Origin: Actinomycetota bacterium
GTDB lineage: Bacteria > Actinomycetota > Acidimicrobiia > Acidimicrobiales > Acidimicrobilacustridaceae
DNA: 64,000 bases
Assembly: GCA_016185305.1 (NCBI GenBank)
Contig: JACPNV010000079.1
Location: forward strand, 62,001-126,000
Direction: 5' to 3'
Below are positions 1-64,000 of this stretch, in pieces (position 1 is the stretch's first letter; each line of letters opens with the position of its first letter). The position numbers were made by a program, and so were the translations under genes. The notes below the pieces were generated by a model that was given only the letters and a program-made list of their open reading frames with translations, had not been told where the DNA came from and searched no databases.

Positions 1-1448
1 TCGAAACCGAAGTTGGGGTCATAGGTGTAGGTGCGGCGGGCCATGCCCTGCAACCCGAGGATGTGCATCGGGCCGAACGTGAGGTTGAACCCGATCAGCA
101 TGAGCCAGAAGTTGACCTTGCCCAGCGTCTCGTTGAGCATGTAGCCGAAGGCTTTGGGCCACCAGAAGTAGAAGCCGCCCATGAAGCCGAGGAAGGCGCC
201 ACCGAAGAGCACGTAGTGGAAGTGGGCGACGATGTAGTAGGTGTCGGTCTGCTGGGTGTCGGCGGGCGCGATCGAGTGGGTCACGCCTGAGAGCCCACCG
301 ATGGTGAACATCGTGATCAAGCCGATCGAGAAGAGCATCGGCGTGTCGAACTTCAACTTGCCCCCGACCATCGTCGCCGTCCAGTTGAGGATCTTCACGC
401 CGGTCGGCACCGCGATGAACATGGTCGTCAGCGAGAAGACGGTGACCGAGATCGGTCCGATGCCGGAAACGAACATGTGGTGGGCCCACACGCCCCAGCC
501 CATGAAGCCGATGGCGATGCCGGAGAACACAATGAACGTGTAGCCGAAGATCGGCTTGCGGCTGTACACCGGCAGCAGTTCGGACACGATGCCGAACGCC
601 GGCAGGATCATCAGGTACACCTCGGGATGGCCGAACACCCAGAAGAGGTTCTCCCAGAGCAACGGGTTGGCGCCGTCCTGCACGTCGAAGAAGTTGGCTC
701 CGAACAACCGGTCGAACATCAACAGGACCTGCGCGACGGTGAGGACCGGGATGGCGAAGAGGAGCAGGAACTGGGTCACCAGCGTCATCCACGTGAAGAT
801 CGGCATGCGCATCAGGGTCATGCCAGGCGCCCGCATGTTGATGACGGTCGTGATGAGGTTGATGGCGCCCGTGAGCGAGGCGATGCCCGTGATCATCAGA
901 CCGAGGTTCCAGAAGTCGATGCCGCGCGTGGGCGAGAAGATGACCCCGTTGTTCGGGGCGTAGTTGAACCAGCCGCCGTCGGCCCCACCGCCCAGCAACC
1001 ATGAGGTGTTGAGGAAGATGCCCCCGAAGAGGAAGCTCCAGAAGCTGAACGCGTTGATGCGCGGGAACGCAACGTCGCGCGCACCGATCTGCAGCGGCAT
1101 GAGGAAGTTGGCGAACGCCGCGCCGATCGGCATGACGACAAGGAAGACCATCGTCGTTCCGTGCATCGTGTACACCTGGTTGTAGGCCTCGGCCGACAGG
1201 ATCTGTTGCCGCGGGGCCCACAGCTGGGTGCGGATGAGCAGCGCCTCGAAGCCGCCGATCATGAAGAAGAAGAACGCCGCCGCGCCGTACATGATGCCGA
1301 TCTTCTTGTGGTCGACCGTGCTCACCCACGAGCGCCAGCCCGTCTTGGTGCGAGGCCGGGTGAAGACGCCGAGGGTGGGCGCGGCTCCGGGGCCACTCGG
1401 GCCTCCGCCGGAGGGCAGGGCAAGCGGGCGGGATTCAGTTACTGCCAT
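1..1448 (-). CDS. ctaD: Cytochrome c oxidase subunit I (aa3 type), C-terminus cut by window edge
   Basis: Reverse strand from ATG at 1448 reads MAVTESRPLALPSGGG...GWRSWVSTVDHKKIGIMYGAAAFFFFMIGGFEALLIRTQLWAPRQQILSAEAYNQVYTMHGTTMVFL; later LWENLFWVFGHPEVYLMILP with intact HPEVY. Listed ORF 19..1329 is an out-of-frame shadow. Confidence 0.96.
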   Translation of the reverse strand, partial: MAVTESRPLALPSGGGPSGPGAAPTLGVFTRPRTKTGWRSWVSTVDHKKIGIMYGAAAFFFFMIGGFEALLIRTQLWAPRQQILSAEAYNQVYTMHGTTMVFLVVMPIGAAFANFLMPLQIGARDVAFPRINAFSFWSFLFGGIFLNTSWLLGGGADGGWFNYAPNNGVIFSPTRGIDFWNLGLMITGIASLTGAINLITTVINMRAPGMTLMRMPIFTWMTLVTQFLLLFAIPVLTVAQVLLMFDRLFGANFFDVQDGANPLLWENLFWVFGHPEVYLMILPAFGIVSELLPVYSRKPIFGYTFIVFSGIAIGFMGWGVWAHHMFVSGIGPISVTVFSLTTMFIAVPTGVKILNWTATMVGGKLKFDTPMLFSIGLITMFTIGGLSGVTHSIAPADTQQTDTYYIVAHFHYVLFGGAFLGFMGGFYFWWPKAFGYMLNETLGKVNFWLMLIGFNLTFGPMHILGLQGMARRTYTYDPNFGF

Positions 1449-1460
1449 GATGACGCCCCA

Positions 1461-2933
1461 TCAGTTCAGGGTCTCCAGGTAGGCGATGAGCTGGCTTATC
1501 TGCTCTTCGGTCAGGCCGAGGTTGGGCATGCCGCGCATCTTGAGGTCGTTCGTCGTGTTCGGGCCGTTGGCGTAGGGGTTCTGTTCTGGCGTGTTCGCCA
1601 TCGGCTTCTGCTTGCCCGGGTCGCGCAGCCACGCCGCGAGCGCCGGCGTGTAGAAGGGGTTCGCGGGGTTGCCCGGGTTGCTTGCGTCGCGCGGGTCACC
1701 GCACTGGCTGAGGCCGTCGGGTGTACACGTCGATTGGTACAGCCGGTAGGGCGGCGAGCCCTCGGGCGCCTGGTCGGGGTTGACCTTGTCGGGATAGCGC
1801 GAGTTGAAGATGGAACCCGCGAACATCCCGCGCGTGCTGAACTTGGTCAGGTCGGGCGCCTGCCCCGACACCTCCAGGTCTTTCACCCCCGGCTGCTTCT
1901 TGCCGCCAACCTCCTCGAGCCCGGCCACCTTCGCGTCGTTGATGCCCCGGACCGCGTGGCACGACGCGCAGAGCAAGGACTTGAACAGCTTCTGGCCCTC
2001 GACGGCCTTGGGATCGGCGGTTGGATCTTTCTCGAGGTCTCTTGCGGGCTTGCGCTGGTTCGCGAGCCAGGTGGCGAACTCGTCGGGCTGCACGACGCGG
2101 ACGACCATGCGCATGTTGGCGTGGGAGAGGCCGCAGAACTCGGTGCACTGCCCGAGGTAGACGCCCGGCTTGTCACCCTGGATCTTCCAGTACGTGTACA
2201 TGCCCGGCACGGCGTCTTTCTTCCCGTTGAGGGCGGGGATCCAGTAGGAGTGGATGACATCGTTCGACGTGATCCGCAGGCTGACCTCGCTACCGACGGG
2301 AACGACCAGCTCGTTCGCCGTCACCACGTCGTCGACCGAGTCGGCGGGGAACTCGCCGGCCTGGCCGCCCCGGATGGGCTGGCCGTCGGCGCCGACGTGG
2401 TAGCGGAAGCCCCACCACCACTGCTGGCCGAACACGTCGACCTTCATGGCATCGGGGGCGGGCTTTTCGAGCTGCTGGATGGTGACGACGGTGAAGAACC
2501 CGATGACGGCCAAGAGGATGGCCGGCGCGAGCGTCCATGCGATCTCGAAGGTGGTGTTGCCTTCGGTCTGCTTCACGAACTCTTCGTCGTCATCGCCCGG
2601 CCGCTCGCGGTACGTGATGGCGATGACCACGACAGCGCCGATGACCACGACGCCGACGACCGCCGCGATGGCGAAGACCGGGTTCACCAGGTTCTGGATG
2701 GTGATGGCGTTGGGACCCTGCGGGTTGAGGGTGTCGAGGGGCTTTCCTTGTGTCTGGAACCAGTCGTAGGCCTGCTGCACGAAGACCCACGTCACGATCA
2801 AGCATGCGACGAACCCGAAGATGCGCACGCCCCACGGCATGGGTTTGCGGATGAGCTCGGCCGCGGTCTTCGGCTCGCCGGGCACGCCGTCAGCCTGCTC
2901 GGGCGCATCGGCGTTGGGCGTGGCGTCACTCAT
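1461..2933 (-). CDS. ctaC: Cytochrome c oxidase subunit II with C-terminal cytochrome c domain (caa3-like)
   Basis: CuA motif GQCTEFCGLSHANM, two N-terminal TM segments, heme c motif CASCH. Confidence 0.96.
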   Translation of the reverse strand: MSDATPNADAPEQADGVPGEPKTAAELIRKPMPWGVRIFGFVACLIVTWVFVQQAYDWFQTQGKPLDTLNPQGPNAITIQNLVNPVFAIAAVVGVVVIGAVVVIAITYRERPGDDDEEFVKQTEGNTTFEIAWTLAPAILLAVIGFFTVVTIQQLEKPAPDAMKVDVFGQQWWWGFRYHVGADGQPIRGGQAGEFPADSVDDVVTANELVVPVGSEVSLRITSNDVIHSYWIPALNGKKDAVPGMYTYWKIQGDKPGVYLGQCTEFCGLSHANMRMVVRVVQPDEFATWLANQRKPARDLEKDPTADPKAVEGQKLFKSLLCASCHAVRGINDAKVAGLEEVGGKKQPGVKDLEVSGQAPDLTKFSTRGMFAGSIFNSRYPDKVNPDQAPEGSPPYRLYQSTCTPDGLSQCGDPRDASNPGNPANPFYTPALAAWLRDPGKQKPMANTPEQNPYANGPNTTNDLKMRGMPNLGLTEEQISQLIAYLETLN

Positions 2934-3865
2934 CGGGTCACCTGTACGACGATCGAGGGAGTGGGTGGCTGCACCGGAGCCAGCCCGCCTTCTCCGGTTC
3001 CGGAGCCTCCGCCGCCGCTGCCGGTGCCTTCACCGGCGGGAGCCTGTTCCTCACCGAAGGGGCGCTCGCCTTTCACGGCGGCGACGACACCACCGATCAA
3101 GAACGCGGCGGCGAGGACGAGGAACACGGCCGTGAGCACACCCTTGCTGGCCTTCGGGACGAACGCGATGAGCGTGAAGAGGAGGCCGAAGAAGACGAAC
3201 GTGCCGAGGAAGACCACGATGGCTGCCTCGCGACTGACGGCGAGGAGCACACGGGACAGGCCGAACACGACGACGGCGATCGCGCCGATGGACAGCACCG
3301 GGATGCGCACCGGGTCGATGAACCGGTTGTAGATCTCGCGGTTGACCTCGTCGTCACCCGTCGCCCGATCGGCCCAGGCCCGGAAGGTCCAGACCACGGC
3401 GGTGACCGCCAGCAAGCCGATGCCAGCGACGAACACCGCGCCGTTCGACACCCAGCCGATGCCGATCATTCCCACACCGAAGGCACCGATGATGGGCCAG
3501 TAGCTGGCACCTGACGGCGCCCGGGTCAACGGAACCGTCTCGGTGTGCACGGCCTCCGCCTCCGCGTCGGGGTCGGCGTCGCGAAACGCGATCAGCAGAC
3601 CAGCCAGGAACGCGGCGGCGAGAGCGAGCGAGAGCCACACGATGTAGCCGAGGTGGCTGCCGACAGGCCCTTTCCAGCCCAGTGTGATCGGACCGGTGAG
3701 GGTGTTGATCAGATCGTTGTTGTGGATCCACGGGAAGTCGCCGCCGAAGGTCAGCGGGTTGTCAGGGTTGCTGGCGATGCCGAAGATCGCGGCGAGCACG
3801 GTCGCGGCGATGGCCCAGCCGGCGAACAGCCGGAACAGCGGGGTGAACATCCGGGAGCGAAGCAT
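2930..3865 (-). CDS. Multi-TM membrane protein of the oxidase operon, unknown function
   Basis: 311 aa, about 7 hydrophobic segments; stop overlaps ctaC start by 4 nt. Confidence 0.8.
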   Translation of the reverse strand: MLRSRMFTPLFRLFAGWAIAATVLAAIFGIASNPDNPLTFGGDFPWIHNNDLINTLTGPITLGWKGPVGSHLGYIVWLSLALAAAFLAGLLIAFRDADPDAEAEAVHTETVPLTRAPSGASYWPIIGAFGVGMIGIGWVSNGAVFVAGIGLLAVTAVVWTFRAWADRATGDDEVNREIYNRFIDPVRIPVLSIGAIAVVVFGLSRVLLAVSREAAIVVFLGTFVFFGLLFTLIAFVPKASKGVLTAVFLVLAAAFLIGGVVAAVKGERPFGEEQAPAGEGTGSGGGGSGTGEGGLAPVQPPTPSIVVQVTR

Positions 3866-3880
3866 CGTGGGTTATGTGGG

Positions 3881-4483
3881 TTATTTGGTGATGTAGACGA
3901 TGAGGTAGATCAAGAAGAACACGAACACGTTGGTGTGCCAGAAGAGCGCGGCGGCCGAGATGCCGTCGTGCTGCCGGCTGGTGTACTGCCCGCCGAGAGC
4001 ACGGACGGCCATGAGCGCCACGAACACCATCGCGGCGATGACCGCGACCACATGGCTGCCGGTGATGGCGTAGACCAGCACGGCGAAGGGCTGGGCGGCC
4101 ACCTGGGAGATGTCGATGCCGAGCACCGTGTAGAGGTAGGCGGCCATGTTGATGTACGCGAACCCGAGGAAGAGCGTTGCGCCCAGGGCGAAGTAGGCGT
4201 TGGTGCGGTCGTCGTTGTTGATGGCCCACACAGCCCACTGCATGGTCACCACCGACATGAGGAGCGTGACCATCAGCATGTTGGGTTGGGTCAGCGGGAC
4301 CTGCACGCCCTGGGGGATCCAGAGGTTCCCGCCGCGCAGGGTTTGCGACCGCAACGTGAGGTAGACACCGAGCAGCGAGAGGAAGTACATGGCGGTGCCC
4401 ACCGAGACGAAGGCAGACGCCACGACGAGGACCCGGGGCCGGGCCACTGGCGCCGGAGGCGCACTGGCAAGGGACAACGCCAT
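3881..4483 (-). CDS. ctaE: Cytochrome c oxidase subunit III
   Basis: 200 aa multi-TM protein with COX3-like segments (GTAMYFLSLLGVYLTLR, GSHVVAVIAAMVFVALMAVRA) in a cox operon. Confidence 0.92.
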   Translation of the reverse strand: MALSLASAPPAPVARPRVLVVASAFVSVGTAMYFLSLLGVYLTLRSQTLRGGNLWIPQGVQVPLTQPNMLMVTLLMSVVTMQWAVWAINNDDRTNAYFALGATLFLGFAYINMAAYLYTVLGIDISQVAAQPFAVLVYAITGSHVVAVIAAMVFVALMAVRALGGQYTSRQHDGISAAALFWHTNVFVFFLIYLIVYITK

Positions 4484-6174
4484 CAGGAGGCCTCCTCATC
4501 GGTCTCGGTCGAGGGATCGCCCCGAAGGTCGTACACCGGTTCCGCGGATGACACCTCGTCAAGGTGCGCGAAGTTGCCCTGGCGCGGAGGCGACGCCGTG
4601 AGCCATTCGAGCGTCTGGCCCGAACCCCACGGATCGTCCGCTGCGCGCTTCCTCGAAAGCGCACCGTTCAACAGGGCCAGCACGACGATGACCACGGCGA
4701 CGGCGGCAAGGCCAGCACCGATCGTGCTGATCGTGCTGATGGTGTCGATCGACCCGTCGATGTCCGGCGACTTGTTGCCGAAACCGAACGCGATGAACGG
4801 CGGGCCGTACATCACCGTGGCGAGCAACATGACCAGCGTGACGAGCAGGGCCCAACCCTGACTGGCTGACCGACCGGTGATCTTGGCGCTCCAGTAGAAC
4901 AGCGCGGCGAACGCCGCTGCGGTCGCCGCGAGCACGACGATGCCGGTGAGGCCGACCTGGGCCGCCGGGTAGGTGGGAGTCCACAGCGTCTTGGTGAACG
5001 AGGCCAGGTTGCGGGGCGTGTCTGCCGAGAGCCCGTGGAGCTGGAACGGCTTGATCACGAAGGCGATGGCGCCGACCCATCCGAGCAGCAGCATCAGGAT
5101 CGAGACGACGCCCAAGAGGAAGGGCCCGCCTGGCCGGAGCGCGCCCTGGCGCACCGCGGTGACCCAGCCGCCCGCCAACACCAGGATCGGCAAGCCCAGC
5201 ACGATGCTGAGGGCGATGAACACGATCTGGTTGTAGAGATCGTTGTAGAAGAAGGCCTGGGCCCAGGCTCCGAGGCTGAACAGGCCGAAGGCACCGATCG
5301 CGCCCATCAGCGCACCTCGCTGGGGCTGGCGAGCCTTGGAGAACGTGGCGACCAGCTCGCACATGATGCCGAGCGCCGGTATGGCGAACGCGAAGATCTG
5401 CGGTTGGCCGAACACCCACGCGATCTGCTGCCACTGAACGAGCTGTTGCCCGAGCGTCGCACCCGCGGCACTGCGGTAGTCGAGGTCGGCCAGGACGAGG
5501 TTGCCCAACACGACGGGAAGGGTGAGGACCCAGGCGCTGGTCGCGATCACCATCGACCACGAGAAGAGCGGTACGCGGAAGAAGTCCATCCCCGGTGGCC
5601 GGAGCGTGATGATCGTGGTGGCGATGCAGACCGAGGCCAGCAAGACGGCGAGGATCACCATGCCGAAGCCGACGAATGCCAGATCGATTGCTTTGTTGAC
5701 CGAGCCGTCGGGGTTGAGCTTGCCACCGATGCCGCCGTCGGACGCGTACGCGGTGATGAGGACCACGGCGCCGACCAGCCAGGCCCAGAAGGCGGCCGCG
5801 GCGGCTCGGGGGAACGCGACGGTGCGCGCCCCGACTTGCAGCGGGCACACGACGGTGGCGATGCCGATGAACAGCGGCACGAGGAACAAGAAGACCATGC
5901 CGATGCGGGCAATCGTGAACACCTGGAACTCGTTCTGCGCACCGGGGAAGGTCGCCCCGCTGAGCTGGCCCGCCGCGGAGATCGTCGCGGCGACGAAGGT
6001 CGCGAGGCCGAAGATCAAGGAGAAGGCGATCCACATACGGCCGATCACCTTGTGGTCGGCCGTGCCGACCACGCCCGCCAAACCAGTCGGCTCGGCCTGT
6101 GTCGGCAGCTCTCGCGGCACCGATTCGCTCTCGGCGGGAAGCGCGTCAACAACGCTGTTGTCAGTTAGGGCCAT
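4483..6174 (-). CDS. COX1-family paralog lacking heme/CuB ligands
   Basis: COX1 framework motifs GTADHKVIGRMWI, VGARTVAFPRAAAAAFW, VFGQPQIFAFAIPALGIMCELVATFSK, FYWSAKITGR; canonical ligand histidines replaced. Confidence 0.9.
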   Translation of the reverse strand: MALTDNSVVDALPAESESVPRELPTQAEPTGLAGVVGTADHKVIGRMWIAFSLIFGLATFVAATISAAGQLSGATFPGAQNEFQVFTIARIGMVFLFLVPLFIGIATVVCPLQVGARTVAFPRAAAAAFWAWLVGAVVLITAYASDGGIGGKLNPDGSVNKAIDLAFVGFGMVILAVLLASVCIATTIITLRPPGMDFFRVPLFSWSMVIATSAWVLTLPVVLGNLVLADLDYRSAAGATLGQQLVQWQQIAWVFGQPQIFAFAIPALGIMCELVATFSKARQPQRGALMGAIGAFGLFSLGAWAQAFFYNDLYNQIVFIALSIVLGLPILVLAGGWVTAVRQGALRPGGPFLLGVVSILMLLLGWVGAIAFVIKPFQLHGLSADTPRNLASFTKTLWTPTYPAAQVGLTGIVVLAATAAAFAALFYWSAKITGRSASQGWALLVTLVMLLATVMYGPPFIAFGFGNKSPDIDGSIDTISTISTIGAGLAAVAVVIVVLALLNGALSRKRAADDPWGSGQTLEWLTASPPRQGNFAHLDEVSSAEPVYDLRGDPSTETDEEAS

Positions 6175-6376
6175 CTTCGTCGCAGTGCTCGTGAACGAAA
6201 GAACAAAGTGCTGCCGGGACTCTAGTCACGCGATTTGGCCCGGCGATAATCCGGTGCCCGTGCACGGGACACCCCTGGCTCGCGCATCTGAACACCGCGC
6301 CCTGGCGCGGCCAGATCAGCATCCGTCGTGGCGTACTCGGATCTGAGCAAGCGGCGCGGGTTCGAGCGACGGGCGA

Positions 6377-7294
6377 TCAGAGACCGAATCGGACCAGGAC
6401 GTCCACCGCCATCGCGGCGAACAGGACCGTGACGTAGGTGATCGAGAACCCGAAGAGCTTCATCGCCGACTTCGGGGTCTGCTGGCGGAGGACGGCGACG
6501 GCTCGGTACAGGAACATCGCGCCCGCCAGAACCGCTGCGCCGAGGTAGATCGGTCCCATTCCGGCGACCGGAGCGAACACGAGGGTGAAGGCCCAGACGA
6601 CGACCGTGTAGATCACGATCTGCCGGCTCGTCTCCCGCATGGTCGCCACCGACGGCAGCATAGGTACGTGGGCCGCGGTGTATTCGTCCTTGTACTTCAC
6701 GGCCAGCGCCCAAAAGTGCGGCGGCGTCCAGAAGAAGATGACGGCGAAGAGCACCACGGGAGCCCACGCCACCGAGTTGGTCACCGACGACCAGCCAACG
6801 AGCACCGGCACCGCGCCCGCGGCTCCGCCGATGACGATGTTCTGCTTCGACGTGCGCTTGAGCCACAGCGTGTAGACGAACACATAGAAGAGGCAGGCGG
6901 AGACCGCCAGCACCGCCGACAACATGTTCACGAACACCCACAGCCAGATGAACGCGATCGCTTCGAGGTTCACCGCGAACGCCAGCGCGTCGCGCGGAGA
7001 GATCACGCCGGTGACGAGAGGCCGGTTCTGCGTTCGATGCATGACCGCATCGATGTCGCGGTCGACGTACATGTTGATGGCGTTGGCACCGCCCGCCGCG
7101 AGCGAGCCGCCCACGACCGTGGCGACCATCAGCCAGATGGACGGAAGGCCCTTCTCGGCGACGACCATCACCGGCACCGTGGTGACGAGCAGCAGCTCGA
7201 TGATGCGCGGCTTGGTCAGCGCCACGTAGGCGGCCATTCGAGCCCGGAGGTCGATCGGAACGGTCGCGGTCGGCGCAACGGCCGTCGTCTGCAT
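6377..7294 (-). CDS. ctaB: Protoheme IX farnesyltransferase (heme O synthase)
   Basis: TKPRIIELLLVTTVPVM, NAINMYVDRDIDAVMHRTQNRPL, FFWTPPHFWALAVKYKDEY. Confidence 0.96.
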   Translation of the reverse strand: MQTTAVAPTATVPIDLRARMAAYVALTKPRIIELLLVTTVPVMVVAEKGLPSIWLMVATVVGGSLAAGGANAINMYVDRDIDAVMHRTQNRPLVTGVISPRDALAFAVNLEAIAFIWLWVFVNMLSAVLAVSACLFYVFVYTLWLKRTSKQNIVIGGAAGAVPVLVGWSSVTNSVAWAPVVLFAVIFFWTPPHFWALAVKYKDEYTAAHVPMLPSVATMRETSRQIVIYTVVVWAFTLVFAPVAGMGPIYLGAAVLAGAMFLYRAVAVLRQQTPKSAMKLFGFSITYVTVLFAAMAVDVLVRFGL

Positions 7295-7413
7295 CGACGA
7301 AGAGGTTAGGCGGTCTCGGCTTCCGATCGACAACTGTCGTCGACGCGCAAGCGGCGTGGGCGAGAGCGGCGGCGACTCCGGGTGAGGGGAAGATCGCCCC
7401 TACGATCGCCACC

Positions 7414-8328
7414 GTGCCCGCAACGCTCGATTCGGTACCGCGTCTCTCCCCCCGGACCTACCACCGCGTGTGCCAGCTCGCGCTGTTCGCGCTCGCGTTC
7501 ATCGTGGTGACGGGAGCCGGAGTCCGGCTCACCGGCTCGGGACTGGGATGCTCGGACTGGCCGACGTGCGAGCAGAACGAACTCGTCGCGCCGCTCGACA
7601 ACTTCAACGCCATGGTCGAGTTCGTGAACCGGGCGATCACCGGCCTGGTCTCGATCGTGATCATCCTCGCGGTGCTCGGTTCGCTGCTTCGCCGACCGCT
7701 CCGGCACGATCTGGTGTGGTGGTCGCTCGGCCTGGTGGGAGGCCTGATCGCCCAGATCGTCCTTGGGGGGCTCACGGTGAAGTTCGAGCTGAGCCCGCCG
7801 TTCGTGATGGCGCACTTCGCCCTCTCGATGGTCCTGCTGTGGAATGCCGTCGTCCTCGAGCACCGCGCTGGGGAAGCCGACGGGCCGGCGGTCGCCATCG
7901 TTGCGGCCATGGTCCGGCGTCTGGGACGGGCGCTGTTCGTCCTCGCTGCCATCGTCCTGTTCACCGGCACCGTCGTCACCGGATCGGGCCCCCATGGCGG
8001 TGACGAGCGCGTGCGACGGCTCCCGTTCTACATCCCCGAAGTCGCGCGCATCCACGGCCTGTTCGTCATTGCGCTTCTGGCCACGACCGTCGTGACACTG
8101 TGGCTGTTGCAGCGCAACGGCGCGCCGCGATCCGTGAACCGGCGCGGACAGGTGCTGGTCGGCGCGATCGTGATCCAGGCGCTGATCGGCTACACGCAGT
8201 ACTTCACGGGCGTACCCCCGGGCCTCGCCCTCCTGCACGTCGTCGGCGCCACCGTCGTGTGGATCGCGGTGTTGCGCTTCCACCTCGGGCTTTGGACTCG
8301 AGCCGAAGTCGTCGATGGAGGCGGGTAG
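7414..8328 (+). CDS. ctaA: Heme A synthase (COX15/CtaA)
   Basis: [46 protein letters not shown]; divergent from ctaB. Confidence 0.95.
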
Positions 8329-8389
8329 CGCGGCGAAACGGTCGTGGCGGGCAGCGCGCAGGTTTCCGAAGCCGGCTCGATCGGCGACA

Positions 8390-8701
8390 ATGGCGACGAT
8401 GCAAGCCGCCGCGCCGATCACCGCACCGGTCGAGGTGGACGAGCCCACCTCCGACAAACGGGTCGAGCCTGAGCGTCCCTGGGTCGTGTTGGTGTGGAAC
8501 GATCCGATCAACACGATGGACTACGTCACCTTCGTGTTCCAGAAGCTCTTCGGCTACTCCTACGAGAAGGCGGAGTCGCTGATGCTCGACGTGCATCACA
8601 AGGGCAGAGCGGCGGTCTCGACCGGTGCCCGCGAGAAGGCGGAGCTCGATGTGTTCCGGCTGCACGAGCACGGCCTCTGGGCGACCATGCAGCAGGACTG
8701 A
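8390..8701 (+). CDS. clpS: ATP-dependent Clp protease adaptor ClpS
   Basis: [55 protein letters not shown]; start placed at MATMQAA. Confidence 0.95.
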
Positions 8702-8759
8702 GGCACGGGTGCCCGACGACGGCCGCGAAGCCGACCACCAGGAGAGCGGGGATGAAGAC

Positions 8760-9251
8760 ATGCGATTCGTTGCTCTGCGGTTCGTCTACGCGCTGGACGA
8801 CGGTCGCTACCTGCTCGCGCTGCCGAGATCGGTGCGCGCCGAGATCACCCGCCACCTCGAAGACCTGCGCCAGATGCTCCTGTCTGACACCGACGACCCG
8901 AGGCTGGTTCGCCTGTTCCCTGGGGCCTACACCGATGACCCCGAGAGCGAAGCCGAGTACCAGCGGCTGATGCGCGGCGACCTGATCGAATCGCGGCTCG
9001 CCGCCTTCGACACTGTCGAGCGGACGATGGCGGAGGACGTCGTCACCGAAGCGGACCTGCACCAATGGCTGCAGGCGTTGAACGCCATCCGCCTCATGCT
9101 CGCCATGATCATCGGCATCGACGACGACGAATACCGCGTCTCCCGTCTCGACCCTCGGTATGCGACATACCGCGTCTACGTGCTGCTGACCGAGCTGCTG
9201 CACGACGTCTCGTCGGCGCTCCGCGCCGGCGGCGCTCTCGATCAAAGGTGA
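8760..9251 (+). CDS. DUF2017-like protein
   Basis: Follows clpS as DUF2017 genes do in actinobacteria; MRFVALRFVYALDDGRYLLALP...LHQWLQALNAIRLMLAMIIGI. Confidence 0.75.
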   Translation: MRFVALRFVYALDDGRYLLALPRSVRAEITRHLEDLRQMLLSDTDDPRLVRLFPGAYTDDPESEAEYQRLMRGDLIESRLAAFDTVERTMAEDVVTEADLHQWLQALNAIRLMLAMIIGIDDDEYRVSRLDPRYATYRVYVLLTELLHDVSSALRAGGALDQR

Positions 9252-9327
9252 TCTGCGGCCGTTCGGGCGGTGCTGATTCGATGGTCGGCAGCGTCGGCGC
9301 GCGTCTTCTGCGGACGCCCGGCGCAGC

Positions 9328-11181
9328 TCAGCCGCAAGCAGCTCTCGCGTCGAGAATCCGCTTGGTGATGTCGGACTCGTCCGGGTTCGGATTCACCGCC
9401 ACCTCCATCGGGAGGTTGTCGGTGAAGCTCTTCGCGATGCACGACGCCTTGTCCGGCGGCACGCGGCCTTCAAGCGCGCTCGCGTAGATGTACAGCCTCG
9501 TCGAGGGCAGAGCGAACGCCTTGCTCGGTGTTCCATCGATGGCCGCGTCGGCTTGGGCGCCTGGGTCGCAGGTCGTCAGCTCGAATCGATCGTCCTGGCG
9601 GTCGACGGAGGCGTCGGTGCCCGTCGGCATCTTCTGATTCCACTGATCGATGATCGGCGCGACGGCGTCCGCCGCCTCGGCGCTATCGACCGCCACGACC
9701 ACCTTCGCGCACACCCTGCCCCCGTCGCGGTAGGCGACCATGGCGTCGCCGTTCCACACGTCGATCACCTTGAGGGCGTCGTGAGGGTCGACTCGGGCGG
9801 CAAGCATCAAGTAGAAGTCGAGGACCCCGAGTTGCTCGTAGTCGTTCGGCTCTCCCTCTCGTTGGCCGAGGATCTGGGCGCTGGCGGGAACTTTCGGCGT
9901 GGACACCGTGGCCAGCTTTCGACGCCCGAAATAGTCTTCGGGGTCGATGATCTGAGCCTCGCCGGCTGGCGGCTTGCGCAGCGCGTTGTTCACCTCCGCG
10001 GTACCACCCTTGGCTTCCAGCAGGCGCAGAAAGGGCGTACCGAACTCATACGGCGCGCCGAAGGACGCCACAAGAACGTCGGGCACAGACCCAACGCCTT
10101 GACGGGCCGCGTCGGCGTCCTTCTTCTCCTGCGACTTGAACGCATCCTGATCGGCCTGCGGCAAGCCGTCGACGTACTTGCGCTCGATGCGCGCCGCGTC
10201 GCCCTCGACGACCGTGCGGAACGCCGTGCGTTCGTCGTCGGTCTTCAACGAGCTGAGCTGCTGCAGATCGAAGTTCTGGTCCTGCAGCGCATGGGTGAGC
10301 TCGTGGACGAGAGTCACCTTTCGCGAGAGATCGAGGTCGGTGCCTCGCACGTACACCTGCTTCGCCTTCGAGTCGTAGTACGCCAACGTCCCGCCCTGCC
10401 GGAGCTGGTTGGACTGCTCGAGAAGGTTCACGTCTCCTTGCAACAAGCCGAGCGCTCGGAACAGCTCGACCGCTTCTTGCATCTGCTGCTTGTCGTCGTC
10501 GCTCTGACCGGTCGTCGGCGTCGCGACCTTGGCCGTGAACTCGTCTTCGGTCAGGAAGTTCACATAGACGGGGTTCGCGAACTGCAGCTTCCGTTCGCGC
10601 TCCACGAAGCTGACGATGCTGGTCACCCGAGGATCCCACTGTGCCGGGTACTTCTTGCTCCGCCCGATGAGGACGGCACCGCCAAGGCCCAGCGCGCCCA
10701 CGAGCAGCAGCGCCATGATGAGGATGCCCGCCACCGTTCCCTTCGACATCGTCCGCTTGCGGGCCGGCGGCGGCGCGCCCCATGGCTGCGCGTAGCCGTA
10801 GCCCGGCGGAGCGCCGTAGCCCGGCGGAGCGCCGTAGCCCGGCGGAGCGCCGTAGCCCGGCGGAGCGCCGTAGCCCGGCGGAGCGCCGTAGCCCGGCGGC
10901 GCGTAACCCTGGGGAGGCGCAATGCCGGGGGGAGACGGCGCGGCCGGGCCGTGTCCCGGGGGGGCGAACGGCAGCGCCGGGTCGGGCGGTGGGCCCGAGG
11001 GCGGGGCCCAGCTCGGCGGCGGTGGTGGTCCTCCCGGCGCTGCGTGCGCGGCGGGCTGGGCAGGAGGAGCGGCAGCGGTGGGCAGGCCCGCCGGACCGGT
11101 CAGCGACGCGCGACAGATGCGGCATTCGGCGTCGGAAGGGAAGACGATCGCCCTGCACACCGGGCAGTTGGAGAAGCTCAC
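9328..11181 (-). CDS. Membrane-anchored putative zinc metallopeptidase with N-terminal zinc ribbon and proline-rich repeats
   Basis: CPVCRA...CRICRA, PPGYGA repeats, one TM, LVHELTHALQDQNFDL (HExxH). Confidence 0.75.
   Translation of the reverse strand: MSFSNCPVCRAIVFPSDAECRICRASLTGPAGLPTAAAPPAQPAAHAAPGGPPPPPSWAPPSGPPPDPALPFAPPGHGPAAPSPPGIAPPQGYAPPGYGAPPGYGAPPGYGAPPGYGAPPGYGAPPGYGYAQPWGAPPPARKRTMSKGTVAGILIMALLLVGALGLGGAVLIGRSKKYPAQWDPRVTSIVSFVERERKLQFANPVYVNFLTEDEFTAKVATPTTGQSDDDKQQMQEAVELFRALGLLQGDVNLLEQSNQLRQGGTLAYYDSKAKQVYVRGTDLDLSRKVTLVHELTHALQDQNFDLQQLSSLKTDDERTAFRTVVEGDAARIERKYVDGLPQADQDAFKSQEKKDADAARQGVGSVPDVLVASFGAPYEFGTPFLRLLEAKGGTAEVNNALRKPPAGEAQIIDPEDYFGRRKLATVSTPKVPASAQILGQREGEPNDYEQLGVLDFYLMLAARVDPHDALKVIDVWNGDAMVAYRDGGRVCAKVVVAVDSAEAADAVAPIIDQWNQKMPTGTDASVDRQDDRFELTTCDPGAQADAAIDGTPSKAFALPSTRLYIYASALEGRVPPDKASCIAKSFTDNLPMEVAVNPNPDESDITKRILDARAACG
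10801..10890 (+). repeat. 18-bp tandem repeat, 5 perfect copies (gcccggcggagcgccgta)
   Basis: Direct reading; encodes the PPGYGA repeats of the minus-strand protein. Confidence 0.95.
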
Positions 11182-11363
11182 GCGTGGGGTATCCGAGCTG
11201 GGTCGGGCGAGGGGTCAGAACATCCAGTGCTCCATGATGGCACCAGCCGTGCTCGGCGAGCGGGCAGCATCGAGCGCTTTCCTATCGTCAACCCGCGGGC
11301 GATACCCAAGGCGATTTGCGCATGGCCGCACTGCTATCGTCGCCAGCCTGCCCATTCGGCTCT

Positions 11364-11436
11364 GCCCCCATCGTCCAGCGGCCTAGGACACCGGCCTTTC
11401 ACGCCGGCAACACGGGTTCGAATCCCGTTGGGGGTG
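11364..11436 (+). tRNA. tRNA-Glu (anticodon TTC)
   Basis: GCCCCCA...CTTTCAC anticodon loop...ACGGGTTCGAATCCCGT...TGGGGGTG. Confidence 0.95.
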
Positions 11437-11517
11437 CACTGCTCTGCTCTGTAGGCCGAAAGCATCAATACCCGCGACTCCCCACCGATAGGTAACCGCT
11501 AGAGGACGGGCGGGCGT

Positions 11518-13161
11518 ATGGGCCAGGAGGAAGTGATGACCGTCAGCGAGCTGATCGAGGCGCCGGTCCCCAAGACCTTCGATGAGCTGCGAATACCCCA
11601 AGGCCTGGTGCATGACATCGTGCTCAGGCAGGCCTTGAACGATGGCAAGACCTCAACGGTCCAGCTCAGCGAGAAGACCTGCATCAGCCCGGTCCTCATC
11701 CAGATCGTCATCGAGGACCTCCGCGACCTCCGATACATGGAGGTGCAGGGCCTTGACGGCCGCGACTACCAGCTCGGCCTGACCGAAGCGGGGCGAGCGC
11801 AGGCCCTCGACCGGATGGCGTTGTGCCGCTACACGGGCCCGGCGCCGGTGAGCCTTGCCGACTACACGCGTGTGATCGCCGAGCAGACCGCTGACCCGCG
11901 GGTCAACCTCGACCAGCTCCGCGAGGCTTTCAGCGATCTCGTCATCAGCGACCGCCTGCTGTGCGAGGTCGGCCCGGCCGCCATCGCCGGCGGCGCCATG
12001 TTCCTGTACGGACCGCCAGGCACGGGCAAGTCGAGCATCGCCGAGCGATTGCTCCGCGTCTATGGCGACTATGTGCTCGTGCCCCACGCGGTCGAGGTGG
12101 ACAGCCAGATCATCTCCGTCTTCGACCCCGTCGTGCATCGGCCGCACGAGAAGCAGCCCGACGACATCGATCGTCGGTGGCTCGTCTGCAAACGCCCGTT
12201 CATCATCGTCGGCGGCGAGCTGCACCGCGAGATGCTCGACCTGGCCTACCAGTCGGGCAGCGGCATCTACCTGGCACCGATCCAGATGCAGGCCAACAAC
12301 GGCGTGCTCGTCATCGATGACTTCGGCCGCCAGGCCGATCTCTCGCCCCAAGAGCTGCTGAACCGCTGGATCGTCCCACTCGACCGGCACATCGACTACC
12401 TGACGCTCGACTACGGCATGAAGTTCGAGGTGCCGTTCGACACCAAGATCGTGTTCTCCACCAACCTCGAGCCGAAGACGCTCGGCGATGAGGCGTTCTT
12501 CCGGCGCATCCAGAGCAAGATCCTCATACCCACGATCACCGACGATCAGTTCGAGGAGGTCCTGCAGCGCGTTGCCGCGCAGATGAACGTGACGCTCACA
12601 CCCGATGCGCCGACCCATCTGCGGTGGATGAGCCGCGAGCTCGGCGACGGCGACCTCCGCCCCTACCTTCCCGGCGCGGTGTGCAAGATCCTCCACGCCA
12701 TCTGCACCTTCGAGGAGCGCGAGTTGTTGCTCGACCCGCCGATGATCGAGCGCATCGCGAACATGTACTTCACCCACGCGGACGACACGCCAGAAGACCA
12801 ACTGGCGAGCCTCGCGACCGCGTTCATGCAACCGGGGATGATGATGCAGCCCGGCGTGATGCAGCCGGGCATGATCCCGTTCGATCCTCGGGTCACCGCC
12901 GAGATGCAGCAGAGCGCGATCACGGCGGCGATGACTGCTTCCCCGGGAGCACGGACGGCCGCACCAACCTCGTCGAGCATCTTCTCCTCAACGGGCCCGC
13001 GTGCCGAAGCTGGCCCGGCAGGTGGCGAGCGCAACTGGACGTCCGCCGCAGCCAAGGCGGTGGCGGCACTGCAAGGCGCCGAGGGTTCCGCAGATGAGGC
13101 CGTGGACGAGCCTCTGTCCGAAGCCGACCTCCCGCCCGACGAGTCCGGCTACGCCGAGTAG
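11518..13161 (+). CDS. AAA+ ATPase, predicted MoxR-like/chaperone-type
   Basis: Walker A GPPGTGKS, Walker B GVLVIDDF, sensor IVFSTNLEP; Met/Pro/Gly-rich C-terminal linker. Confidence 0.8.
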   Translation: MGQEEVMTVSELIEAPVPKTFDELRIPQGLVHDIVLRQALNDGKTSTVQLSEKTCISPVLIQIVIEDLRDLRYMEVQGLDGRDYQLGLTEAGRAQALDRMALCRYTGPAPVSLADYTRVIAEQTADPRVNLDQLREAFSDLVISDRLLCEVGPAAIAGGAMFLYGPPGTGKSSIAERLLRVYGDYVLVPHAVEVDSQIISVFDPVVHRPHEKQPDDIDRRWLVCKRPFIIVGGELHREMLDLAYQSGSGIYLAPIQMQANNGVLVIDDFGRQADLSPQELLNRWIVPLDRHIDYLTLDYGMKFEVPFDTKIVFSTNLEPKTLGDEAFFRRIQSKILIPTITDDQFEEVLQRVAAQMNVTLTPDAPTHLRWMSRELGDGDLRPYLPGAVCKILHAICTFEERELLLDPPMIERIANMYFTHADDTPEDQLASLATAFMQPGMMMQPGVMQPGMIPFDPRVTAEMQQSAITAAMTASPGARTAAPTSSSIFSSTGPRAEAGPAGGERNWTSAAAKAVAALQGAEGSADEAVDEPLSEADLPPDESGYAE

Positions 13162-13234
13162 CCCGACTGAACCGGTTGGCAGGCGCCACGGACCAGCGCG
13201 CTAGGATCGCCAAGCCCCGAAAGGGGTTCGGTCC

Positions 13235-13309
13235 GGTCCCGTGGTGCAGTTTGGAGTGCACGCTGGCCTGTCAAGCCAGAGGTCGCGGGTTCAAATCCCG
13301 TCGGGACCG
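13235..13309 (+). tRNA. tRNA-Asp (anticodon GTC)
   Basis: GGTCCCG acceptor, CTGTCAA anticodon loop, GCGGGTTCAAATCCCGT, CGGGACCG. Confidence 0.95.
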
Positions 13310-13366
13310 CCCTGCCGCCTGCCCGCTCGCTAGGGTCAGCGGCATGCCCGGCCACCCCGGGCACCC

Positions 13367-13442
13367 GGTCGGGTAGCTCAGTCGGCAGAGCGTCCGCCTG
13401 AAAAGCGGAAGGTCACCGGATCGACGCCGGTCCCGACCACCA
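13367..13442 (+). tRNA. tRNA-Phe (anticodon GAA), CCA encoded
   Basis: GGTCGGGTAGCTCAGTCGGCAGAGC, CTGAAAA anticodon loop, CCCGACCACCA. Confidence 0.95.
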
Positions 13443-13451
13443 CACAAACTA

Positions 13452-13483
13452 GCAGGTCAGACCGGGCTTCAGGTCTGACCTGC
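13452..13483 (+). terminator. Perfect 12-bp stem-loop after tRNA-Phe (terminator-like, no T-tract)
   Basis: GCAGGTCAGACC-gggcttca-GGTCTGACCTGC. Confidence 0.6.
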
Positions 13484-13970
13484 AGTCGTTTCGGGCGAAG
13501 GATGAGGCCGGCGTGCAACAATCGTGCAACATCGGCGGCCAGACTTCGCGTGCGACGACTTCGGCAGCCGGCGGGCGAGCCTTGGCTGATGAATCGCGCC
13601 AGCGTCCCAGGAATCCCCGGTTCTAGTGGGCAGTTGATCTGAGGATCCAGTTGACGCGGACGGGCGCCGGCGGCCCGGCCTCGAACCCGCCAGTTGGCCT
13701 ACCGGTTCCATGGCCAACCATGCACCCGCTCGGCTGGCGCAACGCCGACTCCCAGTGCTCGGCACCGATCAACAGCTCCGCGGCCGAAGCCGACCACGAG
13801 CGAGGTCGAGACAGGCGGGTGCGGCCACGGCGCCCGCGCTCGCCAGCGCCTCGACCTCACCTCGCTTCTCGGACACGGCGAGCACGCGCTCGGCGCGCTC
13901 CCGATCCACCGCCGCAACCTGGACACGATCGCGGCGGCGTCCCGACGGTGAGACGCCTCATCGCCGCTGA

Positions 13971-14708
13971 CTAAAAGAGCCCGAGCACGTGCGCCAGATC
14001 GGCGTGGTCGTCGATCACGAAGGTCGCATCGGTCCCGTTCGCATCGTCGTCGTCGTACGCGCCGCGATAGCGCACCGCCGTCATGCCGACGGCGAGGGCC
14101 CCGGTCACGTCGGTGCGGAGGAGGTCGCCGACGTGAGCGGCTCGGTCGGGCGTCACGTGCAAGCCGCTGAGCGCATGCCGGAAGATCTCCGCCGCCGGTT
14201 TGAAGTGGCCGACCTCATCGGAGAACGACCAGTGATCGAACAGGTCCAACAGGCCATGGCCGTCGAGATGGCGGCGCAGCACCGTCGACGGAGTGAGGCC
14301 GACGTCGCAGATGATGCCAAGCCTGATGCCGCGCGCTTTCAACTGGCTCAGCGCGCACGCGACGTTCGGCGTGAGCTGGGGACAGAAGTCCACGCGCTCT
14401 CCCGTGAAGCGCCCTATGAGCTCTTGCATCGTGGCCTCGTCGAGGGAGACCTCGAGAAGTTGCAGGAGCAGATCGATCGCCTCGACGTGCGTGAATTGCG
14501 CGTTCGCGTGCCAGTGGTCGTTGAAGACCCGCCCCACCTCGTCGAGGGCCTCGGCGAGCCGTTCGTCGGTCGAACGCCACCCTGCACCCGCCAGCAGCTC
14601 GCGCAGCCCGCCGACTCGGCGGTCGCGAGCCTCTTGCTGGGTCCCCGCGACAAAGATGGTGTTCCAGAAGTCGAACGTGACTGCTTCGATGGTCGGGGCT
14701 GCGCACAC
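13971..14708 (-). CDS. HAD-superfamily hydrolase
   Basis: VTFDFWNTIF motif I; SDEVGHFKPAAEIF; HVGDLLRTDVTGALAVGM. Confidence 0.85.
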   Translation of the reverse strand: MCAAPTIEAVTFDFWNTIFVAGTQQEARDRRVGGLRELLAGAGWRSTDERLAEALDEVGRVFNDHWHANAQFTHVEAIDLLLQLLEVSLDEATMQELIGRFTGERVDFCPQLTPNVACALSQLKARGIRLGIICDVGLTPSTVLRRHLDGHGLLDLFDHWSFSDEVGHFKPAAEIFRHALSGLHVTPDRAAHVGDLLRTDVTGALAVGMTAVRYRGAYDDDDANGTDATFVIDDHADLAHVLGLF

Positions 14709-14722
14709 GGCGGTTCCGGGTG

Positions 14723-15271
14723 TCAGCCGCCCTCGTAGTCGAAACCGAGCTCAGGGGCGGTCACCAATGCCGTGAACGCGATGCCGGCCTCGGCCGCGAG
14801 CTTCGCGCACGTGCCACCCCGGTCGACCACCACGAGGATCATGACGGGGTCAGCTCCCAGCGCCCGCACCACGTGCGCGGCTTCGAGCGGTGACCTGCCT
14901 CGCGTCACGGTGTCTTCGGTGATGACGACCTTGTCACCCGGGTAGAGCGCGCCGGCAAGCCGTCCCTCGACGCCATGCTGCTTGGTCTCCTTGCGAATGC
15001 TGAACGAACGAAGCTGCCTGCCTCTGGTCGCACCCACCGCGGCCAGCCCGTAGGCCACCGGATCAGCGCCGAGCGTCAGCCCACCTATGGCGTTCACGTC
15101 GTCGGGGATCAGTGGGAGCGCAACATCGGCCACGAGCAGCAGGCCGTCCGGTTGGCACGCGGTCTGCTTGGCGTCGATGAACCAACTGCTCCGGGCGCCG
15201 GACTTCAGCACGAAGTCACCGGTGCGGACGCTGTGGGTTCGGAGATGATCGATCAGGTGCGCCTTGCTCAT
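14723..15271 (-). CDS. pyrE: Orotate phosphoribosyltransferase
   Basis: MSKAHLIDHLRTHSVRTGDFVLKSGARSSWFIDAKQT; PRPP loop KVVITEDTVTRGRSPLEA. Confidence 0.92.
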   Translation of the reverse strand: MSKAHLIDHLRTHSVRTGDFVLKSGARSSWFIDAKQTACQPDGLLLVADVALPLIPDDVNAIGGLTLGADPVAYGLAAVGATRGRQLRSFSIRKETKQHGVEGRLAGALYPGDKVVITEDTVTRGRSPLEAAHVVRALGADPVMILVVVDRGGTCAKLAAEAGIAFTALVTAPELGFDYEGG

Positions 15272-15366
15272 CGCCGCCTGAGCGTAGCGGTCATGGCTGG
15301 AGAGTTTCGCCGGAGTGAAATATTGTGGACAATGGTGTTGGACCAAAAAGCTGAAACCGCCACTAG

Positions 15367-15403
15367 CCTGCGAAAATGCCCGGAATCCGGGCATTTTCGC
15401 AGG
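15367..15403. repeat. Perfect 37-nt palindrome (18-bp arms, 1-nt centre)
   Basis: CCTGCGAAAATGCCCGGA-a-TCCGGGCATTTTCGCAGG between divergent pyrE and parA. Confidence 0.95.
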
Positions 15404-15472
15404 TGCAAACACCACCGTTGGCACGCTGGGCGGGTTGTCGGCCACAGGTCAGCGTCTCGTACACTCGCCCGC

Positions 15473-16231
15473 ATGTCATCGCGGGTCATTGCTGTCGCCA
15501 ACCAAAAAGGTGGGGTCGCCAAGACCACCACGGTGCACACGTTGGGCGCGGCGCTCAGCGAGCGGGGCCGGCGCGTCCTGCTCGTCGATCTCGACCCCCA
15601 GGCGTGCTTGACGTTCTCCAACGGCATCAACCCCGACGACCTCGAGCGCTCGATCCACGACGTCATGCTCGGCCGGGCCAAGGCACACGAGGTGCTCGTG
15701 CGCTCAGGCGGCGTACACGTGCTGCCTTCGAACATCGACCTCGCTGGCGCGGAGGTCCACCTCCTGTCGAAGACCGGCCGCGAGTACGTGCTCGCTCGCG
15801 CGCTCAGCTCGTTGCTCCCGACCTACGACGTCATCCTCATCGACTGCCCGCCATCGCTCGGCATCCTCACGATCAACGGGCTGACCGCCGCGCAAGAGGT
15901 GCTGGTTCCCTTGCAGTGCGAGACGCTGAGCCACCGCGGCGTCGGCCAACTCCTCGAGACCATCGAGGATGTGCGCGCATACACGAATCCCGACCTTCGC
16001 GTGCGCGGCGTCATCGCCACCATGTTCGACAGTCGCACCCGGCTCGCCCAGCAGGTGATCGACGACGTACCGATCAACTACGGCTTGCAGGTGCTCGATC
16101 CACCGGTGCCGAAGTCGGTCAAGGTGGCCGAAGCGCCCAGTCACGGCTGCTCGATCCTCGAGCACGCGCCGAAGTCCAAGGGCGCCGACGCGTACCGGGC
16201 CCTGGCCGACACGATCCTGCAACCGGCCTGA
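15473..16231 (+). CDS. ParA/Soj-family ATPase
   Basis: Deviant Walker A VANQKGGVAKTTTVHTLG; VDLDPQACLTFS; ILIDCPPSLGILTINGL. Confidence 0.93.
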   Translation: MSSRVIAVANQKGGVAKTTTVHTLGAALSERGRRVLLVDLDPQACLTFSNGINPDDLERSIHDVMLGRAKAHEVLVRSGGVHVLPSNIDLAGAEVHLLSKTGREYVLARALSSLLPTYDVILIDCPPSLGILTINGLTAAQEVLVPLQCETLSHRGVGQLLETIEDVRAYTNPDLRVRGVIATMFDSRTRLAQQVIDDVPINYGLQVLDPPVPKSVKVAEAPSHGCSILEHAPKSKGADAYRALADTILQPA

Positions 16232-16569
16232 TGGCAGAAGAACCCTCCAAGAGCACGTGGGCCCGCCGCGTCGACCCGGCGGGCAAGCACGCGCTCTTCT
16301 CGGCGCCGCCCGCGGCGGCACGCGATCAACTCATGCCCGGCAACCAGAAGAAAGGCCGCGACGCGCTGTTCTCGACCGGCCCCCGGCAACCCGGCACCGT
16401 GGTGGTGGCGTGCTCGTCTTGCATGGTCCGCAGCCGCGTGTCGCTGGTCGACGTCGGCATCCGCCTGGTGTCGATCTCCGCATGGATCCCCGGCCGCTCG
16501 CACAGCCACTGGATGCGCTGCCCCGCGTGCAACAAGCACACCTGGTGCCGCATCGGCTGGCAAGACTGA
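16231..16569 (+). CDS. Small predicted zinc-binding protein coupled to parA
   Basis: MAEEPSKSTWARRVDPAGKHALFS...CSSC...CPACNKHTWC; frame follows parA stop with ATG overlapping TGA. Confidence 0.75.
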   Translation: MAEEPSKSTWARRVDPAGKHALFSAPPAAARDQLMPGNQKKGRDALFSTGPRQPGTVVVACSSCMVRSRVSLVDVGIRLVSISAWIPGRSHSHWMRCPACNKHTWCRIGWQD

Positions 16570-16608
16570 CCGGGCGAGCGCTCGCCGGCCAAACCGTTGC
16601 GCCAGGCC

Positions 16609-17532
16609 TCAGAAGGCGTCGAAGTCGAAGAACTCGAACGTGTCGAACCTGAACTCGTTCGCGTCGAGCTCGCTGAGCGTCAGGAAGAGAAGGTTCAACG
16701 GCTTCGGTAGGTACTTGCGGGGTACCTCGACCCCGGTCACCGGGATGTGCGCGTTGAAGCCGGCGTAGATCGCCATCGCCGCCCGGTGGTGCTGGCAGGC
16801 AGCGGCGACGATGTCGCGCGACGGCAGCGGGCCGCGTGAGGCCCCCCTCGGGATCATCTTCAGCAGCAGCGCGACGGGCACGCCCCTCGCCGACACCTTC
16901 AGGCTCACGGCGAACACGTTGTTGGTGACGTGGACGGCGTAGGTGACGTTCGGCCGTGACAGGCGCCAGCGCAGGACTTCGGGTCGGTAGCGATGGACCC
17001 AGTCGGTCGTGGGGTACGCGTCGAGATCGGCAGTCAGGTCGGTGAACGTGTCGCTGTCGAGGAAGGCCGGGGTCGCGTAATACGACAGCGCCGTCGTCGA
17101 GCGGAGTTTGGTCGGTGGACAGACCTTGACGCCGAGCTGTCGAACGAGCGTTGCGCCGAGCCCGTCCATCGAGACGCCGGGTACGGTCGAACGCTCGTTG
17201 GTGACGCCGAAGCCGCCGATGCAGTTCTGTGCCAGCACGAACGGGACATGGTTCAGGATCTCGCTCGCGAAGATGTTCTGACCCTGCGAGTTGGGGATCA
17301 CCGCGGCGTTGACGATCTCGACGAACCTGGCCTCGCGATCGCGGCACCGCAGCTCCTGCGGGATGGCGGCGCCATGCGCAACGGGGCGTCCGCTGTCGTC
17401 GCGCACCACGACCTCGACCGTGGTGCCGACCGGCTGATCGCCGTAGAGCCAATCGAGGTAGGCCGTGCCGCGGAACCGTTCGTCGCCCATCACGTGCAGC
17501 AGGATCCGTGCGGCCTCGTCGCGGTCACTCAT
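16609..17532 (-). CDS. Hypothetical protein, possibly GNAT-like
   Basis: Long coding frame MSDRDEAARILLHVMGDERFRGTAYLDWLYG...; fold assignment is weak inference. Confidence 0.6.
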   Translation of the reverse strand: MSDRDEAARILLHVMGDERFRGTAYLDWLYGDQPVGTTVEVVVRDDSGRPVAHGAAIPQELRCRDREARFVEIVNAAVIPNSQGQNIFASEILNHVPFVLAQNCIGGFGVTNERSTVPGVSMDGLGATLVRQLGVKVCPPTKLRSTTALSYYATPAFLDSDTFTDLTADLDAYPTTDWVHRYRPEVLRWRLSRPNVTYAVHVTNNVFAVSLKVSARGVPVALLLKMIPRGASRGPLPSRDIVAAACQHHRAAMAIYAGFNAHIPVTGVEVPRKYLPKPLNLLFLTLSELDANEFRFDTFEFFDFDAF

Positions 17533-17599
17533 CGGCAGTCCTCCCGGCTGGCCCCGCCGCGGCGAGGTGATTGGTCCCGACACCTTTGCAGATTCCGAG

Positions 17600-19099
17600 T
17601 CACGACGGCGCCGGCGTGAACACCTCGTCGTCCTGGGGTGACACACGGGTGCGTCCCGTTCGAGATCGCCGATGGTCGAGCCAGGTCCACAGCGCGTCGA
17701 GGGCAACGCTCGCGAGGATCACGAGGCTCGCGTCGATCCCCGCGCGGTAGCGGGTGAGGGCGCCCGAGACCACGGTCGTGATCGTGTACATGACGAACAG
17801 AACCACGAAAGGAAGGATCGGGACGTGGCGCCGGCGCAGCACGGCGAGCCCAAAGACCGCGGCAGGGAGCGTGCCGTAATAGAAGGCGAGGCCGACCAGC
17901 GACGGCCAGTAGCCCCGCTCCTCGAACCCGGTCGGGAACAAGCTGTTGGGCGGGTCGGTCCCGCCGTCGACCGTGAGCGTTCCTTGTGGACCCCAACCCC
18001 ACGCCCGACCGATGCGCGCGGCCACGACCACGGGCGTCCGTTCGGGATGGGCCTTGATGTACTCGATCGCCTTCTCGCGGAAGCGCTTGTCGAACTCTGA
18101 CTCGTCGGTGTCCGATCCGGGCATGAGCCCTTCGTTGACGAGCATCGCTCTCGCCTCGGGGTCTTCGGTCAGGCAGCGGATGTTCGTGAAGCCGAGGAAG
18201 TCTGGGTCTTCGTAAGCGGCGTCGCAGCTGTTCTGCAACAGGACCGTCCCCGTACCTGACGTGCCGAGCACCGGGTTGCGGAACGAAGTGAGGTTGCGCA
18301 GGCCCCACGGGAGCGTCAGCACCTGCACGGTGAGGAACGCAAGGAGACCGAGCGTGACGCACGACTTCTTCGAGAGCCGCGTTCGCAAGAGGAAGGCGAG
18401 CGGGAAGACGAGGATGAACGCAAGCATCCCGGTCTCGGCACGCGTGAGCTGACCGAACGCGATGGCGGCGCCGAGCCAGACCGCGGTCGCCGGTCGGGGT
18501 CGCCGCCAAAACGAGTAGGACGACATCACGATCAGCGTGACGGCCGGGACGTACATCGTCTCTGACATCAGCTTGCCTTCACTGATCCAGAAGAGCGGGT
18601 TCACCGCGGCGACCGAAGCTGCAACCACGCCGGCTCGCAGGCGACCGGTGATCTGCTTCGCCGCGAGGCCGATGAGGAACACGCTGACCGCTCCGATCAC
18701 GCCGGCCATCAGACGCTGCTGCGTGATCGTCGCCAGTCCGAGCTTGTTGAAGAGCGCGAGCGTGAGCGGCCACGAGGGTGGATGCGCCGCGCTCGGGTGC
18801 CACGCCGAGTCGCCGAGGAGCAGCCACTGCAACGGCTGTCCGAGCCCCCGGCCGGCGGCGATCATCCGGCCCTGGCCGTAGTAGAAGTTGGCGTCGCCAG
18901 CACCGAAGTTGAAGCATTCGACCGGCGCCGGAAGACGAGAGCGTTCGAGGTGCTCGAGCAGCGGCGTGCCGCCAGGCTCCCAGTCGAGCGGGTTGTACTC
19001 ACACGTCGGGCGCCACCAGAGGACGTTGAGAAGGCGAACGGAAAGGCCGACCAGCGCCGGCACCAACAGCAGCGCGTTGCGACGCGTGGCGGCGATCAC
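17600..19099 (-). CDS. Polytopic membrane glycosyltransferase, GT39/ArnT-like
   Basis: RLLNVLWWRPTCEYNPLDWEPGGTP, multiple TMs, GQLTRAETGMLAFILVFPLAFLLR; GTG start just after purM stop. Confidence 0.7.
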   Translation of the reverse strand: MIAATRRNALLLVPALVGLSVRLLNVLWWRPTCEYNPLDWEPGGTPLLEHLERSRLPAPVECFNFGAGDANFYYGQGRMIAAGRGLGQPLQWLLLGDSAWHPSAAHPPSWPLTLALFNKLGLATITQQRLMAGVIGAVSVFLIGLAAKQITGRLRAGVVAASVAAVNPLFWISEGKLMSETMYVPAVTLIVMSSYSFWRRPRPATAVWLGAAIAFGQLTRAETGMLAFILVFPLAFLLRTRLSKKSCVTLGLLAFLTVQVLTLPWGLRNLTSFRNPVLGTSGTGTVLLQNSCDAAYEDPDFLGFTNIRCLTEDPEARAMLVNEGLMPGSDTDESEFDKRFREKAIEYIKAHPERTPVVVAARIGRAWGWGPQGTLTVDGGTDPPNSLFPTGFEERGYWPSLVGLAFYYGTLPAAVFGLAVLRRRHVPILPFVVLFVMYTITTVVSGALTRYRAGIDASLVILASVALDALWTWLDHRRSRTGRTRVSPQDDEVFTPAPS

Positions 19100-19104
19100 G
19101 CGGC

Positions 19105-20136
19105 CTACTGCAACAGCACGTGGCCGTCGCCGGGGACGATCTCGCCGATGTGCGCGGCTCGGTGCCCGTGACCACGTAGGAGGTCGAGCGCTCGGAACGC
19201 ACCTTCGGAAGGAACCACGGCAACCATCCCGATGCCCATGTTGAACACCCTGGCCATCTCGTCGTCGGAGATGTCGCCGAGCTTCTGGATCTCCGAGAAG
19301 ATCCGCGGCGTTTCCCACGACGACGTGCTGACGACCGCGTCCATGCCCTTCGGCAGCATTCGTGCGAGGTTGCCCGGCATCCCGCCTCCCGTGATGTGGG
19401 CAAGAGCCCGGACATCGACCGTGCTCACCAGGTCGAGCACCGCGGGGGCATAGATGACCGATGGTAGGAGAAGCTCTTCGCCCAGGCTGTGGTGGGCGCC
19501 CTCGAACGCGGGCTCATCGAGGTTGCGGCCGGCCTTCTCGAACAGCACCCGGCGCGCCAGCGAGTAGCCGTTCGACCGGAGGTTGGGCGAGGGCAACCCG
19601 ATGAGGATGTCGCCGGCGCGAACGTGGTCGCCGGTGATGAGCCGGTCGCGCTCGACAACACCCACAGAGAAGCCGACGAGATCGAACTCACCGGGCTCCA
19701 TCGCCCCGGGATGCTCAGCCATCTCGCCACCGATGAGCGCGCATCCGGCCTGGCGGCAGCCTTCGGCCACGCCCTCGACCAGGTGCTCGATGTGATCGGG
19801 ATCGAGCTTGCCTACCGCGATGTAGTCAAGGAAGAACAGGGGTTCAGCCCCCTGGCACACGATGTCGTCCACGCACATCGCTACCAGGTCGACGCCGATC
19901 GTCGTGAAGCGGTTGGTGGACTGGGCGATCAGCGCCTTGGTGCCCACGCCGTCGGTGGAGGACACGAGCACGGGGTTCTTGTGGCGCTTGACGTCGAACC
20001 CGAAGAGCCCGCCGAAGCCACCGATGTCGCCGATGACCTCGGGCCGGAACGTGGAGCGGACCTTGCCGGCGATGCGCTCGACCGCTTCTTCCCCAGCGGA
20101 GATGCTCACTCCGGCTTGCTCGTAGGTCTCACCCAT
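19105..20136 (-). CDS. purM: Phosphoribosylformylglycinamidine cyclo-ligase
   Basis: MGETYEQAGVSISAGEEAVERI; FGGLFGFD; VSSTDGVGTKALIAQ. Confidence 0.97.
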   Translation of the reverse strand: MGETYEQAGVSISAGEEAVERIAGKVRSTFRPEVIGDIGGFGGLFGFDVKRHKNPVLVSSTDGVGTKALIAQSTNRFTTIGVDLVAMCVDDIVCQGAEPLFFLDYIAVGKLDPDHIEHLVEGVAEGCRQAGCALIGGEMAEHPGAMEPGEFDLVGFSVGVVERDRLITGDHVRAGDILIGLPSPNLRSNGYSLARRVLFEKAGRNLDEPAFEGAHHSLGEELLLPSVIYAPAVLDLVSTVDVRALAHITGGGMPGNLARMLPKGMDAVVSTSSWETPRIFSEIQKLGDISDDEMARVFNMGIGMVAVVPSEGAFRALDLLRGHGHRAAHIGEIVPGDGHVLLQ

Positions 20137-20288
20137 CAGCGATCGCCTCGACTTGTCGGGGTCAGATGGTCGCTGGCGCCGGGCGCCACGTCAACTCTCT
20201 CCAAAGCGGACACGGCGATGGCGCGTCCCCGTCAGCGGCGAAACGAACCGCGCGCATCGGTAAAGCGGCCCTTGCATCTCACGCGCGC

Positions 20289-21908
20289 TCAATGCCCAGC
20301 CGGGCGAAGCCGGCCTTCAGAACCGAGACCCCGCACCCGCTTCTCGTGCCCGCTCGCGGCGCGCCGGGCGTCGTCGGGGGGGAGCGCTGAGCCGGCGTCG
20401 AAAACGAGCGCGAGCGTGTCGGCGTCGTCGTCGCCGGAACCGGACAGCTCGAGCACACCCTTGGTCAGCGTGATCGGAACCTCGACGGGGTAGTCGCCCG
20501 TGAGACAGGCGTCGCAGAACCCCGCGCCCGGGGCACCGGTTGCCTCGCGAAGGCGGTCGACGGTGAGATACGCGAGCGTGTCGGCACCGATGTAGTCGCA
20601 GATCTCCTCGACATCGAGACTGGCGGCGATCAGCTCGCCCTGCGTGCCGGTGTCCATGCCGTAGAAGCAGGGCCATCTGTAGGGCGGCGACGAGACGCGC
20701 ATGTGCACCGCGGCGGCACCCGCTTCGCGAAGCATGGTGATCATGGCCCGGGTGGTGGTGCCGCGGACGATGGAGTCGTCCACGACCACCAATCGCTTGC
20801 CGGCGATGTTGTCGCGTAGCGGATTGAGCTTCATGCGGACGCCAAGGGCGCGCATCTGCTGGTTGGGCGCGATGAACGTTCGGCCGATGTAGCGGTTCTT
20901 GACGAGACCCTGGCCCTGGGGAATGCCACTGTGCCGGGCGAACCCTTCGGCCGCGGGAATGCCCGACTCGGGAACGCCCATCACCATGTCGGCTTCGACC
21001 GGCGCCTGCTCGGCAAGGCTCTCACCCATGCGCACCCTGGCCTGGTGGATGTTCTGGCCGTAGAGCCTGCTGTCAGGCCGGGAGAAGTAGACGAACTCGA
21101 AGAGGCACAAGCGGGGTTCGATGGCGGAGCCGTCGAACGGCCGGACCGTGCGGTAGCCCGTGGCGTCGATGATGACCATCTCGCCGGGCTCGACCTCACG
21201 GACGAAGTGGGCACCGACGACGTCGAGCGCTGGCGTCTCGGAGGCGAGCACCCAACCGTTCTCGAGCTTGCCGAGGCAGAGCGGCCAGAAGCCGTTGGGG
21301 TCGCGCACGCCGATCACGTGCCCTTCATCCATGAGCACGAACGAGAACGCACCATCGAGGCGGGGCAGGACCTTCAACAACGCTCGCTCGAGCACCCGAC
21401 CGTCAGCCGATGGTTCGGGGTCGAGCGCCAGCTCGCCGCCGATGAGCTCAGCAACCAGATCGCTGTCGCTCGTCACCGCGCCCGGCAACATTCCGACGTC
21501 GGCCGCGAGCTTCTCGGTGTTGACGAGGTTGCCGTTGTGGCCGAGGGCGAAGGAGTGCTCGCCAACGTTGCGGTAGAAGGGCTGGGCGTTGCGCCACGTG
21601 CTCGAGCCGGTCGTGCTGTAGCGGGTGTGGCCGATGGCGAGGTGGCCGGTCAGCGCGGCGAGCGTTCGATCGTCGAACACGTTCGAGACGAGACCCATGT
21701 CTTTGATCACGGTGATGAGGTGACCGTCGCTCACGGCGATGCCGGCGGACTCCTGCCCCCGGTGCTGCAGCGCGTAGAGACCGAGGTAAGTGAGGTGGGC
21801 GACCGGCTGGTTCGGCGCGTACACCCCGAAGACGCCGCATTCGTGCCCGGGGGTTTCGTCGCTGGGGAGAGGCTCGGCATCGGGAACCCGATGCTCGGGG
21901 TCGCTCAC
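20289..21908 (-). CDS. purF: Amidophosphoribosyltransferase
   Basis: ECGVFGVYAPNQPVAHLTYLGLYALQHRGQESAGIAVSDG; PRPP loop VVVDDSIVRGTTT. Confidence 0.97.
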   Translation of the reverse strand: MSDPEHRVPDAEPLPSDETPGHECGVFGVYAPNQPVAHLTYLGLYALQHRGQESAGIAVSDGHLITVIKDMGLVSNVFDDRTLAALTGHLAIGHTRYSTTGSSTWRNAQPFYRNVGEHSFALGHNGNLVNTEKLAADVGMLPGAVTSDSDLVAELIGGELALDPEPSADGRVLERALLKVLPRLDGAFSFVLMDEGHVIGVRDPNGFWPLCLGKLENGWVLASETPALDVVGAHFVREVEPGEMVIIDATGYRTVRPFDGSAIEPRLCLFEFVYFSRPDSRLYGQNIHQARVRMGESLAEQAPVEADMVMGVPESGIPAAEGFARHSGIPQGQGLVKNRYIGRTFIAPNQQMRALGVRMKLNPLRDNIAGKRLVVVDDSIVRGTTTRAMITMLREAGAAAVHMRVSSPPYRWPCFYGMDTGTQGELIAASLDVEEICDYIGADTLAYLTVDRLREATGAPGAGFCDACLTGDYPVEVPITLTKGVLELSGSGDDDADTLALVFDAGSALPPDDARRAASGHEKRVRGLGSEGRLRPAGH

Positions 21909-22014
21909 GGCGTCATCTTAGGGGTGCTACCCACAGGCGCAACACATCGCCACCGAGATGGCCCACCTCGAACTGGGGGACAGAGCGCGCCGCTTCCCGC
22001 GCGCGCGACGGCCC

Positions 22015-22058
22015 GGTTGGGCGGTCGGGCGGTCGGGCGGTTGGGCGGTCGGGCGGTC
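22015..22058. repeat. 8-bp tandem repeat (GGTYGGGC x5 plus partial) just after purL stop
   Basis: ggttgggc ggtcgggc ggtcgggc ggttgggc ggtcgggc ggtca. Confidence 0.9.
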
Positions 22059-24023
22059 AGCTCTGGGTCGTGCCCGCCCCGAGCGCGGCGGGGAGCCGAT
22101 GGCGCCATGCCGAGATGGCCTCGTCCAGCGGGACGTCCATCAGACCCTTGATCGAGAGGCGGTCGCCGGCGGCGACGCCGATGCGGGCGAACGGGACGCC
22201 GGCGTTGTCGAGGACCTTCTCGACGTTGGTCAGCACGGCGGCCGGCACGCACGCGACGGCCCGAGACGGCGACTCGCTGAAAAGCTCGGCGTGATCGGCC
22301 ACGCGGGCCGCGCTGAAACCGATGCCGCTGCGCACCGCCATCTCGGCCAAGGCGAGGCCGAGGCCACCGGTCGAGACGTCGTGCACGCCCGCGAGGAGGC
22401 CGCCGGTGACGAGTTGCCGGACGGCGTTGGCGACGTTCGCGTGGTGCTTCAGGTCGAGTGCGGGCAACCGTCCGGCGCGGTGGGCCTGCCGCCAGACCCA
22501 CAGCGACCGCCGAAGTTGAGGCAGTTCACGACGGCGAGGGGACGGGCCCCGACACAGGCCAGGTTCAACACCGACTCGGCGACAGTCAGCTCGGTGCCGC
22601 CGCGGGGGTCGACGGCGCACCACCGGTGGTTCCCGTCGGTGGTGAGGGCGAGGCCGCGGCCGGTGTCGGCGCCGGTCACAGGGTGTTTCAAGCGCAGCAC
22701 CGCCGCGTCGCCACCCGGGCCCTCGACCGTGTTGAGGAAGAGCTGGTGGTCGTACTGGCTCGACACCCAGCTCGTGTCGGTGAGCATCTCGAGGATCTCG
22801 GCACCCGGATCGGGCGCGGGGCCGTCCGGCAGCGGCGGTCCCGCCCGCGTGCGCAACTTCTCGTCGAACCCTGCCGGTGCTGATCGGGGACGGTCGTACC
22901 GCGGGGCGGCGTCGTGCAGCGACGACGCCGGCACGTCGGCGAGCACGTCGCCGTCCCACCCGTCGAGGATGCGGAGACGGCCGCCCGCCGTGACCTTGCC
23001 GATCACCGACGAGCGCACCTCCCACTTCTCGCAGATGGCCAGCACCTCGCCGAGCGAGTCGGGCTCGACGATCGCCAACATCCGTTCTTGCGACTCGCTC
23101 GTCATGACCTCGAAGGGCACCATGCCCTGTTCGCGGCGAGGCACAGCGGTCACGTCGACGTCCATGCCCATGCCACCGCGAGACGCGGTCTCACTCGTCG
23201 CGCACGACAGCCCGGCGCCGCCGAGATCTTGGATACCCACGACAAGCCCGCAGTCCAGCAACTCGAGGCATGCCTCTATCAACCGCTTCTCTTCGAACGG
23301 GTCGCCGACCTGGACGCTCGGTCGCTTCTGCGCGTCGGCCTCCTGATCGGAAAAGCCTGCCGAGGCGAGGACGCTGACGCCACCGATGCCATCGCGACCA
23401 GTCGTGGACCCAAGCAGAACGGCGACGGTCCCCTCCCCGGTCGCCTGGCCCAGGACGAGGCGCTCCTTCGGGAGGACACCCAAGCAGAGCACATTGACCA
23501 AAGGGTTGCCGGTGTAGGTCTCGTCGAAGACGGTCTCGCCGCCCACCGTCGGTACCCCGACCGCGTTGCCATAGCCGGAGATTCCCGACACGACACCTTC
23601 GGCGATCCAGCGGCTGCGCCCGTCGTCGAGCGGACCGAAGCGAAGGGGATCCATCACCGCGATGGGGCGGGCACCCATCGTGAAGATGTCGCGCAGGATG
23701 CCACCGACGCCGGTTGCGGCCCCTTGGTAGGGCTCTATTGCCGAGGGATGGTTGTGGCTCTCGATCCGGATGGCGGCGGCAATACCGTCACCGACATCCA
23801 CAACGCCGGCGTTCTCGCCCGGGCCGACCAGCACCCATTCCGCGTCGGTTGGCAGCCGCTTCAGGTGGATCCGCGACGACTTGTACGAGCAGTGCTCGGA
23901 CCACATCACCGCATACATCGCCAGCTCGAGCTCGTTCGGTTGCCGGCCGAGGATCTTCTCGATATCCGCCGCCTCTTCGTCGGTCAAACCGAGTGTTCGG
24001 TGCAGCGGTTCGTCGATCGTCAT
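22057..24023 (-). pseudogene. purL: Phosphoribosylformylglycinamidine synthase II, internally deleted and frameshifted as presented
   Basis: N-part (ORF 22449..24023) through [11 protein letters not shown]-part in another frame [45 protein letters not shown]...; intervening segment absent. Confidence 0.85.
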
Positions 24024-24239
24024 GGGTGATCATGCTCGAGTCGGGGCATGCGACGACGCTACCCGAGGGCCAGAGGGGACGACGCAACCGGCCTCGGGCA
24101 GTGCCACGCGAGTTCCACCGGTCGGTGCCAACAATCAGGAGCATCGTCGTTGTCGAATTGTTCACCAATCCGCGCTTGGGAACTTTCGTTGTGTCAGGCG
24201 AGTTGCGAGCATCCTCATTTTGTGTTGTGATGCTCTGCG

Positions 24240-24653
24240 ATGGCACCAGCAAAGAAGTCCAAAGGAATGTCGGCACAGCACAAGGCGGCGCTGGCAGAAG
24301 GCCGTACGCAAGGACGAGCGGTCCGCAACTATCTGAATGCCCTCGAGGCGCACAAGCCCAAGCGCGGCCGGCGCCGCACACCTGAATCGATCGCAGCTCG
24401 GCTCGACAGGATCGAGGGCGAGCTCGAGAGCGCCGACAGCGTCAAGCGTGTCGAGCTCATTCAGGAACGGCTCGATCTCCGAGCCGAGCTCGACACCTAT
24501 GAGAACAAGATCGATTTGGCCGATCTCGAGGCGGAGTTCATCGAGGCCGCTGCCGAATACTCCGAACGCAAAGGCATCAGCTACAAGGCCTGGCGCGAGG
24601 CGGGCGTGCCAGCGGCAACGCTGACCGCCGCCGGCATCACCCGCGGCATGTAG
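24240..24653 (+). CDS. Small basic/charged hypothetical protein
   Basis: MAPAKKSKGMSAQHKAALAEGRTQGRAVRNYLNALEAHKPKRGRRRTPESIAARLDRIEGELE...; helical, coiled-coil-like. Confidence 0.75.
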   Translation: MAPAKKSKGMSAQHKAALAEGRTQGRAVRNYLNALEAHKPKRGRRRTPESIAARLDRIEGELESADSVKRVELIQERLDLRAELDTYENKIDLADLEAEFIEAAAEYSERKGISYKAWREAGVPAATLTAAGITRGM

Positions 24654-24670
24654 CCCGCGCGATTGGGCAC

Positions 24671-25345
24671 TCAGCCGGCAGGTTGTGGCGCCTTCAGCAG
24701 CGACCGCAACAGGGGCACCCCGTCGGTGCTTCCGAGCAAGTCACCCGTCGCACGCTCAGGATGCGGCATGAGACCAACCACGTTGCGACCCGCATTGCAG
24801 ACGCCAGCGATGTCGTCCACCGATCCATTGGGGTTGGCGAGATAGCGAAGGACGACCCGATCGTCGGCACGAAGCTCGGCGAGCGTCTCGGGGCTGCAGG
24901 TGTAGTTACCCTCGAAGTGGTTGATCGGCACTCGTAGCACCTGACCGAGCGACGCTTGTGACGTCAACACCGTATTCGTGCTCTCGACACGCAGTCCGGT
25001 CGTCGTACACAAGAACTTCAAGCCGCGGTTCTTCTGCAATGCCCCCGGGAGAAGACCCGCTTCGGTGAGGACTTGAAATCCGTTGCAGATGCCGACGACA
25101 GCCCCGCCGCTCGCGGCGAACTCGTGGATCGCGTCCATCACCGGGGAGAAGCGGGCGATCGCCCCCGGCCGCAGGTAGTCGCCGTGGGCGAAGCCGCCGG
25201 GCACGACCACGGCATCGACCCCGGCGACGGAGCGGTCGCCGTGCCAGAGCAGCTCGGCATCGCCACCGAGTGACCGCACCGCTTCGAGCACGTCGAGCTC
25301 GCAGTTCGACCCGGGGAAGCGGACGACACCGACCCGCACGCTCAC
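24671..25345 (-). CDS. purQ: Phosphoribosylformylglycinamidine synthase I
   Basis: RVGVVRFPGSNCELDVLEAV, VVPGGFAHGDYLRPGAIA, GICNGFQVL. Confidence 0.96.
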   Translation of the reverse strand: MSVRVGVVRFPGSNCELDVLEAVRSLGGDAELLWHGDRSVAGVDAVVVPGGFAHGDYLRPGAIARFSPVMDAIHEFAASGGAVVGICNGFQVLTEAGLLPGALQKNRGLKFLCTTTGLRVESTNTVLTSQASLGQVLRVPINHFEGNYTCSPETLAELRADDRVVLRYLANPNGSVDDIAGVCNAGRNVVGLMPHPERATGDLLGSTDGVPLLRSLLKAPQPAG

Positions 25346-25608
25346 GCCGGTGCGCCCTCGCATGCGTCGAGATCGATCGTGGCGTCCTCGATCACCGGGT
25401 TGGTCAAGAATCGCCGGCACATGTCGTCGACCTCGCGTCGGGCGCTCTCTTCGTCAACAGCTAGGAGATCGAACCGGATGCTCTTGCCCACCCGGACGCC
25501 ACGAATCCCGTCGAAGCCGAGGGTCGGCAAGGAGCGTTCGATGGTCGAGCCCTGTGGATCGGCGATTCCGGGGCGAAGGCTGACTTCCACGCGCACGGAG
25601 AACAGCAT
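25342..25608 (-). CDS. purS: Phosphoribosylformylglycinamidine synthase subunit PurS
   Basis: VRVEVSLRPGIADPQGSTIERSLPTLGFDGIRGVRVGKSI; stop overlaps purQ GTG. Confidence 0.94.
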   Translation of the reverse strand: MLFSVRVEVSLRPGIADPQGSTIERSLPTLGFDGIRGVRVGKSIRFDLLAVDEESARREVDDMCRRFLTNPVIEDATIDLDACEGAPA

Positions 25609-25703
25609 CTCCCCACTCTGACACACCGCCGCCGCCCACCCTGACCTGGCTGCGTTATCTGGCACGCGCACGAGATCATGCACGCAAGGTCACGCACCCA
25701 AGC

Positions 25704-28301
25704 TCACGCACCCAACGTCTTCAGGATGGGAAGGCGGGCGGCGCGGTGCGCAGGCGGGATGGCGGCCACAACGGCCAGCGCGGTCGCGAGGGCCACCGTG
25801 AGCAACAACCGCATCCACGGGATCTGCACAGCCAGTTCCGTGCCGATAGCACGCGTCAGCACCCACCCGGCGCCGAGGCCGAGACCGAGACCCAACGACG
25901 CACCGGCCAGGCCGAGCTGGAAGCCTTCCCATTCGACCATGCGGCGCACCTGCCGGCGATGCATGCCGACCGCGCGCAGGAGGCCGATCTCGCGGACGCG
26001 TTCGAGCACCGACAGCATCAGGCTGTTGCCCACGCCGATGAACGCGACGAGCAGGGCGATGAAGAGCAGACCGCTCACAACGTTCACGAACGACTCCGCG
26101 GCTGCGAGCCCTGCGCCGGCGTACTGCTCGAGCGTGCGGACCTGCAGGAGTGGACGATCGGCGATCGCCGCCCCGACCTCGGCGCGGGCGGCCTCGCTCG
26201 TGCCGCCCGGACTGGTCTGGACATACAAGACGGAGTCGCCCCGCTGCGCGGGCGGCACACGACGATCGAAGTCGGGCACAGCCTTGAACACGTTCACGCC
26301 GCTGAACGGAAGCTGCCCGTCGACGAGCGCCACGATCTCGAGCGGCTCGTACCCCGCTTGCACGAACTCGCCTGTGACCTTCGAGCCAACCGTCCAGCCC
26401 TTCGCCCGCGCCACCTTGCGCTCGACGGCCACACCCGCGCCCGAGAGGCCGTCGAGCGAGCCCTCAACCACCCGCAGGTCGAACACCTTGTCGAGCATGG
26501 CCGGATCGACGCCGATCGCAAGCCCCGAGTTGTTGTCGACTTCGGTGTAGGTGAAGCGAGCGCCGGCTACCTGCGAGACGCTGGGAAGCGAGCGAACCCG
26601 GTCTTCGACCGCCGGATCGATCGTGCCACCACGGCCGACGTCGGAGTTGATGACGAGGTCGCTCCGCGTCCCCCGGCGAACGATCTCCGCTGATGCGCCC
26701 GCCAACGACGACGTCATCACTGCGAACATCGTGACCAGCCCGACGCCGGATATAAGGGCGGCGCCGACCCGCGCGGTCCGCACCGGGTGCCGGGCCGAGT
26801 TGCGGCCGGCAAGCAGGCCGACGAACCCACCCAGCCGGGCCATGGGGAATGTCGACCACCGCGCCATCCGGGCCCAAAAGAGCGGCGACAGCACCGAGAC
26901 ACCGACGAAGGCGGCAGCGAGCCCACCCCCGGCGACGGCGACGGCGTTGAGCTGTGGTGTGCTCAAACCTCGACGTATCGACCAGACGCCGTAGGCCACC
27001 ATCAGACCGCCGGCGATGACCCGACCCCTCGTAGCCGGGACCTCGACCGTCGACAGCTCGCGGAGCGCCGCGAGCGGGCGAACGCGAGCGGCCCGCCAGG
27101 ATGGGAGGACCGCAGCCGCGAGGGTGCCGGTGAGAGCCAGGCCGATCGCGGCGAGAACCATGCCTGCGCTCACCTGCAACCCGACCGCGGGGAGCACGAC
27201 ACCGAAGCGGACAAGGATCGTGCGGAACAGCGCGGCGCCGCCGACGCCGAGAAGGACACCGCCCGCGCCGGTCAGCAGGCCCACCATCGCGGCTTCGAGC
27301 AGGACGGAACCCAACACCTGTCGCCGGCTGGCGCCGAGCGCGCGCAGGAGGGCGAGCTCGCGCTGCCGTTGCGCGACGAGGATCGAGAAGGTGTTGAAGA
27401 TCGAGAAGGCGCCGACGGCGGCGGCGACGTACGCGAAAGCCAGGAGGAACCGGCTGAGCAGCTCCACATAGCCGCCGAACGTTTGCTGCGCTTGCTTGGT
27501 GAACTGGGCGCCGGTGTAGGTCTTGGTGTCACGGGGGACCGCCGGGCGGACCCGCGCCGCGAGATCGGCTTGCGTGATGCCCGGCTCGCCCGCTGCGCTG
27601 ACCCAGTTGAACGTGCCGGGCTCGAGGAACAGCCGCTGCGCAGCAGCGGTTTCCATCACCACCGCCGACGAACCGGCATAGCTGTCGTCCCCACCGAAGG
27701 TCGCGACCCCCCAGACGCGCAGCGACCGGACGGAGCCGTCTTGGGCGACGACTCGAATCGAGCCGCCCGCGCGCACGCCGAGCGTTCCGGCCAAGCGCCG
27801 GTCGATGACCGCACCGCCTTCCGTCGGTGCGGCACCGTCGACGATGCGCCAGCCGTTCAGCTCCGGCTCTTCGAGCCAGTTCATGCCGAAGGTGGGGGGC
27901 ACTCCGTTCGCGTTGAGCACCCTCCCGTCGGACCCGAGCACCGCGATCGGCTGCTGCACCTGCCCCGCCGCGACCCGCACCCCTTCGACGGAACCGACGC
28001 GACCGACCACCGACTCGTCCACGACGGAATGGGCCCCACCGAACGCGGCGTCGACGGTCCCGTTACCACCGAACCGTCCCTGCACGACGACGTCGATGCG
28101 CCCGTACACGTTGGCGAACATCTCGTCGAAGCTCTGGCCGAGCGTCGAGGTGATGATGTTGGTGCTCAGCACGAAGGCCACGGCTACCGCCGCGCCGACC
28201 ATCGACAGCGAGAGCCGGCCGAGATGGGCTCGAACGCTACGACCGGCGACGCACAACATCGGCACCATTCGTAGCGCGTCGACCGATCGCGCGCTTCGCA
28301 A
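25704..28301 (-). CDS. FtsX-family ABC transporter permease (two FtsX-like units)
   Basis: 865 aa; VLERVREIGLLRAVGMHRRQVRRMV and LVAQRQRELALLRALGASRRQVLGSVL. Confidence 0.88.
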   Translation of the reverse strand: MRSARSVDALRMVPMLCVAGRSVRAHLGRLSLSMVGAAVAVAFVLSTNIITSTLGQSFDEMFANVYGRIDVVVQGRFGGNGTVDAAFGGAHSVVDESVVGRVGSVEGVRVAAGQVQQPIAVLGSDGRVLNANGVPPTFGMNWLEEPELNGWRIVDGAAPTEGGAVIDRRLAGTLGVRAGGSIRVVAQDGSVRSLRVWGVATFGGDDSYAGSSAVVMETAAAQRLFLEPGTFNWVSAAGEPGITQADLAARVRPAVPRDTKTYTGAQFTKQAQQTFGGYVELLSRFLLAFAYVAAAVGAFSIFNTFSILVAQRQRELALLRALGASRRQVLGSVLLEAAMVGLLTGAGGVLLGVGGAALFRTILVRFGVVLPAVGLQVSAGMVLAAIGLALTGTLAAAVLPSWRAARVRPLAALRELSTVEVPATRGRVIAGGLMVAYGVWSIRRGLSTPQLNAVAVAGGGLAAAFVGVSVLSPLFWARMARWSTFPMARLGGFVGLLAGRNSARHPVRTARVGAALISGVGLVTMFAVMTSSLAGASAEIVRRGTRSDLVINSDVGRGGTIDPAVEDRVRSLPSVSQVAGARFTYTEVDNNSGLAIGVDPAMLDKVFDLRVVEGSLDGLSGAGVAVERKVARAKGWTVGSKVTGEFVQAGYEPLEIVALVDGQLPFSGVNVFKAVPDFDRRVPPAQRGDSVLYVQTSPGGTSEAARAEVGAAIADRPLLQVRTLEQYAGAGLAAAESFVNVVSGLLFIALLVAFIGVGNSLMLSVLERVREIGLLRAVGMHRRQVRRMVEWEGFQLGLAGASLGLGLGLGAGWVLTRAIGTELAVQIPWMRLLLTVALATALAVVAAIPPAHRAARLPILKTLGA

Positions 28302-28343
28302 CCGCCGACGTCGCCCGGCAAGGTGGCAAGGCGACGACGAACG

Positions 28344-29249
28344 TTACTCGCCGTCGCGCAAGCCGGCGCCGGGCCAGTCTGCGAAGCGGCGACCGGTGAT
28401 GCGCTCGTAGCCCTCGATGTAGCGCTTGCTCGTGGCGTCGATGACCTCGGCCGGCAGCGTGGGCGGCGGCGGTGTCTTGTCCCAATCGAGGCGGTCGAGG
28501 TAATCGCGCACCGGCTGCTTGTCGAACGACGGCGGCGTGGACCCCGGCTGCCAGCGCTCGGCCGGCCAGAACCGCGACGAGTCGGGCGTCAGCACCTCGT
28601 CCGCGACGATCAGCTCGCCGTCGACCACGCCGAGCTCGAACTTGGTGTCGGCGATGATGACGCCCCGCTCGGCGGCCCACGCGGCGCCCTTGGCGTAGAG
28701 ATCGAGGGAGATGTCGCGCGCTCGCTCGGCCTGCTCTCGGCCCACCTTGGCGACCGCATCCTCGAACGAGATGTTGAGGTCGTGCTCGCCGTCATCCGCC
28801 TTCGTCGACGGCGTGAACACCGGATCGGGCAGCTTCGAAGATTCGACCAGACCGGCGGGAAGCCGAGTGCCGTGCATGGTGCCCTCGCGCTGGTACTCCT
28901 TCCAGGCCGACCCGGTTAGATAGCCGCGCACGATGCACTCGATCGGCAGCATCTCCGCCTTGCGGCAGAGCATGACCCGGCCTTCGAGCGACGGGTCTTG
29001 CGCGCCCGGCGGCAGATCGTCGAGATCGGTAGAGATCAAGTGGCTGCCCACTTCGGACGCGAAGTGGTCGAACCAGAACGCGGACATCGCGGTGAGCACG
29101 CGGCCCTTGCCGGGGATGGGCTCGGCCATCACGACATAGAAGGCGGACATGCGGTCGGAGGTGACGAGCACCAGCCGCTTGTCGCCGGCGTCGTAGATGT
29201 CGCGCACCTTGCCGGAGTGCAGATGGGGTAGGTCGATGAGCCTGGCCAT
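28344..29249 (-). CDS. purC: SAICAR synthase
   Basis: GKVRDIYDAGDKRLVLVTSDRMSAFYVVM; IADTKFELGV; LTPDSSRFW. Confidence 0.96.
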   Translation of the reverse strand: MARLIDLPHLHSGKVRDIYDAGDKRLVLVTSDRMSAFYVVMAEPIPGKGRVLTAMSAFWFDHFASEVGSHLISTDLDDLPPGAQDPSLEGRVMLCRKAEMLPIECIVRGYLTGSAWKEYQREGTMHGTRLPAGLVESSKLPDPVFTPSTKADDGEHDLNISFEDAVAKVGREQAERARDISLDLYAKGAAWAAERGVIIADTKFELGVVDGELIVADEVLTPDSSRFWPAERWQPGSTPPSFDKQPVRDYLDRLDWDKTPPPPTLPAEVIDATSKRYIEGYERITGRRFADWPGAGLRDGE

Positions 29250-29291
29250 CCGCTCACCGTACCGGGTGATCGAGCGCCACTGGTCGACTGG

Positions 29292-29432
29292 TCACCAGCG
29301 ATGCCAGCAACGCCACCGGCGACCGCGGTACCAGCACCACGAACGTGCCCGCTGGCCGTACGGACGATAGACAGAGGGGCCGGGCTGGCCGCCGGGGCGC
29401 GCGGGCGCGCCAGAGTACGCGAGAGACTCCAT
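29292..29432 (-). CDS. Putative 46-aa Trp/Arg/Cys-rich micropeptide
   Basis: MESLAYSGAPARPGGQPGPSVYRPYGQRARSWCWYRGRRWRCWHRW*, AAGGAG 11 nt upstream; below ORF-track cutoff. Confidence 0.4.
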   Translation of the reverse strand: MESLAYSGAPARPGGQPGPSVYRPYGQRARSWCWYRGRRWRCWHRW

Positions 29433-29518
29433 GAGGATCGTGGCTCCTTGGTCGTAGGGGAATCGTCGTGGCTTCGTCAGCGACGTTCGTGAGCCAGACG
29501 GCCTCCCCCACGACGCGG

Positions 29519-30943
29519 TTACAGGATGGCGGCCGGGCGGTACGCGGCCGCCTCGGGATGCCGGACCACGACCTCGGCGACCTGATCGACGAACGACTGC
29601 ACCTGCTGCTGTGCCGCGCCGGTGAACGACAGCGGTTCGGCGAACAGCGCGCCGAGCTGCTCGGCAGATAGTGGCAACCGTTCGTCAGCGGCCAGCCGGG
29701 CCAGTAGATCGTTCGCGGGCTCGCCGGTCTCGCGCATCGCCAGCGCGGCCGCGACCGCGTGCTCCCCGATCGCTTCGTGTGCCTGCTCGCGACCGACACC
29801 GGCCCGGACCGCAGCCATCAAGACCTTCGTGGTCGCGAGGAAGGGCAGGAACCGCTTCAACTCGGCGCCGATCACCGCGGGGTACGCGCCGAACTCGTCG
29901 AGCACCGAGAGCAGCGTCTCGAAGACACCATCCACGGCGAAGAACGCGTCCGGGACAGCAACCCGCCGAACCGCGGAGCACGAGACGTCGCCCTCGTTCC
30001 ATTCATCGCCGGCGATCGCAGCCGCCATCGTCAGGTGCCCGCGCAGGATGTTCATCAGCGCGTTGATGCGCTCGCACGAGCGCGTGTTCATCTTGTGAGG
30101 CATGGCCGAGGAGCCGACCTGACCCTCCTGGAACCCTTCCGTCGCGAGCTCCGCGCCCGCCATCAACCGGATCGTGATCGCGAGGCTCGACGGCCCGGCG
30201 GCGGCTTGCACCAGCGCGGCCACGACATCGAGATCGAGCGATCGGGGGTACACCTGGCCCACGTTCACCAGCACAGAATCGAAGCCGAGATGCTCGGCGA
30301 TGCGGCGCTCGAGCTCGTCGACCTTCGCCTGATCGGCCAGCAGATCGAGCTGGTCCTGCTGCGTGCCGACCGGACCCTTGATGCCCCGCAACGGGTAGCG
30401 AGCGAGCAGCTCTTCGACGCGACGGAACGCCTGGTAGAGCTCTTCGCCAGCGTTGGCGAAGCGCTTGCCGAGCGTGACCGCCTGCGCGGGAACGTTGTGG
30501 CTGCGTCCCGCCATCACCAGCGTCGTGTACTCGGCGGCGCACTCGGCGAGAACCACGAGCGTCGCCACCATGCGATCGCGCACGAGCACCAGCGACTCAC
30601 GGATCTGTAGCTGTTCGACGTTCTCGGTGACGTCACGCGAGGTCATGCCCTTGTGGATGTGCTCGTGCCCCGCGAGGGCCGAGAACTCCTCGATGCGGGC
30701 CTTCACGTCGTGGCGCGTCCGCCGCTCGCGGGTTTCGATCGAGTCGAGATCGACCTTGTCCACGACCTCGCGGTAAGCCTCGATCACGCCGTCTGGGACC
30801 GCGACCCCGAGGTCTCGTTGGGCCTCGAGCACCGCCAGCCAGAGGCGGCGTTCGAGCACGATCTTGTGCTCGGGAGACCAGATGGCCGCCATCGGCTCGC
30901 TGGCGTAGCGGGCGGCGAGCACGTTCGGGATCTCCTCGCTCAT
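29519..30943 (-). CDS. purB: Adenylosuccinate lyase
   Basis: GLKHEH-type TSRDVTEN, signature GSSAMPHKMNTRSCERI. Confidence 0.95.
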   Translation of the reverse strand: MSEEIPNVLAARYASEPMAAIWSPEHKIVLERRLWLAVLEAQRDLGVAVPDGVIEAYREVVDKVDLDSIETRERRTRHDVKARIEEFSALAGHEHIHKGMTSRDVTENVEQLQIRESLVLVRDRMVATLVVLAECAAEYTTLVMAGRSHNVPAQAVTLGKRFANAGEELYQAFRRVEELLARYPLRGIKGPVGTQQDQLDLLADQAKVDELERRIAEHLGFDSVLVNVGQVYPRSLDLDVVAALVQAAAGPSSLAITIRLMAGAELATEGFQEGQVGSSAMPHKMNTRSCERINALMNILRGHLTMAAAIAGDEWNEGDVSCSAVRRVAVPDAFFAVDGVFETLLSVLDEFGAYPAVIGAELKRFLPFLATTKVLMAAVRAGVGREQAHEAIGEHAVAAALAMRETGEPANDLLARLAADERLPLSAEQLGALFAEPLSFTGAAQQQVQSFVDQVAEVVVRHPEAAAYRPAAIL

Positions 30944-31169
30944 GGCCTCTTCCACCCGGTGCGCGCGGGAGTCGTGCGAGGCCGGAGTGCCGGGGCGTCC
31001 ATAGCTCATCAACTCGTTCAGCTTGTCGGTAGGCCATACGAACCAAATTCACGGCCTGCGACATCGAACCGTAAAGCAGCGGCGTTTACTGGTCGAATCC
31101 ACCACCGAGGGTGTCAACGAGGCGGCCAGCCTCGCGGCGTTTGACTGAGACGGGCTGAGGGTTAGAAAA

Positions 31170-31535
31170 ATGCAGGACCAGCGGTGCGTCAGGCACTCGT
31201 TCGAGATGGCGGAGAACAGTTGCCGCAACTGCGGTCACGACTTCTGCAACGAGTGCCTCGTGTACGCCTTCGGTCCGGACAAGCCGCCCTACTGCGTGTC
31301 GTGTGCGCTCGCGGCGGCCGGCGTCCGGGCGAACGCCGCCAACCGCCCTGCCTACTCCAAACGTGAGCTGCGCCGCCGCCAGAAGGAACGGCGGAAGGCG
31401 GAGCGCGAGCAGAAGGTCGCGGCGAGGGCACAGGTCGCCCCCGAGATCGACTGGTCGGTGCCGGAGAGCTCGCCCGACTTCGATTGGGCCGACGAGCCCA
31501 ACGACTCCGCCGACGGTCACGTCGTCTCGTTCTAG
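31170..31535 (+). CDS. Small B-box-like zinc-finger protein
   Basis: CVRHSFEMAENSCRNCGHDFCNECLVYAFGPDKPPYCVSCAL. Confidence 0.75.
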   Translation: MQDQRCVRHSFEMAENSCRNCGHDFCNECLVYAFGPDKPPYCVSCALAAAGVRANAANRPAYSKRELRRRQKERRKAEREQKVAARAQVAPEIDWSVPESSPDFDWADEPNDSADGHVVSF

Positions 31536-31546
31536 CGAGCTTCGCT

Positions 31547-32002
31547 TCAGCTTCCGCGACTGATCGCTTGGCGATGGTCGGCCAGCTTCTGCTGTAGACC
31601 GGCGTCGGAGATGGCGAGAATCTCGACGACGAGGAGCGCGGCGTTCACCGCCCCGTCGACAGCAACCGTTGCGACCGGGATGCCCTTGGGCATCTGGACG
31701 GTGGAGTACAGCGCATCGACCCCATGCAAGGCGCCACCCGACAGCGGCACCCCGACGACGGGGAGCGTGGTGTGGGCAGCCACGACGCCGGCAAGGTGGG
31801 CCGCCATCCCCGCCCCGCAGACGAACGCGACGTAGCCCTCCTCACGCGCGGTCGAAGCGAGAGCCACGACTTGCTCGGGGTTGCGATGCGCGGACAGCAC
31901 GCGCACGTCGGCTTCGATGCCGAACCGCTCGAGCGTGTCGGCGGCGGGCTTCATCGTGTCCATGTCGTTGGGCGAACCCATGAGCACCGCAACCCTCACC
32001 AC
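31547..32002 (-). CDS. purE: 5-(carboxyamino)imidazole ribonucleotide mutase
   Basis: [64 protein letters not shown]. Confidence 0.95.
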
Positions 32003-32024
32003 TAGATCTCCTCTCGCTCGTTCG

Positions 32025-33260
32025 TCACATCGCGACCGCGGCGGACCGGGCGATGTCGTTCCGGTAGTGCATCCCGGGCCAGCCGATGTGCGCGACACCG
32101 TCGTAGGCGACGGTCCGGGCCGTCAGCAAATCGGCGCCTCGTCCCACGACGTTCAGGACGCGCCCACCTGCCGTGACGAGGCGGCCGCGGTCGTCCTCGC
32201 TCACACCGGCGCACAACACGTCGACGCCGGCAAGGTCCCTGGCGTCGTCGATGCCGGAGATGACGTCGCCGGTTCTCGGCGATTGCGGGTACCCCTCGGA
32301 GGACAGGACGACGCAGACGGCTGCATCCCTCGAGAAGACCGGTTGGTCGCGGAGCGCTCCGTGCGCGGCCTGGCTGAGCAGCGCCACGAGGTCTGAATCC
32401 AACAGTGGCAGGATGGCCTGGGCCTCGGGATCGCCGAACCGGACGTTGTACTCGACCACCTTCGGCCCGTCGGGCGTGAGCATCAGGCCGCAGTAGAGGA
32501 AGCCGCGATAGTCGACACCGCGCGCTCGAAGCGCGGCCAGCGTCGGTTCGACGCACGTGTCCATCACCGTCGCGATCAGGTCGGGGCCGACCTCGGGCAC
32601 CGGCGTGTACGACCCCATTCCCCCCGTGTTGGCACCGACATCGCCGTCGTCGATGCGCTTGAAGTCCTGTGCGGACCCGAAGACGACCGCCTGCTTGCCG
32701 TCGCAGGCGGCGAACACCGACAGCTCGGGCCCGGTCATGCCTTCCTCGATCACGATCGTGCGGCCGGCGTCGCCGAACGCCTCACCGCTCAGGAAGGCAG
32801 CGACCGCTTGGCGTGCGTCGGGCAACGATTCGGTGACCGTGACGCCCTTGCCGGCGGCGAGGCCGTCGGTCTTGATCACGTAGAGGCCCGGCAAGGTCGC
32901 GAGGAACGCGAGCGCGGCTTCGTGCTCGTCGGCGGTGAACGCCATGTGCGCCGCCGTCGGCACCCCCGCTCCGACGAGCACCGCCTTCATCCACGCCTTG
33001 GAGCCCTCGAGTCGAGCACCATCGGCTCCCGGGCCAAAGACCAGCTTGCCCTGGGCCCGCAAGCGATCGGCAAGCCCATCGACCAACGGGATCTCGGGGC
33101 CGATGACGAACAGCTCGGCGTCGACGTCGTCGGGTGGTACCAGCGTCGAACCTGGGATGCCGGGGTTGCCTGGCGTGACGACGACCTCGTCGCCGGATCG
33201 GGCCAGCACGTTCGCCAGCGCGTGCTCGCGCCCCCCGCTGCCGACCACGCACACGCTCAT
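32025..33260 (-). CDS. purD: Phosphoribosylamine-glycine ligase
   Basis: MSVCVVGSGGREHALANVLARSG; KTDGLAAGKGV; GPELSVFAACDG. Confidence 0.96.
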   Translation of the reverse strand: MSVCVVGSGGREHALANVLARSGDEVVVTPGNPGIPGSTLVPPDDVDAELFVIGPEIPLVDGLADRLRAQGKLVFGPGADGARLEGSKAWMKAVLVGAGVPTAAHMAFTADEHEAALAFLATLPGLYVIKTDGLAAGKGVTVTESLPDARQAVAAFLSGEAFGDAGRTIVIEEGMTGPELSVFAACDGKQAVVFGSAQDFKRIDDGDVGANTGGMGSYTPVPEVGPDLIATVMDTCVEPTLAALRARGVDYRGFLYCGLMLTPDGPKVVEYNVRFGDPEAQAILPLLDSDLVALLSQAAHGALRDQPVFSRDAAVCVVLSSEGYPQSPRTGDVISGIDDARDLAGVDVLCAGVSEDDRGRLVTAGGRVLNVVGRGADLLTARTVAYDGVAHIGWPGMHYRNDIARSAAVAM

Positions 33261-33415
33261 GAGCGACCCCTCTCGACCACGCCCGCACCGTACTTGAGTC
33301 TGCTGCACAGGCGGGAAGCACCGCCGCCACGTCTACCCCTTTTGTCATATCTCAAGTTGTCTCCATCAATTTCCATGCAGTACAGTCTGTAGACCTTCGA
33401 TCAAGGGAGCTGAAC

Positions 33416-34387
33416 ATGCGCACGGTGCTGGGGAAGCTGATGCTGGGGAAGCTGATGCCGGGGGCGATCGCGATCGCCATCGTGACGAGCGGCTGCGTCG
33501 GCAGCAACCAGCCGTCGACCGCGGGCGCCGAGAACGAGGTCCGGGCGACGGTCCCGAACACGACGATGCCCGATCGGTCCCGCAGCCGACCGACCGCTGG
33601 TTCGTGCCGAGCCGACGGAAGGCGTGAGGTGGCCGAGAGCAAGGACGATCCGCAGCCGACCGTCCCGTGCGATCAGCCCCATGGGTTGGAGACGTGGAAG
33701 GTTGCCGATCTGCCCGAGAAGTGGAACGACTGGCCTGAACGCCCCGACAGCGACGGACGAGATGGCCGGGCCGTGTACGACGAGATCGAGGGGTCGCTGT
33801 GCACCCAGGACGAGCTCGACGACTTCCTCGGCCGGCCCCGCCGAATCGCAACCGATCATGGGCTGCGATCCGAGCGGTCGGCGATCTCCTCGGTCTGGTT
33901 CTTCCCGACCGCAGCGGAGTGGCAAGCCGGGGCGCGCTGGATCCGTTGCGATGTCGGGCTCGCCTACGACGACGACTGGAGAACAGCCACCGGCTCGTTC
34001 CGCGACCTCGCGAAGGACACCGCCAAGTACCGCTGGTACTCGCTGTGCAACGACTCGACCCGGGTCGTGCCGTGCACGGAGGCACACACGTCCGAGCTGA
34101 TCTCCGCGTTCGAGGACATCCCACCCGGCGGGTGGCCATCGACAGCCGCCGGTGGCGACGCGTTCTCTCTCGCGTACTGGAAGGCGCGCTGTGAAGAAGA
34201 CGCCCTCGCGTTCATCACCGCGGACGTCCGGCGCATCGTCGATATGCGTCCGGCATCGAAAGACAACTGGGAGAAGGGTTACCGCTGGGTGGTGTGCGCG
34301 CTGTCGTTCGAAGGCAAGGACGGATACCAGCGCACGGTCGGCTCGGCACGGGCGATCGGCAGGCAGCTCCCGACACTCGCGCCCTGA
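33416..34387 (+). CDS. Secreted lipoprotein, Septum_form-like domains
   Basis: Lipobox IVTSGC; repeated VPCDQPHGLETW and VPCTEAHTSEL. Confidence 0.7.
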   Translation: MRTVLGKLMLGKLMPGAIAIAIVTSGCVGSNQPSTAGAENEVRATVPNTTMPDRSRSRPTAGSCRADGRREVAESKDDPQPTVPCDQPHGLETWKVADLPEKWNDWPERPDSDGRDGRAVYDEIEGSLCTQDELDDFLGRPRRIATDHGLRSERSAISSVWFFPTAAEWQAGARWIRCDVGLAYDDDWRTATGSFRDLAKDTAKYRWYSLCNDSTRVVPCTEAHTSELISAFEDIPPGGWPSTAAGGDAFSLAYWKARCEEDALAFITADVRRIVDMRPASKDNWEKGYRWVVCALSFEGKDGYQRTVGSARAIGRQLPTLAP

Positions 34388-34411
34388 GCGGCCCTGACCC
34401 GGTTTCGGGCT

Positions 34412-35725
<1,314 letters not shown>

Positions 35726-35826
35726 TCACGCGATAGAGAGAGCAGCACGAGCCGGGGATTACCGGGCAACCCTACTCGGCCCGATCGATCGGGCCCGAAC
35801 CCGGCGAGTCGGCCGGCAAGCCAAAC

Positions 35827-38307
<2,481 letters not shown>

Positions 38308-38399
38308 GCAGACTCCTGGGAGATCAGGGCGGCGTACCCGCCAGTGTGGTGCGACAGCGGTCGCCGACGCTCGAAGCCGGCAACCAGACAGACAAGAAA

Positions 38400-38420
38400 G
38401 TTGATAGCGAGTATATCAAG
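38400..38420 (-). promoter_or_regulatory. HAIR-like inverted repeat (HspR operator) upstream of clpB
   Basis: GTTGATA-N7-TATCAAG, compare HAIR consensus CTTGAGT-N7-ACTCAAG. Confidence 0.65.
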
Positions 38421-38711
38421 TTTGGGGACATCTTCCCTGCTCGACCCCGGATTCTCCATTTGGTGGCTTTTCGCGACGTGTTCCGGGCCGGCCAACCGGA
38501 CTCGATGTACCGGCCCGGGCCGGTGCATAACTCGGCCGGCGTCGGGGAACAAGAAGTGGTGCGAGCTGACCCGAGTTGATCCCATCCATCCGCGGCCCGG
38601 CCTCGCATCGAACATCTGCCACGACATGAGCGGAAACTAGGACGAGATCGTTACCGTGTACGGCCAAGTCCGAGCCCAGGTCGCCGAGCAGCGATCGCCA
38701 GGAGGTCACCA

Positions 38712-38789
38712 TGTACGGGAACGACTGCCTTCGCCTCCCGGCGATCCGTGATCCTGAGTGGCTCGCGGCCCGCTACGGCCACAGCTAAG
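38712..38789 (+). CDS. Putative 25-aa peptide ORF upstream of egtA
   Basis: AGGAGG-TCACC-ATG then MYGNDCLRLPAIRDPEWLAARYGHS*; ends 9 nt before egtA ATG. Confidence 0.45.
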
Positions 38790-38797
38790 CGCGACCG

Positions 38798-40090
38798 ATG
38801 CCATCGCCAAAGGCTTCCCTCACGTTCGCCCACGCGACCGAACACGTAGCTCACCATGTGTTCGGGCGCCACGACGATCCCGGCTGCGATGCGTGCGACC
38901 GCAACGGCATCGGGATCGAGCTCGAGTTCCTGACCGGCACCGCCGGCTTCGAGCGCCTCACGCTCGAGCGTGCCACATCCCTCATGGCCGACCTCGAGCC
39001 GTTGCCGCGGGCGAGCAAGCTCACGCTTGAACCGGGCGGGCAGCTCGAGGTGAGCACGCTGTGCTTCGACGAGCTCGACGCCGCGTGCGAGGCGGCGGCA
39101 ACCGACCTGTACCGGATGGACCAAGTGTGCATGGCGCGAGGCATCGATCTTGTCGCGCTGGGCGCCGATCCGCTCAGGCCACCAGAGCGCATCGTGACCG
39201 CGCCGCGCTACCGGGAGATGGAGCGGTTCTTCGACGGTACGGGCCACGCGGGTCGCACGATGATGTGCAACACCGCCGCGATCCAGATCAACATCGGTCT
39301 CGGTCACGACGACGAACCCGAGAGCCGGTGGCGCCTGGCCAACGCGCTAGGCCCGACGTTCATCGCGTCGTTCGCGAACTCGCCGTTCGCACGAGGAACG
39401 TCGACCGGCTGGAAGTCGTCGCGATTGAAGGCGTGGTGGGAGCTCGATCCTTCCCGAGCTGCGCCTGTCCCCACGACCGGCGACCCGGTCGCCCGCTGGG
39501 TGGAGTACGCCCTCGATGCTCGGGTCATGCTGATCCGTGTCGGCAACGACTTCCGCTCGCCGGTCACGCCGCTCACGTTCGGTCAATGGTTGGCGAGCGG
39601 GCACGAGCTGGGCTGGCCGACGCGCGACGACTGGGCCTACCACCTCACGACGCTGTTCCCGCCAGTCCGGCCCAAGGGTTGGTTCGAGTTGCGAATGTTC
39701 GACGCGCTCCCGACCCCGTTCTGGCGCGTTGCGGCGGCGGTCTCCCATGCGTTGCTCACCGATGCGCGCGCCGGCGACAGAGCCGAGCGAGCAGTCGCCG
39801 GCACCACCGACCTGTGGGTGGATGCCGCGCAGCTCGGGCTGGGCCATCCTGCGCTCGCGCAATCCTCCCGCTCCTGCTTCGAGGTCGCGATCGAATCGTT
39901 GGAACGGACGGGAGGGTCGTCGCTCTCGGCCGAGGCGGTCGCGGCGTACTACGAGCGCTGGATCGCCCGCGGCCGGTGCCCTGCCGACGACCGGCGCGAC
40001 GCGTGGATGCGAAGCGGCGAACTGGTGCCAACCCGCGAGTCCCCCATCCACTACTTCCAGGACCTCGCGGTGGGGGCGAGCCGGTGGTGA
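38798..40090 (+). CDS. egtA: Glutamate-cysteine ligase, ergothioneine pathway
   Basis: GIGIELEFLTG; TLEPGGQLEVST; MMCNTAAIQINIGLG; first of egtABCD. Confidence 0.93.
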   Translation: MPSPKASLTFAHATEHVAHHVFGRHDDPGCDACDRNGIGIELEFLTGTAGFERLTLERATSLMADLEPLPRASKLTLEPGGQLEVSTLCFDELDAACEAAATDLYRMDQVCMARGIDLVALGADPLRPPERIVTAPRYREMERFFDGTGHAGRTMMCNTAAIQINIGLGHDDEPESRWRLANALGPTFIASFANSPFARGTSTGWKSSRLKAWWELDPSRAAPVPTTGDPVARWVEYALDARVMLIRVGNDFRSPVTPLTFGQWLASGHELGWPTRDDWAYHLTTLFPPVRPKGWFELRMFDALPTPFWRVAAAVSHALLTDARAGDRAERAVAGTTDLWVDAAQLGLGHPALAQSSRSCFEVAIESLERTGGSSLSAEAVAAYYERWIARGRCPADDRRDAWMRSGELVPTRESPIHYFQDLAVGASRW

Positions 40091-41427
40091 GCGCGCGCCC
40101 CATCGACAATGCCTTGATCGAAGCCGAGCTCACCCGGGCACGGGCGCGCACGCTGGCCCTCGTCGACTGCCTCACCGACGGCGAGCAGACCGAGCAGGTG
40201 TCGCGCTTGATGTCGCCGTTCGTGTGGGACCTCGCCCATATCGGCAACTTCGAGGAGCTGTGGCTGCTGCGCGAGCTCGATGGGCGGCCGGCGATCGACC
40301 CGTCCTACGACGACCTCTACAACGCGTTCGAGCACCCGCGCTGGTCGCGGCCGTCGCTGCCGCTCCTCGGGCCGAGCGAGGCGCGGGCGTACGACGCCAA
40401 GGTGCGCGACGAAGCCATCGCCGTGTTGCGGCGGGCCGACGTGCGGCGGCGGGACGAGCCGGGCGACGACCGGTCGGCCCGCCTGCTCAGCGAGGGCTTC
40501 GTGTACGGCATGGTCCTCCAGCACGAGCACCAGCACGGCGAGACGCTGCTCGCGACGCACCAGCTTCGGGGCGAGCGGGCGATCGCTCCTCCCGGCGCCG
40601 GGCCTCCTCGTCCGTTTGTCAATGATCCTTTGACGCCTGAGGAGGTGCTGATCGACGGGGGCGCGTTCATCATGGGGACGAGCGACGACCCGTGGGCCTA
40701 CGACAACGAGCGGGACGCGCGCGAGGTCGAGGTTGCGCCCTACTTCATCGACCGCCTGCCGGTGACGAACCGCATGTTCCTCGAGTTCATCACCGACGGC
40801 GGTTATGACGACGAGCGGCTGTGGAACGCCGCGGGCTGGCAGTGGCGCAACGAGAACGCCGTCGAGCACCCCGAGTTCTGGCGGCCGGGCGGCGAAGGCT
40901 TCACCGTGCTGCGCTTCGGCCGGCGGCTCGCGCTCGGCGACCTGCTCGACGAGCCGGTCCAGCACGTGTCGTGGCACGAGGCCGACGCGTTCGTGCGGTG
41001 GGCCGGCAAGCGGCTGCCCACCGAGGCCGAGTGGGAGAAGGCCGCCACCTGGGATCCGGTCGCGGGCACGAAGCGCCGCTACCCGTGGGGCGACGAGCAG
41101 CCGACGGTCGAGCACGCCAACCTGGGCCAGCGCCACATCGGTCCCGTGACGGTCGGCGCGTACCCGCTCGGCGCCAGCGCCTACGGAGTGCAGGGCATGA
41201 TCGGCGACGTGTGGGAGTGGACGTCGTCAGACTTCGTCCCGTACCCCGGCTTCGAGGCGTTCCCGTATCGCGAGTACTCCGAGGTGTTCTTCGGTCCCGA
41301 GTACAAGGTGCTGCGCGGCGGCTCATGGGCGACCGACCGCCTCGCGGTCCGCGGCACGTTCCGGAACTGGGACTTCCCGATCCGCCGCCAGATCTTCTCC
41401 GGGTTCCGCGGCGCGAGGTCAGCGTGA
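40087..41427 (+). CDS. egtB: Hercynine oxygenase (DinB + FGE-sulfatase domains)
   Basis: DLAHIGNFEELWLLRE; HEHQHGETLLATHQL; GGAFIMGTSDDPWAYDNER; QGMIGDVWEWTSSDF; RGGSWATD. Confidence 0.95.
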   Translation: MSARPIDNALIEAELTRARARTLALVDCLTDGEQTEQVSRLMSPFVWDLAHIGNFEELWLLRELDGRPAIDPSYDDLYNAFEHPRWSRPSLPLLGPSEARAYDAKVRDEAIAVLRRADVRRRDEPGDDRSARLLSEGFVYGMVLQHEHQHGETLLATHQLRGERAIAPPGAGPPRPFVNDPLTPEEVLIDGGAFIMGTSDDPWAYDNERDAREVEVAPYFIDRLPVTNRMFLEFITDGGYDDERLWNAAGWQWRNENAVEHPEFWRPGGEGFTVLRFGRRLALGDLLDEPVQHVSWHEADAFVRWAGKRLPTEAEWEKAATWDPVAGTKRRYPWGDEQPTVEHANLGQRHIGPVTVGAYPLGASAYGVQGMIGDVWEWTSSDFVPYPGFEAFPYREYSEVFFGPEYKVLRGGSWATDRLAVRGTFRNWDFPIRRQIFSGFRGARSA

Positions 41428-41536
41428 AACCACATGCACGCGCGCGGGCAAGTGCGGTGGCCGCTCCGCCGGCCGGACGCTGGTCATGCACGCGACCAAG
41501 GGGCGTGGGGTGGCGGGGCCCCACGCGGGTGTAGCC

Positions 41537-42295
41537 ATGTGCCGGTTCCTGGGCTATGTAGGCCCGCGGGTCGAGGTCGACGCACTGATCTTCGCGCCGC
41601 CGTTCGGGCTCGAGCGCCAGGCGTGGGCACCGAGGCGGCAGCAGTTCGGCAACGTGAACGCCGACGGGTGGGGCATCGCGTGGTACGACCTCGAGGTCCG
41701 CCCGGAACCCGCCCGCTATCGCACGACCGTGCCGATGTGGGCTGACCGGAACTTCCGCGAGATGGCACCGCTGCTGTCGTCGAGCTGCGTGATCGCGGCC
41801 GTACGCGACGCAACGCCGGGCATGCCGGTCGAAGAGTCCGGCACGGCGCCGTTCCTCTCGGGCCGTTACGTGTTCGCCCACAACGGGCTCATCGACGGCT
41901 TCCGGTCCGGTGTGGGCACGATGCTGCGGCGAGCGCTGAGCACCGAGCGCGACTCGCAGATCCTCGGAAGCTCCGACAGCGAGGTCGCCTTTGCGATGCT
42001 GCTCGACCGTATCGACAAGGGCGCTCCGCTCGACCTCGCCGTGCGAGAGACCATCGCCGAGATCCGCTCGATCTCGGCGGGCCGGCTGAACTTCCTCGTG
42101 TCCGACGGTGACCAGGTCGTGGCGAGCCGTGCCGGCGACTCGTTGTTCGTCTCGTCGTCGGCAACGCCCCACGGTCGAGCGACGCTGGTCGCCTCAGAAC
42201 CCCTCGATGACGGCGCCCACTGGACCGACGTGCCCGGCGAGAGCCTCGTCATCGCCCGGCGCGACGCCGACCCTGACCTCCAGCCCCTCTCGTAG
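41537..42295 (+). CDS. egtC: Ergothioneine pathway amidohydrolase (class II GATase fold)
   Basis: [40 protein letters not shown]. Confidence 0.93.
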
Positions 42296-42305
42296 GAGAA
42301 CCCCC

Positions 42306-43376
42306 ATGGCACCGAATCGACGCAGCGCCGCACGTGCGGAGGGCGCCAGCCCGGGACAGCCCGACCGGCTCCAGCCGTCCGCGAAGCGGCAGGCGGCGGA
42401 TCGTCGGCACCGAATGAAGCTCGACGTCCTGCTCGGCCCCGATGACATCGCCACCGCGCTTCGCCAAGACGTGCGCGAAGGTTTGGCGTCGTCGCCCAAG
42501 GAGCTGCCCCCGAAGTGGTTCTATGACGACCGCGGCTGCGAGCTGTTCGACCAGATCACCAGGCTGCCCGAGTACTACCCGACCGAAACGGAGCGGAGCA
42601 TCCTCCGAGCACAGGCCGCGAGCATCGCGAGCGCGAGTGGCGCCGACACGATCGTCGAGCTCGGTTCTGGCACATCCGACAAGACCCGCACCCTGCTCGA
42701 CGCGTTCGCTTCCTCCGGCCGGCTCCGCCGCTTCATACCGTTCGAGGTGAACGAGGCGACGGTGCAATCGGCGGCCGACGCCATCGCTGCCGAGTACCCC
42801 GGCATCGCCATCCACGCGGTCGTTGGCGACTTCGATCACCACCTCGGCTCGATCCCGCAGGAGGGTCGGCGCATGATCGTGTTCCTCGGCTCGACCATCG
42901 GCAACCTCGACCCCGCCGGCCGCAAGCAGTTCTTCAGCGAGGTTGCCGGCGGCATGCGCCCGGGTGATTCGTTCCTGCTCGGCACCGACCTCGTGAAAGA
43001 CGTCGATCGGCTCGAAGCGGCCTACAACGACAGCCAGGGGGTCACGGCCGAGTTCAACCGCAACGTCCTGCGCGTGGTGAACCGCGAGCTAGGCGCGGAC
43101 TTCGATCTGTCTGCCTTCTCCCATCGCTCGTTCTTCGACACCGACGAGGAGTGGATCGAGATGCGTTTGGTGTCCGAGGTCGAGCAGACCGTGCGAGTGG
43201 CAGACCTCGATCTGACCGTGTCGTTCGCCGCCGGCGAGGAGTTGCGCACCGAGATCTCGGCCAAGTTCCGCCGGGGGAAGGTCGAAGCCGAGCTCGCATC
43301 GGTTGGTCTGCGACTCGATCGCTGGATGACCGATCCCGAGGGTGACTTTGCCCTCTCGCTGGCAGTGGCAGAGTGA
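42306..43376 (+). CDS. egtD: L-histidine N-alpha-methyltransferase
   Basis: [66 protein letters not shown]. Confidence 0.95.
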
Positions 43377-43380
43377 GTGC

Positions 43381-45384
43381 GTGACGGAACACCGACCCCC
43401 GACCGCTCGCGTGTCGCGGCGGGCGGTGCTCGGCGCCGGCGCGACCGCGGCGCTGTCGCTGACCGCGGCGGGCCCGGCGGTGGCCCGAGCCGCTCGGATC
43501 GCCGACCAGAACACGCCCGCACCGAAAGGTGGGGCGAGCGCGACCGGGATCATCGAGACCAGGACCGCGGCGCCCTGGGTCGGGCCGGACGCGGCACCGG
43601 GCCTTCTGGGTGAGGCTGGGCTCGAACCGTTCTCGATGATCGGCGCGTCCGTCCCCGATCTGCGTGACGGCTCGGGGGCCGAGCTCCGGGTTCTGGGGGG
43701 CTCGGGCTGGCGCGAGTGGCGGCCGATCCGCCCGGGCCACGGCGCCAACGCATCAGATCTCTCGTGGGTCACAGACGCGACCGGCTACCAGGTGCGCGGC
43801 GTGGCGACCGGCGAGGTGCGGGTGCACCTTGCCCGCGATCGTTCCGGCCTGGCCGCGAGAAGCGGGCAGGAGCTGATCGCGGAGGGCTACCGGACCGCCG
43901 CCCTCAACGGGCCCACGCCGACCATCATCCCCAGGTCGGCGTGGGGCGCTCGGCCCGCCGTCACGGTCGATTACTGGGACACGATCCGGGTCGGCATCGT
44001 GCACCACAGCGTCACCTCGAACGCCTATGGCCCCGCGGATGTGCCTTCGATCCTCCGATCGATCCAGGCGTACCACATGGACGTCGAGGGGTGGTGGGAC
44101 ATCGCGTACCAGTTCCTCGTCGATCGGTACGGCAACATCTGGGAGGGCCGAGAAGGCGGGATCGACGAGTCGTTCCTCGGTGCACACGCCTTGGGCTTCA
44201 ACGCCCGAACGTTCGCGGTTTGCAACCTCGGCGACTTCACGACGGCGCAGCCGACCGCCGCCATGTTGAACGCTGACGCCGAGGTCCTCGCGTGGAAGCT
44301 GAAGCGGTACGACATCGACGCAGCCGGATGGACGACGGTCGAGTGCACCGGCGACAACGAGTACTTCACCGCGGGCCAGATCGTCAGCTTCCCAGCCGTC
44401 ATCGGCCACCGCGACACCCGCCCCACCGGTTGCCCGGGTGACCCGGTGTACGGCTGGCTCCCCTGGCTTCGCGCCGAGGCGCGCAACCGCCAACCGAAGT
44501 ACTCGGTCAAGCCACAGGACGCCGCCGGGTCAACCGGGCCGCTGGCACGCAATCGCGACGGGCGACTCGAGGTCTTCGGGATCGGCGTCGACGGCGCTGT
44601 CCACCACATCTGGCAAGACCCCGGCTCGCCGAGCTACTGGTCGGACCTCACCCGCCTGGGCGGGTCGTTCCCGGCACTTCCGGTGAGTGCCATCAGCAAC
44701 GAGGACGGGCGGCTCGAGGTCTTCATGCGAGGCAACGACGGCAAGACCTATCACGTGTGGCAGGACCCGAGCTCACCCAGCTACTGGTCGGGATTCGAGA
44801 CCATCGGGGGCCTCGCCGGTTCGCCGCCCTTCGCGCAGGCTCACGAAGCGGAGCAGGCCCTGCTCGGTGGCGCCGTCCCAGACCGGCAGACCGCGGTGCA
44901 AGGCACGCCCAACGGCGCCTTCCTCCCGTTCACCGCCATCGGTGAGAACGCCGCCGGCCGGCCGGCCGCGGCGGTCAACGCCGACGGCCGCCCCGAGGTG
45001 TTCGTGCTCGGCACCGACCAACGCTTGTGGCACAGCTTCCAGACCGGCTCGGCCATGAGCGAGTTGCAGCCGCTCGGCGGCAACACGTTCAGCCAACCGC
45101 CGGCCGTCGGAAAGAACCGCGACGGCCGCTTGGAGGTCTTCGCGGTCGGCGCCGACAACCACCTGTGGCACGTCTACCAGCTCGCACCCAACTCGGGCTG
45201 GTCGGGCTGGGAGCAGATGGGATACAGCACCTACGCCGGGCCACCCGCAGTCATCGCCAACGCCGACGGCCGCCTCGAGGTGTTCGTGCTGGCCAGCGAT
45301 CAGACCATCCGCCACGCCTGGCAGGTCGCGCCCAACCGCTGGTGGTCCGACTTCTTGCCGCTGGCGAGCGGCCTGTCCGCCTAA
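43381..45384 (+). CDS. Tat-exported PGRP/N-acetylmuramoyl-L-alanine amidase with C-terminal PLL-like lectin repeats
   Basis: SRRAVLGAGATAALSLTAAGP; RVGIVHHSVTSNAYGPADVPSILRSIQAYH; IGHRDTRPTGCPGD; five N[ER A]DGR-EVF repeats. Confidence 0.85.
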   Translation: MTEHRPPTARVSRRAVLGAGATAALSLTAAGPAVARAARIADQNTPAPKGGASATGIIETRTAAPWVGPDAAPGLLGEAGLEPFSMIGASVPDLRDGSGAELRVLGGSGWREWRPIRPGHGANASDLSWVTDATGYQVRGVATGEVRVHLARDRSGLAARSGQELIAEGYRTAALNGPTPTIIPRSAWGARPAVTVDYWDTIRVGIVHHSVTSNAYGPADVPSILRSIQAYHMDVEGWWDIAYQFLVDRYGNIWEGREGGIDESFLGAHALGFNARTFAVCNLGDFTTAQPTAAMLNADAEVLAWKLKRYDIDAAGWTTVECTGDNEYFTAGQIVSFPAVIGHRDTRPTGCPGDPVYGWLPWLRAEARNRQPKYSVKPQDAAGSTGPLARNRDGRLEVFGIGVDGAVHHIWQDPGSPSYWSDLTRLGGSFPALPVSAISNEDGRLEVFMRGNDGKTYHVWQDPSSPSYWSGFETIGGLAGSPPFAQAHEAEQALLGGAVPDRQTAVQGTPNGAFLPFTAIGENAAGRPAAAVNADGRPEVFVLGTDQRLWHSFQTGSAMSELQPLGGNTFSQPPAVGKNRDGRLEVFAVGADNHLWHVYQLAPNSGWSGWEQMGYSTYAGPPAVIANADGRLEVFVLASDQTIRHAWQVAPNRWWSDFLPLASGLSA

Positions 45385-45779
45385 CGATCGGGACGCAGGA
45401 GGCGGGCGGCGTCGCCGTAGAGGGCGATCTCTTGGCTGAGGGGGACGAGATCGCGCCGGTACTGGCGATGGGTGCGCTCGACCGCCTCGTGGGCGCTCAC
45501 GCGGAGCTCGGCGAGCTCGGCTTCGAGGCGGGCGATCCGCTCTTCGAGCTCGAGCACGCGCTTGGCACCCGCGAGGTTGAGACCGTCGTCGGTCAGCTCT
45601 TGGATCCGGCGGAGGATGGCGAGGTCGTCGTCGCTGTAGCGGCGGCTGCCGCCGGGTGTGCGCTCGGGCTCGACCAGACCCTTGCGCTCGTAGATGCGGA
45701 GGGTCTGCGGGTGGACTCCAGCGAGCTCGGCCGCGACCGAGATCACATAGACCGCTTTGGTTCTCCGCATCGCGTTCAT
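45381..45779 (-). CDS. hspR: MerR-family heat-shock repressor HspR
   Basis: VISVAAELAGVHPQTLRIYERKGLVEPERTPGGSRRYSDDDLAILRRIQELT; follows dnaJ. Confidence 0.94.
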   Translation of the reverse strand: MNAMRRTKAVYVISVAAELAGVHPQTLRIYERKGLVEPERTPGGSRRYSDDDLAILRRIQELTDDGLNLAGAKRVLELEERIARLEAELAELRVSAHEAVERTHRQYRRDLVPLSQEIALYGDAARLLRPDR

Positions 45780-45795
45780 GATGGCTGCTTCATTG

Positions 45796-46923
45796 TCACA
45801 CGCCGAGGTGGTCGCGCGGCGACGCATCGGTGACGGCCGCGAGCGCCTCCACAGCTTCTTTCTGCTCTTTCGACAGCTTGGCGGGCACGGCGACCTCGAC
45901 GCGCACCAGGAGATCGCCTGCGCCCTTCTTCGATTCGACGCCGCGCCCCTTCACGCGGAAGACCTTGCCCGAGCTGGTGCCAGCCGGGATCTTGAGCGTC
46001 ACCGGATCGCCGTCCAGCGTCGGGACGCGCAGCTTCGTGCCGAGCGCAGCCTCGGGGAAGGTGATCGGCACGGTGAGGGTGAGGTTCTTGCCGTCGCGAC
46101 CGAAGCGATCGTCGGCCTTCACGTGCACGATGACGAAGAGATCGCCGGCGGGACCACCGTTGCGCCCGGGGCCTCCCCGACCCTTCAGCCGGATGCGCTG
46201 GCCGTCGTTGACTCCCGCGGGGATGCGTACCTTGACCTCGCGGGGTCGGCGCTCGACGCCGGTGCCGCGGCAGTTCTTGCACGGGTCGGTGATCTTGGTG
46301 CCGCGGCCCCCGCAGTCGGCGCACGGCGTGCTGAACGAGAAGAAGCCCTGGTTCTCATCGATGACGCCGCGGCCACCGCACGTCGGGCAGGTCACGGGGA
46401 CGCTGCCCGGGTTGGAGCCGCTGCCGTGGCACACCGAGCAGAGCGCGTCGCTCGTGAGATGGACCGCGGTCGTGACCCCCTCGACGGCGTCGCGGAACGA
46501 GAGGTAGAGCTCGGTCTCGAGATCGGCGCCCCGCTGGGGACCGGTGCCGCGACTCATGCCGTCGCCGCGCCGGCCCGGCGCGCCGCCCCGGTTGAAGAGA
46601 CCGCCGAGCAAGTCGCTGAGGTTGACGTCTTCCGCGTTGAAGGTGAAGCCGCCCGGACCGCCCGGCGCTCCGAAGCCACCGAGTGGGCCGAGCTTGCGGA
46701 CCTCGTCGTACTCCTTGCGTTTGGCTTCGTCGCCAATCACGTCATAGGCGGCCGAGACCTCCTTGAAGCGCTCTTCGGCGTCGGGGTTGTTCGGGTTGGC
46801 GTCAGGGTGCAACTCGCGCGCGAGCTTGCGGTACGCCTTGGTGATCTCCTTCTGGGTCGCACCATCGGCGACGCCGAGGGTCTTGTAGTAGTCCTTCTCG
46901 AACCACTCACGCTGGGGGGCCAT
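45796..46923 (-). CDS. dnaJ: Chaperone DnaJ
   Basis: DYYKTLGVADGATQKEITKAYRKLARELHPDANPNN; four CxxCxGxG zinc motifs. Confidence 0.96.
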   Translation of the reverse strand: MAPQREWFEKDYYKTLGVADGATQKEITKAYRKLARELHPDANPNNPDAEERFKEVSAAYDVIGDEAKRKEYDEVRKLGPLGGFGAPGGPGGFTFNAEDVNLSDLLGGLFNRGGAPGRRGDGMSRGTGPQRGADLETELYLSFRDAVEGVTTAVHLTSDALCSVCHGSGSNPGSVPVTCPTCGGRGVIDENQGFFSFSTPCADCGGRGTKITDPCKNCRGTGVERRPREVKVRIPAGVNDGQRIRLKGRGGPGRNGGPAGDLFVIVHVKADDRFGRDGKNLTLTVPITFPEAALGTKLRVPTLDGDPVTLKIPAGTSSGKVFRVKGRGVESKKGAGDLLVRVEVAVPAKLSKEQKEAVEALAAVTDASPRDHLGV

Positions 46924-46967
46924 GAGATGTCGTCACCTCCCTTCAGTCTCTGCCCGGTGTTGCGTGC

Positions 46968-47542
46968 TCAGCCCTTGACCTTGACCATGGCGGGCCGGAT
47001 GACCTTGCCCTTCCACGCGTACCCGATGCGCAAGCTGGCGACGACGGACGGCTCTTCGCCCGGCTCGCCTTCTTCGTGCATGACCGCCTCGTGCAAAGTG
47101 GGGTCGAACGCCTCGCCGACAGGGTCGAGGCGCTCGAGGCCCTCGCGCTCGAGCGTGTCGAGCATCGTCTTGTAGATGGGGTCGACCTCGGCCGCGCCGT
47201 GGTCGAGCGCGGCGTCGAACGCGTCGAGGATCGGGAGCAGCTGCGTGACAAGTTGCCCCATCGCTCGTTCGACGCGATCGGCGAGGTTCTTGTCGGCGCG
47301 CTTCTTGTAGTTCTCGAAGTCGGCCTTCACACGCAGGAAGGCCTCCTTGTACTCGTCGCGCTCAGCCGCGATGTCGGAGCGACCAACGGTGCCGTCGACG
47401 AAGATCTCTTCCTCCTCGACGGCGCCGACGTCGATCAGCTCGCCATCGACGACCTCGCCATCGACGACCTCGGCATCATCGACGTCGGCTTCAGCCGGAT
47501 CTTCCTCGGTGAGCGCCTCGGCCTGCTCGGGGTCTGGCTCGC

Positions 47543-47546
<4 letters not shown>
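46968..47546 (-). CDS. grpE: Nucleotide exchange factor GrpE
   Basis: [67 protein letters not shown]. Confidence 0.95.
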
Positions 47547-49133
<1,587 letters not shown>

Positions 49134-49238
49134 GGAAGGTCTCCTGCTGGGAAGGATCGAGGATTGCGAGGACGACCGGCGAGGCTAGCAAGGTCGAGCA
49201 CCTGCCGCACCGTTCCTGGGCGTGCTTGCAGGATAAAA

Positions 49239-49259
49239 CCTGAGCGCGTCAGTATCAAC
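49239..49259 (-). promoter_or_regulatory. HAIR-like imperfect inverted repeat upstream of dnaK
   Basis: Minus strand GTTGATA-N7-GCTCAGG; GTTGATA half identical to the clpB site. Confidence 0.5.
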
Positions 49260-49289
49260 TTCGCGAAGGGGATTTCTTCCGGTGTTCCG

Positions 49290-50525
49290 TCAGTTCAGGC
49301 GCGCGAGGGAAGACCAGGGGCCGGTCGCCGGCGCCATCTGGTAGGCGTTGAACACCACCCCGAAGAGGTTGGCGACGAAGATCTCGAGCCGGCCGTCGGC
49401 GTTTTGGATCGCGGCCTGGGCATCAGGCTGGTCGAGCGTGCCCTTGATGGCCGTCCACGCCGGCGTGAAGCTCCCGCCGGGCGAGGTCTGCCACACGTGC
49501 GACGTCGCGCCGTTCGCGAAGCCGGTCACGAAGACCTCCAGGCGACCGTCGACGTTCGCGGCGGCCAGCACGCTGTTGAACTCGGTCGGGAAGTCGCCGC
49601 CGAGGGACAGCCACAGGACGAACTCACCGCCGGGTGCGAACTGGCGGATGGTCCAGAGGTTCCTGTCGCTGCCCACCACGAAGAGCTGCATCGTGCCATC
49701 GGAGTTCATCGCCGCGCCGAGCGGCCCCGCCGGGAACCCGACGGGTAGAGCGGGAACGCTCAGGGGCTGGGGGGCGAACCCAGCGTTGGGTGCGGTCTGG
49801 CGGAACCAGAGCCCGCCGTTGGGCGTCGACCACGACACGACGTTCAACAGCGCGTTGCGGTCGAGCCATACGGTGAGGAACCCCCAGCTCGCCGACACCG
49901 GCGGCGTCGACAGCGGCGCGAGCTGCCCCCAGCCGCAACCCGCGCACTGCTGCGCCATGGTCATGATGGTCAGCGGCTCGTTGGTGTCTTCCTGAAGGAA
50001 CACCTGCAACCGGCCGTCTTGGTTGCGGCCGACGTTTGGGCCGATGTACGCGCCCGGCGCGAGCAACTCCCACGACGACCACCCGCCGCCGGGGGTCAGC
50101 TGCCACGAGTGGACGACACCTGACCCGAGCGAGCCACCGGTCGCGGCCACGAACACCTCCAGCCGGCCGTCGCTGTTCTGGATCATCGTCGGTTCGAGCG
50201 CACCCACCGGCCCCGGCAGCGCTTCCCACGGCGACCAGCCTCCGCCTGGAGAGAGCTGCCAGGCATGCTCGAGGATCGTGCCGTTGAAGCGGGCGACCTC
50301 GAGACGGCCGTCGGCGTTGATCGCCGTGGTCATGCTGCTCGCCGGACCGGGGGTCGAAGAACGGGGCGACCGCGACGGTGTCGCGGTCGGGACCCCCAGG
50401 CTGCTGGGAGTCGCGGGCCCCTCGGGCACCGAACCCCCCTTCGACGCGGGTTGCTCGGTAGCACCGACCGGTGCCGCCGCGAGAACCACCATCACGGCGG
50501 CGGCGAGCAGGAGACGACGACCCAT
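49290..50525 (-). CDS. Secreted PLL-like lectin-repeat protein
   Basis: Signal peptide MGRRLLLAAAVMVVLAAAPVGA; repeats NADGRLEVA, NSDGRLEVFVAA, NQDGRLQVFLQ, NVDGRLEVFVTG, NADGRLEIFVAN. Confidence 0.8.
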   Translation of the reverse strand: MGRRLLLAAAVMVVLAAAPVGATEQPASKGGSVPEGPATPSSLGVPTATPSRSPRSSTPGPASSMTTAINADGRLEVARFNGTILEHAWQLSPGGGWSPWEALPGPVGALEPTMIQNSDGRLEVFVAATGGSLGSGVVHSWQLTPGGGWSSWELLAPGAYIGPNVGRNQDGRLQVFLQEDTNEPLTIMTMAQQCAGCGWGQLAPLSTPPVSASWGFLTVWLDRNALLNVVSWSTPNGGLWFRQTAPNAGFAPQPLSVPALPVGFPAGPLGAAMNSDGTMQLFVVGSDRNLWTIRQFAPGGEFVLWLSLGGDFPTEFNSVLAAANVDGRLEVFVTGFANGATSHVWQTSPGGSFTPAWTAIKGTLDQPDAQAAIQNADGRLEIFVANLFGVVFNAYQMAPATGPWSSLARLN

Positions 50526-50631
50526 GACCTGTTCCTTCCGTTGTCCAGGGGTCGTCACCCTACAGAACCCAGGCAGCAGCTGATGCGGCAGGAGTTGGCA
50601 CGGGTTGTGTGCCGGGCGACAGACTCCAGCC

Positions 50632-51432
50632 ATGACCTATCGGTTGGTCCTCGTGCGTCACGGCGAGTCGGAATGGAACGTCAAGAACCTCTTCACGGGG
50701 TGGTATGACGCCGACCTCACCGAGAAGGGAGCGAGCGAAGCGCGCCGGGGCGGGCGCGATCTGCTCGCCGCGGGCATCCGTCCCGCCGTCATGCACACGT
50801 CGCTTCAGACCCGCGCCATCCGCACGGCACACCTCGCGCTGGACGAGATGGACCTCCTGTGGTTGCCGGTGCGGCGGTCGTGGCGATTGAACGAGCGGCA
50901 CTACGGCGACCTGCAGGGCCGCAACAAGGCCGAGACGCGCGAGAAGTACGGCGACGAGCAGCTCATGAGGTGGCGGCGCAGCTACGACGTCCCACCGCCG
51001 CCGCTGGCGTGGGGCGACGAGCGGCACGCCCGGTTCGACCCGCGCTACGCCGGCCTGCCGCCGGAGTTGCTGCCCGCGGCCGAGTGCCTGAAAGACGTCG
51101 TGGCCCGGATGATGCCGTACTGGTACGACGGCATCGTTCCCGACCTGGCCGACGGCAGGACCGTCCTCCTCGTCGCCCACGGCAACAGCCTGCGTGCGCT
51201 GGTCAAGCATCTCGAAGGCATCTCCGACGACGAGATCGTCGGCGTGAACATCCCCACCGGCGTGCCGCTCCTCTACGAGCTCGGCGCCGACTGGGCGCCG
51301 CTCGAGACCGCCGCTTCGCCCTCGCCCGCAGCACAAGACCGCGTCCTCGGGCGCGCCGTCGGCGATGTGGATGCCGCCAAAGCCGCCGCCGCCGCTGTCG
51401 CCAAGCAAGCCGAGAACAAGACCGAGCCGTAG
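50632..51432 (+). CDS. gpmA: 2,3-bisphosphoglycerate-dependent phosphoglycerate mutase
   Basis: [62 protein letters not shown]. Confidence 0.96.
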
Positions 51433-51503
51433 GCCGACCTGAACGAGCTGGCCATCAACCGTGCCACGAACAGCGCGCGTGACGGCCCAGTTCCGATCTC
51501 GGC

Positions 51504-52175
51504 TCAGCCGACGAGCAGGCTTCGCACCTTGTCTTCGCTGTCGTCGGTGACGAGCACCATGACCTCGTCGCCTTCGTGGAAGACCGTGTCGCCCCGCGGG
51601 ACGACGAGGTGCTCTTCGCGGATGACCGCGACCACTGTGCTGCCACGGGGAAACTCGAGGTGCTGGAGATCATGACCGATGGCGGGGGAGGTGTCGGCGA
51701 GCTTCACTTCTGCCAGCCGGGCATGCCCGCCCTCGAAGGACAGGATCCGCACGAGCGAGCCGACAGACACCGCTTCTTCGACCAGGGCGGTCAAGAGGTG
51801 CGGGGTCGACACCGAGACATCGACCCCCCAGGTCTCGTTGAACATCCACTCGTTGTTGGGGTTGTTGATGCGAGCGACGACGCGCGGGACACCGAACTCC
51901 TGCTTGGCGAGCAGCGAGACGACGAGGTTGTCCTCATCGTCGCCCGTCACCGCGACCACCACATCGGCGGTCTCGGGCTTGCACTTGCCGAACTGCGACA
52001 CCTCGCACGCGTCGACCTCCAGCCAGGTGATGCCGCCGGCGAGCGTGGTCTGGCGGCCAGCCCATGCCACGCGGTCGGGGTCCTGCTCGGCGACCAGCAC
52101 CTCATGGCCGGCGTTGTGAAGCTCGCCGGCGATGTAGGTGCCGACGTTGCCGCCGCCGGCGATGATCACGCGCAT
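51504..52175 (-). CDS. TrkA-family (RCK) protein
   Basis: MRVIIAGGGNVGTYIAGELHNAGHEVLVAEQD; TrkA-C tail VLVTDDSEDKVRSLLVG. Confidence 0.9.
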   Translation of the reverse strand: MRVIIAGGGNVGTYIAGELHNAGHEVLVAEQDPDRVAWAGRQTTLAGGITWLEVDACEVSQFGKCKPETADVVVAVTGDDEDNLVVSLLAKQEFGVPRVVARINNPNNEWMFNETWGVDVSVSTPHLLTALVEEAVSVGSLVRILSFEGGHARLAEVKLADTSPAIGHDLQHLEFPRGSTVVAVIREEHLVVPRGDTVFHEGDEVMVLVTDDSEDKVRSLLVG

Positions 52176-52843
52176 CAATGCCCTCCGGTCTCGGGCAGGA
52201 GGTCGAGGAACTCGTCGAACTCGTCCATGCGATCGCCGGCCACCGCCATCCACACGACGTCGCCCTCCTGCGCGACCTGCTTCTGGTCGGGCAAGGCCGC
52301 CTCGCCGAGCCGGCTCAGCGCGACGAGGCGGGACATGCCCGGCACCTCGAGCTCGGTGAGCAGCGTGCCACCCCAGTGCGCGGGGACGGAGCGCTCGACG
52401 ACGCACACCTTGGCGCTCGGGTCGACCCATTCGACGGCGTGGGTGTCGGGGAGGATCTTGCGGAGCACGCGCTCGGTCGTCCACGCCACGGTGGCGACGG
52501 TGGGGATGCCCAACCGCTCATAGATCTGGGCCCGGCGAGAGTCGTAGATGCGGGCCACGACGCGCTCGACGTTGAACGCCTCTCGCGCGACGCGGGCGAT
52601 GAGGATGTTCGAGTTGTCGCCGTTGGTGACCGAGGCCAGGGCTCCGGCTTCCTCGATGCCGGCCGCACGCAGGTTGTCGCGGTCGAACCCGACGCCGACG
52701 ACGGTCTTGCCACCGAAGTCGTCTGGCAAGCGGCGGAACGCCTTGCTCTGCTTGTCGATGACCGCGACGGTGTGGCCCTCGCCCTCGAGCGTGTTCGCGA
52801 GGCCAGAACCGACCCTGCCACACCCCACGACTACGACATGCAC
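52175..52843 (-). CDS. TrkA-family (RCK) protein
   Basis: VHVVVVGCGRVGSGLANTLEGEGHTVAVIDKQ; coupled to the next TrkA gene. Confidence 0.9.
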   Translation of the reverse strand: MHVVVVGCGRVGSGLANTLEGEGHTVAVIDKQSKAFRRLPDDFGGKTVVGVGFDRDNLRAAGIEEAGALASVTNGDNSNILIARVAREAFNVERVVARIYDSRRAQIYERLGIPTVATVAWTTERVLRKILPDTHAVEWVDPSAKVCVVERSVPAHWGGTLLTELEVPGMSRLVALSRLGEAALPDQKQVAQEGDVVWMAVAGDRMDEFDEFLDLLPETGGH

Positions 52844-53007
52844 GCCTGCGGAACCTCCTCGTGCCCGAACACGAAGGCGCATCCTATGACGACCTCTGGC
52901 GCGGCGACCAAACGCTGCGAGCGCACCGACCGGGCGGGAGCTCGCGCCGCTGGAGGTGTCGCGCCCCGCACCGGTATCACGCCGTCTTCACGCCCAGGGA
53001 GCCCACG

Positions 53008-55431
53008 GTGTTGACTAGGGCGGTGCAAACCGAAGCGGATCTCGAAGATGCGGCTCCGGTGCCGGGCGTGACCACATCCGCGGTGCCGGCACCCAAGGCG
53101 CACGACCACTTGGTCGATCTCCCCGAACCGGTCTCCTATCGGTTCAAGAAGCGCGTGCTCGGACCGCCGATCTTCACCGACCGGTTGGCCCACGAGCGCC
53201 TCGGCAAACCCACCGCGCTGGCCGTGTTCGCGTCGGACAACCTCTCGTCGTCGGCCTACGCGACCGAAGAGATCCTGCGAGTGCTCATCCCGGCGATCGG
53301 CGTGTTCGCGTTCTCGATGGTCGTGCCCATCACGGTCGCGATGCTCATCGTGCTCGGCTTCTTGATCTTGTCGTACCGGCAGACCATCAAGGAGTACCCG
53401 TCCGCGGGCGGCGCGTACATCGTCACCCGCGACAACTTCGGCATCTTCTGGGCCCAGATCGCGGGGGTCTCGCTCCTCACCGACTACGTGCTCACGGTCG
53501 CGGTCTCCACTGCGGCCGGTGCGGCGGCGCTGGCGTCGGCCTTCGAGGCGTTCGAGCCATGGATCATGCCGGTCGCGATCGTGTTCGTGATCGTCATCGC
53601 AGCCGGCAACCTCAAAGGTGTCAAGGAGTCGGGCAAAGCGTTCGCCATCCCGACGTACTTCTTCATCGCCAACATGGGCGTGCTCTTGACGGTTGGCGTG
53701 GTGAAGATGATCGGTGGCGCGCTCGAGCAGCAACCCTCGTGCGGTATCGAGGGCGCCGTCCCGTGCGGCCAGGGCACCGACGGGGTCCTGTTCTTCGGCG
53801 CCACGCTGTTCCTCGTGCTGCACGCCTTCGCCTCGGGCGGCGCCGCGGTGACCGGCGTCGAGGCGATCTCCAACGGCGTGCCGGCGTTCAAGGAGCCGTC
53901 GTGGAAGAACGCACGGACGACGCTCGTCGTGATGGGCAGCCTTCTCGGTGTCATGTTCCTCGGCCTGTCGTTCCTGGCCTCGAAGGTCAACGCCATTCCC
54001 TTCGAGTCGGGGACACCCACCGTCATCTCCCAGGTGGGCGAGTTCGTGTACGGAAGCAGCGGCCTGGGCCAGGTCCTGTTCTACGCGCTCCAGGCCGGCA
54101 CCATGCTCATCCTCGTGCTCGCCGCCAACACCAGCTTCGCCGACTTCCCCCGCCTGGCGAGCTTCCAGGCCGGCGACAACTTCATGCCCAAGCAGCTCAC
54201 CAAGCGCGGGCACCGCCTCGTCTTCTCCAACGGCATCGTCACCCTCTCGGCCGCGGCCATCGTCCTGCTGATCGTCACCCAGGCCCGGGTCGAACGGCTG
54301 ATCCCGATGTACGCCATCGGTGTGTTCCTCAGCTTCACGCTGTCGCAAGCCGGCATGGCGAAGCATCACATCAAGAAGAAGGAGAGCGGATGGCGCCGCG
54401 GTCTCCTGATCAACGGGATCGGCGCGTTCCTCTCCGGCGTCGTGCTCATCATCTTCGCGACGACCAAGTTCACGAGCGGCGCATGGGTCATCATCGTGCT
54501 GATCCCGATCCTGGTGTTCCCCCTGTTCCGCTTGAACAAGGCGTACCAGAGCGAGCGGGAAGAGCTGGTCGAGGACGCCCATGGCGCGGCGGAGGCACCC
54601 ATCCTCGATCGCCACGTCGTCTTCGTGCTCATCGACGAGCTCGACATGGCATCGGCGCGTGCGATCCAGTACGCGAGAGCGCTCGTCCCCGACGAGCTCA
54701 TCGCTGTCCACTTCGATCTCGATCCCCTGCGGACGAGAGAGCTGACGAGCGCCTGGGGGAAGCTCGGCTTCGCGCGGCTGTCGCTCGACGTGGTCGAGTG
54801 CCCTGACCGCCGCATCGAGCGGGCCGCCGCCGATGTGGTTGCCCGCCAGCTCGCTCGCGGCGATACCGAGGTGAGTGTGCTGCTTCCCCGCCGCGAGTAC
54901 AGCCGCTTCTGGCATCGCTTCCTGCACGACCGCACCGCTGACTCGATCGCCAAGGTGCTCGACGACCTCCCGCACTGCAACGTCACCATCGTGCCCTACC
55001 ACCTTGGGGCCAAGGGCGTGCAGCCTCGACTCGTCACCCCGGCCGGCGTGCCCGCGGACGGGAACGGAAAGGGCCGACGCAGCTCGAAGGCCAGGGCGAA
55101 GGCAAAGGATGTGCCCCACATCGAGATCGGCGACATGGAGATGCCCGCCGACCGTGTCCCGGTCGCCAGCGTCCAGCACCGCCAAAGGGTTCGCATCGCG
55201 GGCAAGGTGTACTCCGTGCGCGTCCAGCCGTGGTCCGGCGTGGCCGTTCTCGAGCTCACGCTCATCGATGACACGGGAGCGATGCAGGTCGTCTTCTTCG
55301 GCCGGCGCGAGCTTGCGGGAGTCACGACCGGGACGCGGTTGGTCATCGAAGGCGTCGTCGGCGAGCACCGCGGGAAGATGGCGAGCTTGAACCCCAAGTA
55401 CGAGATCCAGGCCGCGGAGGCGCCGCATTGA
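53008..55431 (+). CDS. APC-superfamily permease fused to C-terminal OB-fold domain
   Basis: FASDNLSSSAYATEEILRVLIP...about 12 TMs; C-term VQHRQRVRIAGKVYSVRVQPWSGVAVLELTLIDDTGAMQVVFFGRRELAGVTTGTRLVIEGVVGEHRGKMASLNPKYEI. Confidence 0.88.
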   Translation: MLTRAVQTEADLEDAAPVPGVTTSAVPAPKAHDHLVDLPEPVSYRFKKRVLGPPIFTDRLAHERLGKPTALAVFASDNLSSSAYATEEILRVLIPAIGVFAFSMVVPITVAMLIVLGFLILSYRQTIKEYPSAGGAYIVTRDNFGIFWAQIAGVSLLTDYVLTVAVSTAAGAAALASAFEAFEPWIMPVAIVFVIVIAAGNLKGVKESGKAFAIPTYFFIANMGVLLTVGVVKMIGGALEQQPSCGIEGAVPCGQGTDGVLFFGATLFLVLHAFASGGAAVTGVEAISNGVPAFKEPSWKNARTTLVVMGSLLGVMFLGLSFLASKVNAIPFESGTPTVISQVGEFVYGSSGLGQVLFYALQAGTMLILVLAANTSFADFPRLASFQAGDNFMPKQLTKRGHRLVFSNGIVTLSAAAIVLLIVTQARVERLIPMYAIGVFLSFTLSQAGMAKHHIKKKESGWRRGLLINGIGAFLSGVVLIIFATTKFTSGAWVIIVLIPILVFPLFRLNKAYQSEREELVEDAHGAAEAPILDRHVVFVLIDELDMASARAIQYARALVPDELIAVHFDLDPLRTRELTSAWGKLGFARLSLDVVECPDRRIERAAADVVARQLARGDTEVSVLLPRREYSRFWHRFLHDRTADSIAKVLDDLPHCNVTIVPYHLGAKGVQPRLVTPAGVPADGNGKGRRSSKARAKAKDVPHIEIGDMEMPADRVPVASVQHRQRVRIAGKVYSVRVQPWSGVAVLELTLIDDTGAMQVVFFGRRELAGVTTGTRLVIEGVVGEHRGKMASLNPKYEIQAAEAPH

Positions 55432-55510
55432 GCAGCGCCGGCTGACACTCTCGAGCCCGTTTCGAGCGTCCTCACGCGGATCTCGTACTTCGGGTTGAGC
55501 CGCGCCATCT
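55376..55510. repeat. Imperfect inverted repeat, 33-nt arms (28/33 identical), spanning the permease-OB stop
   Basis: Left 55376-55408 AGATGGCGAGCTTGAACCCCAAGTACGAGATCC; right 55478-55510 reverse complement AGATGGCGCGGCTCAACCCGAAGTACGAGATCC. Confidence 0.9.
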
Positions 55511-55631
55511 CCGCGGCGCTCGCCGAGGACACCCCCGCCGACGCCCTGACGCACCTCGCCACGGATGCATCTATGCTTTGCCAGGTAGCGGGACGGCAAG
55601 GATCCGTCGGCAGCGGGAAAGGACCATCGGC

Positions 55632-57146
55632 GTGACGTGGGGTCAGCAACCGGGCGAACCTGAGCTTTCGGGAACACGCCCGATCTCGGGTCCGGGCCAA
55701 CCGCCTCTCGGCGCTGGGTCCGACCCGACCGTCCCCCAGCAGCCCGTCCCTCCCCCCTCGTACCCACCGCCCGGCCCTCCGACGTACCCTCCAGCAGGGC
55801 CACCCGCTGGCGGCCACCCGCAGCCGCCGCCCACGCCCTACCCGGGCCAGTACCCCGGTGCCCCGCCCCCCGGCGGCCCGCCGATGGGTCCGGGCCAGTA
55901 CGGACGACCCAGCTCCCCGCCGCCGCGTCCGTCTCGATCAAAAGCGCCCGTGGTCTTCGCGATCACCGCCGTGCTCGTGCTGCTCGTCGTCGGCGCGGCG
56001 CTTGCCGTCGTCCTGACGCGCAACGACGCGGCGGGCGCGTCGGAGATCTTCCTCTCGCCGCAGAACGAGCCGGGACCCGATCCGTTCACCGCGTCGGCTG
56101 CCTCCGCGTCTCCGCCGGAGGCCACGGTGCCGAGCACGAACACGACCGTCGCATCAGGCGGCGGGGCACCGTCGGGTGGCTCGTCCGGCGGCATCCAGAG
56201 CCTTCCCGCCGCGCAACCCGGCCTCTACGGCGGCACGCAGAACGTCTCCTACTGCGACCCCGACAGGATGGTCACGTTCCTCGAGGCCAACCCGGACAAG
56301 GCCGCGGCATGGTCGTCGGTGCTCGGCATCTCCACCAGTCAGATCCGCACCTACGTGTCCAAGCTGACCCCCGTGCTGCTGCGCTCGGACACGCGGGTCA
56401 CCAACCACGGGTTCGCCAACGGGCGCGCCACGACGATCAACGCGGTCCTGCAGGCGGGCACCGCCGTGCTGGTCGACGAGTACGGGGTCCCGCGCGTGAA
56501 GTGCAACTGCGGCAATCCTCTCACGCCCCCGACGCCGATCAGCGCGCCGCGCTACACGGGGCCGAGCTGGCCGGGCTACAGCGTGACCAACATCGTCGTC
56601 GTGCAGCAGTCCACGACGATCATCAACAACTTCACGCTGTACAACCCACAGACGCGGACCGACTTCGTCAGGCCATCGGGAACCGCGGGGACCGACGACA
56701 AGCCAGCCGGCGGCACCAGCACCACCAACCGGACGACATCGACCACCGAGTCGAGCACCACGACCGAGCCACTGACCACGACGACGCGGCGCACGACGAC
56801 TGCACCGTCGATACCACCCGTCCAGTCGCCGACCACACCCCCGCCGACAACCGCGCCCAGCATCACACCCAACGATGTCGTTTCGGTGTTCGTCGCCCGC
56901 CGCGCCGTCTGCCTCAGCAACCCCAATCTCAACTGGCCGTTCAAGGCATCGAGCACGGCCGATCAGTACTCGGCCGCGCCCACCGGCAACCCGGACGTCT
57001 TCACGTTCACCGCCGTGAACCATCCACCGGGCGAGACCCAGACGTGGACGTGGAACTTCCACGTGAGCACCGGCTACCTCGAACCGACGAACGGCCTGGC
57101 CCAACAAGCCAACGCGGGATGCTCGACCTTGGCGTACGGCGGCTGA
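55632..57146 (+). CDS. Proline-rich membrane-anchored protein, DUF6777-like
   Basis: Pro-rich N-term, TM KAPVVFAITAVLVLLVVGAALAVVL, GLYGGTQNVSYCDPDRMVTFL, Thr-rich linker. Confidence 0.7.
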   Translation: MTWGQQPGEPELSGTRPISGPGQPPLGAGSDPTVPQQPVPPPSYPPPGPPTYPPAGPPAGGHPQPPPTPYPGQYPGAPPPGGPPMGPGQYGRPSSPPPRPSRSKAPVVFAITAVLVLLVVGAALAVVLTRNDAAGASEIFLSPQNEPGPDPFTASAASASPPEATVPSTNTTVASGGGAPSGGSSGGIQSLPAAQPGLYGGTQNVSYCDPDRMVTFLEANPDKAAAWSSVLGISTSQIRTYVSKLTPVLLRSDTRVTNHGFANGRATTINAVLQAGTAVLVDEYGVPRVKCNCGNPLTPPTPISAPRYTGPSWPGYSVTNIVVVQQSTTIINNFTLYNPQTRTDFVRPSGTAGTDDKPAGGTSTTNRTTSTTESSTTTEPLTTTTRRTTTAPSIPPVQSPTTPPPTTAPSITPNDVVSVFVARRAVCLSNPNLNWPFKASSTADQYSAAPTGNPDVFTFTAVNHPPGETQTWTWNFHVSTGYLEPTNGLAQQANAGCSTLAYGG

Positions 57147-57185
57147 TCGGCGCGGGCGCGCCAGCGGGCGCGCGACCGATCTGCT

Positions 57186-60100
57186 TCAGGTGGGTCGGGA
57201 GGTGAAGTTGCGGGTCTCCCGCCGTTCGCCGCGGCCGATGGCGTTGAGCAGCGCTCGAGCCTGGCCTTCGATGCCGCTCGATCGGTACTCCACGGCGGTT
57301 GCCCGGGCCGCTTCGGCCAGCTCCCTCGCACGCGCCACGTCGTTCGCTGCGGAACAGAACCGGGCCCACTCGAGATGAGTCTCGGCGGCCAGCAGGGGCG
57401 CGCTCGCGCTGGTGTGGACCCGCACGGCCCTCTCGAACCACGAGTGCGCTTCATCGGTGCGGCCGAGCACCGCGGAGAGCATCCCGAGATGATGGGCGCC
57501 GCAGTGGAGCACGGTCGCTCCTCGCGGCAACTGGTCCGCGTACGGCTCGAGGGCGGCATACCACCGCTCAGCCCCGGCCGCGTCGCCGAAGAGCGCGGCG
57601 AGAAAGGCGAGGTTCGACGCCGCCACGGCGCGCGTGCGATCGAGGGTCTCGAGTGCCGCGTCGTCCTTCTCGGCCGCCTCGCGGTAGTGCTGGCCCGCCT
57701 CGTCGACCCGCCCCGCCTCGACCAGCACGCACAGCCGCGTGTACCCCAGCCAGCCGGCGGGTTGCACCGCGAGCCGGTCGGCGAGAACGCCGATCTCAGA
57801 AGCGCGCCCCTGCTGCAGGCGGAGCGAGAACTCGAACGCGAGGTGCTCGGGTCGGTCGGCGCGACCGACCACCAGCGCGAGCTGGCGCCGCTGCTCTGCC
57901 CCGCGTTCGGCCTCCGCGAGATCGCCGACGAGCAGCGCCCGCATCGCGTCATCGTCTGCGAGTGCGTAGGACGGGATGGGAAGGTGAAGCGAACGCAGCA
58001 ACGCCCGGCCGTCGGCGATGAGCGCGTCGACCGACCCGAGGTCGCCGAGCTCGAGGCTGCAGAGGATGGCGAAGTGCACGGCCCGGAACTCGGCAAGCGG
58101 CTCGTCGAGGTGCTTCGCGAGCGCCCGTAGCTCGCGGCTCAGCTCGAGGCGCTCGGCCGCCGAATCGGGCGACTCGATGCTGGGGATGCGCAACTGCAGG
58201 ACGTCGAGCAGGACGCGGCGATCAGGCTCGTACCGGGCGAGTTCGAGGGCCTGGTTCGCGACGGCTACAGGATCCGTCGGAAACGTCGGTCGCGTGGCGG
58301 CCTGGGCCGGTGGCGGGTTGTACGACAGCTCGAACGCGGCCAGCGCAAAGAGTCGGGCACGCGTCGATCGATCGTTGGCCGGTGCCACCTCGACCGCGTT
58401 CTGCAGCATCCGAAGGTAACGATCGTCGCGAGGTGGCGGCGTGAACATCGGCTCGACCCGGACGGCGAGCGCGGCTTGCAGCAAGGCGGCGGAATCACCC
58501 AGGCGGAGGGCGAGGTCGGCCGCTCGGGTCAGCGTCTGCAACGCAGCTTCCCTCCCCGCGAGCGCTTCGGTCTGGCCCTGCCCGATGAGGAGGTCGAGAC
58601 GGCGCACGTCGTCACGGACACTGCTCGCCTCCAACAACCGCAGAGCCGTGCGGTACCACCGCCGCGCGTCAGAGAACGCAAGGTGGTCGGACAGCGCGCG
58701 GGCCGCGGACAGCGCGTAGTCGATCCCCTTGGTCGCGTCGCCGTCGGCCGCGGCCTCGATGAAGTGATGCGCGAGCTCGAAGACGTGACGGTCTTGGTTT
58801 TGCCCGGCCTGTCGCTCGATCTCATCGGCGGCCCGACGGTGCACCGCCACCCGCCACTTGATCGCCGTCGACTCCAGGACCGAATCGTGGATGACCGAAT
58901 GGCTGAAGCCCAGCGCGTTGTCGGCCGGTAGATCGGCAAGGAACCCGGCATCGATCGCCGCTTTCGTCGCGTGGATGAGCGTCTGCTCGTCGACGCCCAG
59001 CAACGAGCGCAACACGGAGACATCGAACTCCTGCCCAAGAACTGACGCCACGCGCAGGGTGGATGCCACCACCTCTTCGAGCCTCGCCAGCCGTTCAGTG
59101 ACAAGCTCGGGGAGGCTCGGCGGGAGGGCGGCAAGCTCGGGCGCCACGGCTAGCCTCGTGACGCCACCGTCTTCGACGAGCTGGCGCGTCTCGTGCAGGT
59201 AGCGGAGGGCGTGTTCGACATGGAGCGGATTGCCACGCGTCGGCTCGTGGAGCGCGCTCGCGAGTGACGGTACGAGAGCGGCATCGGTCTCCGTGTCGCC
59301 CAGCGCGCCACCGAGCAAGCGCCGCAGGTCGGGTTCGTCGACACCACCAAGACGCAACTGCTCGACCCCACGGGCGCTCTGGCGGAGCTCGGCCATCAGC
59401 GCGGCCAGCGGGTGCCCGTCGGACACGTCGCGCTCGCGGTAGGTCGCGAGCACGAGCACTCGCATCGGATCGGTCGTCAGGAGCACATGCCGCAGCATCG
59501 CCAGCGTCGACGCGGCAGCCCATTGGAGATCGTCGATGAGCAGCACGATCGCTTCGGCCTTCGACGCGGCCGCCAGCCAGCCAGCCACGGCGTCGTACAG
59601 GCGCAACGCCTCGGTGTCGGGACCGACCTCGGGCGCAGGCTGGCGGATGACGCGGCCCGCGAGCTCGGGGACCAGCCGGACCAGCTCACCCGGGTTCGCA
59701 CCGAGGCTGTCGGCGAGCTGCGCATCGGAAAGCTGGGCAACATGCGAGCGAAGTGCTTCGACGAACGGCTCGTAGGGCGGCGCGATCTGTTCCTTGCACC
59801 GGCCGTAGAGGATGATCGCGCCCTCGTTGTGGACCGATCGAGCGAACTGCACGGCGAACCGGGTCTTGCCCACACCCGGCTCGCCCCCGACGAACACGAC
59901 GGGGCCCCGGCGGGAGCGGGCCCGGCTCCACGCCTCCACCAAGGCGAACCGCTCGAGGTTGCGACCCACGAAGGGGTACGCCTCGGTCAGCGCGGGGACC
60001 TCCGGAAAGGGCAGAGGCCGAGCGGCACCGGATTCCCACCACCGCACCTCGTAGGCCAGGAGCGGTTCGTTGAGGCCCTTCAGCTCGAGAGAGCCCACCT

Positions 60101-60557
60101 CGTCGTAGCCGACCGGGCTCCGCGACCCGGCCAGCGCCTTGACGTAGGTGGACGCCAGGATCTGGTCGTCGGCGGCCTTCGCGCACAGGCGGGCGGCTTC
60201 GACCACGGGTGTCCCGAACACATCGTCGCTCTCGACGCGAACCTCGCCGATGCTCACGCCGATTCGCAGCGAGAGCAAGACGTCGGCCCGGCGGTTGCGT
60301 CGGCTGAACCAGTTCTGGATAGCAGTGACCGACGAGATCGCGTCGCTCGGAGCGTGAAAGACCGCCATGACGCCGTCGCCCGTTCCTTTGACGACCACGC
60401 CCCGGTGTTCATCGATGAGCCGCTCCAGCACGTCGTCATGCTCGCGGCGGAGCGCGTCGGCCCGGTCGTCGCCCAGCGCGCTGCGCATGGCGGTGGAGCC
60501 GACAAGGTCGGTGAACACGACGGTCATGGTGGCGGCGCCCGGCTGCAGCGCGGTCAT
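57186..60557 (-). CDS. Class III adenylate/guanylate cyclase-AAA ATPase-TPR regulator
   Basis: TVVFTDLVGSTAMRSALGDD; KGTGDGVMAVF; Walker [13 protein letters not shown]; long helical C-terminus. Confidence 0.88.
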   Translation of the reverse strand: MTALQPGAATMTVVFTDLVGSTAMRSALGDDRADALRREHDDVLERLIDEHRGVVVKGTGDGVMAVFHAPSDAISSVTAIQNWFSRRNRRADVLLSLRIGVSIGEVRVESDDVFGTPVVEAARLCAKAADDQILASTYVKALAGSRSPVGYDEVGSLELKGLNEPLLAYEVRWWESGAARPLPFPEVPALTEAYPFVGRNLERFALVEAWSRARSRRGPVVFVGGEPGVGKTRFAVQFARSVHNEGAIILYGRCKEQIAPPYEPFVEALRSHVAQLSDAQLADSLGANPGELVRLVPELAGRVIRQPAPEVGPDTEALRLYDAVAGWLAAASKAEAIVLLIDDLQWAAASTLAMLRHVLLTTDPMRVLVLATYRERDVSDGHPLAALMAELRQSARGVEQLRLGGVDEPDLRRLLGGALGDTETDAALVPSLASALHEPTRGNPLHVEHALRYLHETRQLVEDGGVTRLAVAPELAALPPSLPELVTERLARLEEVVASTLRVASVLGQEFDVSVLRSLLGVDEQTLIHATKAAIDAGFLADLPADNALGFSHSVIHDSVLESTAIKWRVAVHRRAADEIERQAGQNQDRHVFELAHHFIEAAADGDATKGIDYALSAARALSDHLAFSDARRWYRTALRLLEASSVRDDVRRLDLLIGQGQTEALAGREAALQTLTRAADLALRLGDSAALLQAALAVRVEPMFTPPPRDDRYLRMLQNAVEVAPANDRSTRARLFALAAFELSYNPPPAQAATRPTFPTDPVAVANQALELARYEPDRRVLLDVLQLRIPSIESPDSAAERLELSRELRALAKHLDEPLAEFRAVHFAILCSLELGDLGSVDALIADGRALLRSLHLPIPSYALADDDAMRALLVGDLAEAERGAEQRRQLALVVGRADRPEHLAFEFSLRLQQGRASEIGVLADRLAVQPAGWLGYTRLCVLVEAGRVDEAGQHYREAAEKDDAALETLDRTRAVAASNLAFLAALFGDAAGAERWYAALEPYADQLPRGATVLHCGAHHLGMLSAVLGRTDEAHSWFERAVRVHTSASAPLLAAETHLEWARFCSAANDVARARELAEAARATAVEYRSSGIEGQARALLNAIGRGERRETRNFTSRPT

Positions 60558-60745
60558 GGCTCTGCCCGCCTCGGAACCCCGCCACCCCGGGCTCGCCGGC
60601 CGCCGAGGCTCAGAAGCTGTCGCGGTCGGTGGGGCGGCTGCCGTTGAGCCGAGGGGGAAGATCTGACGACGCGGACATTCATTCCTGTCGCATCCTACGG
60701 TGGTGCGCCACGAGGGCGCCGGGGTGAGCCGGTACGCTCGTCCTG

Positions 60746-61615
60746 GTGCGCCGGCGAGCCGACCTCACGTTCACCCTCGACATCGAGGACCACCGACCGC
60801 CGCACGCCGACTGGCCCGCTCGCTACCCCGACCTGACCTACGACCTGCTCGACTGGCTCGACGAGCGCTGCATCACCGCGACGATGTTCGTCGTCGGCGA
60901 GGTCGGCGAGCACCATCCGGGCCTGGTGAAAGAGATCTCGGCGCGGGGTCACGAGATCGGCCTCCACAACTGGAAGCACGTCCAGCTCACCAAGCTCGAC
61001 CCCACCACCTTCGAGCAGTGGGTGAAGCGAGGCAAGGCGGTGCTCGAAGACCTGAGCGACCAGGAGGTCGTCGGCTTCCGGGCGCCGACGGCGTCGATCG
61101 TTCCCGGCACGATGTGGACGACCGACATCCTCGCACAGGAGGGCTTCGTCTACACCTCGAGCATCGTCCCCGGCCGCAGCCCGCTGCACAGCTTCCCGGG
61201 CGCGCCAAGCAAACCGTTCCGTTGGCCGAGTGGCGTGGTCGAGCTCGGCCTGTTCTGCCCAGGGTTCGGGTCGTGGCGCGTGCCCTTCGGCGGCACCTGC
61301 CTGCGCCTGCTCCCCACATGGTCGATGGCGATGCTGCTGCGCATCTCACCGCCCCGCGAAGGCGCGGGGCTGTACTGCCACCCCTACGACTTCGACCTCG
61401 ACGAGCCCCGCTGGCACGTCGACGATGCCGGAAGGTTGGGCTTCCTCACCTGGCGAGGGCGCGCGGGCATGAAGCGCAAGGTCGAGGCGATCTTCGATCG
61501 CTACCCAGCTGCACCCCCGCTGCGCGACCGCATAGAGGGCGTGACCTCATGGGTCGACTTCAGCCCATCACTCGCCGACGGTGCGACCCGCTGGCGCCCA
61601 CGTCGCATCCTCTAA
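60746..61615 (+). CDS. Polysaccharide deacetylase
   Basis: LTFTLDIEDHRPPHADWPARYPDLTYDLLDWLDERCITATMFVVGEVGEHHP; GHEIGLHNWKH; YCHPYDFD. Confidence 0.88.
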   Translation: MRRRADLTFTLDIEDHRPPHADWPARYPDLTYDLLDWLDERCITATMFVVGEVGEHHPGLVKEISARGHEIGLHNWKHVQLTKLDPTTFEQWVKRGKAVLEDLSDQEVVGFRAPTASIVPGTMWTTDILAQEGFVYTSSIVPGRSPLHSFPGAPSKPFRWPSGVVELGLFCPGFGSWRVPFGGTCLRLLPTWSMAMLLRISPPREGAGLYCHPYDFDLDEPRWHVDDAGRLGFLTWRGRAGMKRKVEAIFDRYPAAPPLRDRIEGVTSWVDFSPSLADGATRWRPRRIL

Positions 61616-61626
61616 CCTCCCGCCCC

Positions 61627-62307
61627 ATGACGAGGTTGCGTTGGGGAGATGCCGCGCCGACCGACGCCGCGGCGGCCCGCGAGCGACTCATCGACGCCGC
61701 CGAACGGTGCATCGACCGGTTCGGGCTCGCCAAGACCACACTGGAGGACGTGGCCGCCGAGGCCAGCGTCTCCCGAGCAACCATCTACCGCTACTTCGGC
61801 AACCGTGACGAGCTGATGCTGGAGGTCCTGCTGCGCGAGCTCGAGCGTTCGTTCGACGTCAACCTCGACGCCTTCGTGCAGTCGGTGCGGACGCCCAGCG
61901 AGCTCGCGGCGGCCATCGTCGACGCGTCGGCGTACCTTCTCGCCACCATCCGCAACAACGCGAAGTTGCAACTGCTCCTGCGCCAGGACGGCCCCAGCGT
62001 GGCAGCCACGGTCGCGGGCGCGTCGAAAGCCTTCTTCGACGCCATCGCCGACGACCTGCGCCCGTATCTCGAGCCGGCCCAGGCGGCGGGACTGCTTCGA
62101 GCCGACCTCGACCTCGCCGAGGCATCGGAATGGATCCTGCGCTCGATCCTGTCGTTGCTCACCGTCGAAGGGCCGATCCACCGGACCCCCGATAACGAGC
62201 GACGGTTCCTGGCCAGCTACCTCACACCTGCCTTGGTACCGTCGGGGGAACCGGTGCCGGTCACGGCGCCCGCCACCAGAGTCCGGCGGAAGAAGGCCCC
62301 CAGTTGA
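61627..62307 (+). CDS. TetR-family regulator
   Basis: RERLIDAAERCIDRFGLAKTTLEDVAAEASVSRATIYRYFGNRDELMLEVL. Confidence 0.92.
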   Translation: MTRLRWGDAAPTDAAAARERLIDAAERCIDRFGLAKTTLEDVAAEASVSRATIYRYFGNRDELMLEVLLRELERSFDVNLDAFVQSVRTPSELAAAIVDASAYLLATIRNNAKLQLLLRQDGPSVAATVAGASKAFFDAIADDLRPYLEPAQAAGLLRADLDLAEASEWILRSILSLLTVEGPIHRTPDNERRFLASYLTPALVPSGEPVPVTAPATRVRRKKAPS

Positions 62308-62693
62308 CACCCGTTCAACCCCATCGGTGGAACCTCGGATTCACACCCGAGCCCGGTCGCGGGCCGTTCACCACGCTCACCGCGGACCAAGTCGAGTCGT
62401 ACGACCGCGCCGGGTACAGGGACCAGGCGGTCTACACGTCGCCGGGCGCCGTGCCGATCGGTGCGCACGCGGGCAGCGTGGTCGTCTTCTCGTCACTCAC
62501 GCCGCACCGCACGGGGCCGAACCGCACCGCGGACGTGCGCAGCGCGTACATCGTCCAGTACGCGCCGGACGGAGCGGTGACGTTGCGGGGCGATCCGGCA
62601 GAGATCGCCGCGGGCGAGGCGCGGCGTGAGCCACAGGACGACCCCGATCGGCAGTACCTGGTCGTGAAGGACGGCGAGCCGGTCGTCCCATGA
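62304..62693 (+). pseudogene. PhyH-family (phytanoyl-CoA dioxygenase) gene, in-frame internal deletion
   Basis: N-part PHRWNLGFTPEPGRGPFTTLTADQVESYDRAGY joined to C-part PIGAHAGSVVVFSSLTPHRTGPNRTADVRSAYIVQYAPDGA. Confidence 0.65.
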
Positions 62694-63433
62694 GGCGCGA
62701 GCCCCCGCGGCACATCCTTGTCCTCCCAGCGCTCGTCGTCGCCGCGGCCCTCCTCTTCAGTGGCTGTCCCAGCAAGACCGGGACGGGATTGGTCACCGAG
62801 GCGACCTCGGACGATCAGGGGTCCACCTCGAGTCAGGGTCCGAAGCTCGACAAGGGCAAGGACGAGAAGAAGGCCACGGCCGCGCTCCTCTCGCTCGACG
62901 ACCTGCCCGGTTCGAAGTGGGAGGAACCGACCACCCCGACGACCGAGAACACCAAGAGCGGCAGCAGCTTCGACTGCCCCGAGCTCGGCGACCTCTTCAA
63001 CGACGCCGACACGCCGAGCCTGACGAGGGCCTCCTCGCCGACGTTCGAACAGACCCAGCCGTACGGTCGGGTGGCGAACGAAGTCATCTTCATGGCCGAC
63101 GACAGCGCCGCGAAGGCCGAGCTCGACGACCTCAAGGCCAAGTCCGACGCCGTGCGCGCGTGTTTCGAGCGGGGCTTCAGCCACGACTTCGCGAGGGAAG
63201 GGCGCAACGTCGAGACGGCGGTCGAGGATTGGAGCTTCGGCAAGATGGGCCAGGCTCGGGTCGGCTTCAGCGTCACGCTGACCTCCGACGTCGAGGTCTT
63301 CCTCGGGGTGGCGCTCGTGCGCGTCGGGCGGGCCGCCACGGTCGTCGTGATCGCGCAAGACCAGCCGTTGGATCAAGACGCCGCCGACATCGTCCAGACC
63401 GCGACCGACAAGCTCAGCGACAACCTGGGCTGA
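62690..63433 (+). CDS. Lipoprotein of unknown function
   Basis: Signal peptide with lipobox LLFSGC; 247 aa. Confidence 0.75.
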   Translation: MRREPPRHILVLPALVVAAALLFSGCPSKTGTGLVTEATSDDQGSTSSQGPKLDKGKDEKKATAALLSLDDLPGSKWEEPTTPTTENTKSGSSFDCPELGDLFNDADTPSLTRASSPTFEQTQPYGRVANEVIFMADDSAAKAELDDLKAKSDAVRACFERGFSHDFAREGRNVETAVEDWSFGKMGQARVGFSVTLTSDVEVFLGVALVRVGRAATVVVIAQDQPLDQDAADIVQTATDKLSDNLG

Positions 63434-63467
63434 AGCGGGCTCAAGCTCGCGTGAGAGGATCTGGGCC

Positions 63468-64000
63468 GTGACAGGGAAACGAAGCCCGCGCCAGACGACC
63501 ACGGCCCCCGCGGTGACGATGGGAATCGCGTTCATCCTGGCGCTGGCCGCGTGCGCGCCGGCCACGACGGGACCAGGTTCGGGCGGGCCAGCCAGCAGCG
63601 ACACCTCGGCGCCCGCGAGCACGACCACCACGGCGCCCTCGGTGTTGACGGGGCGGCCCAACGAGCTCACCCGCGAGCAGCGCACCTTCGTCGACCCGTC
63701 GCGCAAGACACCGGCCGGCAAGACGGTCGGCGACGTGGTGGGCACACCCGAGCAGCCGTCACGAACGCTCGTCACCGAGATCTACTACCCCACCACTCCG
63801 GGGCCGCGGCCCCTGATCCTGTTCTCGCACGGCTCCAACGGCCACCCCGACAAGTTCACCAACTTGCTGTCGGCGTGGGCCATGGCGGGTTACGTCGTCG
63901 CCGCGCCGGCGTTCCCTCTCACCAACAGCAAGGCGCCCAACGGCTTCGCCAACAACTTCGACGTGTGGGATCAACCCAAGGACATCTCGTTCGTGCTCGA
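63468..64000 (+). CDS. Lipoprotein alpha/beta-hydrolase, C-terminus cut by window edge
   Basis: GTG start; MGIAFILALAAC lipobox; ITEIYYPTTPGPRPLILFSHGSNGHPDKFTNLLSAWAMAGYVVAAPAFPLT. Confidence 0.75.
   Translation, partial: MTGKRSPRQTTTAPAVTMGIAFILALAACAPATTGPGSGGPASSDTSAPASTTTTAPSVLTGRPNELTREQRTFVDPSRKTPAGKTVGDVVGTPEQPSRTLVTEIYYPTTPGPRPLILFSHGSNGHPDKFTNLLSAWAMAGYVVAAPAFPLTNSKAPNGFANNFDVWDQPKDISFVL

Follow-up and report, generated by a model that had tools for sequence, protein, structure and literature searches.

A cofactor-free COX1 homologue with its own COX3 and CtaF-like partners inside a caa3-type oxidase operon

Haem-copper oxidases are defined by their subunit I, and we know of no described natural haem-copper subunit I that has lost every cofactor yet has been retained. 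In cytochrome bd, the catalytic subunit CydA is paired with a homologous subunit, CydB, that lacks its cofactors. Two other described systems serve as references for the locus reported here, namely the A-family CtaD of M. smegmatis (6adq_F) and the caa3 operon ctaCDEFG of T. thermophilus (2yev). COX1 variants are surveyed in PMC8239418. In the literature searched, outside subscription journals and supplements, we found no published description of the three-gene module set out below.

A second COX1-COX3 set ahead of an intact oxidase operon

The window, i.e. the whole 64,000-nucleotide stretch of actinomycetotal DNA that was analysed, encodes the following proteins near its start:

7414..8328, plus strand: ctaA, haem A synthase homologue, divergent neighbour (PF02628, E=4.8e-26)
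6377..7333, minus strand: ctaB, haem O synthase, first operon gene (PF01040, E=8.6e-65; NF003349, 406 bits)
4483..6174, minus strand: dead COX1, cofactor-free COX1 homologue of 563 aa, with a COX1 fold (predicted), no ligand His and no D132, E286 or K362
3881..4483, minus strand: ctaE1, COX3 homologue of the dead module (PF00510, E=6.8e-15; own clade)
2930..3865, minus strand: p311, with a CtaF-like N-half and a C-half resembling a cupredoxin anchor, with loss of the cupredoxin domain (profile and sequence comparison)
1461..2933, minus strand: ctaC, COX2 whose sequence shows a CuA motif (CTEFCGLSHANM) and, in a fused cytochrome c, a CxxCH motif (CASCH) (PF00116, E=6.3e-23; PF00034, E=1.5e-8)
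3..1448, minus strand: ctaD, live COX1 with every ligand in place, incomplete at the window edge (alignment)

The full minus-strand order is ctaB, dead COX1, ctaE1, p311, ctaC, ctaD, ctaE2, COX4_pro and ctaG, of which ctaE2, the COX4_pro protein (PF03626) and CtaG (PF09678) lie beyond the window edge. Like the T. thermophilus operon, the locus encodes a CtaC with CuA and cytochrome c, an intact CtaD, CtaE, COX4_pro and CtaG; unlike it, an extra set of dead COX1, COX3 and CtaF-like protein precedes ctaC. This three-gene module (dead COX1, ctaE1 and p311) is inserted between ctaB and the intact caa3-type operon, which as a whole has two COX3 genes, ctaE1 in the module and ctaE2 after ctaD. The overlap of the dead COX1 stop with the ctaE1 start (TGATG), noticed in a first-pass annotation of the window, is real; the same annotation rightly read HPEVY in ctaD but placed that gene two genes downstream of dead COX1, whereas it is the fourth. 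The minus-strand assignment, the second COX3, the nature of p311, the losses of E286, Tyr, D132 and K362 and the stepwise loss described below go beyond that annotation.

In locus L041, where ctaD is complete, it forms a 689-codon open frame with a C-terminal CtaF/PF12270 hairpin. Since CtaC carries CuA and a fused cytochrome c, and CtaD retains all ligands together with the PF12270 hairpin, the features of a caa3-type oxidase are present and the live enzyme is caa3-like. An association with alternative complex III was rejected, NrfD being detected in just 7 of 26 relatives and not detected in the window's genome (72% complete). Elsewhere in this genome (L042, 9020-15749), a second COX1 is encoded together with ctaC and a divergent ctaE, homologues of QcrA and QcrB being close by; this is probably a bcc-aa3 system beside the caa3-like one.

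Ligand loss and predicted fold of the dead COX1

Dead COX1 matches PF00115 with E=7e-37 (127.7 bits versus a cut-off of 34.8), and its closest sequence relatives in the PDB are mycobacterial and corynebacterial CtaD. An AlphaFold2 model (pLDDT 73, pTM 0.80) superimposes on 6adq_F with Z 36.3 over 453 residues (3.2 Å, 22% identity), and the COX1 fold, which the first-pass annotation had recognised as a framework, is intact in this prediction. Like M. smegmatis CtaD, the protein has the 12-helix fold, the DHK N-terminus and a C-tail with PLQxGA and LEW...SPP; unlike it, it has none of the haem a, haem a3, CuB and Tyr ligands and no D132, E286 or K362.

With CtaD from the same operon as the reference for the ligand columns, the haem-a His aligns with Ala, GHPEVY with GQPQIF and WAHH with WAQA, and the helix X region matching VAHFHYV is without His, all as had been read by eye. 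In addition, E286 is replaced by Gln, the cross-link Tyr288 by Phe, D132 by Thr and K362 by Leu. The entire His content is H41, H380 and H537, in agreement with the earlier count of three, none at a ligand site, and the predicted helices II, VI, VII and X (79-113, 243-279, 286-308 and 403-427) hold no His. Because the ligand helices are devoid of any His, the ligand loss is independent of fine alignment, and we rejected misalignment as its cause. The window protein thus has none of the six His ligands (haem a, haem a3, CuB) of a haem-copper oxidase subunit I, nor the cross-link Tyr and the D and K proton pathways of the A family, and a proper alignment places no His at its ligand positions; in the full alignment, the ten sites (ligands, Tyr, E286, D132 and K362) are intact in all 64 live COX1 copies. 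A pseudogene was likewise rejected, on the grounds of the intact 563-aa frame and of a closest-pair dN/dS far under 1.

The caveat in the first-pass annotation that the protein might belong to an already catalogued subfamily gained no support: the protein scores far below the cut-offs of the NCBIfam CtaD equivalogs (206.7 versus 670.75 bits for TIGR02891; 196.9 versus 880 for NF050116), as do the basal dead members (311-376 bits), and neither Pfam nor NCBIfam yielded a dedicated family. PF00115 matches in module-bearing genomes include non-oxidases.

Partners, distribution and selection

CtaE1 is a COX3 by its PF00510 score (56.1 bits versus a gathering cut-off of 23.8) and forms a separate clade (SH-aLRT 99). 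For p311, PF12270 (Cyt_c_ox_IV) matches the orthologues below threshold (best orthologue 19.3 bits versus a gathering cut-off of 26.9), spanning most of the profile in several, while the N-half matches the CtaD-fused CtaF hairpin by profile-profile comparison (hhalign 95%, E=2.4e-8). On this match, the N-half resembles actinobacterial CtaF (PF12270), from which p311 differs by three extra helices and, in basal lineages, by a cupredoxin domain. The 311-aa membrane protein proposed earlier as an unknown partner is probably a partner indeed, but a CtaF-like one. Its predicted model is too weak for a fold search (pLDDT 54, pTM 0.41), and a MARVEL match lies under the Pfam cut-off.

In its C-half, p311 is similar to the part that anchors a cupredoxin protein in the membrane, the gene for which lies next to caa3 genes elsewhere (L125). 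A cupredoxin-like tail bearing the motif C(D)(F/V)H...M still closes p311 in f7, f10, f20 and f128; Pfam Cupredoxin_1 confirmed the domain in L085, L090 and L102, and that of f128 and of the second f10 genome was recognised by motif only. The f2 protein has a tail of similar length with neither Cu motif nor Pfam match, and window p311 has no such tail. At L125, the gene matching the C-half itself carries a cupredoxin domain. In other orders and a neighbouring class (L153-L159 and L125), a gene matching the C-half adjoins caa3 operons (ctaC-ctaD-ctaE), the matches in other orders (L153-L159) being short.

Of 37 genomes of the window's family, 35 have a match that scores as an orthologue of dead COX1, and such matches also occur in much of the order. 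With about 100 genomes in all, the recurrence is not due to chance. The COX1 of L114 proved live (HPAVY) and was removed from the dead set. The order ctaB-dead COX1-ctaE1-p311-ctaC-ctaD-ctaE2 is the same in almost all loci that are long enough to show it, dead COX1 recurring after ctaB and before ctaE1 in the neighbourhood survey that the first-pass annotation had proposed, and about 20 family codes keep the module genes as a unit. In a sample of 151 genomes of the order, p311 and a CtaF-extended CtaD occur in the identical 96 and are missing from the remaining 55, a match that is phylogenetically non-independent and much of which gene linkage alone would yield; its Fisher p-value is for these reasons no true probability. 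In a phylum-level search, the strong matches outside the order were live COX1 (in the sample of top matches read), and the module was found only in one order, which its named carriers (Acidimicrobiales, Candidatus Microthrix and 'uncultured actinobacterium') suggest to be Acidimicrobiales. The extended CtaD occurs in other orders without the module.

All dead copies form a single clade apart from all live COX1 (SH-aLRT 100). Across 17 complete loci, mean identities are 34% for dead COX1, 37% for ctaE1, 36% for p311, 44% for ctaC, 66% for ctaD and 64% for ctaE2; the proteins of the module evolve at a common, fast rate, above that of live CtaD and CtaE2. Even so, the closest pairs, at a dN/dS of about 0.07-0.14, show dead COX1 to be under purifying selection. 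Its most conserved residues concentrate at 101-135, 181-220 and 521-550. Helix II/III, helix IV/V and the C-tail have stayed conserved, and the surroundings of the catalytic helices have not; in known oxidases, the conserved regions face COX3. A mirror-tree partial distance correlation between dead COX1 and ctaE1 (0.02) singled out no clear contact signal.

Order of cofactor loss and candidate roles of the module

In a tree rooted on live COX1, the early branches of the dead clade are L102 and L165/L169/L085/L090/L161. These six retain the haem-a bis-His in 6/6, the a3 His in 4/6 and the cupredoxin Cu motif in 5/6 cases, and several basal members also keep E286 and Tyr288. Crown members have no Cu motif, and among them only f17, f30 and two of the four f18 sequences still have the bis-His. 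No dead copy (n=96) holds more than one of the three CuB His, and essentially none retains D132 or K362. The most parsimonious history on this tree has CuB changing once, the cupredoxin twice, haem a three times and a3 five times, the a3 count resting on the alignment in a fast-evolving helix. Haem and cupredoxin-Cu sites were lost in largely the same lineages, and the redox module appears to have been emptied of its cofactors stepwise with the scaffold retained. Homologues with intact ligands at the locus, which the first-pass annotation had named as refuting its reading, exist only in part: basal ones keep haem ligands, but the full set is never present, a result that informs the reading and does not refute it.

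Within the basal group, the COX1 homologues of L085, L090, L161 and L169 (f7, f10 and f128) combine the His of haem a and a3 with a lack of CuB ligands (GRPEVY-like, WxAG) and are paired with a CtaF-cupredoxin fusion; they are possibly CuB-less haem proteins.

We consider it somewhat probable that the dead module is a redox-silent half-oxidase, the structural partner of the live caa3-type oxidase in a pseudo-dimer. Dead COX1, ctaE1 and p311 would form a COX1/COX3/CtaF-equivalent half without COX2, which would associate with CtaC, CtaD, CtaE2 and COX4_pro from the same operon into a complex with one catalytic and one empty half, like CydB with CydA. The pairing principle would be the same if the complex forms, and the fold and family of the module are unrelated to those of cytochrome bd. 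With its own COX3 and CtaF-like subunit, the module gives each half a matching subunit set. Further support comes from the constant gene order and the exact co-occurrence with CtaF-extended CtaD, from the shared fast rate of the module proteins together with purifying selection and an intact predicted fold, and from the conservation of structural regions alongside the joint loss of haem and Cu sites. On the other hand, fast evolution would also suit a peripheral factor, the partial correlations point to no dead COX1-ctaE1 contact in particular, and the co-occurrence carries less weight for its dependence on relatedness and linkage. As live CtaD works in other orders without the module, catalysis as such does not depend on a dead half. 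Site loss, fold, operon, co-occurrence, clades, selection and basal intermediates are observed, and complex formation with a stabilising or docking role is what we infer. The first-pass suggestion of a structural, assembly or regulatory subunit set the right frame, within which we prefer a redox-silent half that would associate physically with the live one.

The ancestral module would already have lost CuB and both proton channels while holding haem a (often a3) and a Cu-cupredoxin; crown lineages, including that of the window, would later have discarded the haem and cupredoxin sites and kept fold and subunit set. More tentatively, we propose a heterodimeric cytochrome c oxidase with a catalytic and an emptied half, whose intermediates record the order of loss: CuB and the proton channels, then haem a3 and the cupredoxin copper, and low-spin haem a last.

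A transient assembly platform, which would take up haem A, Cu or subunits not yet assembled or hand them on to CtaD without being part of the mature enzyme, is the alternative that survives best, and we regard it as unlikely. Dead COX1 is the first structural gene after ctaB, close to ctaA and ctaG, its TGATG would couple its translation to that of ctaE1, and the ancestral sites for haem and Cu may once have served as carriers; yet the crown lost these sites and retains the whole subunit set, the same kind of oxidase is assembled without the module in other orders, and COX3 and CtaF equivalents would be unexpected for an assembly factor. Less probable still is that the module forms a membrane complex of its own, for transport, as a channel or in gas or stress sensing, and has only the operon in common with the oxidase. 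This reading would have to explain the restriction to exactly the extended-CtaD genomes, in the same operon and within the order, the loss of the D and K pathways and the lack of any dead-specific polar motif conserved as strongly as the structural residues; what commends it is the module's own COX3 and CtaF-like partner, which make it potentially self-sufficient, and a rate class of its own. That a redox or ligand-binding role persists via non-canonical sites, e.g. with haem bound differently, draws on the basal members with haem a and a3 His, several with E286 and Tyr288, and seems highly improbable for a window protein with three His outside the ligand helices and a p311 without cupredoxin domain. 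A decaying duplicate without present function, which long branches and repeated loss of ligand sites might suggest, is scarcely credible, given frames open nearly throughout, closest-pair dN/dS well below 1, invariant structural residues and C-tail, and the cohesion of the three genes over about 20 family codes.

If the redox-silent half sits in the enzyme, the scaffold role of COX1 is separated from its role as catalyst, and the proton-pump and assembly literature would gain natural controls. Through the basal forms, which lack CuB but bear haem, the order of cofactor dispensability would become testable.

Two observations lie outside the module. In a class-level search for the CtaD extension, many genomes of other families had one in-frame TGA (or TAA) within the CtaD tail and CtaF hairpin match, CtaD and hairpin being apparently split by a same-frame stop (e.g. 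G110:C28:7527-7931 and G086:C42:17104-17508). Elsewhere in the window, a 617-aa protein (ORF 9328-11181, minus strand) contains repeated PPGYGA-type motifs (10620-10930), and the rest of its sequence holds a metallopeptidase-like HELTHALQD stretch.
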